From Halorubrum saccharovorum DSM 1137 (GTDB lineage Archaea; Halobacteriota; Halobacteria; Halobacteriales; Haloferacaceae): 43,791 bases of DNA. Each line of letters starts with the position of its first letter. The first letter of the stretch is position 1. The position numbers and the translations under genes were made by a program. The notes under the pieces are model-generated. The model made no database searches. It was not told where the DNA came from and saw nothing but the letters and a program-made list of their open reading frames with translations. The stretch is taken from positions 1-43,791 of the forward strand of contig NZ_AOJE01000013.1 of the NCBI RefSeq assembly GCF_000337915.1, in the 5' to 3' direction. Positions 1-43,791 of this stretch are shown here, in pieces.

Positions 1-837
1 GGCGACCACGGGGTGATGCCGCTCGGCTCGCAGGAGCCGGAATTTTTCGACGACACCGCGGTACAGCTGGCGCGGGTGCTCGGCGCGAACGTCACCGTCG
101 CGCTCGATCACGCGCAGCGAACGGCCCAGCTCCGCGACCGCGACGCGGAGCTCCAGCGGGAGATCGACCGGTTAGAGAAGTTCGCCGGGCTCGTCTCGCA
201 CGACCTCCGGAACCCCCTCAACGTCGCGGCCGGCCGGCTCGAACTCGCGCGAACGACGGTGGACGACGGCGACACGCTCGACGATCTCGATCGGATCGCC
301 GACGCTCACGACCGGATGGAGGAGCTCATCGACGACCTGCTCGCACTGGCGCGACAGGGGCGGACGGTCGACGAGCTGGTGTCCGTCTCGCTCGCCGACG
401 CGGCCGCACGGGCGTGGCGGACGGTCAACACGGCGGACGCGACGCTGGATCTCCCCGAGAAGTCGCTCGCGGTCGACGCCGACCCGGAGCGGCTGCGCAC
501 CCTGCTGGAGAACCTGTTCACGAATAGCGTGGAACACGGTTCCACGAACAGCCGGACAGGGTCCGGCGACAGCGTGGCACATGCCGCCGACTCGACGGCG
601 GACGCCGACGGCGTCACGGTCACCGTCGGCGCGCTCACGAACGGCTTCTACGTCGCGGACGACGGCGTCGGCTTCGAGATCGATCCCGACGAGGCGACGG
701 AGTACGGGACGTCGAGCGACCCCACCGGAACGGGGTTCGGGCTCGCGATCGTCCACGAGATCGCGGCCGCGCACGGTTGGACGCTCGACGTGGTCGACGA
801 GGACGGCGCGCGGTTCGAGTTCCGGACCGACGGCTGA
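1..837 (+). CDS. Sensor histidine kinase, C-terminal part (5' end outside window)
   Basis: The reading frame is open from base 1, so the protein begins before the window; the ATG at base 13 is internal. The first ~40 residues look like the end of a GAF sensor domain. A coiled linker follows, then a HisKA dimerization domain with the phosphoacceptor in VSHDLRNPLN (His at about residue 67 of the visible part). The HATPase domain has an N box (NLFTNSVEHG), a G1 box (DDGVGF) and a G2 box (GTGFGLAIV). It should autophosphorylate on His and pass the phosphate to a response regulator in the cytoplasm. No receiver domain and no partner regulator are visible here. Kinase identity is secure; the signal sensed is unknown. 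Confidence 0.93.
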   Translation, partial: GDHGVMPLGSQEPEFFDDTAVQLARVLGANVTVALDHAQRTAQLRDRDAELQREIDRLEKFAGLVSHDLRNPLNVAAGRLELARTTVDDGDTLDDLDRIADAHDRMEELIDDLLALARQGRTVDELVSVSLADAAARAWRTVNTADATLDLPEKSLAVDADPERLRTLLENLFTNSVEHGSTNSRTGSGDSVAHAADSTADADGVTVTVGALTNGFYVADDGVGFEIDPDEATEYGTSSDPTGTGFGLAIVHEIAAAHGWTLDVVDEDGARFEFRTDG

Positions 838-863
838 GCGGGACCGGGCGACGCGAAGCAGGC

Positions 864-874
864 GGTATATAAAA
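864..874 (+). promoter_or_regulatory. TATA-type promoter of the winged-helix gene
   Basis: The run GGTATATAAAA is a strong archaeal TATA box in otherwise GC-rich DNA. Transcription would begin near 895-900. This rules out the upstream in-frame GTG at 880 as the translation start and supports the ATG at 946, leaving a leader of roughly 45-50 bases. Inferred from sequence spacing only. Confidence 0.6.
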
Positions 875-945
875 CGGTCGTGGACGTGCGAGGGTGGCGC
901 ACACCCGAGCCACGGTTATGCCCGTTTCGACCGTACGATCCCGGT

Positions 946-1263
946 ATGGACGAAGCCACCCGCGAGCTGCTCGAGCCGCTCCCGCCGAGCGCCAAACTGG
1001 TCTACTACGTCCTCGACGAGGAGGGCCGGTTCGACCAGACGGGGCTCGCCGAGGAGACCCGTCTCTCGACCCGAACCGTCCGGTTCGCGGTCGAGAAGCT
1101 CACCGAGGCCGGGCTCGTCGAGGAGGGGCTCTGCCCCAAGGACGCTCGCCGGTCCGTCTACGCGGCCGTCCCTCAGTCGGAGCGACCGACCGGCTCCGAG
1201 CCCGAGGCCGCCTCCGAGCCCGACGCGGAGGCGCCGACGGCGACCGCGGTCGCCGAGGACTGA
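946..1263 (+). CDS. Small winged helix-turn-helix regulator (MarR-like)
   Basis: A 105-residue protein. Residues ~10-70 form a winged helix: a helix with LVYYVLDEEG, a turn with GLAEETRLSTRTVRFAVEKL as the recognition segment, then a wing. The last ~30 residues are an acidic, Ala/Pro/Glu-rich tail. The fold is that of MarR/TrmB-type DNA-binding domains common in haloarchaea. No ligand domain is present, so it may act as a simple DNA-binding switch. The start is set by the TATA box at 864-874. It lies between a histidine kinase and a tRNA modification gene, both on the same strand, with its own promoter. Targets cannot be deduced. Confidence 0.8.
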   Translation: MDEATRELLEPLPPSAKLVYYVLDEEGRFDQTGLAEETRLSTRTVRFAVEKLTEAGLVEEGLCPKDARRSVYAAVPQSERPTGSEPEAASEPDAEAPTATAVAED

Positions 1264-1331
1264 CGCCGACCGACGGGTTCCGTACCGATCCGTCGCGTTT
1301 TTGCCCGCGCGACCGGTAGTGAGCCCACTCG

Positions 1332-2660
1332 ATGGCGACGTATCACATCGAAACCTACGGCTGTAGTTCCAACCGGGGCGAGAGCCGGGAGATCGAGCGG
1401 GCGCTGCGCGACGGCGGTCACCACCCGGCAGACGGTCCCGAAGACGCTGATGTCGCCATCCTCAACACCTGTACGGTCGTCGAGAAGACGGAGCGAAACA
1501 TGCTCCGGCGCGCCGAGGAGCTGGAAGACGTGACCGCCGAGCTCGTCGTCACCGGCTGCATGGCGCTCGCGCAGGGCGAGATGTTCGAGGAGGCCGAGGT
1601 CGACGCCGAGATCCTCCACTGGGACGAGGTGCCCTCGTACGTGCTCAACGGCGAGTGCCCGACGGTCACCCCCGACGCCGAGCCCGTCTTAGACGGCGTC
1701 GTCGGCATCCTCCCCATCGCGCGCGGCTGTATGAGCAACTGCTCGTACTGCATCACGAAGTTCGCGACCGGGCGGGTCGACTCCCCGTCGGTCGAGGAGA
1801 ACGTCGAGAAGGCCCGCGCGCTCGTCCACGCCGGCGCCAAGGAGATCCGCGTGACCGGACAGGACACCGGCGTCTACGGCTGGGACGACGGCGACCGGAA
1901 GCTCCCGGAGCTACTCGACCGGATCTGCGACATCGACGGCGAGTTCCGAGTCCGGCTCGGGATGGCGAACCCCGGCGGGATCCACGGCATCCACGAGGAA
2001 CTGGCCGAGGTGTTCGCCGACAACGAGGAGCTGTACGACTTCATCCACGCGCCGGTCCAGTCGGGGTCCGACGAGGTGCTCGAAGACATGCGCCGACAGC
2101 ACCGCGTCGAGAAGTTCCGAGAGATCGTCGACACCTTCGACGACCGGCTCGACCACTGGACGCTCTCGACCGACTTCATCGTCGGCTTCCCCACCGAGAC
2201 CGACGACGACCACGAACGGTCGATGGACCTCCTCGCCGAGGTCCGCCCCGAGAAGATAAACGTCACCCGCTTCTCGAAGCGTCCCGGCACCGACGCCGCC
2301 GAGATGAAGGGGCTCGGCGGGACGATCAAGAAGGAGCGCTCGAAGGCGATGTCGGAGCTGAAGATGGAGGTCGTCGGCGAGGCGTACGAGTCGATGGTCG
2401 GCGAGACCTTCGAGGTGCTCGTCGTCGAGGAGGGCACCGGCGACTCCGTGAAGTGCCGCGACGGCGCCTACCGACAGATCATCGTCCAGAACGCCACCGA
2501 GCGCGGCGTGGACGTGGGCGACTTCCTCACCATCGAGGTGACCGGCCACAACACGGTCTACGCCTTCGGGGAACCGGTCGCGGCGGCGGATCGCGACTCG
2601 ATCGACGGCGAGTCCGTCGAACGAGACGACCGCGGGGAATCGTCCGTCACGTCGGCCTGA
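1332..2660 (+). CDS. tRNA (t6A37) methylthiotransferase, archaeal e-MtaB/CDKAL1 type
   Basis: A 442-residue radical-SAM enzyme that adds a methylthio group to N6-threonylcarbamoyl-adenosine at tRNA position 37. The N-terminal MTTase domain has the three conserved cysteines C11 (YGCSSNRGE), C47 (LNTC) and C76 (TGCMA), which bind the auxiliary iron-sulfur cluster. The radical-SAM CX3CX2C motif is C133, C137 and C140 (GCMSNCSYC). A TRAM RNA-binding domain follows near residues 355-415, then a short acidic tail. The length is normal for the family. A T-run at 1298-1302 lies ~30 bases before the ATG and fits a near-leaderless promoter. Assignment to the archaeal/eukaryotic branch rests on the SNRGE signature. 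Confidence 0.93.
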   Translation: MATYHIETYGCSSNRGESREIERALRDGGHHPADGPEDADVAILNTCTVVEKTERNMLRRAEELEDVTAELVVTGCMALAQGEMFEEAEVDAEILHWDEVPSYVLNGECPTVTPDAEPVLDGVVGILPIARGCMSNCSYCITKFATGRVDSPSVEENVEKARALVHAGAKEIRVTGQDTGVYGWDDGDRKLPELLDRICDIDGEFRVRLGMANPGGIHGIHEELAEVFADNEELYDFIHAPVQSGSDEVLEDMRRQHRVEKFREIVDTFDDRLDHWTLSTDFIVGFPTETDDDHERSMDLLAEVRPEKINVTRFSKRPGTDAAEMKGLGGTIKKERSKAMSELKMEVVGEAYESMVGETFEVLVVEEGTGDSVKCRDGAYRQIIVQNATERGVDVGDFLTIEVTGHNTVYAFGEPVAAADRDSIDGESVERDDRGESSVTSA

Positions 2661-2702
2661 TCTTTCGGAGCGTCCGCGAGCTGTCGCGTCGCCTCGCGTC
2701 CC

Positions 2703-3860
2703 TCAGCTCTCGTCGCCGAAGCCGCCGACCGCCGGGTCGGCGGGCGACTCGGCGCGAGCAGGGAGCGTGATCCTGACGATCGTCCCCCGCGGATCGTTGT
2801 CCGCGAACTCGACCGCGCCGCCGGAGCGAGTCACCGCCCAGTATATCAGCCACAGGCCAAGTCCCTCAGTGTGTTCGAGCGGCGTCTCCGCGGCGTTTTC
2901 GAGCGCATTTCGCTCGCTCTGGGGAATCCCTCGTCCGGTGTCCGCGATGACGACGCCCGTCGTGCCGTCGTCGCGTCGCCGCACGTCGACGGTGATCTCC
3001 ACGTCGGAGGGGTTGTGTTCGACCGCGTTCCGGAGCGCCTCGCGCAACGCGAGCGAGAACGCCGGATGCGTCCGCACGAGGCAACTGTCGGGCAAGTCCG
3101 TACGGACCGTCGCATCGGGGGCCTCCGTCAGCAGATCGGCCACCTCCTCGTCGACGGCGTCGACGAGGTCGAACGTTTCGAGCCCCTCCGTCCGCCAGAT
3201 CGACACGATTCGCCGGGTTCGGTCGCTCGTCTCGACGAGCCCCTCCAAGTGGTCCCGCACGATACGCGTCCGCTCCGAGATGTCGGGCGTTTCGGCGGCG
3301 TTCCCGCTCGTCGCTCCCGGCGGTTCGATCCCCTCCCGTGCGTCCTCGAACCTCGCTCCCGCGTCTTCGATCTCCTCCAGATGGCCGAGCGCGATAGCGA
3401 GCTCGTTTCGGATGTTGTGACGCAGCACGCGGTCGTTGATCGACAGCAACGCGGCGAGCTCCTTTGCCTCGGTGAGCTGCTCGTCTGCCTGCACCGCGTA
3501 CAGGCTGCCCCGAGAACCGACCGCCGACCCGAGGCTGGTGGCGAACGAGATCAGAAACGAGAGTTCGAACGCGTGGTGTTCGAGCAGCCAGATGAGCCAG
3601 ACGACGCCGGCGAGCGCAACGAACGATACCGCCGTCCCGACGCTGATCCGCAGGGCGCGCCGCTGGCCGGCAAGAGAAACGTCCCACCGCGGGAGGTCGT
3701 ACACCGTGTAGAAGACGATGCCGGAGAGGCAAAACACGAGGGCGGCCTCCAGCACCGTCCCAACGACCTCCCCTTCGAGCAGCAAATGTTGACCGCCGAG
3801 CCCGGCACAGAGAACACCCAGCGCGGCGAATCCGTTCCGGGGAGCGGTCCAAAAGACCAT
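2703..3860 (-). CDS. Membrane-bound histidine kinase (haloarchaeal type)
   Basis: A 385-residue protein. The N-terminal ~115 residues contain four or so hydrophobic segments, followed by a short linker and an atypical H box (LRHNIRNELA, His at about 148). The HATPase domain shows NAVEHNP (N box), ADTGRGIP (G1) and EGLGLWLIYWAV (G2). The sensor is probably the membrane part itself. I start at the second Met of the longer frame because the TATA element at 3882-3889 lies ~26 bases upstream of it, giving a leaderless message; the upstream TTG/ATG choices would fall before transcription begins. No response regulator is adjacent, so the partner is unknown. Confidence 0.9.
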   Translation of the reverse strand: MVFWTAPRNGFAALGVLCAGLGGQHLLLEGEVVGTVLEAALVFCLSGIVFYTVYDLPRWDVSLAGQRRALRISVGTAVSFVALAGVVWLIWLLEHHAFELSFLISFATSLGSAVGSRGSLYAVQADEQLTEAKELAALLSINDRVLRHNIRNELAIALGHLEEIEDAGARFEDAREGIEPPGATSGNAAETPDISERTRIVRDHLEGLVETSDRTRRIVSIWRTEGLETFDLVDAVDEEVADLLTEAPDATVRTDLPDSCLVRTHPAFSLALREALRNAVEHNPSDVEITVDVRRRDDGTTGVVIADTGRGIPQSERNALENAAETPLEHTEGLGLWLIYWAVTRSGGAVEFADNDPRGTIVRITLPARAESPADPAVGGFGDES

Positions 3861-3880
3861 TGACGGACCTACTCCGTCAC

Positions 3881-3890
3881 GATATATATT
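3881..3890 (-). promoter_or_regulatory. TATA box of the membrane histidine kinase
   Basis: The element reads AATATATATC on the minus strand. Its centre is ~26 bases before the ATG at 3860, the normal TATA-to-start distance for a leaderless haloarchaeal gene. It decides the start of the downstream gene. Confidence 0.6.
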
Positions 3891-3927
3891 GGTTTCCAGA
3901 TAGTTCACCGCGCCGGTCGTTTTCCTG

Positions 3928-6000
3928 CTACTCGACGTCGTAGATCAGTTCGACCTCGTCGGCGAAGCGGTCCAGGATGTTGCGCCGCTTCTTCTTCATC
4001 GTCGGCGTGAGCAGGTCGTTCTCCTCGGTGAACTCCTCGTCGACGATCCGGAACTGCTTGATCCGCTCGTACGGTTCGAACTCCTCGTTGACGCGGTCGA
4101 CCTCCTCTTGGATCCGCTCGCGAACTCGGTCGTCGCGACAGATCTCCTTGCGGTCGTCGGGGAGGTCGATCCCCCGCGCGTCGGCCCACGCGTCCACCTT
4201 CTCAAAGTTCGGGACGATCAGCGCGGAGACGAACTTCCGGCCGTCGCCGAGCACGACGCACTGCTCGACAAACTCGTTGGCCGCGAACCGGTCCTCGATC
4301 GGTCCCGGCGCGACGTTCTTCCCGGTCGAGAGGACGAGCAGCTGCTTGGCGCGCTCGCGGAAGGCGACGTACCCGTCCGGCCTGAGCTGGACGATGTCAC
4401 CGGTGTGGAACCAAGGCTCGTCCGGGTCGCCGTCGCGTTCGTCGGGGGGTGTGCCGGCGACGACGGCGTCCTCCGGGAGCCGGTCCGGATCGGTGAACGC
4501 CTCCGCGGTCGCGTCCGGGCGGTTCCAGTAGCCGTCGGTCACCTGCGGGCCGCGAACGAGCAGCTCGCCGACGTCGCCGGCCAGGTCCGCAGCCTCCTCG
4601 CCGACGACGGCGCCGTCGATCGCGACCTCGGTGTCGACCACCGGCGGGCCGATGGTGCCGACCTTCGGTTCCTCCGGCGGGTTGACGCAGATCACCGGGG
4701 AGGTCTCCGTGAGCCCGTACCCCTCTAAGATCGGGAGGTCCATCGCGTGGTACAGCGCGCACAGCTCCGCCGACAGCGACCCGCCGCCGGAGATGAAGAA
4801 GTCGACGTTGCCGCCGATCGCCTCCCGGACCGACGAGAACACCAGCTTGTCGGCGATCGCGCGCTTGGCGTCGAGCAGGGCGCCCGGCCTGTCGGCCTCG
4901 TGGTGGGCACGTCCCACCCCGACTGCCCACTCGAAGATGCGCTCTTTCACGGGCGATTCGCTCGCCTGCTCGCGGATCGCGTCGTACAGCTTCTCGTAGA
5001 CGCGCGGGACGCTCGTGGTCGTCGTCGGGCGGACGAGCCCGAAGTCCTCGCGGAGGGTGTCGGGGCTCTCGGCGTAGCCGACCGTCGCGCCCGCCGCGAA
5101 CATCATGTAGTGACCCGCGAGCCGCTCGAAGACGTGCGCGAGGGGGAGGAAGGAGAGCGTCGTCGACTCGGCGCTGATCCCCGGCACGTCGCCGTCGCGG
5201 TCCGGGCGGTCCGCGAAGCGCCGGTAACACTGGTTGACGTTCTCCCGGAAGTTCGCGTGGGTGAGCCGGACGCCCTTCGGCTGGCCCGTGGTCCCGGAGG
5301 TGTAGATGAGGCTCGCGAGGTCACCCACGTCGATCGCGTCGATCCACGACTGGTAGGCGTCCTCGTCGAACGCGTCGTCGCCGAGGGCGTGGACCTCGCC
5401 GAGGGTGTACACGTCGTCGACTGAGAGCCCGGTGTCGCCGTCGGCTCCGCCGCCACCGCCGATATCCGCGTCGAGGTCGGCCGTGTCCACGTCGTCGAAC
5501 GTCACGAGCGCGTCGAGTTCGTGGTCGAGGGCGTCGGCGACCCCGAGCACCTCGTCGAGCAGTTCGCGGTTCTCCGCGACAACGACGGTCGCGCCGGGGT
5601 CCTCGATCAGGTAGCGGACCTGGTTCGGCGAGGAGGAGGCGTACACGGTCGTGACGGTCGCGCCCGCGGCCAGGGCCGCGAAGTCGGTCTGGGCCCACTC
5701 CATCCGGGTCTGCGCGTAGAGGGCCACGCGGGTGTCGCCGTCGACGCCGAGTTCGCGGAACCCGGTCGCGAGCCGCCGGACGATCGCGCGCATCTCGGCG
5801 TAGGTCACGTCGGCGTACTCGCCCGCCGAAGCGGGGGGGAGCACGCCGCTGGAGACCAGCGAGCGATCGTAGACATCGCCCTTGTACCGCTGGGCGAGCC
5901 GGTCCGCGTTGCGCTCGGCGGACCGTTCGAACGTGCGCGGGAGCGTCTCGCGGGCGACGACGTCGTCCGCGAACTCCCGTTCCGCCTCTCGCCAGTTCAT
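3928..6000 (-). CDS. Long-chain fatty acyl-CoA ligase (AMP-forming)
   Basis: A 690-residue member of the ANL adenylating superfamily, in the FadD15/FAA long-chain branch. It activates a fatty acid with ATP and joins it to CoA in the cytoplasm or at the membrane face. The AMP-binding P-loop is YTSGTTGQPKG. The later motif YGLTETSP binds the adenylate, and WFHTGD followed by RERAKQLLVLSTGKN is the hinge and C-terminal domain region. Length fits the long-chain group. The ATG at 6000 is ~27 bases after a TTTATG element at 6023-6028, so the start is well supported. It is divergent from the helicase gene. Substrate chain length cannot be read from the sequence. Confidence 0.93.
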   Translation of the reverse strand: MNWREAEREFADDVVARETLPRTFERSAERNADRLAQRYKGDVYDRSLVSSGVLPPASAGEYADVTYAEMRAIVRRLATGFRELGVDGDTRVALYAQTRMEWAQTDFAALAAGATVTTVYASSSPNQVRYLIEDPGATVVVAENRELLDEVLGVADALDHELDALVTFDDVDTADLDADIGGGGGADGDTGLSVDDVYTLGEVHALGDDAFDEDAYQSWIDAIDVGDLASLIYTSGTTGQPKGVRLTHANFRENVNQCYRRFADRPDRDGDVPGISAESTTLSFLPLAHVFERLAGHYMMFAAGATVGYAESPDTLREDFGLVRPTTTTSVPRVYEKLYDAIREQASESPVKERIFEWAVGVGRAHHEADRPGALLDAKRAIADKLVFSSVREAIGGNVDFFISGGGSLSAELCALYHAMDLPILEGYGLTETSPVICVNPPEEPKVGTIGPPVVDTEVAIDGAVVGEEAADLAGDVGELLVRGPQVTDGYWNRPDATAEAFTDPDRLPEDAVVAGTPPDERDGDPDEPWFHTGDIVQLRPDGYVAFRERAKQLLVLSTGKNVAPGPIEDRFAANEFVEQCVVLGDGRKFVSALIVPNFEKVDAWADARGIDLPDDRKEICRDDRVRERIQEEVDRVNEEFEPYERIKQFRIVDEEFTEENDLLTPTMKKKRRNILDRFADEVELIYDVE

Positions 6001-6100
6001 ACCACGACCTCTCGCCGACCCTCCATAAACAATGCGGTAGTTTCCTGTTTATTTCGGGCGAGAAGTCGCGGTTCCGGGTGAGAGAACCGATCGGCGACGG

Positions 6101-6211
6101 GCGAGGCGACAGGCAACCGAGGCGACGACAAGCGAGGCGACAGGCAACCGAGGCGACGACAAGCGAGGCGACAGGCAACCGAGGCGACGACAAGCGAGGC
6201 GACGGCAAGCG
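6101..6211. repeat. 31-base tandem repeat, three copies plus a partial copy
   Basis: Three consecutive, essentially identical 31-base units run 6101-6131, 6132-6162 and 6163-6193, followed by a degenerate partial copy to about 6211. Each unit has two half-like parts, GCGAGGCGACAGGCAACC and GAGGCGACGACAA. The array ends just before the helicase TATA element at 6216-6220. It is open in the helicase reading frame, which artificially extends that frame, but the promoter position argues against translation. Confidence 0.92.
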
Positions 6212-6212
6212 A

Positions 6213-6222
6213 GGGTTTAATT
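6213..6222 (+). promoter_or_regulatory. Promoter element deciding the helicase start
   Basis: GGGTTTAATT stands out in GC-rich DNA right after the tandem repeat. Its centre is ~27 bases before an in-frame GTG at 6246. This makes the GTG the likely leaderless start and places the repeat array outside the coding sequence. Confidence 0.55.
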
Positions 6223-6245
6223 CCGAGAGCGCGCCAGGGGAAGTC

Positions 6246-8171
6246 GTGGACCCCGATCGGATCCCCGCCGAATTCCCCGCCCCGAGCTTCCGCGGGGCAC
6301 AGGAGCGGGCGCTCGCGGACATCCGCGACGCGTTCGCCGCCGGTAACGACGTGGTCTTGGTGCGCGCGCCGACCGGCAGCGGCAAGTCCCTCCTCGCGCG
6401 GGCAATCATGGGCGCGTCGGCCACCGTCGACGAGACGGCCCCCAGCGAGGCGACCGGCGCCTACTACACCACCCCGCAGGTGTCGCAGATCGACGACGTG
6501 GAGGCCGACGACCTGCTCGACGACCTGGCGGTGATCCGGGGGAAATCGAACTACGACTGCATCCTCCCCGGCGAGCACGACACGCCGGTCAACCGCGCGC
6601 CCTGCGTCCGCCAGCAGGGGTTCGACTGCTCCGTGAAACACCGGTGCCCGTACTTCTCCGACCGCGCCATCGCCTCCGGGAACCGCTACGCGGCGATGAC
6701 CCTCGCCTACTTCATGCGGACCGCCGGCTCGGAGGTGTTCCGCAAGCGCGACGCCGTCGTGATCGACGAGGCGCACGGGCTCGCGGAATGGGCGGAGATG
6801 TACGCGACGATCGAGCTCTCGCCCGACCGCGTCCCGGTGTGGGACGACGTGAGCGTCCCGGACGTGGAGGCCGACGCGGGCCCGGAGGAGGACGCGCTCG
6901 ACCGCACCGCCCGCTTCGTCGCCTCCCTCCGCGATGTCGCGAAGCGCGCGAAAGACGAGCTGACCGGGCGGCCCGAACTCGACCGCGAGGAGGTGGCGCG
7001 TCGCGACCGCCTACAGGAACTCATCAGCGAGCTCGGCTGGTTCCTGGAGGACTACCGAGACCCGGAGTCGCCGACGACGTGGGTCGTCGACCAGCCCGAC
7101 GGCGAGGGGTCGGCGCTCGCGATCAAACCCCTCGATCCGGCCCGCTACCTCCGGCACACCGTGTGGGATCGCGGGAACAAGTTCGCGCTGCTGTCCGCCA
7201 CCATCCTCTCGAAGGAGGCGTTCTGCCGCGGGGTCGGCCTCGACCCCGCGAACGTCGCCCTCGTCGACGTCGAGCACACCTTCCCGCTCTCGAACCGGCC
7301 CCTGTACGACGTGACGCAGGGGTCGATGACCTACGAGCACCGCGACGAGACGGTGCCGAAGATCGCCCGGCTGATCGTCCGCCTGATGGCCGAACACCCG
7401 GACGAGAAGGGGCTCATCCACGCGCACTCGTACGACATCGCCGGGCGGCTCACCGAGCTGCTGGGCGAGTTCGGCGTCGCCGCACGGGTCCGGCGACACG
7501 ACCGCGCGAACCGGGACGCGGAGCTGTCGGCGTGGAAGGCCAGCGACGACCCGGAGGTGTTCGTCTCCGTGAAGATGGAGGAGGCGCTCGACCTGAAAGG
7601 CGACCTCTGCCGGTGGCAGGTGGTGTGTAAGGCCCCGTACCGCAACACCAACGACTCGCGGGTCGCCCGCCGGCTCGCCGACGACCAGTGGGCGTGGTAC
7701 CACCGGACCGCGCTCCGGACCGTCATCCAGGCGTGCGGCCGGGTCGTCCGCGCGCCCGACGACCGCGGCGCGACGTACCTCGCGGACGACTCGCTGCTCG
7801 ACCTCTTCGACCGCGCGAAGGCCGACACGCCGCCGTGGTTCCGCGATCAGATCGACGCGATGACGACGCCGACGCTGCCCGACTTCGACCCCGACGCCGC
7901 GCTCGCCGGGATCGACGCCGATCCGTCCGGCCCGTCGCGGGCGACCCGGCGCGGGGGAACGACTCTCGGCGGGGAGGCGAGCGGAGGAGAGAGCGGAGGC
8001 GGGAGCCGCAAAGGCGGCCCGCGAGCGAACGGCTCGGGAGGGTCCGGCGGGACGGAAACGGGAGCGACCGACGGGACGGGCGGTAAAGGCGAAACGACGC
8101 GCACGCGCTCGGAGGCGGACGCGGAGCGCCGGGAGGATCACCCCCTTTCCGACGTCTGGGGCGACGGCTGA
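6246..8171 (+). CDS. XPD/DinG-like iron-sulfur DNA helicase
   Basis: A 641-residue superfamily 2 helicase of the Rad3/XPD/DinG group, expected to unwind DNA 5' to 3' in repair or replication. Walker A is APTGSGKS at residues 41-48. The four cysteines expected of the [4Fe-4S] domain are C105, C120, C128 and C134. DEAH is at 174-177, and motif VI is QACGRVVR near residue 495. The C-terminal ~110 residues are Gly/Ser/Arg-rich and look disordered, ending in an acidic LSDVWGDG. I use the GTG at 6246 because of the TATA element at 6213-6222; the frame is open upstream only because the 31-base repeat lacks stops there. A role in nucleotide-excision repair is inference from the family. Confidence 0.9.
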   Translation: MDPDRIPAEFPAPSFRGAQERALADIRDAFAAGNDVVLVRAPTGSGKSLLARAIMGASATVDETAPSEATGAYYTTPQVSQIDDVEADDLLDDLAVIRGKSNYDCILPGEHDTPVNRAPCVRQQGFDCSVKHRCPYFSDRAIASGNRYAAMTLAYFMRTAGSEVFRKRDAVVIDEAHGLAEWAEMYATIELSPDRVPVWDDVSVPDVEADAGPEEDALDRTARFVASLRDVAKRAKDELTGRPELDREEVARRDRLQELISELGWFLEDYRDPESPTTWVVDQPDGEGSALAIKPLDPARYLRHTVWDRGNKFALLSATILSKEAFCRGVGLDPANVALVDVEHTFPLSNRPLYDVTQGSMTYEHRDETVPKIARLIVRLMAEHPDEKGLIHAHSYDIAGRLTELLGEFGVAARVRRHDRANRDAELSAWKASDDPEVFVSVKMEEALDLKGDLCRWQVVCKAPYRNTNDSRVARRLADDQWAWYHRTALRTVIQACGRVVRAPDDRGATYLADDSLLDLFDRAKADTPPWFRDQIDAMTTPTLPDFDPDAALAGIDADPSGPSRATRRGGTTLGGEASGGESGGGSRKGGPRANGSGGSGGTETGATDGTGGKGETTRTRSEADAERREDHPLSDVWGDG

Positions 8172-8245
8172 GGGTCGCCGATAGAAGGCCGGTAGCGGTA
8201 TCGATCCGACTCGGACCGCGGTCGCGAGACCGGTTGCGTTCGACG

Positions 8246-8329
8246 CTACAGGAGCGAGACGCCCCACGCGGCCATGGAACTGACCATGAGGAACGCGAAG
8301 AACAGCGCGATCAACTGTTGTCTGTCCAT
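8246..8329 (-). CDS. 27-residue membrane microprotein
   Basis: A short frame on the minus strand encodes 27 residues: MDRQQLIALFF, a hydrophobic stretch through FLMVSSMAAW, then GVSLL and a stop. A charged N-terminus followed by one transmembrane-length helix suggests a single-pass membrane peptide. A TTATCA element at ~8354-8359 on the same strand lies ~26 bases before the ATG, as in a leaderless gene. I recall very similar tiny hypothetical proteins in other haloarchaea, but could not check this here. The function is unknown. Nothing else explains the 370-base gap between the helicase and the next gene. Confidence 0.65.
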   Translation of the reverse strand: MDRQQLIALFFAFLMVSSMAAWGVSLL

Positions 8330-8439
8330 GCACCGGCTACGGCCGCAGAGCGTGATAACTCCTGCGGGCGCGGGCCGCCGGACGGGTCAGCGCCGCCGAC
8401 TCCGGACAGCGCCGGCCGGTCGGGGCGACCCGGAACGTA

Positions 8440-8545
8440 TTATATTACCACGGACTGATCAATCGTCAATATATATCATATAAGGTGTATCAGGAACCTC
8501 AGTCAATTAGTAACCTTCATAAACCTTCACGCTACTACCTTAGGT
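8440..8545 (+). promoter_or_regulatory. AT-rich promoter region of the 63-residue protein
   Basis: About 100 bases contain several AT-rich runs (TATTATATTACC, CAATATATATCATATAAGG) in sharp contrast to the flanks. The element nearest the gene, TTCATAAACC at ~8515-8524, is ~27 bases before the ATG at 8546, giving a leaderless start. The further AT-rich blocks could be extra promoters or regulator sites. Confidence 0.5.
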
Positions 8546-8737
8546 ATGGCAACGAAGGGGCTGGCGACCGCGCTGACGCTGTACGGGGCGCGAACACTGA
8601 CACTCTCTCAGGCCGCCGCGCAGGCCGGGGTCAGCGAGGCTGAGTTCGTCGAGCAGTTGGAGCGCCGCGGGATCGACGTGACGGAATCGGAGCGCGCCGC
8701 CGCCCTCGGAGAGGAGCAGACCGCCCGCGCGGACTGA
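8546..8737 (+). CDS. 63-residue UPF0175/DUF7317-like protein
   Basis: The protein begins MATKGLATALTLYGARTLTLSQAAAQAGVS and continues with a second helix (EAEFVEQLERRGIDV). The pattern 'GTLTLSQAA..AG' followed by 'LERRGI' is that of UPF0175/DUF7317 haloarchaeal small proteins, which resemble a helix-turn-helix DNA-binding domain. The last ~15 residues are an acidic tail. It has its own AT-rich promoter region and no operon partner. A regulatory or antitoxin-like role is possible by family resemblance, but no toxin gene is adjacent. Confidence 0.7.
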   Translation: MATKGLATALTLYGARTLTLSQAAAQAGVSEAEFVEQLERRGIDVTESERAAALGEEQTARAD

Positions 8738-8813
8738 TCGGAAGCGACACGCGGATCTACCGGTACTTTTCAGAGCCCGAGAGCGGTGCGGGTGCGACGC
8801 CCGCGACGCGTAT

Positions 8814-8870
8814 CGACGCCCGAGAATCCGACCCGACGCCCGAGAATCCGACCCGACGCCCGCGACGGCC
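8814..8870. repeat. 20-base tandem repeat, two copies plus partial
   Basis: CGACGCCCGAGAATCCGACC occurs at 8814-8833 and again at 8834-8853, followed by a partial copy reaching the end of the NMD3-like gene. It lies in the gap between two convergent genes, against the stop codon of the minus-strand gene. Confidence 0.85.
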
Positions 8871-9976
8871 TACTCCTCGGGGACGAGGTGGACCTCGCCG
8901 CCGTGCTCGAACGCGAGCACCGTGTCGGCGTCGCCGTCGACGAAGTCGGGGTTCGGGACCGTCTTCGCCTCGTAGGTGACCGGGTCGAGCACCTGGATGG
9001 CGTTCTCGTCTTCCACGGTCACTACCGTCGTCTCCGCGGCGTCGTCGCGCCGCCCGAGCCGGGTCGCGTCCGGGGCCGCCGCGTCCTCGAACTCGGAGGT
9101 GTACTCCGCGCCGGTAGCGAGGCGAACGCCCCGAAGCCGACCGGAGACGCTCGTGACGAGCACGGGCCCGTCGCCGTCCTCGGGGTCGATTATCTCGCCC
9201 GCGGCGTAGCGGGGGAGGCGGACCGCGAACGTAACCCGGTACACCTCGTTGCCGTCGCCGTCCTCGGTGACGAGCGTCGGGTACGACTCGAAGCTCCCGC
9301 CGAGCGCCTCCGTGATCCGCGTCGCGACGTTCTGCGCGAGCCGGTTCGAGGAGAGCTTGACGTCCGGCCCGTCGTCGGTCTCTTTCACCTCCGTGATGAA
9401 CGCCTCGCGGTCGCCGTCGGCCTCCTGATCGGCGACGTACGACTCGGCGATGTCGAGCGCCTCGGCGCGCTCCGCGGGCGTCAGGTCGCGCTCGTCCGCG
9501 CGGACCTGCACGATCCCGGCGTAGTAGCCGCCGGCGATCCGGCCGCAGCGGTCGCAGGTTCCCCGCGAGATCTTGACCGGGACGGTGACCTCCGCCGAGC
9601 GGAGCGTCCCGCGGACCACGCCGGAGAACCGGCAGTGCATCCGGACGTTGTTCTCGTCGACCTGCTCGGGCTCGACGCCCCACTCGACCTCTTCGGCGTC
9701 GACGTGGACGCCGAGCGCCTCCGCGACCTCGTCGACGGCGACGTCGGTGTAGTCGCGCGCGCCCACGTCCCGCCACGACTCGCCGCGGCGGACCGCGCCG
9801 CAGCCGGAACAGACCAGCACCTCGATCCGGTCGGGCGCGTCGACCAGCTCGAAGTCCTCGAAGTAGCAGTCGTCACACAGCAGCGCGTCCCGCCCTCGGG
9901 GGTCGCCGGGAAGCGGCTCGCGCCGCTCCGGGACGGCGTCGCCACACCGGGGACAGAACTCCCGCGACTCGCTCAT
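8870..9976 (-). CDS. NMD3-domain zinc protein
   Basis: A 368-residue protein whose N-terminal half carries repeated zinc-binding CxxC pairs: CPRCGD and CDDCYF, then [10 protein letters not shown], and later [12 protein letters not shown]. This arrangement and the [10 protein letters not shown] segment are typical of archaeal homologues of NMD3, the eukaryotic adaptor for export of the large ribosomal subunit. The C-terminal half is beta-rich and acidic and contains the OB-like region. In archaea there is no nuclear export, so a role in ribosome assembly or 50S quality control is inferred. The ATG at 9976 is divergent from the PDCD5 gene. Confidence 0.87.
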
Positions 9977-10101
9977 TACCGGCGGCTACGCCGAGGAGGC
10001 GTTTAAGCGGCGCGGACCGCGCTCGATCGGCGCCACCGAACCGGCGTCTCGGGGCCGATCCCTCCGAAATCGTTTTTCGCGCGGACCGAGAACGGGTGGG
10101 T

Positions 10102-10455
10102 ATGAGCGAGAACCCCGACGACGAACGGCTCGAAGAGCTGCGAGAGAAGAAGATGGAAGAGCTCCGCGAGCGCCAGCAGGGCGGCGGCGCCGACGCCGAG
10201 GCCCAACAGCAGGCGCAGGAGCGCGCCGAGGCCCAACAGGAGGCCGTGCTCAAGCAGTACCTCACGGACGGCGCGCGCCAGCGGCTCAACGCGGTCGCGA
10301 TGTCGAAACCGGAGTTCGGCGACAAGGTGAAACAGCAGGTCGCGGCGCTCGCGCAGAGCGGCCGGATCCAGGGACAGATCGACGAAGACCAGATGCGCGA
10401 CCTCCTGAAGGAACTCCAGCCCGACCAGCAGAGCTTCGACATCCAGCGGCGATAG
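10102..10455 (+). CDS. PDCD5/TFAR19-type DNA-binding protein
   Basis: A 117-residue protein matching the archaeal DNA-binding family related to human PDCD5. It has an acidic N-terminus, a long charged helix rich in Glu, Gln and Arg (residues ~5-55), then the conserved triple-helix core with [19 protein letters not shown] and the C-terminal LLKELQP. The start is the ATG at 10102, not the in-frame GTG two codons earlier, because the T-rich element at ~10070-10079 lies ~27 bases upstream. Its stop codon is immediately followed by the start of the PP-loop gene, so the two are almost surely co-transcribed and translationally coupled. The exact cellular role in archaea is unsettled. Confidence 0.9.
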
Positions 10456-11049
10456 ATGGAGCTCGCGCTCCTGTACAGCGGGGGGAAAGACTCCTCGCTC
10501 GCCGCTCACCTGCTCGACCGGTTCTACGACGTGCGCTGCGTCACCGGGAGCTTCGGGCTCACGGACGACTGGAAGCACGCCGAGCGCGCGGCCGGCGAGC
10601 TCGGCTTCCCCTTCGAGCGCGTCGAACTCGACCGCGAGGTCGCCGAGGAGGCGGCCCGGACGATGATCGACGACGGCTATCCGCGAAACGGGATCCAACG
10701 GGTCCACGAACACGCCTTAGAGACGATCGCGAGCCGCGAGGTCGACGCCATCGCCGACGGGACGCGCCGCGACGACCGCGTTCCCACGGTGTCGCGCGCG
10801 CAGGCGCAGAGCCTGGAGGACCGCCACGGCAGCGACTACATCTCCCCGCTCTCCGGGTTCGGCCGCCACGCCGTCGACCGGCTCGTCGAAGAGACGTTCG
10901 ACGTCCAACAGGGGCCGAGCGAGGAGGTCCCCAAGGCCGACTACGAAGACGAACTCCGGACGCTCATCGCCGACGAACACGGCCAGGAGACCGTCGGCGA
11001 GGTGTTCCCGGACCACGACCAGACGTACGTTCACGGACGGAGCGACTGA
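10456..11049 (+). CDS. PP-loop ATPase (DUF7411/COG-type alpha hydrolase)
   Basis: A 197-residue N-type ATP pyrophosphatase. The PP-loop SGGKDSS is at residues 8-14. A second conserved element, ADGTRRDDRVPT, resembles the substrate-channel region of tRNA-thiolation and Dph6-like enzymes. Such enzymes adenylate a carbonyl or base before sulfur or nitrogen transfer. The protein lacks obvious CxxC pairs for sulfur handling, so tRNA thiolation is not proven. There is no gap to the PDCD5 gene (TAG then ATG). In archaea this pairing suggests a link to translation, which is inference. Confidence 0.82.
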   Translation: MELALLYSGGKDSSLAAHLLDRFYDVRCVTGSFGLTDDWKHAERAAGELGFPFERVELDREVAEEAARTMIDDGYPRNGIQRVHEHALETIASREVDAIADGTRRDDRVPTVSRAQAQSLEDRHGSDYISPLSGFGRHAVDRLVEETFDVQQGPSEEVPKADYEDELRTLIADEHGQETVGEVFPDHDQTYVHGRSD

Positions 11050-11082
11050 GCGGCTCGGTCGGCGAGAGCACGTGCCGTGCCA

Positions 11083-11135
11083 CCCCGTTTCGATCTCTGT
11101 CGCCCCGTCTCGATCCCTGCCGCTCCGTTTCTCGG
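11083..11135. repeat. Degenerate 20-base tandem repeat
   Basis: Two imperfect 20-base units, CCCCGTTTCGATCTCTGTCG and CCCCGTCTCGATCCCTGCCG, are followed by a partial CTCCGTTTCTCGG. The array lies in the 247-base gap after the PP-loop gene. Beyond it the gap holds only the promoter of the next gene (GGTTAAAAATC near 11268-11277); I see no other gene in it. Confidence 0.6.
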
Positions 11136-11296
11136 CGCTCGCGAGCCCCGAGCGGCGACCACAGGTCACCTAAACGGTTCTTTTGACACAGTGTAACGCG
11201 TTCTCCCGCCTCCCGAGTATCAATCGCCCGCACCCGATTATTCATCTCGATAACCGGGGGGTGGGGGTTAAAAATCGGAGCTGATTCCGGACGCGT

Positions 11297-12556
11297 GTGT
11301 GTCGTAACAGACCGATACAGGAACGCAACCGTCGCGAGCTGTTGGCCGCGGCGTCGGGGGGCGCCGTGCTCGGGCTCGGCGGCTGCCTCGGATCGAACGC
11401 CGAACGCACCGAAGACCGTCGAACGCCCCTCTCGGAGCGCACCCTCCGGTACGGCGGCGTGATGGCCCTCTCGGGCGGACTGGAGTCCGTCGGGACACCG
11501 ATCGCCGACGCGGTCGAACTCCCGGGAAAACAGCTCGACGCCTCGGCCGTCGAGGCCGACGTCCAGTGGCGGATCGAGGACTCGAAGACGACTGCGCGCG
11601 GCGGCATCGACGCGATGCGGACGCTCGTCGACGCCGGGTTCCCGGCGGTCGCCGGGCCGCTCGGCTCCGACGTGACCCTACAGGCGGTCCAGCAGGCCTC
11701 CATTCCCGCGGAGGTGGTCAACTGCTCGCCCGCGAGCACGACTCCGACGCTCTCGATCCTCAACGACCGCGGGTTCAGTTTCCGAACCGCGCCGGACGAC
11801 TCCCTGCAGGCCGTCGTCGCCGCGGGGCTTGCCGCCGACGAGCACGGCGCGTCGTCCGCGGCGACGCTGCACATCGCGGGCGACTACGGCCGGCAGCTCT
11901 CCGGCGCCTTCGCCACGTCGTTCGACGGCGAGATACAGCGACAGGTCTCCTTCTCGGACGAGTACGAGGAGCCGCTCGCGACCGCGCTCTCCGGCGATCC
12001 CGACCTGCTCTTCGTGATCGGCTACCCGGAGGACGGCGTCGAGATCTTCGGCCACTACTACGACGGCCACGCCGGCGGCGAGACCGTGTTCACCACCGAC
12101 GGGATGATGGACCCGTCGCTCCCGGAGCAGGTGGGCGAGCCGATGGGGAACGTCTACGGGACGGCGCCGTCCTCGAACGGCCCCGGCTACGACGCGTTCG
12201 CGGAGCGCTACGAGTCCGAGTACGGGAGCGCCCCGGGTATCTTCACCGCGAACGGGTACGACGCCGCGGCGGTGCTCCTCCTCGCGAACGCCGCCGCGGG
12301 CGAGAACGACGGGGGCGCGATCCGCGAGCAGATGCGGGACGTCGTCTCTGAGGGCGGTACCGAAGTCACGCCGGACTCCCTCGCAGAGGGCGTGCGCCGC
12401 GCGGCCGCCGGCGACCCGGTCGAGTATCGGGGCGCGTCGAGCGAGGTCGTCTTCGACGAGAACGGCGACGTCTCCGGGATCGACTACGAGTACTTCCGGT
12501 ACGACGCCGACGGGATCAGCGTCATCGAGGAGGTCGCTCCGGAGGTGGGGGCGTGA
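11297..12556 (+). CDS. Tat-exported substrate-binding lipoprotein (BasB/CosB-like)
   Basis: A 419-residue periplasmic-type binding protein of the branched-chain amino acid (LivJ/K) fold. It starts with a twin-arginine signal (NRRELLAAAS) and a lipobox ending at C30 (GLGGC), so it should be anchored outside the membrane. The mature part begins with the typical GGVMALSGGLESVG region, followed by a two-lobe ligand-binding domain. The GTG start is ~26 bases after TTAAAAA, so it is leaderless. The gene overlaps the next one by 4 bases (GTGA), and that gene is a transducer rather than a permease. This arrangement matches Halobacterium BasB-BasT and CosB-CosT, where the lipoprotein presents a nutrient to the transducer. 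The ligand is unknown. Confidence 0.88.
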   Translation: MCRNRPIQERNRRELLAAASGGAVLGLGGCLGSNAERTEDRRTPLSERTLRYGGVMALSGGLESVGTPIADAVELPGKQLDASAVEADVQWRIEDSKTTARGGIDAMRTLVDAGFPAVAGPLGSDVTLQAVQQASIPAEVVNCSPASTTPTLSILNDRGFSFRTAPDDSLQAVVAAGLAADEHGASSAATLHIAGDYGRQLSGAFATSFDGEIQRQVSFSDEYEEPLATALSGDPDLLFVIGYPEDGVEIFGHYYDGHAGGETVFTTDGMMDPSLPEQVGEPMGNVYGTAPSSNGPGYDAFAERYESEYGSAPGIFTANGYDAAAVLLLANAAAGENDGGAIREQMRDVVSEGGTEVTPDSLAEGVRRAAAGDPVEYRGASSEVVFDENGDVSGIDYEYFRYDADGISVIEEVAPEVGA

Positions 12557-14925
12557 GCGGAACCGACTCCAGCGGAAACGACGACGCCGACGACTCGGTC
12601 GTCGGTCGGGTCGCGAGGCGGCTCACGCCGGGCGTGATCCGGCGTAACTACCGGGCGAAGTTCGTCATCTCCATCCTCCTCGTCGTGGTCGTCCTCGCGG
12701 CCGTCGGCGGCGTGAACTACGGGAGCGCCGAGGCCACGGTCGAGCGGGACGCCGAACAGCAGCTCACGTCGACGGTGGACATGCACGCCGACTCGATCAA
12801 CGAGTGGGCGGTCTCGATGGAGACCCACACCCGGTCCGTCTCGTCGACGCAGGCGCTCGCGGGGGCGGACGCCGGGACCGCCGAGGGAGAGCTGATCCAG
12901 AAGCAGGCGCAGCTCCCGGTCGACGTGCGGGCGATCCACCTCGTCGACACCGCCGAGGGGAGCGTCGTCACGAGCACGTCGCCCGCGCTCCGCGGCGAGT
13001 CCGTCGACGGGATCGCGGCACCGTGGACCGACGTCGAGCCCGGCGTCGACCTCACCTCGTCGAACGACGTATGGAACTCGCCGACCGCCTACGAGTCGAG
13101 CGCCATGGGCGACCAGGTCATGGCGTTCGCCAGCCCCGTCGCGGGCGACGAGTCGCGCGTCGTCGTGCTGGTCGGCACGCTGGAGTACCGGGTCGACAAC
13201 CTCCGGAAGCTCCACGCCGACCAGGAGACGACGATCGTCGGCGCCGACGGCGAGACCATCCTCTCCGGCGGCAACGCCACGCTGAACGCCGACGGCGACA
13301 TCGTCGCCGAGCTCGGCGCGTCCCGCGACGGGACCGCCTTCGACCGCGGCGACGACGAGGTGGCGGCGTACGCCTCGACCGGCGACAAGGAGTGGGTCGC
13401 CGTCACCACCGTCCCGACCGCGCAGGCCTTCGCCGCGAGCGACGCGGTCGGCACCAGCGTCTTGACCGTGATCGGCGCCGGACTGCTCGCGCTCGTCGTC
13501 GTCGGGATCGCGTTGAGCCGGCAGACCGTCGGCCCGCTGCGCGACCTCCGCGACCGCGCGGAGCGCATGGAGGCCGGCGACCTCTCGGTCGATCTGGAGA
13601 CGAACCGGATCGACGAGATCGGTCGGCTGTACGGGTCGTTCGGGGCGATGCGCGACTCCCTCAGCGACAAGATCGACGAGGCGGAGACCGCACAGGAGGC
13701 CGCCGAGGCCGAGCGCGAGCGGATGGCGCGGCGCAACGAGCAACTGCAGGCGACCGCCGACGACTACGGCGAGACGATGCGGGAGGCCGCCGACGGCGAC
13801 CTCACCGCGCGGATGCGGACCGACGCCGACGACGAGGCGATGGCGGCGATCGCCGAGGAGTTCAACGGAATGATCGCGGAGATCGAGCGGACGTACGCCC
13901 GGCTCTCCGCGTTCGCGGACGAGGTCGCCTCGGCGTCCGAGCAGGCGACGGCCTCCGCCGAGGAGGTGGCCGAGACGGCCTCCGAGGTCGCGGGCTCGGT
14001 CGACGAGATATCGCAGGGAGCCGCCGATCAGAGCGAGTCGCTGACGGAGGTGAGCGACGAGATGAGCGACCTCTCCGCGACGATCGAGGAGGTCGCCTCG
14101 TCGTCCGACCAGGTCGCCGATGCCGCCGCGCGGACGGCGGAGGCCGGCGACAGCGGACAGGAGGCCGCCATGGACGCCATCGACGAGATGGAGGCGACCG
14201 AGGAGACCGTCGAGGAGGCGGTGGCGGCGATCCACGCGCTCGACGACGAGGTGAGCGAGGTGGACCAGCTCATCGACCGGATCTCGGAGATTGCGGAGCA
14301 GACGAACATCCTCGCGCTGAACGCCAACATCGAGGCCGCCCGCTCCGGCGGCGAGGCCGGCCAGGGCTTCGAGGTGGTCGCGGAGGAGATCAAGGCGCTG
14401 TCCGACGAGGTGAAGGACGCCGCGGAGAGTGCGGAGTCCCGCATCGACGCCATCCGCGAGCGGATGGACCGGTCGACGGCCGAGGTCGAGTCGACGAGCG
14501 AGCAGATCGACGACGCCGCGGAGCGCGTCGAGGCCGCCGTCGACGACCTCGAACACATCGCCGACCTCGCGGACGAGACCAACGACGGGGTCCAGGAGAT
14601 CTCCGACGTGACCGAAGAGCAGGCCGCCTCCACCGAGGAGGTCGTCTCCATGGCCGACGAGGTGGCGACGATCAGCGAGGAGACCGCCTCCGAGGCGGAC
14701 ACCGTCGCCGCGGCCGCCGAGGAACAGACCACCTCGCTCACGGAGGTCTCGGAGTCCGTCTCCTCGCTCTCCGAGCGCGCCGCCCGGCTCTCGGAGACGC
14801 TCGACCGGTTCGAGACCGGCGTGGACGCCGCCTCGGCGGGCGGCGAGGAGGGCTCCCTCGGGGGGCCCGCGTCCGATCCCGGAGCCGCCGACCCCGCCCC
14901 GACGGGCGAGGCGAACTCGGACTGA
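12553..14925 (+). CDS. Methyl-accepting chemotaxis transducer (Htr, BasT/CosT-like)
   Basis: A 790-residue halobacterial transducer. TM1 is at ~36-55, an extracellular sensor domain fills ~56-300, and TM2 is at ~303-321. HAMP domains follow, then a long coiled signalling domain whose conserved tip contains QTNILALNANIEAAR near residue 583 and the GGEAGQGFEVVAEEI region. The tip contacts CheA/CheW. Repeated Glu/Ala heptads are the expected methylation-region helices. The start is a GTG overlapping the lipoprotein stop by 4 bases, so the two are coupled. It likely reads ligand-loaded lipoprotein and steers the archaellum. The acidic, Gly/Ala-rich tail is ordinary for haloarchaea. Confidence 0.95.
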   Translation: MSGTDSSGNDDADDSVVGRVARRLTPGVIRRNYRAKFVISILLVVVVLAAVGGVNYGSAEATVERDAEQQLTSTVDMHADSINEWAVSMETHTRSVSSTQALAGADAGTAEGELIQKQAQLPVDVRAIHLVDTAEGSVVTSTSPALRGESVDGIAAPWTDVEPGVDLTSSNDVWNSPTAYESSAMGDQVMAFASPVAGDESRVVVLVGTLEYRVDNLRKLHADQETTIVGADGETILSGGNATLNADGDIVAELGASRDGTAFDRGDDEVAAYASTGDKEWVAVTTVPTAQAFAASDAVGTSVLTVIGAGLLALVVVGIALSRQTVGPLRDLRDRAERMEAGDLSVDLETNRIDEIGRLYGSFGAMRDSLSDKIDEAETAQEAAEAERERMARRNEQLQATADDYGETMREAADGDLTARMRTDADDEAMAAIAEEFNGMIAEIERTYARLSAFADEVASASEQATASAEEVAETASEVAGSVDEISQGAADQSESLTEVSDEMSDLSATIEEVASSSDQVADAAARTAEAGDSGQEAAMDAIDEMEATEETVEEAVAAIHALDDEVSEVDQLIDRISEIAEQTNILALNANIEAARSGGEAGQGFEVVAEEIKALSDEVKDAAESAESRIDAIRERMDRSTAEVESTSEQIDDAAERVEAAVDDLEHIADLADETNDGVQEISDVTEEQAASTEEVVSMADEVATISEETASEADTVAAAAEEQTTSLTEVSESVSSLSERAARLSETLDRFETGVDAASAGGEEGSLGGPASDPGAADPAPTGEANSD

Positions 14926-15007
14926 CCGGCTCGGGGCGAGTCCGGACCGAGCCGGCGGTCGCCCCCGAAAGGATGCTTTCAAGCGGGCGCTCGCCGAACC
15001 GACGCCC

Positions 15008-16330
15008 ATGTACGATGGCCTCAAGGGATTCCGCGACTTCTACCCCGGCGAGCAGTCGGCCCGCCGCGAGGTGACGGACGCGATCGAGGACGCCGCGAGC
15101 CGGTACGGCTTCCGCGAGATCGCCACCCCCGCCCTGGAGCGGACGGAGATGTACGTCGACAAGTCCGGCGAGGAGATCGTCGAGGAGCTGTACGCCTTCG
15201 ACGACAAAGGCGGCCGCGGCGTCTCGATGACGCCCGAACTCACGCCGACCGTCGCCCGGATGGTGGTCGCGAAGGGCCAGGAGCTCTCGAAGCCGATCAA
15301 GTGGGTGTCCACCCGGCCGTTCTGGCGCTACGAACAGGTCCAGCAGGGTCGGTTCCGCGAGTTCTACCAGACGAACATCGACGTGTTCGGCTCCTCGGCG
15401 CCCGAGGCCGACGCCGAGGTGCTCGCGGTCGCCGCCGACGCGCTCACGAGCCTGGGCCTCACCGGCGACGACTTCGAGTTCCGGGTCTCCCACCGCGACA
15501 TCCTCGGCGGGCTCGTCCGGGCGCTCGCCGACGACCCGGACGCGGTCGACGCCGAGGCCGCGATCCGCGCGGTCGACAAGCGCGCGAAGGTCGACGACGG
15601 CGAGTACCTCGGGCTCCTCTCGGACGCCGGGCTCGACCGCGCGACCGCCCGCGAGTTCGACGACCTCATCACGGGCGTCGACGCCCCCGAGGACCTCGAA
15701 GACGTGGCCGAGGCCGGCGGCGAGGAGGTCGAGGCCGCCGTCGAGAACCTCCGGAACGTGCTCGCCGCGGCCGACGACTTCGGTGCGGGCGAGTTCTGCG
15801 AGGTGTCGCTGACGACCGCCCGCGGGCTCGACTACTACACCGGCGTCGTCTTCGAGTGCTTCGACTCTACCGGCGAGGTGTCCCGCTCCGTCTTCGGCGG
15901 CGGGCGCTACGACGACCTCATCGAGAGCTTCGGCGGCCAGCCCACTCCCGCGGTCGGCGTCGCGCCCGGCCACGCCACGCTCAAGCTCCTCTGTCAGCGC
16001 GCCGGCGTCTGGCCCGACGAGGAGCTGACGACCGACTACTACGTGCTCAGCGTCGGCGACACGCGGAGCGAGGCGGCCGCGCTCGCCCGCGACCTCCGCG
16101 CGCTCGGCGACGACGTGGTCGTCGAGCAGGACGTCTCCGACCGGTCGTTCGGCGCGCAGCTCGGCTACGCCGACTCGGTCAACGCCGAGACGGTCGTGGT
16201 CGTCGGCGAGCGCGACTTGGAGAACGGGGAGTACACCGTGAAAGACATGGCGAGCGGCGACGAGACGACCGTACCGGTCGACGACTTCCCGCCCGAGAAC
16301 GGGCTGCCGACGTACGAGGACTACGAGTAA
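15008..16330 (+). CDS. hisS: Histidyl-tRNA synthetase
   Basis: A 440-residue class II aminoacyl-tRNA synthetase that charges tRNA-His. Motif 1 lies in the N-terminal region (YGFREIATPALER), motif 2 is FWRYEQVQQGRFREFYQ, and the histidine-specific signature is LDYYTGVVFE near residue 277. Motif 3 is in the FGGGRYDDLIE region. The C-terminal ~95 residues form the anticodon-binding domain. The length is normal. TTTCAA at 14977-14982 lies ~27 bases before the ATG, so the start is leaderless and secure. It has its own promoter and is not part of a larger operon. Confidence 0.97.
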   Translation: MYDGLKGFRDFYPGEQSARREVTDAIEDAASRYGFREIATPALERTEMYVDKSGEEIVEELYAFDDKGGRGVSMTPELTPTVARMVVAKGQELSKPIKWVSTRPFWRYEQVQQGRFREFYQTNIDVFGSSAPEADAEVLAVAADALTSLGLTGDDFEFRVSHRDILGGLVRALADDPDAVDAEAAIRAVDKRAKVDDGEYLGLLSDAGLDRATAREFDDLITGVDAPEDLEDVAEAGGEEVEAAVENLRNVLAAADDFGAGEFCEVSLTTARGLDYYTGVVFECFDSTGEVSRSVFGGGRYDDLIESFGGQPTPAVGVAPGHATLKLLCQRAGVWPDEELTTDYYVLSVGDTRSEAAALARDLRALGDDVVVEQDVSDRSFGAQLGYADSVNAETVVVVGERDLENGEYTVKDMASGDETTVPVDDFPPENGLPTYEDYE

Positions 16331-16369
16331 GTCCTCACCGACCGACGAAGGAGGAGCTTCCCTCAATGC

Positions 16370-16376
16370 TTTTCAA
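16370..16376 (+). promoter_or_regulatory. Promoter element TTTTCAA
   Basis: TTTTCAA lies ~27 bases before the ATG at 16401 and shares TTTCAA with the element upstream of hisS. It favours the ATG at 16401 over the in-frame GTG at 16392. Confidence 0.45.
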
Positions 16377-16400
16377 CTGCGCGCCGGGACCGTGGGGACG

Positions 16401-17477
16401 ATGATCCCCCTTGCGACAGCGATGCCGCCCGGCGAGATCGGCCTCCGCGTGGCGGCCGGCCTCGCCCTCATCCTGATCAACGCGTACTTCGTGGCGATCG
16501 AGTTCGGGCTGACCCGCCTGCGGCAGTACCCCGAATCGGAGATGGACACTCCCGGACTGCGGCGCGCGTGGGAGATGACCGATGACCTGGAGTTCTACCT
16601 CACCACCTGCCAAGTGTGGATCTCCGGGACGAGCATCGCACTCGGTATCGTCGCGGAGCCGGGGCTCGCCGCGCTGTTCGCGCCGCTGTTCGAGAACACG
16701 GCACTCGCGTCCGCCGGCGCGGGGTCGCTGCTGGGCTTTTTCATCATCAACATGGTCCACCTCACCCACGGCGAACAGACACCGACGTACCTCGGCGTCG
16801 AGCGCTCGAAGCAGGTCGCCGAGTACGGCGCGCGGCCGCTGTACTGGTTCGCGTGGCTCATCTCGCCGCTGATCAAGGTGGGCGACTGGGTCGCGAAGGC
16901 CACCCTCGGGCTGTTCGGCGTCGAGATGACCGGGTCGTGGACCGAGGCCGAAGAGGAGGTGCTGGAGACGCGCGCGCAGCTCCGCAACCGCCTCGGGTCG
17001 ATGATGGAGGAGGTCGAACTCCCCGAGGAGCGGCGCGAGGAGGTGCTCAACGCCCTCGCCGTCGACGAGGTCGAGGTGACCGAGATCATGACGCCGGTCG
17101 GCGAGATCGTCACGCTGTCGACGACCGCGTCGGTCGCGGAGAACTTCGATCGCATTCGGGACACGCCGCACAGCCGCTTCCCGCTGGTGGGCGCGGAGCC
17201 GGAGGCGTTCGAGGGGACCGTGTACGCGCCCTCGATCGTCTCCAACTTCGAGGCCCTACAGCGGGGTGACGTGACCTTCGCGGAGATCGCGGCCCCGCCG
17301 ATGACGGTCTCGGCCGACGCCAACGCGAGCGACGCCTACGACCGGTTCCAGGCGGAGAACCAGGAGCTCGCACTCGTGGTACGGGGCGGCGAGGTCGTCG
17401 GACTGCTCACCGCGACCGACGCGCTGGAGGCGGTGATGGGACAGCTCGAAGACCCGCTCGACGAGGGGAATTTATAA
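16401..17477 (+). CDS. CNNM/CorC-like membrane CBS-domain protein
   Basis: A 358-residue protein of the DUF21 + CBS family (CNNM/CorC/HlyC), proposed to act in magnesium or other cation transport. The N-terminal DUF21 part (residues ~1-165) has about four hydrophobic segments and the typical NAYFVAIEFGLTRLR motif. Two CBS modules follow (VTEIMTPVGEIVTLS and the C-terminal VVGLLTATDALE). No CorC_HlyC C-terminal domain is visible. The start at 16401 is set by the promoter at 16370-16376. The transported ion is not evident from sequence. Confidence 0.85.
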   Translation: MIPLATAMPPGEIGLRVAAGLALILINAYFVAIEFGLTRLRQYPESEMDTPGLRRAWEMTDDLEFYLTTCQVWISGTSIALGIVAEPGLAALFAPLFENTALASAGAGSLLGFFIINMVHLTHGEQTPTYLGVERSKQVAEYGARPLYWFAWLISPLIKVGDWVAKATLGLFGVEMTGSWTEAEEEVLETRAQLRNRLGSMMEEVELPEERREEVLNALAVDEVEVTEIMTPVGEIVTLSTTASVAENFDRIRDTPHSRFPLVGAEPEAFEGTVYAPSIVSNFEALQRGDVTFAEIAAPPMTVSADANASDAYDRFQAENQELALVVRGGEVVGLLTATDALEAVMGQLEDPLDEGNL

Positions 17478-17506
17478 GACGGGGAGAACTGGCCGACGCG
17501 AGTGTG

Positions 17507-17767
17507 TCACGTGTATCGGTTCCAGTAGTCGATCGACCGATACGCGAGGAACAGGACGGCGTTGAGCAGCCCCGCCAATGCGACGAGCGCTCCGATTTGC
17601 GGACCGAGCGTCTTGAAGAGGCTCCCGGGACCGCCGATCTCGCTCACACCGTACGTGAAAAACGCCGCGATAACGCCCCAAACGAGCAGTATCGCGGCGA
17701 TACGAGCGCCGTCGGCGATGTATTCTGATATCGAGTGTGTCGATGGGATGGAGGGCGGTGTCGGCAC
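17507..17767 (-). CDS. Small two-span membrane protein, unknown
   Basis: An 86-residue protein with a short Pro/Ser/Thr-rich start and then two hydrophobic segments: IAAILLVWGVIAAFFTYGV and IGALVALAGLLNAVLFLAY, ending SIDYWNRYT. The frame is open further upstream, but TTTTAATA at ~17791-17798 on the minus strand is ~28 bases before the GTG at 17767, making that the likely leaderless start. I do not recognise a characterised family. It converges on the CBS membrane gene with ~30 bases between their ends. Confidence 0.7.
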   Translation of the reverse strand: MPTPPSIPSTHSISEYIADGARIAAILLVWGVIAAFFTYGVSEIGGPGSLFKTLGPQIGALVALAGLLNAVLFLAYRSIDYWNRYT

Positions 17768-17789
17768 GGGTCCCCGTTTTCCCAACCGA

Positions 17790-17800
17790 TTATTAAAATC
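17790..17800 (-). promoter_or_regulatory. TATA box deciding a GTG start
   Basis: The minus strand reads GATTTTAATAA here. Its centre is ~28 bases before the GTG at 17767. It rules out the longer upstream starts for the small membrane protein. Confidence 0.5.
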
Positions 17801-17959
17801 CCCGATATGTGACCTACTCGTCTCGACTGATCCGATCTGATCGAATATAGGGAGAATTCTGCGCGGTATCCACATCTCGTACTCACCACGTCCGCCGGAA
17901 TATGTCAGTACCACGAATGATCCACGGGGCCGATCACCGACGGAGGCGGGTCGATACCC

Positions 17960-18364
17960 TCACTTGAACGCCTCCCGCAGGAACACCAGCGCCCCGCCCA
18001 GCATCGCGAGGTTCCCGAAGAAGGCGAGTCGCTCGCCGCTCTTGTCACCCTCGTCGGCGTTCCAGAAGTCGTGCATCGTCGCCGTCACGACCGTGAGGAA
18101 GGCGACGGCGGCGCCGGTCGCGACCCGCGGAAGCCGCCAGAGCGCGATGCCGATCCCGGCGGTGACCATCATCCCGGACGCGAACGGGGCGGCGATGTCG
18201 GGGGCGGGCACCCCCGCGGACTCGGCGTACTCGATCGTGTCCTCCATGTCGCGGAAGTCCTCGGAGGCCTGCGCGGCGAGGCCGAGCCCGAGCAGGACGC
18301 GGCCGAGCCGCGAGGGCCCATCGCGGTCGCTCCCGTCCGTCTCTGTGGCTTCGTCGTCGGTCAT
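17960..18364 (-). CDS. DoxX-family membrane protein
   Basis: A 134-residue protein with a short charged N-terminus and then four hydrophobic segments in the DoxX pattern: GRVLLGLGLAAQASEDF, FASGMMVTAGIGIAL, AVAFLTVVTATMHDFW, and the last segment GNLAMLGGALVFLREAF. The HDFW motif and the FFGNLAMLGGAL segment are characteristic. DoxX proteins are linked to quinone-dependent oxidation or thiosulfate/sulfide redox in some archaea, but most are uncharacterised. The ATG at 18364 is ~27 bases after TTTAT at ~18390-18394. It is divergent from nirK; any functional link is only suggested by position. Confidence 0.85.
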   Translation of the reverse strand: MTDDEATETDGSDRDGPSRLGRVLLGLGLAAQASEDFRDMEDTIEYAESAGVPAPDIAAPFASGMMVTAGIGIALWRLPRVATGAAVAFLTVVTATMHDFWNADEGDKSGERLAFFGNLAMLGGALVFLREAFK

Positions 18365-18539
18365 AGCTGGACGAACGGTAGCATCCCACATAAAGAACCG
18401 TGCAGCGGGAGCGGGCGTGAGAAAGCGAACGGTCGACGGGAGCACGGTCGGGAGCGCCCTCATACGCGGCGCCGTCGATCGCGTGCTCCGACCGATCGAC
18501 GGCGAGCCGTTCGGAGACGGACTCGGTTCAACGGATTTG

Positions 18540-18560
18540 TGGGACCTCACGTATGTCCCA
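18540..18560. promoter_or_regulatory. Inverted repeat upstream of nirK
   Basis: TGGGAC and GTCCCA form a perfect inverted repeat with 6-base arms and a 9-base spacer. It lies ~118 bases upstream of the nirK start and before the TATA element. A second, shorter inverted repeat (CCCT-ATATG-AGGG, 18580-18592) follows. Either could be an operator for an anaerobic or nitrite regulator. I do not see the CGAA/TTCG palindrome recalled for NarO. Confidence 0.45.
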
Positions 18561-18677
18561 TTAGTTAGGTATTTAATATCCCTATATGAGGGTGAATAGA
18601 CGAATTTGTCTCGATAGTAGGGAATAGTATATATTATATATGTCATAGCGGCGCCTCTCACGAAACAGGGAGAAATC
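18561..18677 (+). promoter_or_regulatory. nirK: AT-rich nirK promoter
   Basis: The segment is much richer in A and T than its flanks. The main candidate TATA box is GTATATATTATATATG at ~18628-18643, which would place transcription near 18662 and give a short leader. A second candidate, TATTTAATATCC at ~18570-18581, lies upstream. GGGAGAAATC before the ATG at 18678 resembles a Shine-Dalgarno site, unlike most genes here, which are leaderless. The upstream part of this 313-base gap (18365-18539) is GC-rich and I see no gene in it. Confidence 0.6.
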
Positions 18678-19778
18678 ATGTCACAAGACCTCAGCAGGCG
18701 GAAGATGGTTGCGGCACTCGGGATCGGAGCGGTCGGCGCCGTCGCGGGCTGTATCGGCGCGCCGGTGAACGCCGAGACGCCGCCGGAGGACGAGACCGAG
18801 CGGATCGCCCCCGAACTTGATCCCGCACGCGACGTCGGTGTCGACCGGATCGCGGCCGACCCGACCGACGTGCCGGCGCCGGTGGACTGGGACGAGCCGC
18901 GCGAGCACGACGTCACCCTTCGCACGAAGGAGGTCGTCGCGGAGGTCGAGCCCGGAGTCACGTTCAAGTACATGACCTTCGAGGGGCAGGTCCCTGGGCC
19001 GATGATCCGCGTCCGCCGGGGCGACACCGTGAACCTCCGGTTCGAGGTGCCGAACGACGACAACAGCGACATCCACAACGTGGACTTCCACGCCGTGTAC
19101 GGCCCCGGCGGCGGCGCCGTGGACACGACGCTCGTGCCCGGCGACGACGCCGCGGAACTGAGCTTCCGCGCCGAGTTCCCCGGCCTGTTCACCTACCACT
19201 GCGCGGTGCCGGCGATGGACCACCACGTCAGCTCGGGGATGTTCGGCGCGATCCTCGTCGAGCCCGAGGCGGGGCTGCCGGCGGTGGACCGCGAGGTCTA
19301 CCTCGGCCAGCACGAGCTCTACACGACGGGCGACCTCGGCGAGAAGGGCCACCACGCGTTCGACCACGGCGCGATGCTCGCCGAGGACCCGACGTACGTC
19401 GTGTTCAACGGCGAACACCACGGCTTCACGAAGGGTCGGCGCGGCGCGATCGGCGCCCGAGTCGGCGAGACCGTCCGCGTGTTCTTCGTGAACGGCGGCC
19501 CGAACCAGTCCAGCTCGTGGCACCCGATCGGGAACGTCTGGTCGCGACTGTACCGCGACGGCGACCTCGTCTCCGACCCCGCCCGATACGTCGAGACGAC
19601 GCCGGTCGCGCCCGGGACGGCGACCGTGGGCGAAATGGAGCTGCCGGTGCCGGGACCGATCAAGGTCGTCGACCACGCGCTCTCGCGGGCCGGACGCCGC
19701 GGCGCGCTCGCGGTCGTGAACGTCGACGGCGAACCGAACCCGGACGTGTACGAACCGGGTACCGAACAGTCGGCCTGA
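18678..19778 (+). CDS. nirK: Copper-containing nitrite reductase (NO-forming)
   Basis: A 366-residue two-cupredoxin-domain enzyme reducing nitrite to nitric oxide in denitrification, outside the membrane. The Tat signal LSRRKMVAALG leads to a lipobox Cys at C25 (AVAGC). By alignment from memory to Alcaligenes NirK, type 1 copper ligands are H133, C175, H183 and M188, and type 2 ligands are H138, H174 and H333 (VVDHAL). The catalytic pair is D136 (HNVDFHA) and H282 (SSWHPIG). The 51-residue spacing from H282 to H333 equals the family spacing. All key residues are present, so it should be active. No azurin-like halocyanin, nor, nar or nos gene is in the window. Confidence 0.95.
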   Translation: MSQDLSRRKMVAALGIGAVGAVAGCIGAPVNAETPPEDETERIAPELDPARDVGVDRIAADPTDVPAPVDWDEPREHDVTLRTKEVVAEVEPGVTFKYMTFEGQVPGPMIRVRRGDTVNLRFEVPNDDNSDIHNVDFHAVYGPGGGAVDTTLVPGDDAAELSFRAEFPGLFTYHCAVPAMDHHVSSGMFGAILVEPEAGLPAVDREVYLGQHELYTTGDLGEKGHHAFDHGAMLAEDPTYVVFNGEHHGFTKGRRGAIGARVGETVRVFFVNGGPNQSSSWHPIGNVWSRLYRDGDLVSDPARYVETTPVAPGTATVGEMELPVPGPIKVVDHALSRAGRRGALAVVNVDGEPNPDVYEPGTEQSA

Positions 19779-19816
19779 ACGGCGGCCGACACCGCGAATT
19801 CTTTATGAAAAGGCGT

Positions 19817-20725
19817 TCAGACGCCGCGGCCCTGCAGCTTCTCCTCGTCGGCCATGTCCTCGTTCGACTGCCCCTTCATCCCCTTGCCGATGCCGGAGGC
19901 GATGTCGGCGAGCTCGTCGGGGTCGTCCCAGTTGTTGACCGCCTCGACGATCGCGTTCCCCATCTCGACGGGGTCCTCCGCTCCGAAGATACCGGACCCG
20001 ACGAAGATGCCGTCGCAGCCGTGATACATCATCAGCGCGGCGTCGGCGGGCGTCGCGATGCCGCCGGCCGCGAAGTTGACGACCGGGAGCCGCCCGGCCT
20101 CGGCGGTCTCGTGGACCAGGTCGCGGGGCGCGCCGTGCTCGCGGGCCCACTTCTCGCGCTCCTCGTAGTTGAGTCCGGTGAGCGTCCGGATCTGGTTTTT
20201 GATCGTGCGCTGGTGCTGGACGGCCTGGTTCACGTCGCCGGTGCCGGCCTCGCCCTTCGTCCGGATCATGGCCGCGCCCTCGCGGATCCGCCGGAGCGCC
20301 TCGGGGAGGTTCCGGGCGCCGCAGACGAACGGCGACGCGAAGTCGCGCTTGTCGGTGTGGTACTCGTCGTCGGCGGGCGTGAGCACCTCCGACTCGTCGA
20401 TCATGTCGACGCCGAGCGACTCCAGTATCTCCGCCTCCTTGCGGTGGCCGATCCGCGATTTCCCCATCACCGGGATCGACACCTCGTCGATGATCTCGGT
20501 GACGTTCTGCGGGTCGGGCATCCGGGCGACGCCGCCGCGCTTGCGGATGTCGGCCGGGACGGCCTCCAGCGCCATCACCGCGACCGCGCCGGCGTCCTCC
20601 GCGATCCGCGCCTGCTCGCGGGTGACGACGTCCATGATCACGCCGCCCTTCTGCATCCGCGCGAAGCCGCGCTTGACCAGGTCGGTCCCCCGCTTCAGCT
20701 CCTCCAGATCCGTGGCCTCTGCCAT
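19817..20725 (-). CDS. pdxS: Pyridoxal 5'-phosphate synthase lyase subunit
   Basis: A 302-residue PdxS/SNZ protein that, with the PdxT glutaminase, makes vitamin B6 coenzyme from ribose 5-phosphate, glyceraldehyde 3-phosphate and ammonia. The (beta/alpha)8 barrel shows [20 protein letters not shown], the Schiff-base-region Lys segment VMGKSRIGH, the [14 protein letters not shown] loop and the phosphate-binding GEAGTGDV. The length is standard. The ATG at 20725 is chosen because TTAAG at ~20751 on the minus strand lies ~27 bases upstream; the longer open frame above it is spurious and includes a tandem repeat. pdxT is not adjacent. It converges with nirK. Confidence 0.97.
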
Positions 20726-20814
20726 AGCGGAATGGTGGGTCGCCGGCCACTTAACGGGTCGCTTTGCCGGAAGTTGGGACGCCGATACTGACCCGGACGA
20801 GGCGCCCCGACGAC

Positions 20815-20910
20815 GACCGCTTCCCCGGCCGACCGCTTCCCCGGCCGACCGCTTCCCCGGCCGACCGCTTCCCCGGCCGACCGCTTCCCCGGCCGACCGC
20901 TTCCCCGACC
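20815..20910. repeat. 16-base tandem repeat, six copies
   Basis: Six consecutive copies of GACCGCTTCCCCGGCC, 16 bases each, run from 20815 to 20910. The sixth has one difference (CCCCGACC), and a partial seventh follows. The array lies in the gap between the divergent pdxS and mobA genes, upstream of both. Each unit carries the internal palindrome CCGG. It could be a polymorphic minisatellite. Confidence 0.95.
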
Positions 20911-20950
20911 GACCGCAACCGCGAAGTCCCTCGAGAGAGAGGAGCGACCC

Positions 20951-21646
20951 GTGACAACCGGAGCCATCCTGGCCGGAGGACGCTCGACGCGCTTCGGCGA
21001 CCGCGACAAGGCCGTCACGCCGCTCGCAGGCGTGCCGATGATCCGGCGCGTCGCGGACCGACTCGCCGGCGACGGCGACCCCGTCCCGCCGGGCGCCGAC
21101 CGCGCCGCCGGCGGCGACCCCGTCGTCGACGAGCTCGTGATCAACTGCCGGCCCGATCAGCGAGAGGCGATCGCGGGCGCGCTCGACGGCCTCCCGATTC
21201 CCTTCCGCTGGGCGGTCGACGACGAGCCCGATCTGGGGCCGGTCGCGGGCATCCGAAACGCCTGCCGAGTCGCCCCCGACGAGTACGTCGCCGTCGTCGC
21301 CTGCGACATGCCGTTCGTCGACCCGTCGTTTCTCGACGGACTCACCGACGACGCGGCCGGGTACGAGGCCGCGCTCCCCCGGCTCAACGACCGCTGGCTC
21401 CAGACGACGCAGGCAGTGTACCACGCCGGCGCGATGGCGACCGCCTGCGAGCGCGCCCTCGCCCGCGGCGATCGGAAGGTGCTGGCGCCGATCGACGACC
21501 TCGATCGCGTCGTCGTCGGCGACGCGGAGATCCGCGAACGCACCGCGCCGCAGACGTTCACCAACGTCAACACGCAGGCGGAGCTCGCAGAGGCGGAGGC
21601 CGCGATCGAGGAGGCGCTCGCCGGGATCGACCGCGACGCTCGGTGA
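20951..21646 (+). CDS. mobA: Molybdenum cofactor guanylyltransferase
   Basis: A 231-residue nucleotidyltransferase that attaches GMP to molybdopterin to make the guanine-dinucleotide cofactor used by DMSO-reductase-family enzymes such as nitrate reductase. The N-terminal signature is [12 protein letters not shown] with K20 in DRDKA. The metal-binding acid lies in [10 protein letters not shown], and [10 protein letters not shown] fits the family. It has a GTG start and follows the 16-base repeat array. It is somewhat longer than bacterial MobA owing to an Asp/Pro-rich loop at residues ~40-60. No other Mo-cofactor genes are adjacent. Confidence 0.9.
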
Positions 21647-21679
21647 TCGGAGCGACGGGAGTGGAGCGAAAAGCCGCGG

Positions 21680-22240
21680 TTACTTTTTCAACAGCTCGTA
21701 CGCCTCGTTCAGCTCCTTGAACGCCGCCTCGTCGCCGTCCTCCCCGTCCGGGTGGACCCGCTTCGCCCGCTCCCGGTAGGCCGACCGGATCGCCTCGCCG
21801 TCGGCGGTCCGATCGAGCCCGAGCGTCGCGTAGGCCTCGCGTTCGGACATCCCGCTCGTCGATGGGGCACGGTCGCGGGGGTCACCGGCCCCCGTCGCGT
21901 CCCGACCGCCGCCACCGCGGGCGCTCCCCGCGGCGCCGCGGCCGAACCCGCCGTCCGTCGCGCCGGCCGAGCGGTACGCCGATCGACGGTGTTCGGCGGC
22001 TCTCGCGCGCTGTCGGGCCCGTGCGCGCTCCCCGGGGCCCGCCCGCGCGGCCTCGCGCCGGACGCGGTCGCGGAGCCGACCGCTGGCGTGGTACCAGAGG
22101 AAGTACGCGACGGCGGCGAACGGAACGGCGACCGGTAACAGGACCGGAGAGACGACGATCCCGGCGACGAGCAGGAGGGCCGTCAGTCCGATGAACGTCG
22201 CTGCCATGCCGACGACGATCGCGCGGTTCGTCACAGGCAC
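21680..22240 (-). CDS. Membrane-anchored J-domain protein
   Basis: A 186-residue protein with two hydrophobic segments near the N-terminus (IVVGMAATFIGLTALLLVAG and VLLPVAVPFAAVAYFLWY). A long Arg/Ala/Gly-rich linker follows. The C-terminal J domain (~130-186) has AYATLGLDRTADGEAIRSAY and the HPD triad at 163-165. J domains stimulate the ATPase of DnaK-type chaperones. The topology places the J domain on a tether at the membrane. There is no Cys-rich or peptide-binding domain, so it is not a full DnaJ. Its client is unknown. Confidence 0.85.
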   Translation of the reverse strand: MPVTNRAIVVGMAATFIGLTALLLVAGIVVSPVLLPVAVPFAAVAYFLWYHASGRLRDRVRREAARAGPGERARARQRARAAEHRRSAYRSAGATDGGFGRGAAGSARGGGGRDATGAGDPRDRAPSTSGMSEREAYATLGLDRTADGEAIRSAYRERAKRVHPDGEDGDEAAFKELNEAYELLKK

Positions 22241-22336
22241 TCTCGGGGCTCCAGCGTTGTAAGCGCTCGGGCGAGAGCCGAGCGCTCCCGTCGGATATCG
22301 GGCGACAGAGCGTTCGATCGGATGTGTGGCGTTCGG

Positions 22337-23062
22337 TCAGGCGAGCACGTCGTTCCCCCCGGACCCGCTCCCGGAGTGACGAGCGTACTGGACCGCGATC
22401 CCGGCGACGAACACCGCGGCGAACGCGGCGTTCGAGAGGCTCGCCTGCTCGACGAACGCCACGGGCTCGCCCGCGACGACCGCCTGCCAGACGGGGACGG
22501 TCGTCGCCACGAGTCCGGCGCCGAGGGCGACGAGCGAGAGCGTGATGATGTAGTCGTAGTGCCGCATCGCCAGGAGTCCGGCGACCGCGCCGACGAGGAC
22601 CGCGACGAGGAGGAACTGCTGGAACTCGGGCTGGGAGAGCAGCGACGACTCGACCGCCGCGTCGACCGCCACCGCGTCGAGCCCCGACGCCTCGGGATCG
22701 TGGAACCGTCGCAGGAGCGACTCGCCGGCGGTCAACACCAACACGGCGAGGGTCGCGAAGACGAACGCCGCGATCGACACCGCGAACCGCGCCGCCAGCG
22801 GGATCAGAACGCGGCCGAGCACGGTGCCGACCAACACGGCCGCCCCGGCGAGGACCAACCGTTGGCCGGCGGCCGGGGTGGTCGCGATGAACTCTGGGAG
22901 CACCACCCAGCCGACGAACCCGCCGACGATCGCGCCGCCGAGCCAACTGATCCACCCGAGGACGCGGTCTTTGAGGTCGTACGCGCTGACGACCAGTACG
23001 GCGCCGACGAGGGTGTTCACCGCGAGCACCGCCAGAGATATCGGATCGGAGGTAATTGACAT
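22337..23062 (-). CDS. Multispanning membrane protein, possibly TM7S3/TM198-like
   Basis: A 241-residue protein with about seven hydrophobic segments and few charges. Examples are AVNTLVGAVLVVSAYDLKDRVLGWISWLGGAIVGGFVGW, the LVLAGAAVLVGTVLGRVLIPLAARF region and a C-terminal helix ending GIAVQYARHSG. The glycine-rich helix pairs resemble the TM7SF3/TMEM198 (DUF4203-like) fold, but I am not sure of the family. The start MSITSDP is preferred over a longer N-terminus, since the extension is Arg-rich and lacks a promoter at the right spacing. Function is unknown. Confidence 0.72.
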   Translation of the reverse strand: MSITSDPISLAVLAVNTLVGAVLVVSAYDLKDRVLGWISWLGGAIVGGFVGWVVLPEFIATTPAAGQRLVLAGAAVLVGTVLGRVLIPLAARFAVSIAAFVFATLAVLVLTAGESLLRRFHDPEASGLDAVAVDAAVESSLLSQPEFQQFLLVAVLVGAVAGLLAMRHYDYIITLSLVALGAGLVATTVPVWQAVVAGEPVAFVEQASLSNAAFAAVFVAGIAVQYARHSGSGSGGNDVLA

Positions 23063-23187
23063 GCGTTGACAGAAATTACGGGTCGACTTAGTTCTCCGGA
23101 TTCGGGCGAGTTCGCTTCCGGCCGACGGGCCGGTTCCCTCCGCCCGCCTCCGCACGGTTTATGCACGCGGACGACCGGATCCGTGGT

Positions 23188-26085
23188 ATGCCGACTGCGG
23201 ACCGCGAGACGGTAACCGGGCTCCCGCCGGGGATCGCCGACGCCCGCGAGGAGCTGACGCCGATGCTCTCGCAGTACGCCGACCTGTGTGCGGCCCACGA
23301 GGACGCCCTCGTGCTGTTCCAGGTCGGCGACTTCTACGAGGCGTTCTGCGAGGCGGCCGCGGCGGTCGCCCGCGTCTGTGAAGTGACGCTGACGGAGCGC
23401 TCCGACTCGACCGGCGACTACCCGATGGCGGGGATCCCCATCGACAACGCCGCGCCCTACCTCGAGTCGCTGCTCGACGCGGGCTACCGCGTCGCGATTG
23501 GCGACCAGGTCGAGGACGCCGAGCAGGCGTCCGGCCTCGTCGACCGGGCCGTCACCGAGGTTATCACCCCCGGAACCGTCGTCGAGGACGAGCTGTTGGA
23601 GGCCGGGACGACGAACTACGTGGCGGCGGTGGCGGCCGGGGGCGACGGGAGCGACGGGGGCAGCGGTGAGGGCGCCGACCGCGCCGCCGATCGGACCGTC
23701 GGCCTCGCCGCCGTCGACGTCTCCACGGGCGAGTGCCTCGTCACGTCGGGCGACCGCGACGCGGTCGCCGAGGAGCTCGACCGGATCGCGCCCGCGGAGC
23801 TGATCGCGGGCCCCGACGCGCCCGACTTCGAGCCGTCGGACGCCGAGCGCGGCTGGGCGACCCACGCGTACGACCCCGACGCCTTCGGGCGCCGGGCCGC
23901 GGTCGAGCGGCTGGAGCCGTACCTCCCCGCTCCCGACCGCCGGTTCGACGGCGACGCCGAACTGCGGGCGGCGGGCGCGGTGCTCGCGTACGCCGAGTAC
24001 ACGCAGGGCGACGACGGCCCGCTCTCGTACGTCACTCGGCTCCGTCGGTACGACCCGCGCGACCGGCTCCGGCTCGACGCGGCCGCCCAGCGCAGCCTCG
24101 AACTGTTCGAGAACCGCGGACTCGGCGCGAGCGACACCCTGTTCGACGCGCTCGACGAGACGAGCTGCGCGCTCGGCCGCCGGTGTCTGGAGCGCTGGCT
24201 CCGGCGCCCCCTCGTCGACGCCGACGCGATCCGGAGCCGTCACGACGCGGTCGGCGAACTGGCCGACCGCACTCTCGTTCGCGAGGGAGTCGCCGACGCG
24301 CTCGGGACCGCCTACGACTTGGAACGCCTCGTCGGGCGGATCTCCCGGGGGCGGGCCGACGCGCGCGACCTTCGCTCGCTGCACGCGACGCTCGCGGTCG
24401 TGCCGGAGCTGAAGGCGACGCTGGCTGGGACGAACGGCGCGGGAGAGCCGGAAAGCGGCGGCGACGCGGACGCCGACGCGGACGCCGACGCGGACGCCAA
24501 CTTCCCCCGCACCGACCACCTCCGCGACCTCCGCGACCGCCTCGACGAGCTCACCGAGGTCCGCGAGCTGATCGACGATGCGATCGCCGCGAACCCCCCG
24601 CCGGAGATCACCGAGGGCGGCGTGATACGCGAGGGGTTCGACGGCGACCTCGACGACCTCCGCGCCACCGAGCGCGAGGGGCGCGAGTGGGTGGCAGAGC
24701 TGGAGGCGAGCGAGCGCGAGCGCACCGGGATCGACTCGCTGTCGGTCGGCCACAACCAGGTCCACGGCTACTACATCGAGGTGACCGACGCCAACCTCGA
24801 CCGGGTCCCCGACGACTACCGCCGGCGACAGACGCTGAAGAACAGCGAGCGCTACTACACGCCCGAACTCAAGGAGCGCGAGGAGGAGATCGTCGGCGCC
24901 GCGGAGCGCGCCGACGCCCTGGAGTACGAGCTGTTCGTCGACGTGCGCGACCGCGTCGCGAGCGAGACGGAGCGGATCCAGGGGCTCGCGGACGCGCTCG
25001 CGGAGCTCGACGCGCTCCGCTCGCTGGCGACCGTCGCCGTCGAGGGCGACTACGTCCGCCCGGAGATCGTCGCCGACCCCGCTGCCGCTCCCGAGGCCGG
25101 CGTCGAGATCGAGGGCGGACGCCACCCGGTGGTCGAGCGCGCCGAGGAGTCGTTCGTCCCGAACGACGCGGACCTCCCGCGCGGGTCGATCGCGGTGATC
25201 ACGGGCCCGAACATGAGCGGGAAGTCGACGTACATGCGGTCGGTCGCGCTCGCGGTCGTGCTCGCGCAGACCGGCTCGTTCGTCCCCGCACAGGCCGCCT
25301 CGCTGCCCGTCTTCGACCGCCTGTTCACCCGCGTCGGCGCTTCGGACGACATCGCGGGCGGCCAGTCGACGTTCATGCGCGAGATGAGCGAGCTGACCGA
25401 GATCCTCCACGACGCGGGGCCGGACTCGCTCGTCCTCCTCGACGAGGTGGGCCGCGGCACCGCCACGACCGACGGGCGCGCCATCGCCCGCGCCGCAGCC
25501 GAGTTCATCCACGACGAGCTGGGCGCGACGGCCCTGTTCGCCACCCACTACCACGACCTGACCGATCTCGCGGAGGAGCGCGAGCGCGCCTTCAACCTCC
25601 ACTTCACGGCGACCCGCGAGGACGGCGACGTGACGTTCCTCCACCGGGTCGTCCCGGGCGCCTCCTCCTCGTCGTACGGGGTCGAGGTCGCCGAGCTCGC
25701 GGGGGTTCCGGCGCCCGTCGTGGAGCGATCCCGCGACCTGGTGGCCGCGGAGACGGACGACGCGGAGGCCGTCGGCGCCGAAGGGACCGACACCGAGACG
25801 AACGGCGCCGATCCCGCGGCCGACGGCGACGGGAGCGACGACGCCGACGCCTCGCTGCGGGAGTTCCTCGCCGAAGAGGAGGGGACGGAGGGAGGGAGAG
25901 AAGACGAGGGCGACGGAGCGTCCTCTCCCGACGCGCCCGACCGCGACGCCCGGACCGACCGGTCGGCCGGTTCCGAGACCGATCTGACCGCCGCCCTCGG
26001 CGACCTCGACCTCGCCCGAATGACGCCGATAGAGGCGCTGAACGCCCTCCACGACCTCCAGTCGCGAGTCGACGATGACGGGTGA
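23188..26085 (+). CDS. mutS: DNA mismatch repair protein MutS
   Basis: A 965-residue MutS1-type protein that recognises mismatches. The mismatch-binding domain starts with [10 protein letters not shown] (the Phe-x-Glu element). The connector, lever and clamp domains follow, then the ATPase with Walker [10 protein letters not shown] at ~673-681, DEVGRGTAT as Walker B and a TATHYHDL-like segment. A low-complexity Asp/Ala repeat (~427-440) interrupts the lever region, and an acidic insert lies at ~860-935. The start is the ATG at 23188: TTTATG at ~23157 lies ~27 bases upstream and overlaps the earlier ATG at 23161. mutL overlaps its end by 11 bases. Confidence 0.96.
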
Positions 26086-27841
26086 GGAGCGCGCTCCCGG
26101 CGAGCCCGACGCGGGCGAGGCGTCGGCGGGGACGGCCCGCGTCCGCCGGCTCGACCCCGACACCGTCGATCGGATCGCCGCCGGCGAGGTGGTGACCCGC
26201 CCCGCTCGGGTCGTCGGCGAGCTGATCGACAACGCGCTCGACGCCGGCGCCTCGCGCGTCGAGGTCGCGGTCGACGGCGACGGCACCGACCGGGTCCGGG
26301 TGGCCGACGACGGGCGCGGAATGGGTCGCGAGGACGCCCGGCTCGCCGTCGAGCGCCACGCGACGAGCAAGCTCGCGCCCGACGGCGACCCGGTCGGCGT
26401 CGACTCGCTCGGCTTCCGGGGCGAGGCGCTGGCCGCGGTCGCCGAGGCCGCGCGGCTCGAACTCGTCACCAGCGACGGCGACGCGATCGGGACGCGAGTG
26501 GTCGTCGACGGGACGGCGTCGGGCGGGGGATCGGGCCGCGAGGGCGATCCGGGCGACTCGACCGTCACCGACGCCGGGCGCGCCCGCGGCACCACCGTCG
26601 TCGTCGAGGACCTCTTCGCGACCCGGCCCGCGCGCCGGGAGTCGCTGGCGGGGCCGGCGGCCGAGTTCGCGCGAGTCTCCGCGCTGGTCGCCGACTACGC
26701 GCTGGCGAATCCCGATGTCGCGTTCACGCTGGAGCACGACGGATCGCGGACGCTGTCGACGCCCGGCTCCGGGATCACGGAGGCGCTCCTGGGCGTGTAC
26801 GACCGCGAGACCGCGAGCCGCTCGACCGAGGTCGCGGCGAGCGCCGAGGTCGCGACGGGAGGGGGCGACTCCGTCTCGACGGACATCGCCGGCGCCCTCG
26901 CGTACCCCTCGGTGACGCGTTCCTCCCGCGACCACGTCCGGGTCTCGGTGAACGGGCGTCCGGTCCGGAACGACCGGCTGGCGGCCGCGGTCAGGGCCGG
27001 ATACGGTCGCCTGCTCCCCGACGGCCGCGAGCCGGTGGCGGCCGTGGACGTGTCGCTGCCGCCCGCCCGCGTGGACCCGAACGTCCACCCGGCGAAGCGG
27101 GAGGTCGGGCTGCGCGACGCCGACGCGGTCGCGAACGCGGTCGAATCGGCCGTCGCCGACGCGCTCACCGGCGCCGACCTCCGGCGGAAGGCCGAGGTCG
27201 AGACGGGGCTCGACGGGGCGCTCGACTCGGTCGGCGGCGACGAGGGGGAGCGCCCGGCGGCGTTCGCGGACGCGGATCCGATCGGGACGTTCCGCGACCT
27301 CTACCTCCTCGTCGAGACCGGCGACGAGCTGCTCGTGATCGACGGCCACGCCGCTCACGAGCGCGTGAACTACGAGCGGCTCGCTCGGGCGTTCGACGGC
27401 GAGGAAGTGCCGACCGCCCCGCTCGATCCGCCCGCGACCGCGTCGCTGTCGGCCGACGAGGCGGCTGCCGCGGAGGCGCACGCCGACGCCCTCGCCGCGC
27501 TCGGATTCGAGACGGAGCCGTTCGGCGGCGGGACCGTCAGGCTCCGGAGCGTCCCGGCGCCGTTCGGGCGGGCGGCAGACGCGGACGCGTTCCGGGACGC
27601 GCTCGCGTCCCTCTCGGACGGGGAATCGCCGCGGGATGCGCGGGAGATCCTGCTCGCGGACCTGGCGTGTCACCCGTCGCTGAAGCGCGGCGAGATCGGC
27701 GACTTGGGGCCGGCGGAGCAGCGGGCGCTGCTCGACCGGCTCGGCGAGTGCGAGCGCCCGTACGCGTGTCCGCACGGGCGGCCGACAGTGCTCTCAGTGG
27801 ACGCGGCGACCTTCGCGGCGGGGTTCGGTCGGGACCGGTGA
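26075..27841 (+). CDS. mutL: DNA mismatch repair protein MutL, endonuclease type
   Basis: A 588-residue GHKL ATPase acting with MutS. N-terminal motifs are [25 protein letters not shown] and GFRGEAL. The C-terminal domain keeps endonuclease-type metal motifs: [12 protein letters not shown] (D423, H425, E429, E434; usual Gln replaced by Gly), ACHPSLK (C532) and CPHGRPT (C565, H567). It should therefore nick DNA itself, as in organisms without MutH. The gene begins inside the last codons of mutS. Its stop codon lies within the first unit of the 15-base tandem repeat. Confidence 0.94.
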
Positions 27842-27884
27842 GGGGCGGACCGGTGAGGGGCGGACCGGTGAGGGGCGGACCGGT
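27832..27884. repeat. 15-base tandem repeat carrying successive in-frame stops
   Basis: GGACCGGTGAGGGGC is repeated at 27832-27846, 27847-27861 and 27862-27876, with a partial copy to 27884. Because 15 is a multiple of three, each copy gives a TGA in the mutL frame. The first is the real mutL stop; the next two are back-up stops. Confidence 0.93.
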
Positions 27885-27901
27885 CGGCGGACGGGTCGCC
27901 G

Positions 27902-29143
27902 CTACGCGGGGCGGTCGCTCGCCCGCCCGTCGCCGCTCCCCTCCGAGCGCCCGTCGTCGTCGAGGCGCTCTACGCGCTCGACGGTCTCGGCCGCCTCCGT
28001 CGTCTCCGGCGGGTACGACACGGTCCGCTGCGGGTACGGGATGGAGATCCCGGCGTCCGCGAAGCGGTCCTGAATCAGCTCGACGGCGGTCGCCTTCGAG
28101 CGCCACCGCGCCTGCGGGGTGGGCGGCTCGATCCAGAACCGGAGGTCGAGGAGGATCGCGGAGTCGCCGAAGCCGGAGGGGATCACGTACGGCTTCGGGT
28201 TGTTGGCGATGGTGTCGATCTCGGTCAGGACCGCCTCGGCGATCTCGCTGGCCTCGTCGGGGTCGTCGTCGTAGCCGATCCCGACCTCCATGTGGATCCG
28301 GAGCCGGCCCTCGCGGCTCCGGTTCGTGATCGCCTGGTTGGTGACCAGGTCGTTTGGCACGACGACGTACTCGCCGTCGAAGTTCCGCATGTGGGTGTTC
28401 ATGATCGTGATCTCGGTGACGAACCCCTCCTCGTTACCGATCTCCACCCAGTCGCCGATCTCGAAGGGGCGCGCGAACATCAGCACGAAGCCGGCGATCA
28501 GCGATCCGAGCGTCTGGCGGGCCGCCATCCCGAGCACGATCCCGAGGAAGCCGGCCCCGACGAGCAGGCCGCCGAGGTTCACGCCCCAGATCCCGAGGAC
28601 GGTTATCCCCGCGATCACCAGCACGCCCACCTGCATGATCCGGCTGAGCAGCTGCTCCTGGTGTGCGGTGATGCGGTCGCTGTCGGCCGAGAGGTCCTCG
28701 ACGTACTCCTCTAACACGTCGCTCGCGACGTAGGCGGCGCCGAGGAGCAGCAGGGAGAGGAACGCCTGCCCGCCGATCGCGAGCGCGTTCTCCGCGACGG
28801 GAAGCACCGCGACGACGACCGCGAACCGGCCCCACAGCGCCAGTATCGCGACGGCGGCGAGCGCGAACAGCGCGAGCTGGAGGACCCCGACGAGGAGCCG
28901 CAGCGCGAACGAGACCGGGACGGCCTCTCGCATCGTCTCGATCGAGTTCTCGCCGCGTCCGTCGAGGAACCGTTCCAGCCAGCGCGTCGTGACCCGCTCC
29001 GCGGCCCGGACGGCGCGCGGGAGAAGGAGCCAGCCGACGGCGAGCGTCGCGAGCAGGATCCCGGCCGTCACCGCGACGCGGGCCTCCGTGGTGGCGACGC
29101 TCCCCATCAGCGCGTCGAGTCGCGTTCCCAGTTGTGCGGTCAC
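27902..29143 (-). CDS. MscS-family mechanosensitive channel
   Basis: A 413-residue channel that opens under membrane tension to release solutes on osmotic downshift. Several N-terminal hydrophobic segments precede the family core. The pore helix and start of the beta domain are GFLGIVLGMAARQTLGSLIAG and FARPFEIGDWVEI, followed by VVVPNDLVTNQAI. The C-terminal alpha/beta part is complete, then a charged tail. The protein is longer than E. coli MscS because of extra N-terminal helices, common in archaeal homologues. It converges with mutL across the 15-base repeat. Confidence 0.93.
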   Translation of the reverse strand: MTAQLGTRLDALMGSVATTEARVAVTAGILLATLAVGWLLLPRAVRAAERVTTRWLERFLDGRGENSIETMREAVPVSFALRLLVGVLQLALFALAAVAILALWGRFAVVVAVLPVAENALAIGGQAFLSLLLLGAAYVASDVLEEYVEDLSADSDRITAHQEQLLSRIMQVGVLVIAGITVLGIWGVNLGGLLVGAGFLGIVLGMAARQTLGSLIAGFVLMFARPFEIGDWVEIGNEEGFVTEITIMNTHMRNFDGEYVVVPNDLVTNQAITNRSREGRLRIHMEVGIGYDDDPDEASEIAEAVLTEIDTIANNPKPYVIPSGFGDSAILLDLRFWIEPPTPQARWRSKATAVELIQDRFADAGISIPYPQRTVSYPPETTEAAETVERVERLDDDGRSEGSGDGRASDRPA

Positions 29144-29235
29144 TGTTGGACGCTTCTCCCTCGCAGGTAAAAGTGGTCCCCTGTGGTTATCGACCGAGGG
29201 AACGGGCTAGGAAGCCGGGGCTGCCGGGTCCGGAG

Positions 29236-30681
29236 TCAGCGGCCGCGGCGGAGCTCCTCGATCAGCTGTTCGATGAGCGCGGACTGCCTGTCGAGCCGCT
29301 CTGACTGCTGTTCGACGGTGTGACGCAGCTCCGCCACCTCGGTCGCGAGATCCTCGCCCTCGACGCCGGCGCTTTCGAACGGCGACCCGTCGAAGGCGTC
29401 CTCCTCGGTCGGCTCGGCCGCCTGGGCGTGGTCGTCGGGGGCGGCCTGACCGGCGGGGTCGGCCGGATCGGTCTCGTCCGCCGCCTCGGTCCCCGCGATC
29501 TCCTCCGCCGTCGCCTCTCCCGCGGCGTCGCTCGCGAAGCCGGTCTCGGACCGCGCCGCCGAGTCGGCGTCGGCGACGGGGGACGGCTCCGAATTCCCGA
29601 CCGGGTCGTCGGCGAGCGGATCGTCCGTCAACGGGTCGGTATCGACCGCGTGGCCGGCAATCGGTTCCTCGATGGACTCCGTGTTCGGAGCGTCCGCGGG
29701 ATCGTCTACGACCGACGAGGTCGCCTCGCCGCCGCGGGTCGAACCCTCACCGGCCGTCGGATCCTCGCCGGGCGTCGACGCTCCGTCGGGCGACGCTTCG
29801 CCACCGGACGCCGGATCCGCTTCGGACGCCGGATCCGTTCCGGACGCCGGATCCGTTCCGGCACCCCCCGGTCCGGGTTCGGGCTCCGACGCGGACCCCG
29901 TTTCCGGCGTCCCCTCGGAACCCGGCTCCGCTTCCGCCTCCGCGTCGGCGACCGGCGAGGCCGACAGCGGGTCCGGTCCCTCGCCGAAGTCGGTGGTGCC
30001 GCCGGCGTCCCCCGCGGTGTCGGCCGCCGCGCCGTCGTCCTCGTCGGCGACGGTCACGCGGAACTCTTCGAGGCTGTCGACGCCGTAGTACGAGCAGACG
30101 GCGTCGACGAGCGTCTCCCGGACCGCCCGGGCGGACTCGTTGGGCGCTTTGAACCGCTCTGAGCGCCCGCCGTGGGTCAACACGACCGCGGTCGCGACGG
30201 TCCCCTCCTCGAAGTCGAGGTCGGTGATGTCGTCGTAGGCGAACTCCTCGAACTCCTCGTCCCAGACGGCGGAGCCGACGTGTTTGACGACCCGGTCGCT
30301 GGTGACGACGAGCGTGAGCTCGGAGAAGCGGAAGGTGCGGACGACGGACTCGCCGGGGTCGGTGACGCCCGTCGCGGAGAGGACGCCCGCAAGGATCGGG
30401 TGGAGCACGTCGTCGGCTCGCTTGGCCGGCACCGAGATCGTCTCGTCGCCGTCGAGGCCGTAGCCGAGGGTGAGTTTCGCCTTGCGGCGACCCGTCGAGA
30501 CCGCGATGCGCTCGACGTCGTGGGAGTACTCCGCGACCGACTCGTCCGACAGCAGGCCGTCGCCGCGGTAGACGAGCGACCGCGTCGGCGTGACCGCGAG
30601 TCGGTCGGCTCCCCCGAGCGGGACCTCGGCCACGACCTCCTCGTCGCCGACGGTCCCAGCGAGCAGTTCGGGAAGGCTCAT
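29236..30681 (-). CDS. DUF7115-type protein with two PH-like domains and a coiled tail
   Basis: A 481-residue protein. Residues ~1-190 look like two successive PH-like (bPH) beta domains, each with a 'VT..R.V...G...' entry: RLAVTPTRSLVYRGDGLL, then LTLVVTSDRVVKHVG. A long disordered stretch rich in Asp, Glu, Pro, Ser and Thr (~215-440) follows, with a short repeat TDPASG. The last ~33 residues form a coiled coil (VEQQSERLDRQSALIEQLIEEL). The start is MSLPELLAG at 30681, since ATTTATGG at 30705-30712 lies ~27 bases upstream and covers the earlier ATG. I recall this as haloarchaeal DUF7115; its function is unknown. There are no membrane segments. Confidence 0.8.
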   Translation of the reverse strand: MSLPELLAGTVGDEEVVAEVPLGGADRLAVTPTRSLVYRGDGLLSDESVAEYSHDVERIAVSTGRRKAKLTLGYGLDGDETISVPAKRADDVLHPILAGVLSATGVTDPGESVVRTFRFSELTLVVTSDRVVKHVGSAVWDEEFEEFAYDDITDLDFEEGTVATAVVLTHGGRSERFKAPNESARAVRETLVDAVCSYYGVDSLEEFRVTVADEDDGAAADTAGDAGGTTDFGEGPDPLSASPVADAEAEAEPGSEGTPETGSASEPEPGPGGAGTDPASGTDPASEADPASGGEASPDGASTPGEDPTAGEGSTRGGEATSSVVDDPADAPNTESIEEPIAGHAVDTDPLTDDPLADDPVGNSEPSPVADADSAARSETGFASDAAGEATAEEIAGTEAADETDPADPAGQAAPDDHAQAAEPTEEDAFDGSPFESAGVEGEDLATEVAELRHTVEQQSERLDRQSALIEQLIEELRRGR

Positions 30682-30704
30682 ATCCCGGAGATCCGCCCCG
30701 TCGG

Positions 30705-30712
30705 CCATAAAT
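30705..30712 (-). promoter_or_regulatory. Promoter element deciding the DUF7115 start
   Basis: The minus strand reads ATTTATGG. It is ~27 bases before the ATG at 30681 and itself overlaps an alternative upstream ATG, which therefore is unlikely to be used. Confidence 0.5.
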
Positions 30713-30839
30713 CCGCGGGGTCCGCGCCGGTGATCGCCGCGGGGGACCGAACCGGGCGACCGCGCCGACTCTGTCACGGGTTCGCAACCTCCCGACGGAT
30801 GGGAAGGTTAAAGGGTTTCATCGCGGTACGGAACAGTGA

Positions 30840-30993
30840 GGCCGGGTGGCTTAGCTGGACATAGCGCCGCACTCATAGGGTTCGGAGATTCGGTGCGGTG
30901 ACGCCTTGGAAGCGTCCGCGTCCTTCCCGTGGCTCCGCCGAGCCTCGGACCTGGGACATGCGGAGATCGTGGGTTCGGAGCCCACCCCGGCCA
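30840..30993 (+). tRNA. tRNA-Met (CAU), elongator, with 80-base intron
   Basis: The acceptor stem GGCCGGG (30840-30846) pairs with CCCGGCC (30986-30992), with discriminator A at 30993. The anticodon arm is CCGCA-CT-CAT-A (30867-30877), interrupted after position 37 and resumed with A-TGCGG (30958-30963). The T arm is GTGGG-TTCGGAG-CCCAC. The intron is about 30878-30957 and fits the position of the known haloarchaeal elongator tRNA-Met intron, removed by the archaeal splicing endonuclease at a bulge-helix-bulge. I did not fold it. T-loop position 58 is the usual A. Confidence 0.92.
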
Positions 30994-31114
30994 CTCAGTT
31001 CTACGCCCCGTTCTCCCGGCGAGCCTCGCGTCTCGTCGACGACCGCAGTTCCGCGTTTCCGCCCCTCCGAGCCCGGTCGAAACGCCTACCCATGAGCGAC
31101 GCGACGGCGACCGT

Positions 31115-31606
31115 ATGCAAGCGCGTGACCTGATGGAGTCCGACGTGAAGACGGTCGCCCCGGACGACGACGTGGCCGACGTGTTCAAGAAGTTCGCTCG
31201 GTACGAGTTCAGCGGGTTCCCGGTCGTCGACGAGGAGGACCGAGTGGTCGGCGTCGTCACCGAGTCGGACCTCGTCGACCTGTTCGAACCCGACGACGAG
31301 ACGCTGTGGATCCCGATCGGGCTCCCGCCGTTCGTTGACACGCTCACCTATCAGGTGAAGCCGCCGTGGGGCGACCTCGATCTGGGCGTCGACATGCTCC
31401 GGAACGCCGACCGCCCGATCTCGGAGGTGATGAGCATCGACGTGGCGACGGTTTCCCCCGACACCGACGTGGACGTGGTGCTCGATCTGCTCTCCGGCGA
31501 CGACCCGAACATCAACCGCGTCCCGGTCGTCGACGACGACGACCGGGTCGTCGGAATCATCGCTCGCCAGGACGTGATACGGGCGTTCCGAGACGAGCGA
31601 CTGTAG
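31115..31606 (+). CDS. CBS-pair protein
   Basis: A 163-residue protein made almost entirely of two CBS modules (MQARDLMESDVKTVAPDDDV...VVGVVTESDLVDLF and ISEVMSIDVATVSPDTDV...VVGIIARQDVIRAF). Such pairs bind adenosine nucleotides and regulate partner proteins. An insert of ~35 residues separates the modules. The ATG at 31115 begins the first conserved module; upstream sequence in the same frame is unlike CBS proteins. It lies downstream of tRNA-Met with no visible operon partner, so its target is unknown. Confidence 0.88.
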   Translation: MQARDLMESDVKTVAPDDDVADVFKKFARYEFSGFPVVDEEDRVVGVVTESDLVDLFEPDDETLWIPIGLPPFVDTLTYQVKPPWGDLDLGVDMLRNADRPISEVMSIDVATVSPDTDVDVVLDLLSGDDPNINRVPVVDDDDRVVGIIARQDVIRAFRDERL

Positions 31607-31688
31607 CGAGCCGCGACGCGGTCGCCCGCCGCTACCCGCCGGTCCCGGTCGCCGGACTCACAGCGGAACGAGATGGAAGCCCACGGCC

Positions 31689-32045
31689 TCAACCGCGGGA
31701 GGACTCCGACTCGGTGCTCCGCCACGCGGCGTCCGCGTCGAGCGCTCGCGTCGCCGACCGCATCTCCGATCGGATCGCGCCGTAGAACCGCTCGCGCCCG
31801 ACGGGCGTCCGCGCCCGCAACACGACCGTCTCGCTCGTCACGTCGAACACGGCGATCTCCCACTGACGGTCCCGGGCGCTCCAGTCGCCGACGAGCGACG
31901 CGTCCTCGCCCTCGACCGTCCGGGATCCGAGCTCCCAACTCAACCGAGTGAGGTGCGTCAGGTCGAACGGGACCACGTCGGGGAGCGTGACGGGTTCGCC
32001 CGGTCCGTCCGGTCCGCCTCCACACCGGTCGTCACGAGTCGCCAT
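31689..32045 (-). CDS. Unknown 118-residue soluble protein
   Basis: I do not recognise a family. The N-terminus is Gly/Pro-rich with little structure, then a mixed segment (DLTHLTRLSWELGSRTVEG), a beta-rich core (WEIAVFDVTSETVVLRARTPVGRERFYGAI) and a Ser/Glu tail. It has no signal peptide or membrane segment. The ATG at 32045 is supported by ATTTTTAG centred near 32071, ~27 bases upstream. The reading frame and promoter suggest a real gene. It converges with the CBS-pair gene with ~80 bases between them, in which I see nothing notable. Confidence 0.65.
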   Translation of the reverse strand: MATRDDRCGGGPDGPGEPVTLPDVVPFDLTHLTRLSWELGSRTVEGEDASLVGDWSARDRQWEIAVFDVTSETVVLRARTPVGRERFYGAIRSEMRSATRALDADAAWRSTESESSRG

Positions 32046-32094
32046 ACCAAACCGATCCGGATCGTTCACTAAAAATGCGTCTATTTCGAGCGGG

Positions 32095-33228
32095 TCAGGG
32101 ATCGACTCGGACCAGCCACGCCGCGGGGTCGTCGAGCTCGGCGCGCGTCGGGAGGTTCTCGGAGCGCTCCCAGACGGCTCCCGCCGCCTCGATCCCGCGG
32201 GCGTCGGCGACCTCTCGGAAGAAGGCGGCGCCCCGCTCGTACTGCCGGCGCTTCAGTCCCAGCCCGAGCAGCCGGCGCGCGAGCCGCCGGACCGGGCCGC
32301 CCCCGCCTCGGCGCTCGTCGAGCTTCCGGCGGAGGTCGGCGTACTCGCCGTCGAAGGCGCGGTCCATCAGCACCTCGGCGTACCCCTCGACCGCCGTCAT
32401 CGCCGCCTGCAGCTCCGCGAACGGCTCGGTGTCGAGGGCGTCGACCGGGAGCCCGCCCGGAGTCAGTCCGCCGCCGGTGCGTCCCCCGCCGCCAGCGAGC
32501 CCCTCGATCCCGCGCTCGACCCGCGATTCGAGGTACTCGGGGAGCCACGGCGCCGCGCCGAACTCCGCCGCGTGCGTCACCTCGTGGAAGGCGATCCAGC
32601 GCCTGAACCGCGGGAAGTCGACGTCGAGCGACGCCGCGACAGCGACGATGTTCGGGTGGACGAAGTAGAGCCCGTGGTCGGCGTCGGGCTCGTCGGCCAA
32701 CAGGAGCGGGTCGTACTGGCCGAGCACGTTGCGCGCTAAGAATCCGAGCGTGAACGCCATCGATCCGGTGTTGGCGATCCGCGAGAGGTCCCGCGCGAAT
32801 CCCCGCGTGAGGTCGCCGGCCGGAGCGCCCACGGGCCCGCCGGCCGGCTCGACGATCCCGCCGGTCGGTTCGGCGACGCCGTCGAGCGACTCGTCGTCGG
32901 CCACGCCGGACGACCCCTCGTCGCGCCCGGTCGCGGCCGCCTCGATCGGCGCCATCACGTTCCGGAACGTGCCGACGCTGGCGTCGATCCAGTGGTGGCG
33001 GTTCTGCACCTCGATCGCGTCGGGCACGTCGAACTCGATCCCGGCAACCTCCCGGAGCCGGGAGCGCGCGTCGCGCACGTCGGTCGCGTACCCGGCCCGC
33101 TCCGCGTCGGTGAGCGCGAGCGATCCGGGGTCGGTGCTCGCCTTCGCGGCCGCCGCGGCCCGGTCCCAGTCGACGACGCCCGGTCCGCTGGCCTCGGAGA
33201 CGGTCCGGAGGCTTCGGAGGATGTCCAT
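32095..33228 (-). CDS. Putative zinc-dependent metalloprotease (F420-associated type)
   Basis: A 377-residue protein with the zinc motif HEVTH at residues 215-219 (AFHEVTHAAEF). The family is recalled as TIGR03624/TIGR03883-type, once described as coenzyme F420 biosynthesis-associated. It starts VVDWDRAAAAAK and has the NRHHWIDASVGTFRNVMAP segment typical of it. A Gly/Ser-rich insert lies at ~100-140, and the C-terminal half is helical and Arg-rich. No signal peptide is seen, so it likely acts in the cytoplasm. Its substrate is unknown and the F420 link is by family name only. It is divergent from the M42 peptidase gene. Confidence 0.85.
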   Translation of the reverse strand: MDILRSLRTVSEASGPGVVDWDRAAAAAKASTDPGSLALTDAERAGYATDVRDARSRLREVAGIEFDVPDAIEVQNRHHWIDASVGTFRNVMAPIEAAATGRDEGSSGVADDESLDGVAEPTGGIVEPAGGPVGAPAGDLTRGFARDLSRIANTGSMAFTLGFLARNVLGQYDPLLLADEPDADHGLYFVHPNIVAVAASLDVDFPRFRRWIAFHEVTHAAEFGAAPWLPEYLESRVERGIEGLAGGGGRTGGGLTPGGLPVDALDTEPFAELQAAMTAVEGYAEVLMDRAFDGEYADLRRKLDERRGGGGPVRRLARRLLGLGLKRRQYERGAAFFREVADARGIEAAGAVWERSENLPTRAELDDPAAWLVRVDP

Positions 33229-33343
33229 ACGAACCGGAGGAGAGCGCGCCTCAAGTCCCTTGTGTCGGCGACAGCGACCTCTCTCGCCCGGCTCCGCCGC
33301 CCGGTATCGGCGGTTTCTTGCCGACCGCCGGACAGCCACGCGT

Positions 33344-34408
33344 ATGCGCGACTCACAGAGAGCGTTCCTCGACGACCTGCTCGCGACCGCCAGCCCCTCC
33401 GGGTTCGAGACGCCGAGCCAGCGCGTCTGGGCCGACTACGTCCGCGGTTTCGCGGACGAGGTCTCCGTCGACGCCTACGGCAACGCCGTCGCCGTCCACG
33501 AGGGCGACCCCGACGCCCCCACCATCGCCCTGACGGGCCACGCCGACGAGATCGGGTTCATCGTCCGCGACGTGCTCGACGAGGGCTTCCTCCGGATCGC
33601 CCGGATCGGCGGCTCCGACCGCACCGTCTCGAAGGGACAGCACGTCACCGTGCACGCCGACGAGCCCGTGCAGGGCGTGATCGGACAGACCGCGATCCAC
33701 CTGCGCGACCCCTCGGAGGACGAGTACGAGGAGATCGCCGAGCAGTTCGTCGACATCGGCGCGACCGACGCCGAGGAGGCCCGCGAGCACGTCGAGATCG
33801 GTGACCCCGTCACGTTCTCGACCGAGGTGGAGGAGCTCGTCGGCGACCGGATCGCCGCCCGCGGGATCGACAACCGGACCGGCACGTGGGCGGCCGCGGA
33901 GGGGCTCCGCCGCGCGGCCGAGCGCGACGCCGACGCCACCGTCTACGCCGTCTCGACGGTACAGGAGGAGGTCGGGCTCCAGGGCGCTCGGATGGTCGGC
34001 GTCGACCTCGACGCGGTGGACGCGTTCGTGGCGGTCGACGTCACCCACGCCACCGACAACCCCGACGTCGACGGCGAGCACCGAGGCCCGATCGAACTCG
34101 GCGCCGGTCCCGTGATCGGTCGCGGCAGCGCGAACCACCCCGTCCTTGTCGACCTCGCGCGCGACGCCGCGGCGGACGACGACATCGACGTGCAGCTGCA
34201 GGCGGCGGGCTCCCGGACCGGTACCGACGCGGACGCGTTCTACACGGCCCGGGGCGGCGTCCCGTCGCTCAACGTCTCGATCCCGAACCGGTACATGCAC
34301 ACGCCGGTCGAGGTGGTCGACACCGGCGACCTCGACGCGGTCGCAGATCTCCTCGCCGCGATCGCCGACGGCGCGAGCGACGCCGCCCCGTTCGCGGTCG
34401 ACGTGTGA
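33344..34408 (+). CDS. M42-family aminopeptidase
   Basis: A 354-residue metallopeptidase of the M42 (tetrahedral aminopeptidase/FrvX) family, which trims N-terminal residues from peptides made by the proteasome. Metal and catalytic residues are H66 and D68 (TGHADEIGF), D176 (GIDNRTG), E208 and E209 (VQEEVG), an Asp in VAVDVTHATD, and the final His in YMHTPVEVV. Length is normal. The ATG at 33344 is ~28 bases after GGTTTCTTGC. It is expected to form a 12-subunit tetrahedron in the cytoplasm (family knowledge). Confidence 0.94.
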   Translation: MRDSQRAFLDDLLATASPSGFETPSQRVWADYVRGFADEVSVDAYGNAVAVHEGDPDAPTIALTGHADEIGFIVRDVLDEGFLRIARIGGSDRTVSKGQHVTVHADEPVQGVIGQTAIHLRDPSEDEYEEIAEQFVDIGATDAEEAREHVEIGDPVTFSTEVEELVGDRIAARGIDNRTGTWAAAEGLRRAAERDADATVYAVSTVQEEVGLQGARMVGVDLDAVDAFVAVDVTHATDNPDVDGEHRGPIELGAGPVIGRGSANHPVLVDLARDAAADDDIDVQLQAAGSRTGTDADAFYTARGGVPSLNVSIPNRYMHTPVEVVDTGDLDAVADLLAAIADGASDAAPFAVDV

Positions 34409-34550
34409 AACCGAGCCTGGGGCCGACGCGAACGACGCGTTCCACCGGCGACATCGAGACGATCGGCCACGGTAAACCGGGACATGGCGGGGTCGAAACG
34501 GAACTGTTTTACAATATCCTGCCGTACCCGTAATTGCGTCGAACGGACGC

Positions 34551-34625
34551 GCTCTGGTGGTGTAGTCCGGCCAATCATATTGCCCTCTCACGGCAATGAC
34601 CTGGGTTCGAATCCCAGCCGGAGCA
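34551..34625 (+). tRNA. tRNA-Glu (CUC)
   Basis: A 75-base cloverleaf without intron. The acceptor GCTCTGG pairs with CCGGAGC (one G-U pair), discriminator A. The anticodon arm TTGCC-CTCTCAC-GGCAA gives anticodon CTC. The T arm is CTGGG-TTCGAAT-CCCAG. The preceding run GTTTTACAATA near 34505-34515 is a plausible promoter. It marks the switch from core-like DNA to less GC-rich accessory DNA. Confidence 0.94.
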
Positions 34626-34665
34626 TCCTCATTCGACGCCTTCTCCCGATTTTCGCCGTCAGTAA

Positions 34666-34685
34666 CCCACGACTGAAGTCGTGGG
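34666..34685. mobile_element. Hairpin resembling an IS200/IS605-type element end (remnant)
   Basis: CCCACGACT-GA-AGTCGTGGG is a perfect hairpin with 9-base arms and a 2-base loop. On the minus strand it follows GAGGAAG, a combination I recall at the ends of haloarchaeal IS1341/IS200-IS605-type elements. No transposase or TnpB frame is next to it. It lies 41 bases after tRNA-Glu and 30 bases past the stop of the minus-strand permease, for which it could instead act as a terminator. Confidence 0.5.
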
Positions 34686-34715
34686 CTTCCTCCTCGTTCC
34701 TCTGTGACAGGTCGC

Positions 34716-36329
34716 TCACCCGAGACGGTAGTCGCGAACACGGTCTCGTGCGACGTACATCGAGACGATACCCACGAGACACGCGAAGACAGCCGAAACA
34801 AGCGTCCCACTGAGACCGATCGCGAGCCGGTTGACGCCGATGACCGAGGCGAGCGCGTGGCCGGCAATCCCAGAGTGAGCGATAACGGTCGGGAGCGAGA
34901 CGACGAGCACGGCGACCGAGTAGACCGCGAATGCGAAGGCGCTGGGGACGATCGCTTTCGTGCTTCGAGAGACACTGACGGCCTCGAAACGCGGAAATAC
35001 GACTCCGATCCCGGTCCCGATCGCTCCCGACGCGGCCGACAAGACGAGCGCTGACACGCCGAGGCTCGCAGCGACCGGCACCGAATGCGGACTCAGAATC
35101 CCGGCGATAACGGTCGCCGCGACGGTCACCGGCGCGATCAGGAGGGCTCCGGAGAGGACGTGTCCGATGACCAGCGACCGATCGGGAGCCTCCGAGAGCA
35201 GTGTAACGGGGAGCGCTGCGCCCTCCTGACCCACTACGTTGAGCGCGAACAACGACCCGGAAACCCACGTTCCACTGAGCAGAATCCACAACGGGAGCCC
35301 GGTTCCGATCTCCCCCGTTTGGACGGCCGTCACGCTCGGGCCGGCGAGGACGATCAGGGGATACAACGCGAACGACAGCGAGATCGGTGACCGGCGGGCA
35401 CGTTTCCAGTCGACTGCAACGACACCGAAAACTGGCTGTGAGAGGACCTTCGAGAGCCCCTGAAACCGCGACGCTCCGTCGTCCGACCGCTCGGCTTCGT
35501 GGGTGATATGAACGCCATCGGCGTACCAGAGCCACGCTGCGAGTCGGTACAGGGACGCGATCGCTACAACGACGAACGCTCCCGTGAACCCCACCGCGCC
35601 GATCGCTCTGAGCGGTGACGCCCCGATACCGAGCCCCGACGCGGCGAGATCGCCGAACCAGTCGATCGGCGTCGGGGCGAGCACTCGATAGATCGGTTCC
35701 AACACCGACGCGAACGCGTTCGTGAAGATCAGCGCGAAGTATCCGATACCGAGCAGAAAAAGAAACAGCGTTCGGAGACGACTGAGTAGCCGTGATCGAA
35801 CGCCGGCGTTTCGCACCCCCAGCGCGAGGATGAAGCCGGCCGGGATCCCGGTCGCAAGTAAGAGACACAACGTGAGCAAGAGGGCGGGGATCGTGAGCAG
35901 CGAGCCAGCACCGACGGCGAACGCAACCGTGGCGGCGCTTCCGACCGTGAGGAAGAACGCGGACCAGAGCACGAGCTCGGCCAGGACGAGGCCACCGATA
36001 ACGTCCCGGTGAGAGACCGTCGTCAACAAGCCGTCGAGGTTGTCTGGGCGAAGGGCCACGGCGTACGCGCGATATCCACCGAACCCGACCACGAAGATCC
36101 ACCCGTAGACGAACGCCATCCGGGCCCATTCGATGAGCGGCTCGGTCTCGCTTCCGGCGATGAACCCCCCAGCGAGGTACGCCCCGAACACTCCGCCAAG
36201 CGAGAACGGAAGCAGCATGACGCCAGCGAACGCGAGCGCCAACAGCTGCATCGTGTTCCCCTTCATCGTCCGCCAGCGACGCCGGAGTTCGGTCCGGGCG
36301 ATGAGCCGCGGCCGTTTCGCTCGCCTCAT
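34716..36329 (-). CDS. ABC-2-like transporter permease
   Basis: A 537-residue membrane protein with about a dozen hydrophobic segments, such as MQLLALAFAGVMLLPFSLGG near the N-terminus and FVYGWIFVVGFGGYRAYAVAL. No substrate-binding or ATPase domain is present. It follows an ABC ATPase gene with a 4-base overlap (ATGA), so the two form one exporter. The N-terminus is Arg-rich and cytoplasmic. Base composition is lower in GC than in the genes before tRNA-Glu. The cargo is unknown; haloarchaeal relatives are generally unassigned. Confidence 0.85.
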   Translation of the reverse strand: MRRAKRPRLIARTELRRRWRTMKGNTMQLLALAFAGVMLLPFSLGGVFGAYLAGGFIAGSETEPLIEWARMAFVYGWIFVVGFGGYRAYAVALRPDNLDGLLTTVSHRDVIGGLVLAELVLWSAFFLTVGSAATVAFAVGAGSLLTIPALLLTLCLLLATGIPAGFILALGVRNAGVRSRLLSRLRTLFLFLLGIGYFALIFTNAFASVLEPIYRVLAPTPIDWFGDLAASGLGIGASPLRAIGAVGFTGAFVVVAIASLYRLAAWLWYADGVHITHEAERSDDGASRFQGLSKVLSQPVFGVVAVDWKRARRSPISLSFALYPLIVLAGPSVTAVQTGEIGTGLPLWILLSGTWVSGSLFALNVVGQEGAALPVTLLSEAPDRSLVIGHVLSGALLIAPVTVAATVIAGILSPHSVPVAASLGVSALVLSAASGAIGTGIGVVFPRFEAVSVSRSTKAIVPSAFAFAVYSVAVLVVSLPTVIAHSGIAGHALASVIGVNRLAIGLSGTLVSAVFACLVGIVSMYVARDRVRDYRLG

Positions 36330-37165
36330 CGGTCTGCAATCCGTTCGTCGTCCTCGGCTCGTCCGTCTCGTCGTGCCGTAGCGTCTCCGGCGTTCCCGGG
36401 AGCCGATTCGGAAGCTGTCGGTCCGCGTTCGGCAGTGACGGAAAGGAACACGTCCTCAAGGGTCGTCCCCTCCTCGGCTTCCATCCGCGCCGTCAGTTCC
36501 GCGGGTGAGCCCTCGGTAACGAGGTCGCCCTCGTAGAGGACGCCGACGACGTCCGCGAGTTCCTCGACGACCGAGAGGATGTGCGTCGAGAGGAACACCG
36601 TGTGGCCGTGGTCCGTCAGTTCCGCGATGACGTCGAGGACGGTCCGAGCCGCTCGCGGGTCGAGCCCGCTGGTCGGTTCGTCGAGGAAGACGACATCGGG
36701 CTCGTGTACCAGCGCCTGAATCAGCCCGATCTTCTGACGCATGCCCTTCGAGTAATCGTCGATCCGCTTGTCGGCGTCGTCGATGAGATCGAATCGGTCC
36801 AACCAGTCTTCGATCCGAGTCTCCATCTCGGTAGCGGGAAGGTCACGAAGCCGACCGAAGTACTCGAGCTGTTCGCGGCCGGTGAGTTCGTCGAAGACCG
36901 GCGGTTCCTCGGGGAGATAGCCGATCGACGTCCTGATCGAATCACGTTCCGAGACGGGGCGTCCGTCGATCCACGCCTCTCCGTCGGTGGGTCGCGTCAG
37001 CGACGTCAACATCCGCATCGTCGTCGTTTTCCCGGCCCCGTTCGGTCCGAGGAAGCCGTACACCGTGCCGTGGTCGACGGTGAGATCGAGTCCGTCGACG
37101 GCGATCTCTGTCCCGAACCGCTTCGTCAGTTCACGCGTCTCGATGGCGTTCGTGTCTCGTGTCAT
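36326..37165 (-). CDS. ABC transporter ATP-binding protein
   Basis: A 279-residue nucleotide-binding subunit. Walker A is GPNGAGKTTT near residue 37, the signature region appears as DDYSKGMRQKIGL, and Walker B is VVFLDEPTSGLDP. The H-loop is in FLSTHIL. The C-terminal ~60 residues resemble the extension of ABC-2 export ATPases and end acidic. It would power the permease encoded next, which overlaps its end by 4 bases. The gene before it lies 37 bases upstream on the same strand, so a three-gene operon is likely. Confidence 0.94.
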   Translation of the reverse strand: MTRDTNAIETRELTKRFGTEIAVDGLDLTVDHGTVYGFLGPNGAGKTTTMRMLTSLTRPTDGEAWIDGRPVSERDSIRTSIGYLPEEPPVFDELTGREQLEYFGRLRDLPATEMETRIEDWLDRFDLIDDADKRIDDYSKGMRQKIGLIQALVHEPDVVFLDEPTSGLDPRAARTVLDVIAELTDHGHTVFLSTHILSVVEELADVVGVLYEGDLVTEGSPAELTARMEAEEGTTLEDVFLSVTAERGPTASESAPGNAGDATARRDGRAEDDERIADR

Positions 37166-37202
37166 TGTGACGGATGGATGGTCAGGTTCGTACCGCAGTC
37201 GG

Positions 37203-37922
37203 TCATAGAGCGATGCCTCCGACTCCGACAGCGACGAACGCCAGCGCGATCACCGTCGGAAACACCGCCCGCCGGAGCCGTGCGAGCGCGAACCGTCTCG
37301 GGGACCGATCGGTGATGACGAGATCGCCCGCGAGGACGACCTCGTTCTGCTGGCGTTCCGTGACTCCGGCAATGAGATACTCCTCGCCTAGATCGATCCG
37401 CCGTTCGACGTAGCGCCGCGTCCCGAGTCCCGGGATGATCCGTGCCCATCTCGCAACGGGGTCGAGTTCGTCTCGCACGTCGACGAACCGTCGGATGCGC
37501 TCGGGCGGCGTTTCACTGGCACCGACGGTGATAACCGTCGAGTCCGTATCGAGCGCGAACCGTTTGGCGGACGGAGCGACGTCGAGAGTCCCGGCCGGAC
37601 CGTCGAGGGTGAAGGGACGCGTCGCCACGCCGTCGTCGAGATAAGCCTGAAACCACGGGATCCCGATCCCGAACGGTTGCCGTTCGGTGACCACGAACTC
37701 GAAGCCGAGGCACCGTGATCCCGTGAACGGAGTCGTAAGGGTCTCGCCTGATTCATTCGCAATGCCGCGGCAGACGACGAATGATCCGACATCCGTCACC
37801 TCGCTTGGCTCTCGGACGGTGGTACGGAGGACACTCGGAACGACCGCGAGCGGCCGGGTCCCGTACCAACCGATCGCAAGACCGAGCGCGATGAAGCCGA
37901 TTCCGACGACCGTGTACAGCAT
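37203..37922 (-). CDS. GIDE-like membrane protein (first gene of the ABC operon)
   Basis: A 239-residue protein with one hydrophobic segment at each end (LYTVVGIGFIALGLAIGWYG and AVFPTVIALAFVAVGVGGIAL). The middle, soluble part resembles the GIDE/BAM domain of MUL1-like proteins (VVCRGIANESGETLTTPFTGSRCLGFEFVV), but without a RING finger. The resemblance is from memory and moderate. The ATG at 37922 is preferred to the TTG one codon upstream. It lies 37 bases before the ABC ATPase gene on the same strand and is probably co-transcribed. Its role in the exporter, if any, is unknown. Confidence 0.65.
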   Translation of the reverse strand: MLYTVVGIGFIALGLAIGWYGTRPLAVVPSVLRTTVREPSEVTDVGSFVVCRGIANESGETLTTPFTGSRCLGFEFVVTERQPFGIGIPWFQAYLDDGVATRPFTLDGPAGTLDVAPSAKRFALDTDSTVITVGASETPPERIRRFVDVRDELDPVARWARIIPGLGTRRYVERRIDLGEEYLIAGVTERQQNEVVLAGDLVITDRSPRRFALARLRRAVFPTVIALAFVAVGVGGIAL

Positions 37923-38256
37923 CAAGCGGAGGAGCGGGGAGTGTCGAGCTGATCGGCGGAGCAGTGACCCGGCGATGCGCCTGATCGGGACGGTCCTCCG
38001 TCCGTCCCGACGAGCGCTCGGTAGCAGATGACCGATGTCGCTACCAGTAGGGGCAGTTTCGATTGCTCACGGAGGAGGCGCGGGACTTCTCGGGGGGGAT
38101 TGAGGAGGGCCACACTCTATCTGACAGCGAGACTCACATATAAAATGACGGTATGGTCCGATTCGGAATCGGCGAGAAATGTCGTCCCGCCTGTGCCACA
38201 AGCCGCTGTGATCTACCACCAGAAGGGCTAACTATTCGGTTTGACTATCTCCACTC
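37923..38256. other. 334-base gap with an orphan promoter and palindrome
   Basis: No convincing gene is visible; short frames on both strands lack typical codon use. ACATATAAAATG at ~38137-38148 is a strong TATA box on the plus strand. CCGATTC-G-GAATCGG at 38158-38172 is a perfect inverted repeat near the expected transcription start (~38170), as an operator would be. A second element, CTAACTATTC near 38228-38237, lies ~26 bases before the next gene. Confidence 0.55.
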
Positions 38257-39240
38257 ATGCCCCTCCACGCAGTCGAAAACGTCGAGGAAGCGTTCGGCGT
38301 CACCCGGGAGTTTCTGACGCCGATCGAGGTACGCCGCTGGCTGAAGCTCGCGCTCGTCGTGTTCTTCGTCGGGAGCGGCGTGAGCTTCCCGACGGCACAG
38401 TTCAACACGTCGACGCCGCCCGGAGACGTCTCGACCGGTGAGTTCCCGTTCAGTCTCCCGGTCGACGTGGTCACGCTCGTCGTCGTGCTCGTCGCCGCCG
38501 GACTCCTCCTCGGGGGGCTGTTCGCGTTGATCGGCGCGATCATGGAGTTCGTGCTGATCGAATCGCTCCGCACCGGCGAGGTGTCGCTCCGACGGCACTG
38601 GCGGCGGCGCTGGCGGCAGGGGCTCCGCCTGTTCGGATTCCGGATCGCGATCGGGCTCCCGATGATCGCGCTGTTCGCCGGGTGGCTCGCACTGCTCATC
38701 GTTCCGATTCTGACCGGACGCGACCCCACGATCCCCGCCGCGGCGTTCATAATCGGGATCCCGGTGGTGTTTCTCATCGGCGTCCTGTACGCGTTGGTGT
38801 CGGGACTCACGACCGTATTCGTCGTGCCGCTCATGATTCAGGCAGACTCGGGGGTACTCGCGGCGTGGCGTCGCCTCTGGGGATCGATCAAGACCGCGTG
38901 GAAGCAGTATCTGGCGTACGTCGTGATCGCGTTCCTGTTGACGGTCGCGGCCGGGATCATCGCCTCGATCGTGGTCGGGATCGTCGCAATCGTGCTTCTC
39001 ATCCCCGCTCTGATCATCGCCGCGATCGCGCACGTGACGGTCTCGTTGTCGTCGCCGGTCGGGATCGCCGTCCTCGTCTCACTCGCGCTCCTGTTCGGAC
39101 TCTCGATGCTCGTCGTCTGGACGATCGCGCAGATCCCCGTCGTGACGTATCTTCGGTACTACGCGCTGCTCGTGCTCGGTGACATCGAGGAGACGTTCGA
39201 CGTCTTATCCGTCCACCCGCCGGCGAGCGAAGAGTCTTGA
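38257..39240 (+). CDS. DUF7544-like multispanning membrane protein
   Basis: A 327-residue protein with about six hydrophobic segments: KLALVVFFVGSGVSF, VVTLVVVLVAAGLLLGGLFALIGAIMEF, IALFAGWLALLIVPIL and three more toward the C-terminus, including IIASIVVGIVAIVLLIPALII. Its N-terminus (AVENVEEAFGVTREFLTPIEVRRWLKLAL) and the RRHWRRRWRQGLRLF loop fit the haloarchaeal DUF7544 family as I recall it. It lacks catalytic motifs. TAACTA ~26 bases before the ATG suggests a leaderless start; a stronger TATA box further up could give a longer leader. Function is unknown. Confidence 0.75.
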   Translation: MPLHAVENVEEAFGVTREFLTPIEVRRWLKLALVVFFVGSGVSFPTAQFNTSTPPGDVSTGEFPFSLPVDVVTLVVVLVAAGLLLGGLFALIGAIMEFVLIESLRTGEVSLRRHWRRRWRQGLRLFGFRIAIGLPMIALFAGWLALLIVPILTGRDPTIPAAAFIIGIPVVFLIGVLYALVSGLTTVFVVPLMIQADSGVLAAWRRLWGSIKTAWKQYLAYVVIAFLLTVAAGIIASIVVGIVAIVLLIPALIIAAIAHVTVSLSSPVGIAVLVSLALLFGLSMLVVWTIAQIPVVTYLRYYALLVLGDIEETFDVLSVHPPASEES

Positions 39241-39291
39241 GCGATTGACGCCCAATGAGGGCGTCCACCGCCCTCTGGCTTTCCCGAACGA

Positions 39292-39864
39292 CTACTCTTC
39301 GAGAGAGCCGCGAATCGCCCGGATCTCGTCACGAATTTGCTGCCACTGCGTCAGATCTCCGGGGATACCGGATTCCCGTCGACCGTCGCCACCGAGACCA
39401 TCGTCGGTCATTGCTGCTCGATCGACGAGCGCCCGGATGGCACGCGGGTCTTCGATCGCCCGGAACGAGAGGTCGTCTCCACCCGCGATTTCGAACGTCA
39501 CTGAGCCGTACCCGAAGATCGATCCCGTGATGTCCTGCCCAAAGGAGCTGTTCTGGACGGTTTCGAGGTTCGCCTGTGTGACGGACCGGGTCAAAACGCC
39601 GCGTTTCACGTAGAGTGCTTCGTCCGTTATCACGTACTGCACGCCTTGGAGGGCGAAATACTTCCAGATCGGGAGCGCCACTCCGAGTGGAACGACCGCG
39701 AGGAAGAGCGGGGTTTCTCTAGCAACACTGCCCACGATCCCGGAGACGAGGAGGAAAACGCCGATCACGACTGCCGGAAGGATGGTAGTGATCCGCGGGC
39801 GGCCGGACCATTCGACCGATTCGGTGGTGTCGAGCGGGATCGCCGGGTCGATCGACTCCGTCAT
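39292..39864 (-). CDS. PH-domain membrane protein (YdbS-like)
   Basis: A 190-residue protein with two hydrophobic segments (ITTILPAVVIGVFLLVSGIVG and TPLFLAVVPLGVALPIWKYF). A bacterial-type PH domain (bPH2) follows, with YVITDEALYVKRGVLTRSVTQANLETVQNSS and GYGSVTFEIAG. The C-terminal ~30 residues form a helix (LTQWQQIRDEIRAIRGSLEE). It is a paralogue of the next gene upstream on this strand, only 6 bases away, so they form an operon. Such pairs are widespread in bacteria and archaea, but the role is poorly defined. Confidence 0.88.
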   Translation of the reverse strand: MTESIDPAIPLDTTESVEWSGRPRITTILPAVVIGVFLLVSGIVGSVARETPLFLAVVPLGVALPIWKYFALQGVQYVITDEALYVKRGVLTRSVTQANLETVQNSSFGQDITGSIFGYGSVTFEIAGGDDLSFRAIEDPRAIRALVDRAAMTDDGLGGDGRRESGIPGDLTQWQQIRDEIRAIRGSLEE

Positions 39865-39870
39865 GGTTGG

Positions 39871-40566
39871 CTACCGTTCACCATCCGACTCTTCGTCGGC
39901 GGGAGAGCTCTCGGCTCTCGAGTTGCTGCTCACGGATCCAGTGTGGCTGGTGTCGCCCTCATCGGTCGATTGTTCATCCGCCGTGTTGGCGGTGGTGGGC
40001 GTCGAGGGCGATGTGGTTCCTGTCGTCTCCTGTCGTGCGTCGAGCGTTGAGCGGATCGCTCTGAGTTCGACGAGGATCTCGTCGAGTACGTCGCGCTTGG
40101 TTTCGCCCGATCCCGTCGTCGGTTCACCACGGCTGCCCTTCACACGTTTGTTGATGAGCTCCTGAACCTCGCGCGGGTCGGGGACCGACCGGAACTGCAT
40201 CTCGATGCCGGAGCCGCCAGCGGTCGAGATATCGACGTTTCCGTAGCCGAATCGAGAGCCGAAGAATCCCTGGCTGTAGGAGGTGTTTTGGACCTTTCCG
40301 AAATCGATGCGCTGAACGTCACGCGAGAGGATTCCCGTCTTCTTGTACAGCCCATCGGTCGTCACAACGTACCGCGTATTCTCGCGTTGAAGATAGGTTC
40401 CGGCGATGATGAACAACCCAATGAGGACGAGTGAGAGAGGCAATCCGACGACAAGCGCTGGGATCAAGCTACTCTCGTGCGGTTTCCCGGACCAAACGAT
40501 CTCTTCGTCCTCGTCGAGAGTTAGCCAGTCGGCAGTGTCAGGGTCGATAGCAGCGGTCTCGGACAT
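39871..40566 (-). CDS. PH-domain membrane protein (YdbS-like paralogue)
   Basis: A 231-residue protein of the same design: an EEIVWSGKPHESSLIPALVVGLPLSLVLIGLFIIAG membrane region, then a bPH2 domain with RYVVTTDGLYKKTGILSRDVQRIDFGKVQNTSYSQ and GYGNVDISTAG, then a helix with EILVELRAIRSTLD and a Ser/Thr-rich tail. The shared FGKVQN/LETVQN and FGYG motifs show it is a paralogue of the downstream gene. The ATG at 40566 is ~27 bases after TTTAATG at ~40591-40597. A longer upstream frame is not supported. Confidence 0.88.
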   Translation of the reverse strand: MSETAAIDPDTADWLTLDEDEEIVWSGKPHESSLIPALVVGLPLSLVLIGLFIIAGTYLQRENTRYVVTTDGLYKKTGILSRDVQRIDFGKVQNTSYSQGFFGSRFGYGNVDISTAGGSGIEMQFRSVPDPREVQELINKRVKGSRGEPTTGSGETKRDVLDEILVELRAIRSTLDARQETTGTTSPSTPTTANTADEQSTDEGDTSHTGSVSSNSRAESSPADEESDGER

Positions 40567-40702
40567 ACGAGGGGCTTTGCTAGATGGCCGCATTAAACTC
40601 CCGACGGACGATGGCGATCGTTGCTCGGTGAGACGTTCGAACCGTGATGAGTCCACTCCCCCGACGCCGACTCTTAACCTACTCCAGACCGAATGAGCAC
40701 GT

Positions 40703-41095
40703 ATGCTACGGCAGTTCCTCGGCGCGCTCGGCGTTTTCACGGCGCTCGTTCCGGACCGGATCGTGGACGTATTCGAGGCGATCGCGGTCGAGGGCCCCGG
40801 CGAAAACACCGTCCATTCGTGGTTCGGCCTGATGATTCGGGCGGAGGGAGTAGTTATCGCGCTCGCCGCGCTCCGTGACGGCCGCCTCTACGCGTGGCTG
40901 ATGAACCTCACCGGAATCTTCGGTGCCGTCTTGTGTTTCGTCCCGCGGCTGTACGAGCAAATCGCGGGGCCGCTCGTGTATGAAGACCCGGAATCGGTGG
41001 AGTGGAACGAACACCTCACCGACGGCGTCCGCGTGATCGGCGCCGCGTACGTGCTACTCGCGCTTTTCGACCGCCGGCGTCGGAACGGGGAATGA
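40703..41095 (+). CDS. Unknown small membrane protein
   Basis: A 130-residue protein with about four short hydrophobic segments (FLGALGVFTALVPDRIV, FGLMIRAEGVVIALAAL, LYAWLMNLTGIFGAVLCFVP and VRVIGAAYVLLALF). I do not recognise the family. TTAACC near 40675 lies ~27 bases before the ATG. Its last codon overlaps the start of the SDR pseudogene by 4 bases (ATGA), which suggests the two were once one operon. Confidence 0.7.
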   Translation: MLRQFLGALGVFTALVPDRIVDVFEAIAVEGPGENTVHSWFGLMIRAEGVVIALAALRDGRLYAWLMNLTGIFGAVLCFVPRLYEQIAGPLVYEDPESVEWNEHLTDGVRVIGAAYVLLALFDRRRRNGE

Positions 41096-41708
41096 CCGAC
41101 GATCTCTCCGACCGCACGGTCCTTCCCACCGGCGGAACGAGCGGATTCGGACGGGTGGCAGCGATTGACCTCGCAGAGCGAGGTGCGACCGTCGCAGTCG
41201 TCGGCCGCGACGAGTCGAAGGGAGCCGCCCTCGTGGAACGGTCCAGTGACCTTGCCGGAACGATCGCGTTCCATCAGGCCGACCTCGCCTCCCAATCGAC
41301 CGTCCGATCCCTCGCAGCAACCGTGAAACGAGAATACGACCGGATCGACGTACCCGCTCACAACGCCGGACTCTCGGCCGGGTCGCGGCGCGAGAGTCCG
41401 GACGGAATCGAGATCACGTCGCGGTGAACCACTTGGCTCCCTACCTCCTAACGCACGAATTATTCGACCATCTCCGTGACGCGCCCGATCCGCGTGTCGT
41501 CGTCACCGCCTCGGACATCCATCGGCGGGCGACACTCGATCTGGACGACCTACAGCTGACGGACGGGTACGACTCACTCGACGCGTACGCCCGCTCGAAG
41601 CTGGCGAACATCGCGTTCACGGTCGAGCTTGACCACCGACCTTCGGACGACGCCGCGGTCACGGTCAACTGCGTGCATCCGGGGTTCGTTCCGTCGACGG
41701 GAACGTAG
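41092..41708 (+). pseudogene. Frameshifted and truncated short-chain dehydrogenase
   Basis: The first part (41092-41427) encodes the NAD(P)-binding half of an SDR: TGGTSGFG, then VVGRDESKGAALVE and a degraded HNAG in place of NNAG. It stops early after IEITSR. The second part, from about 41415 in another frame, continues NHLAPYLLTHELFDHL, with ASDIH, the YARSK active site and HPGFVPSTGT. Adding one T within ACGTCGCG (41417-41424) would join them as ITFAVNHLAP, so a single-base deletion explains the break. The C-terminal substrate-binding part (~60-90 residues in relatives) is missing. It is surely non-functional as a full SDR. Confidence 0.85.
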
Positions 41709-41779
41709 AATGAATTCGGCTGACAAACAGACCGTCATAACCAAAATAGATATTCCTGTCACTCAAACATATTGTCCAC

Positions 41780-42664
41780 ATGCAACGATCGCCGCCACCA
41801 ACCGAGCCGGAGTCCGACTGGCCCCCGACCTTTCGCGCTGGCTGGTGGGCGGCAGTCGGACTGGTACTGGCGTTCGCTGGCTGGATACTCATCTCGGTAA
41901 CCGTGTCTGGCTGGCTGTTCGGCGATGATCTCTCAACCATTGAAGAAGGGGTATGGACGATTCCATCCGGTATCGTCCAACTTGGTATCGCTGTGGGCAT
42001 CCTTCGATACGAGCGTGTCGGCTACCGGGAACTCGGCTTGGCCCCACGGCTAGTGCGTCCGGCACTCGCTGCAACCGGCGTGGTCATTCTCGTGGCGAAT
42101 GTCGCGGCTGCAGGATTGGGATTGGCCGCGGGTAACGATATCTCATTCGGATTGATGGCATTCTATCTCACACCTCCACCCGATTGGACCGTGCAGGGAG
42201 TCCTCATCAGTGCGGTCGCGCTGTATCTGTTCACCGGTCCGGTCGAGGAACTGGCGTTTCGGGGGTATCTCCAGAACAAGATCATTTCGAAAGTGACAGT
42301 CGGGTCAGCGACAGTTCAAACGACAATCGGAATACTCACCGCCGCGCTGGCGTTTGCGTTGCTGCATATCCCGGTGTACCTGATCGTCAGAGACGTGTCC
42401 ACTGGGACGCTTATCGTGACTCTCGTTTTGCTGACGGCCACGGGCATCATGTACGGGGCCATCTACGCGGCCACGCGAAACCTATATCTCGTGATGTTCC
42501 TCCACGGTATCGGCAATCTCTGGCCGCTCGTCGTCGACCCCGGGACAGGCGTCTGGCCGAATTACGGCGTTCTGTTGGTGATGTACGTCTTCCTCACCTT
42601 GTTTTACCGGCAGTGGGCGACGGATTTGACACTCCCGATACTCGGCCAGAGTGCGACGAACTGA
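41780..42664 (+). CDS. CPBP-family intramembrane metalloprotease
   Basis: A 294-residue protein of the CAAX/Rce1-like (Abi, CPBP) family with about eight hydrophobic segments. The metal-site motifs are EELAFRG (E156, E157, R161), H196 in LLHIPVYL and H242 in FLHGIGN. Family members cleave substrates inside the membrane; in archaea the targets are mostly unknown. The N-terminus is Pro-rich and cytoplasmic. An AAAATAGATATTCC element at ~41740-41753 is a likely promoter with a short leader. GC content and codon use are lower in GC than the core genes. Confidence 0.9.
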   Translation: MQRSPPPTEPESDWPPTFRAGWWAAVGLVLAFAGWILISVTVSGWLFGDDLSTIEEGVWTIPSGIVQLGIAVGILRYERVGYRELGLAPRLVRPALAATGVVILVANVAAAGLGLAAGNDISFGLMAFYLTPPPDWTVQGVLISAVALYLFTGPVEELAFRGYLQNKIISKVTVGSATVQTTIGILTAALAFALLHIPVYLIVRDVSTGTLIVTLVLLTATGIMYGAIYAATRNLYLVMFLHGIGNLWPLVVDPGTGVWPNYGVLLVMYVFLTLFYRQWATDLTLPILGQSATN

Positions 42665-43277
42665 CCGTTTGCGTATTCTGGGCGGGGGAGTATACGCTCT
42701 CGACCCGAGAGCATTAGTTCCACATCGAAGTGAGCTCTTCGCCGCTACCTTGACCTCGGCTGGGAAGAACCACGACATTTCGAACTCCTTCTCGACGAAA
42801 CTACCTGGGGAAGCGCCGCCTCGAAGCGATCGTAGCATTCCTCCCCCGACGCCATCATCGGCCTTACATTCGTCGGCGTCTCCACCGCTCGGATAATCGT
42901 CAGGTGATGAGGACTAGGTCTCCGACGAGGCGACGGCCCGGACCCGTACCGTTCGTAGATGGAGAGTTTTGCCCTCGTGAACCCCTTCTCAAACACGTTC
43001 GACGCTCGTTCCACAGGCCCACCCTCAAGCGCGAGTCGTCAGGCGATCGGTAGGGCGGGGGAGTTCACTGACGGCGGATCGGGAACCGGTCGACAGTCGT
43101 CGCTTCGGCTCGCTGAGGCGGGGGGCGAAGCGACGACGCCACAGACGAGTCCAGTCGAACCAAGGGAGAGTCCCATCACGGGGCACGACGGATTGCCGAT
43201 GCTGACGGTGGCCAGTTCACCCGTATCGACGCAACAGAGAGGGAACAGGTCGCTCTCTGAACGGACCAACAGAACGC
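42665..43277. other. 613-base stretch without a supportable gene
   Basis: Short frames exist on both strands, but all have poor codon use, no promoter and no recognisable domain. A minus-strand frame at ~42745-43014 has a stretch MMASGEECYDRFEAALPQ that looks protein-like before it falls apart. An adjacent frame picks up RREGVRNVVVLP, as might a decayed, frameshifted gene. I cannot name it. Confidence 0.4.
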
Positions 43278-43791
43278 TCACTCCGGCTCGGTGTACGCCC
43301 ACCGCCACAGCAACCAGATCGGCCAGACGAGAAACGGTAGCAGGAAGATGATTTGCACGAGATCACTCGACGATCCCCACGGTCCGACGAGCCACGCGAC
43401 CGCACCGACAGCGGCTGCGATTCCGGCACCGACCGCGACGGCGGCGGTTCGCCGGTCCATCGGCGGCAGGTCGGTGGATCGAATCGGGAGGTCGAACGCG
43501 GAGACGAGCGCCTCTCCGTCGGCGACCGGACCGACGAACCGCTCCGCCTCGTCGTCGCCGACGCCGACGGTCAGTTCGACGGTCCGCGCGCCGAACGCGC
43601 GGTCGGGGAGTCGGGTGGGTACCACGCTCGCGTTTCGAAGGCGGTCGACCGAAGCGGTCCACTGCGGCTCGTCGAGCCACGCGTCGTACGCGACCAGCCG
43701 ATCGCCGTACCGCCGGTACTCGATCGGCGCGTACGTGAGCGCGAACCCCGCGGCGTTCACGGCGAGCGCACCGAGATACAGCGCGAGGGCG
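43278..43791 (-). CDS. PH-like membrane protein, 3' part (5' end outside window)
   Basis: The frame is open to the end of the window: upstream of the first listed Met it continues ALALYLGALAVNAAGF, a membrane segment, so the start is outside. A beta-rich domain follows: YRRYGDRLVAYDAWLDEPQW, DRLRNASVVPT and GARTVELTVGVG. This layout resembles a bPH2 domain like those of the pair at 39292-40566. Two C-terminal hydrophobic segments (VAVGAGIAAAVGAVAWLVG and IIFLLPFLVWPIWLLWRW) end the protein. The PH assignment is moderate, from pattern only. Confidence 0.6.
   Translation of the reverse strand, partial: ALALYLGALAVNAAGFALTYAPIEYRRYGDRLVAYDAWLDEPQWTASVDRLRNASVVPTRLPDRAFGARTVELTVGVGDDEAERFVGPVADGEALVSAFDLPIRSTDLPPMDRRTAAVAVGAGIAAAVGAVAWLVGPWGSSSDLVQIIFLLPFLVWPIWLLWRWAYTEPE

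Follow-up and report, generated by a model that had tools for sequence, protein, structure and literature searches.

Can a reading frame of only 27 codons, lying between longer genes of a haloarchaeal genome, be a real gene, and if so, with which part of the cell does its product work? This question is raised by a stretch of 43,791 nucleotides from Halorubrum saccharovorum DSM 1137, analysed as a whole and called the window here, in which an unlisted membrane microprotein with a leaderless promoter had been proposed on the minus strand. The following features of the window are needed to answer it:

8246..8329, minus strand: microprotein gene, 27 codons and TAG, product MDRQQLIALFFAFLMVSSMAAWGVSLL
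8330..8365, minus strand: core promoter span; over the class its AT-rich positions are chiefly -31 to -26 and -11 to -9, and position -1 is a pyrimidine
8353..8358, minus strand: TATA-like element TTATCA, with TTAT (8355-8358) at -29 to -26 from the ATG
6078..8171, plus strand: Rad3/DinG-like helicase ORF, convergent with the microprotein gene and its commonest neighbour in other genera
8546..8737, plus strand: UPF0175-like gene of 63 aa, divergent from the microprotein gene and found here in 8 compared loci
8870..9976, minus strand: NMD3-family gene, the neighbour ranking second in constancy over the class

Conservation and selection

Translation of the minus strand confirms the frame of the original prediction, with the 27 residues of MDRQQLIALFFAFLMVSSMAAWGVSLL between an ATG and a TAG. 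Residues 6-27 form one hydrophobic stretch with a mean Kyte-Doolittle value of 2.16, in agreement with the single transmembrane-length peptide that had been claimed, and hydropathy describes the product as a single hydrophobic helix without a soluble domain. The helix carries the motif A8-x3-A12-x-L14-M15-V16-x-S18-x2-A21. In all sequences read across the class the microprotein has a length of 27-29 aa and starts with ATG.

A tBLASTn search with the 27 residues, the check originally suggested, recovers the frame throughout Halorubrum (32 of 35 genomes, no internal stop, E<=1.7e-8) and far beyond the genus. The single sequence matches 207 of the 292 genomes of the class at E<=0.1, while a family profile made from 51 diverse microprotein sequences (alignment A1) matches 288 of them at E<=1 and 262 at E<=1e-7; the strongest matches of this profile to anything but the microprotein lie at about 1e-6 to 1e-5. 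The reach of the microprotein is far wider than had been proposed. It is present in single copy per genome in Halorubrum and in the class, and it sits on the chromosome in a conserved context, spread class-wide. Searches outside the class returned weak matches only, mostly within longer frames and with no convincing short ORF, and the plasmids and phages searched gave no match. In Halorubrum laminariae R60 (G033:C23; L198, L222), NMD3 and the microprotein occur twice on one scaffold, about 41 kb apart and with identical scores; this reflects a large duplication or else an artefact of the assembly.

Selection acts at the level of the protein. Across Halorubrum, where a dN/dS analysis had been called for, the ratio is about 0.26 (34 distinct sequences), and pN/pS is 0.30 in the microprotein frame compared with 0.5-2.9 for the remaining five, so that a coding pattern is seen only in this frame. 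The lack of a conserved frame, or indels breaking it in relatives, had been named as findings that would speak against the gene; neither was observed, and the 37 Halorubrum sequences searched for frame-breaking indels hold none. As the frame is conserved in 32 of 35 Halorubrum genomes and across the class, a chance ORF can be excluded. Among the 51 diverse sequences M1, A8, M15 and S18 are invariant and L14 is kept in at least 90%, with deviations from the invariant pattern in some sequences read later (e.g., L267 and L270). Conservation along the microprotein follows a periodicity of 103-110 degrees per residue (p 0.03-0.005), which places A8, F/L11, M15, S18 and Y/W22 on one helix face. Frame conservation, the low dN/dS and the promoter pattern all support the claim of a coding gene, and the ORF at 8246-8329 is almost certainly a real protein-coding gene.

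Promoter and genomic surroundings

In Haloferax volcanii, 72% of protein-coding transcripts are leaderless, with a TTWT element, a WW at -10 and transcription starting at the ATG (PMC4983044). The microprotein gene likewise has TTWT about 27 nt and WW about 10 nt upstream of its ATG. The predicted TATA-like element at the spacing of neighbouring genes is borne out, since its TTAT at -29 to -26 is comparable to TTCATAAA at about -29 to -23 of the gene at 8546, and the position of TTAT is in keeping with a leaderless transcript. The proposed leaderless promoter also fits the class at large: 58 diverse sequences keep the elements at leaderless spacing, with 95% A/T at -26 and, almost without exception, T or C at -1, while the sequence between the -26 and -10 regions is little conserved. 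An AT-rich region at about 8436-8545 lies upstream of the 63-aa UPF0175-like gene.

Genomic context was compared over 57 loci from other genomes together with the window. The microprotein gene is usually found tail-to-tail with the Rad3/DinG-like helicase, near NMD3 and often near a gene which we take, from a reading of its sequence and without a database match, to encode a Trm5-like methyltransferase; the stretch fetched holds the helicase in 38, NMD3 in 34 and the Trm5-like gene in 25 of the compared loci, the latter two usually upstream of the microprotein gene on the same strand. In the window, the true start of the helicase ORF is probably downstream of the listed one. A role in an operon or as a leader peptide was considered and rejected, as the microprotein gene is convergent with its downstream neighbour. 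With its own promoter, and with other sites in several lineages (e.g., L049, L053, L058 and L095), the gene can best be taken as an independent unit, and its neighbours were therefore not used to assign a function. The compared loci and the window give no link to export genes.

Some loci differ in their surroundings. In L066, L069, L074, L078 and L099, genes for a secreted subtilase-like protein and a smaller secreted protein lie upstream, replacing NMD3 and Trm5, and the microprotein profile gives a score to a signal peptide containing AVVFALLMVTS in L069 and in L074. In L058 (G037), long genes with pilin-like N-termini flank the microprotein gene on both sides.

In Halorubrum halophilum B8 (G003) both the microprotein and the helicase are missing from the whole assembly; at the corresponding place (L160, L165, L179) NMD3 is kept and followed by unrelated sequence, and the 63-aa gene is also gone. 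This is a natural loss of the locus, and the microprotein is therefore dispensable there. Its loss in Halorubrum halophilum and in a few other lineages shows that they can do without it. In the other two Halorubrum genomes without the microprotein, the site coincides with the end of a contig or with a missing region, while in five genomes (G054, G160, G156, G279 and G212) the helicase is present with no recognisable microprotein nearby.

Likeness to surface-glycoprotein signal peptides

The NCBIfam family TIGR04207 (halo_sig_pep), which describes the signal peptides of haloarchaeal surface glycoproteins, matches 41 of the 51 microproteins, albeit weakly (best E 1.5e-6), while every other NCBIfam family matches at most four; the TIGR04207 model, searched over the genome, picks up the window ORF. 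The likeness lies in the motif A-x3-A-x-L-M-V-x-S-x2-A, which is common to both and in the same register, as a comparison of the signal-peptide cores AVFLAALMVFSVFAGTVAF and, in a Halorubrum, AVFFAAIMVVSMVAIGFAA with ALFFAFLMVSSMAAWGVSL of the microprotein illustrates. The microprotein thus has the hydrophobic core A-x3-A-x-[LI]-M-V-x-S of the family, and the window protein reaches 22.0 bits against a curated cut-off for membership of 24.6. Behind a TIGR04207 signal peptide come a cleavage site and the mature secreted protein, on frames of mostly about 750 aa or more, whereas the ORF of the microprotein ends at residue 27-29 in every sequence read. By contrast with these signal peptides, the microprotein stands alone, carries Y/W at position 22, lacks an A-x-A site and begins with MDRQQ instead of M-T...K-x-R.

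Several controls bear on this likeness. Signal peptides score 11-29 bits on the microprotein profile and their core-shuffled versions at most 4 on average (mean z 8), and 16 of the 18 distinct signal peptides, which were TIGR04207 matches filtered by a loose motif pattern and hence mildly selected, beat all 200 shuffles. In the reverse test none of 100 shuffles reached the real score for 41 of the 51 microproteins. When the register is shifted by up to 3 positions, the mean score drops from +34 (offset 0) to -0.4 or less. In several complete haloarchaeal genomes the best secondary matches of the microprotein profile coincide with the TIGR04207 matches. Among 1545 hydrophobic segments in 1.6 Mb of haloarchaeal sequence, a score of 18 bits is reached, microproteins apart, by only two (L069, L074); each resembles the signal peptide of a secreted protein whose gene lies close to the microprotein. 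As generic haloarchaeal hydrophobic segments lack the motif, mere adaptation to the membrane does not readily explain the likeness, which is probably meaningful. Co-variation between the microprotein and signal peptides of the same genome gave z 4.5, but it cannot be separated from phylogenetic noise because wrong registers reach |z| up to 3.9; within families, one wrong register equalled the correct one.

Two genera of the same family show opposite patterns. In genus g5 of family f5, six of the eight genomes searched (G038, G188, G233, G257, G270 and G273) keep the microprotein but show no TIGR04207 signal at E<=0.01, and a seventh falls below the cut-off; nearly all other haloarchaea searched, unlike genus g5, have TIGR04207 signals. 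Genus g5 may be a lineage that has no classical S-layer glycoprotein. In genus g20, also of family f5, TIGR04207 signals are present and the microprotein is absent. Therefore, the microprotein is not tied specifically to the S-layer glycoprotein, and no obligate link exists between it and the TIGR04207 signals. This implies that if its partner is export machinery, it is general machinery and not the S-layer glycoprotein.

Possible roles and comparison with known systems

The favoured reading, to which we would nevertheless give somewhat less than an even chance, is that this leaderless, class-wide gene encodes an uncleaved, signal-peptide-like peptide that docks on signal-handling machinery. 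The peptide would insert as a single pass with its N-terminus (MDRQQ) inside and would stay in the membrane uncleaved. The helix face of A8, F/L11, L14, M15, S18 and A21 is the same as in the hydrophobic core of the signal peptides of haloarchaeal surface proteins, and through it the peptide could dock on machinery that also receives the signal peptides of surface proteins. Candidate docking sites would be the lateral gate of the translocon, a membrane protease (for instance a rhomboid) or a type I signal peptidase, of which H. volcanii has Sec11a and Sec11b (PMC2913515). The assignment of the partner to the export or signal-processing machinery is tentative, and the microprotein might act there as a small permanent accessory or modulator. 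A more specific form is rather unlikely: in it, a mimic of a signal peptide that cannot be cleaved, carried by nearly all haloarchaea, would occupy or gate the export apparatus of the surface-layer proteins; if true, archaeal cell-wall export would be tuned by a peptide of 27 residues. To our knowledge, no dedicated small factor for S-layer export exists in archaea, and the match to the signal peptide of surface proteins provides a testable link to this process.

Docking on the export machinery has an equally live rival in an unrelated membrane complex. The microprotein could be a single-helix subunit or regulator of another core complex (respiratory, ATP synthase or transporter), its likeness to signal peptides being a convergence on a kind of helix favoured by the membranes or the insertion machinery of haloarchaea, and we consider this quite possible, if short of an even chance. 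In bacteria, KdpF and CydX are small single-pass membrane subunits or regulators, and a stand-alone, single-copy gene with one conserved helix face resembles known small subunits. The persistence of the microprotein in genus g5 without TIGR04207-type signals and the finding of no export genes nearby point in the same direction. Against such a subunit stand the motif itself, which haloarchaeal hydrophobic segments in general lack, and the finding of no similar Pfam family or solved chain.

The other explanations fare worse. Type I toxins are small and hydrophobic, and in size and computed hydropathy the microprotein is like them; a role as the toxin in a type I toxin-antitoxin pair, or as some related selfish element, is nevertheless very unlikely for a single-copy, class-wide gene in a conserved chromosomal context with no plasmid or phage match, which lacks the mobile or multi-copy distribution of such toxins. 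The resemblance to a signal peptide could also suggest a processed or secreted signalling peptide, but an A-x-A-like cleavage site and residues behind the helix are both absent and the length never departs from 27-29 aa, which makes this highly improbable. A non-coding feature (chance ORF, sRNA or regulatory leader) is hardly credible, for although synonymous positions are partly constrained too, with AGA as codon 3 in 31 and CAA as codon 4 in 28 of the 34 distinct Halorubrum sequences, these 5' codons fit the A/U-rich start region reported for haloarchaeal genes (PMC4983044), dN/dS is low, the protein is kept while the DNA diverges across the class, and directly downstream there is no same-strand gene for a leader to regulate.

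Whichever partner the microprotein has, the claim that it is unlisted holds at the level of family models: Pfam and NCBIfam, searched with the window protein and the 51 members, contain no model that covers it, and a search of solved-structure chains gave no homologue. Matches to V-ATPase subunit H (E 0.55-0.6) were rejected as chance. The closest Pfam entry discussed, DUF5325, gives a weak match (E 0.029, over positions 1-25 of 61) shared by 7 of the 51 members; it scores 14.6 bits against a cut-off of 25, and hydrophobic chance is the likely cause. The sequence is mentioned nowhere in the main texts of the papers searched. The microprotein is thus new at family-model level, with no function assigned by similarity, and earlier notice elsewhere is possible. 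In a recent proteomics study of H. volcanii (PMC12482152) the small proteins reported measured 31 to 100 aa, with none shorter than 25 aa, and the lower bound of 31 aa may explain why the microprotein was missed. A one-copy gene that about nine of ten haloarchaeal genomes from many families carry, but that has no family model in the libraries searched, is a clear gap in haloarchaeal annotation, and the 262 genomes offer a ready test set for methods of finding leaderless microprotein genes.

Among known systems, the microprotein can be compared with bacterial small membrane subunits of the KdpF and CydX kind, which are likewise shorter than 30-40 aa, consist of one helix with a conserved face and easily escape annotation. 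It differs from them in that no sequence similarity to them was found and that it lies outside any operon with a complex. Within the haloarchaea, HVO_0758 of Haloferax volcanii (PMC10716476) is also a tiny gene, but its product is a zinc-finger protein that carries C(P)XCG motifs, whereas the microprotein is a membrane peptide.

Follow-up and report, generated by a model that had tools for sequence, protein, structure and literature searches.

The control region of nirK in Halorubrum saccharovorum DSM 1137 would, on balance, represent a second class of haloarchaeal nirK promoter, in which the inverted repeat IR2 is read by a dimeric regulator. Comparison shows a TATA-like box about 108 nt before the ATG and, immediately 3' of it, a CCC-(AT-rich core)-GGG repeat (IR2) in the place that the CGAACATGTTCG-type motif takes in other haloarchaeal nirK promoters; further 3' lie a second TATA-like box near −50 and a Shine-Dalgarno (SD)-like site. 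The protein bound at IR2 would be a regulator other than, or acting besides, the reader of CGAACATGTTCG. By the comparison of sequences, the candidate for a conserved site is IR2 together with the box beside it, and not the more distal repeat IR1. Features of the window, i.e. the whole 43,791-nt stretch of DNA that was analysed, are collected in Table 1.

Table 1 Features of the nirK region (window positions)
Feature	Position	Strand	Basis or remark
IR1, TGGGAC-N9-GTCCCA	18540–18560		sequence; not conserved
Upstream TATA-like box, TATTTAA	18570–18576	+	6/7 columns invariant in 11 distinct Halorubrum promoters
IR2, CCCT-N5-AGGG, putative regulator site immediately 3' of the box	18580–18592		box-repeat layout survey
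Purine-rich GGGAATAG before the second box, putatively BRE-like	18620–18627	+	sequence
Second TATA-like box, TATATATTATATAT	18628–18641	+	AT-only run in 11/11 Halorubrum promoters
SD-like GGGAG, 5 nt before the ATG	18668–18672	+	sequence; partly conserved
nirK, copper nitrite reductase, 366 aa	18678–19778	+	open frame and structure similarity

Gene and surroundings

The frame of nirK is complete and lies beside an AT-rich island (GC 0.46 in 18500–18699 vs. about 0.70 in coding stretches), both as claimed in a preliminary description of this DNA. Residues 58–359 of the product matched solved copper nitrite reductases (6the_A, E 5.8e-75), and the assignment as NirK is based on this similarity including the aligned copper-binding segment FTYHC with its ligand residues. 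The claim that nirK is isolated was borne out for the neighbours examined at about 12.5–26 kb of the window, among which no further denitrification gene was recognised, the Pfam scan covering four window proteins only. A DoxX-family gene (Pfam) lies upstream of nirK and pdxS, named from its sequence only, downstream. According to simple gene calls, the flanking genes vary among Halorubrum genomes and the stretch from TATTTAA to ATG is kept; the upstream box is therefore unlikely to be the promoter of a divergent gene.

Conservation within Halorubrum

A total of 52 Halorubrum genomes, that of the window included, were searched, and a nirK match at E ≤ 1e-60 was found in 16. Promoters were read from 13 complete-range nirK copies of the window's kind (≥87% identity; 12 genomes, window included), which gave 11 distinct promoters; a short fragment of the same nirK kind (L015/L046) was left out. 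Mean pairwise identity among the 11 was 0.33 in 18510–18539, 0.41 in IR1, 0.97 in TATTTAA, 0.73 in IR2 with its flanks, 0.58 in the spacer, 0.87 in 18618–18645, 0.60 in the leader part and 0.68 in the SD part. The fragment, of about 140 residues and 89–91% identity to Halorubrum-type nirK, is located on a Halobellus captivus contig and is apparently truncated, with a CGAACATGTTCC site upstream of it. One in-frame TGA was noted within the nirK match of H. halodurans (L012, G013:C29), which may be broken or misread; its promoter is conserved.

Both repeats are present in the window as first described, and alignment of the related upstream regions separated them: IR2 falls within a conserved block and IR1 is not conserved. 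The order of the block is TATA-like box, 3 nt, CCC, AT-rich core, GGG; it is kept in Halorubrum nirK promoters, and its layout is also found in those of Natrialbaceae. The counterpart of IR2 is perfect in H. aquaticum (CCCTCATATGAGGG), reads CCCCC-N5-GGGGG in H. lipolyticum and is weaker (CCCC..GGTGG) in H. amylolyticum, H. trapanicum, H. salipaludis and one H. salsamenti copy. The degenerate right arm GGTGG thus occurs in 2 of the 11 distinct promoters (4 of 13 copies), and the strict box-repeat layout in the other 9. Within the 138 bp of the control region, four repeats with 4-bp arms and a loop of exactly 5 were counted against a shuffle mean of 0.8, a number reached in 2% of shuffles when AT-only repeats are counted in. 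The TATA box that had been placed downstream of the repeats is there, as the second of two TATA-like boxes with IR2 lying between them.

IR1 in its exact form occurs once in the 3.42 Mb genome, about 0.4 occurrences being expected from base composition alone (estimate). When the 138 bp were shuffled 300 times with dinucleotides kept, 4% of the shuffles contained a GC-rich repeat of its kind (at least 4 G/C, 6-bp arms, loop ≤ 12), so that conservation was needed to decide on it. None of its 21 columns is invariant in the 11 distinct Halorubrum promoters, and over this block the remaining distinct promoters of orthologues are 35% identical to the window. A displaced one-mismatch version, CGGGAC-N7-GTCCCA, was found in CSM-61 only, 11 nt further from the ATG; a match of this grade in any of 10 relatives is expected in 4% of shuffle sets. 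IR1 was hence rejected as a conserved operator and, against the earlier proposal of a regulator site, is probably incidental, by chance or at strain level. We regard it as distinctly improbable that IR1 is a real operator recently gained by this species: its place immediately 5' of the upstream box, a usual position for activators, its rarity in shuffles and the copy in CSM-61 would suit such a site, and against it stand the lack of any invariant column in Halorubrum and its presence in only 2 of the 125 haloarchaeal promoters surveyed below.

Two types of haloarchaeal nirK promoter

A class-wide search of 391 genomes gave a nirK match at ≤1e-80 in 211. From this search, that of the genus and further ones, 125 distinct upstream regions were read; these are mostly best-scoring rows and not an even sample, and the promoters are related, their counts not being independent. 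Start codons were set by script, with none for two promoters (L041, L124). The box-repeat promoter, defined here as type B, consists of a TATA-like box at −120 to −90, 1–5 nt, CC(C), 5–11 nt and GGG; the Haloferax-type motif (type A) was called as a CGAACATGTTCG-like 12-mer matching at ≥9 of 12 positions and starting at −100 to −70. The nirK promoter of the window belongs to type B, with TATTTAATATCCCTATATGAGGG at −108.

The strict box-repeat layout was found in 45 of the 125 promoters, at a near-fixed distance from the ATG (repeat centre at a median of −91.5, range −101 to −86.5). Three quarters of the promoters with a TATA-like box in place have the repeat (45 of 60; shuffle mean 2.1, maximum 8, 1000 shuffles), and 34 have it when CCC is demanded (shuffle mean 0.5, maximum 4). 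The CGAACATGTTCG-like motif was called in 53/125 (shuffled-zone mean 1.4, maximum 5, 200 shuffles). No promoter carries both elements and 27 carry neither; an earlier listing of 50 type A promoters had left out loose box matches by construction. In L106, L120 and L122, TATTTAA stands with a CGAAC-type motif and without the strict repeat.

The box reads TATTTAA in 23 cases, TACTTAA in 8, TATATAA in 6, TATAAAA in 3, TATAAAT and CATTTAA in 2 each and TATATAG in 1, and the 6 nt before it are 77% purine vs. 47% further up. This purine-rich 5' side fits a putative BRE and TATA box facing nirK. Besides Halorubrum, strict box-repeat promoters belong mostly to a Natrialbaceae-containing family of the NirK tree, and the repeats of the two groups differ in core (CATATG-like or CGATAT) and in spacing. 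Seven genomes have nirK genes of both types (the Halorubrum genomes G004, G014, G026, G027 and G036, besides G377 and G392), the right arm of the type B repeat being degenerate in G004, G026 and one G027 copy.

Two further observations concern the sequences around these elements. Several type B promoters of one genus (L060, L061, L066, L076, L078, L099) have a CCGATCATTGTTCGG-like sequence immediately before the box; in L078 it is CGAACAATGTTCG, and it resembles the Haloferax motif with one extra base. GRGAAYC near −60 and TTGAACGTATGTC-like letters near −42 are common to many nirK promoters of both types.

The same survey bears on the possibility that IR2 is a GC-flanked piece of the core promoter without a dedicated regulator, nirK being controlled elsewhere or by a weak canonical site, for which CGAATTTGTCTC (18601–18612), a 7/12 match near the usual place, is a candidate. 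The arms of IR2 are indeed short and imperfect in several orthologues, and the strict layout was seen solely at nirK in what was examined. We nevertheless consider this improbable, given that CCC..GGG after the box lies far above shuffles in several genera, that the layout replaces the canonical motif without overlap, and that the CGAATTTGTCTC stretch is not conserved in other Halorubrum promoters.

Distribution of the element

The strict TATTTAA box-repeat pattern has one match in the window's own genome, that at nirK, and no second target. In 25 relatives, CCCNCGATATN0-4GGG with a box upstream occurred only at nirK among the 30 loci read of those listed: 7 of these loci, at 6 places, have a box upstream, and each of them is nirK. 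In the 25 relatives CCCNCGATAT..GGG was counted more often than a reversed-pattern control, but most of the loci inspected resemble coding DNA and lack a box. No wider regulon of strict-layout promoters was found in the own genome or among the 30 loci.

In a NirK tree of 64 rows (midpoint root, long rows, L045 being a broken reading), the 12 Halorubrum type B rows group together with support of 100/100. Their closest neighbours in the tree are of type A or of neither type, and further type B rows occur among Natrialbaceae. Labels of promoter type are strongly clustered (no shuffle out of 500 gave a value this low), and the branches with good support require at least four changes; L052 was counted as neither in spite of a type B element with GGTGG. 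A single origin of type B by descent with NirK was rejected on these changes. Because core and spacing differ and the tree forces at least four changes, the repeats of Halorubrum and those of Natrialbaceae may be different elements.

Relation to the Haloferax-type motif

According to the accessible parts of PMC10062603, CGAAYATDKTYG occurs in nar, nir, nor and nos promoters of Haloferax mediterranei, at nirK 79 nt before the ATG, and the genome of this species is without narO; the motif is extended to further genes in the accessible part of PMC11218638. The palindromic nirK site described there lies at nearly the same distance from the ATG as the site in the window, whereas the window's nirK has 7/12 matches to the Haloferax-type motif at best and, as its own site, CCC..GGG immediately 3' of a TATA-like box. 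The best 12-mer of each of the 11 distinct Halorubrum promoters of this kind matches 6 to 8 of 12.

At norB of the same genome, an exact CGAACATGTTCG is present at C11:21744–21755, 140 nt ahead of the likely start codon ATG, and a copy matching 10 of 12 positions lies in between. In one genome, therefore, nirK lies outside the motif and norB within it. One-mismatch copies were found on contig C26 beside a DUF2249-like frame (named by likeness to a Pfam-identified frame), a COX1 match too weak to reach its cut-off and an HTH_10 gene. The genome has nosZ, for which the 400 nt upstream, where another frame adjoins, contain a 12-mer of 9/12 at most. Just before the nosZ start ends the frame of a winged-helix-looking protein (L194, G000:C70; MTQWTQLGPRERELLAVLRR...), in which a likeness to BlaI/CopY-type regulators was noted by eye only.

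Since the motif is missing at nirK and exact at norB, it is plausible that nirK is under a control different from, or additional to, the motif regulator. The preliminary description, which saw no CGAA/TTCG palindrome and suggested another regulator, is upheld in outline on both points, with IR2 and not IR1 as the candidate site. Work by Hattori from 2016 is said to describe NarO-controlled nar and nir promoters of Haloferax volcanii. These are likewise haloarchaeal denitrification promoters, and HTH_10 genes are also present in the window's genome; compared by sequence, the nirK promoter of the window differs in having no NarO-type palindrome.

In H. aquaticum and H. lipolyticum, the strand that carries nirK also encodes, upstream of it, a DtxR-like (Fe_dep_repress) protein of 160 aa with extra cysteines near both ends, possibly a metal or NO sensor (L031:3348–3830, L030:2615–3097). 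This protein was rejected as a common regulator, the window's own genome containing only partial, distant matches (43% over 96 residues; 28%).

Second box, leader and reading of IR2

The block 18618–18645, which includes the second box, has 16/28 invariant columns in the Halorubrum promoters. An AT-only run falls in the −50 to −41 bin of all 11, and many other nirK promoters have, near −60, GRGAAYC-like letters comparable to the GGGAATAG stretch. Among 12 further promoters from Haloferacaceae, several have TTTATA or TTATAC near −47; the Haloferax-type motif lies near −85 in 10 of these 12 and near −106 in 2. Because TTTATA/TTATAC recurs there, the second AT-only run may be a core promoter as well.

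The SD part (18664–18677) has 4/14 invariant columns in Halorubrum. An SD-like site precedes nirK as described, and the claim that it sets the gene apart from its neighbours holds in part, GGAGG or GGAG being present before the putative GTG starts listed for the ORFs at 12553 and 20951. The leader gave no sign of a conserved RNA fold or of a described RNA family: no fold better than shuffles (z +1.28), no compensated pair and no Rfam match were obtained.

Some archaeal repressor operators are located between TATA box and start site, and IR2 resembles them, judged here from spacing, in lying directly 3' of a TATA-like box at a fixed distance. Haloarchaeal BRE, TATA and −10 consensus sequences, as well as the rarity of leaders in Haloferax volcanii, are given in the accessible part of PMC4983044, and a distance of about 28 nt from TATA box to start in that of PMC8553660. 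On this spacing, transcripts would start near 18600 from the upstream box and near 18660 from the second. With a start about 27 nt after the upstream box, IR2 would cover roughly −21 to −9, so that the simplest effect of a protein at this site would be to block the upstream promoter; alternatively, IR2 would be an upstream site for the downstream promoter. If a second promoter class exists, we prefer to read IR2 as an operator that acts on the upstream promoter rather than as an activator site that serves the downstream promoter: the former, drawn from the spacing, appears modestly probable, and the latter is a tentative second choice.

Taken by itself, the proposal that box and IR2 together form an upstream activating sequence for the downstream box, with an activator bound about 40 nt upstream of that box, seems rather unlikely, though it deserves weight. 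A bacterio-opsin-activator (HTH_10) protein would be an example of such an activator. The downstream box is present in all 11 Halorubrum promoters, in Haloferacaceae promoters TTTATA or TTATAC near −47 accompanies a Haloferax motif near −85, and mutation of the motif in Haloferax mediterranei lowered norp and nosp significantly and nirp not significantly, according to the accessible part of PMC10062603. Against this, the upstream box varies as a TATA box does and has purines on its 5' side, neither of which would be required of a mere portion of a protein site, and many Natrialbaceae type B promoters are without an AT-only run near −47.

Conclusions

Regulators of haloarchaeal denitrification are mostly unknown, and NarO is the sole one described according to the accessible part of PMC11218638. 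The box-repeat element is not described in the accessible parts of PMC10062603 or PMC11218638, the literature search having been confined to sources outside subscription journals. A second, undescribed haloarchaeal nirK regulator, whose CCC..GGG operator beside the upstream TATA box replaces the common motif, is proposed tentatively. If this is true, only one of the two nirK genes in genomes that have both would belong to the denitrification regulon, the other being run outside it, and H. saccharovorum and species like it would uncouple nitrite reduction from the control of norB. IR2 offers a defined site for regulator capture, with the genomes that have one nirK of each type as the natural comparison. 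A motif-free nirK promoter together with the motif at norB suggests that the making and the removal of nitric oxide may be controlled separately, which bears on the release of NO and N2O from saline environments.
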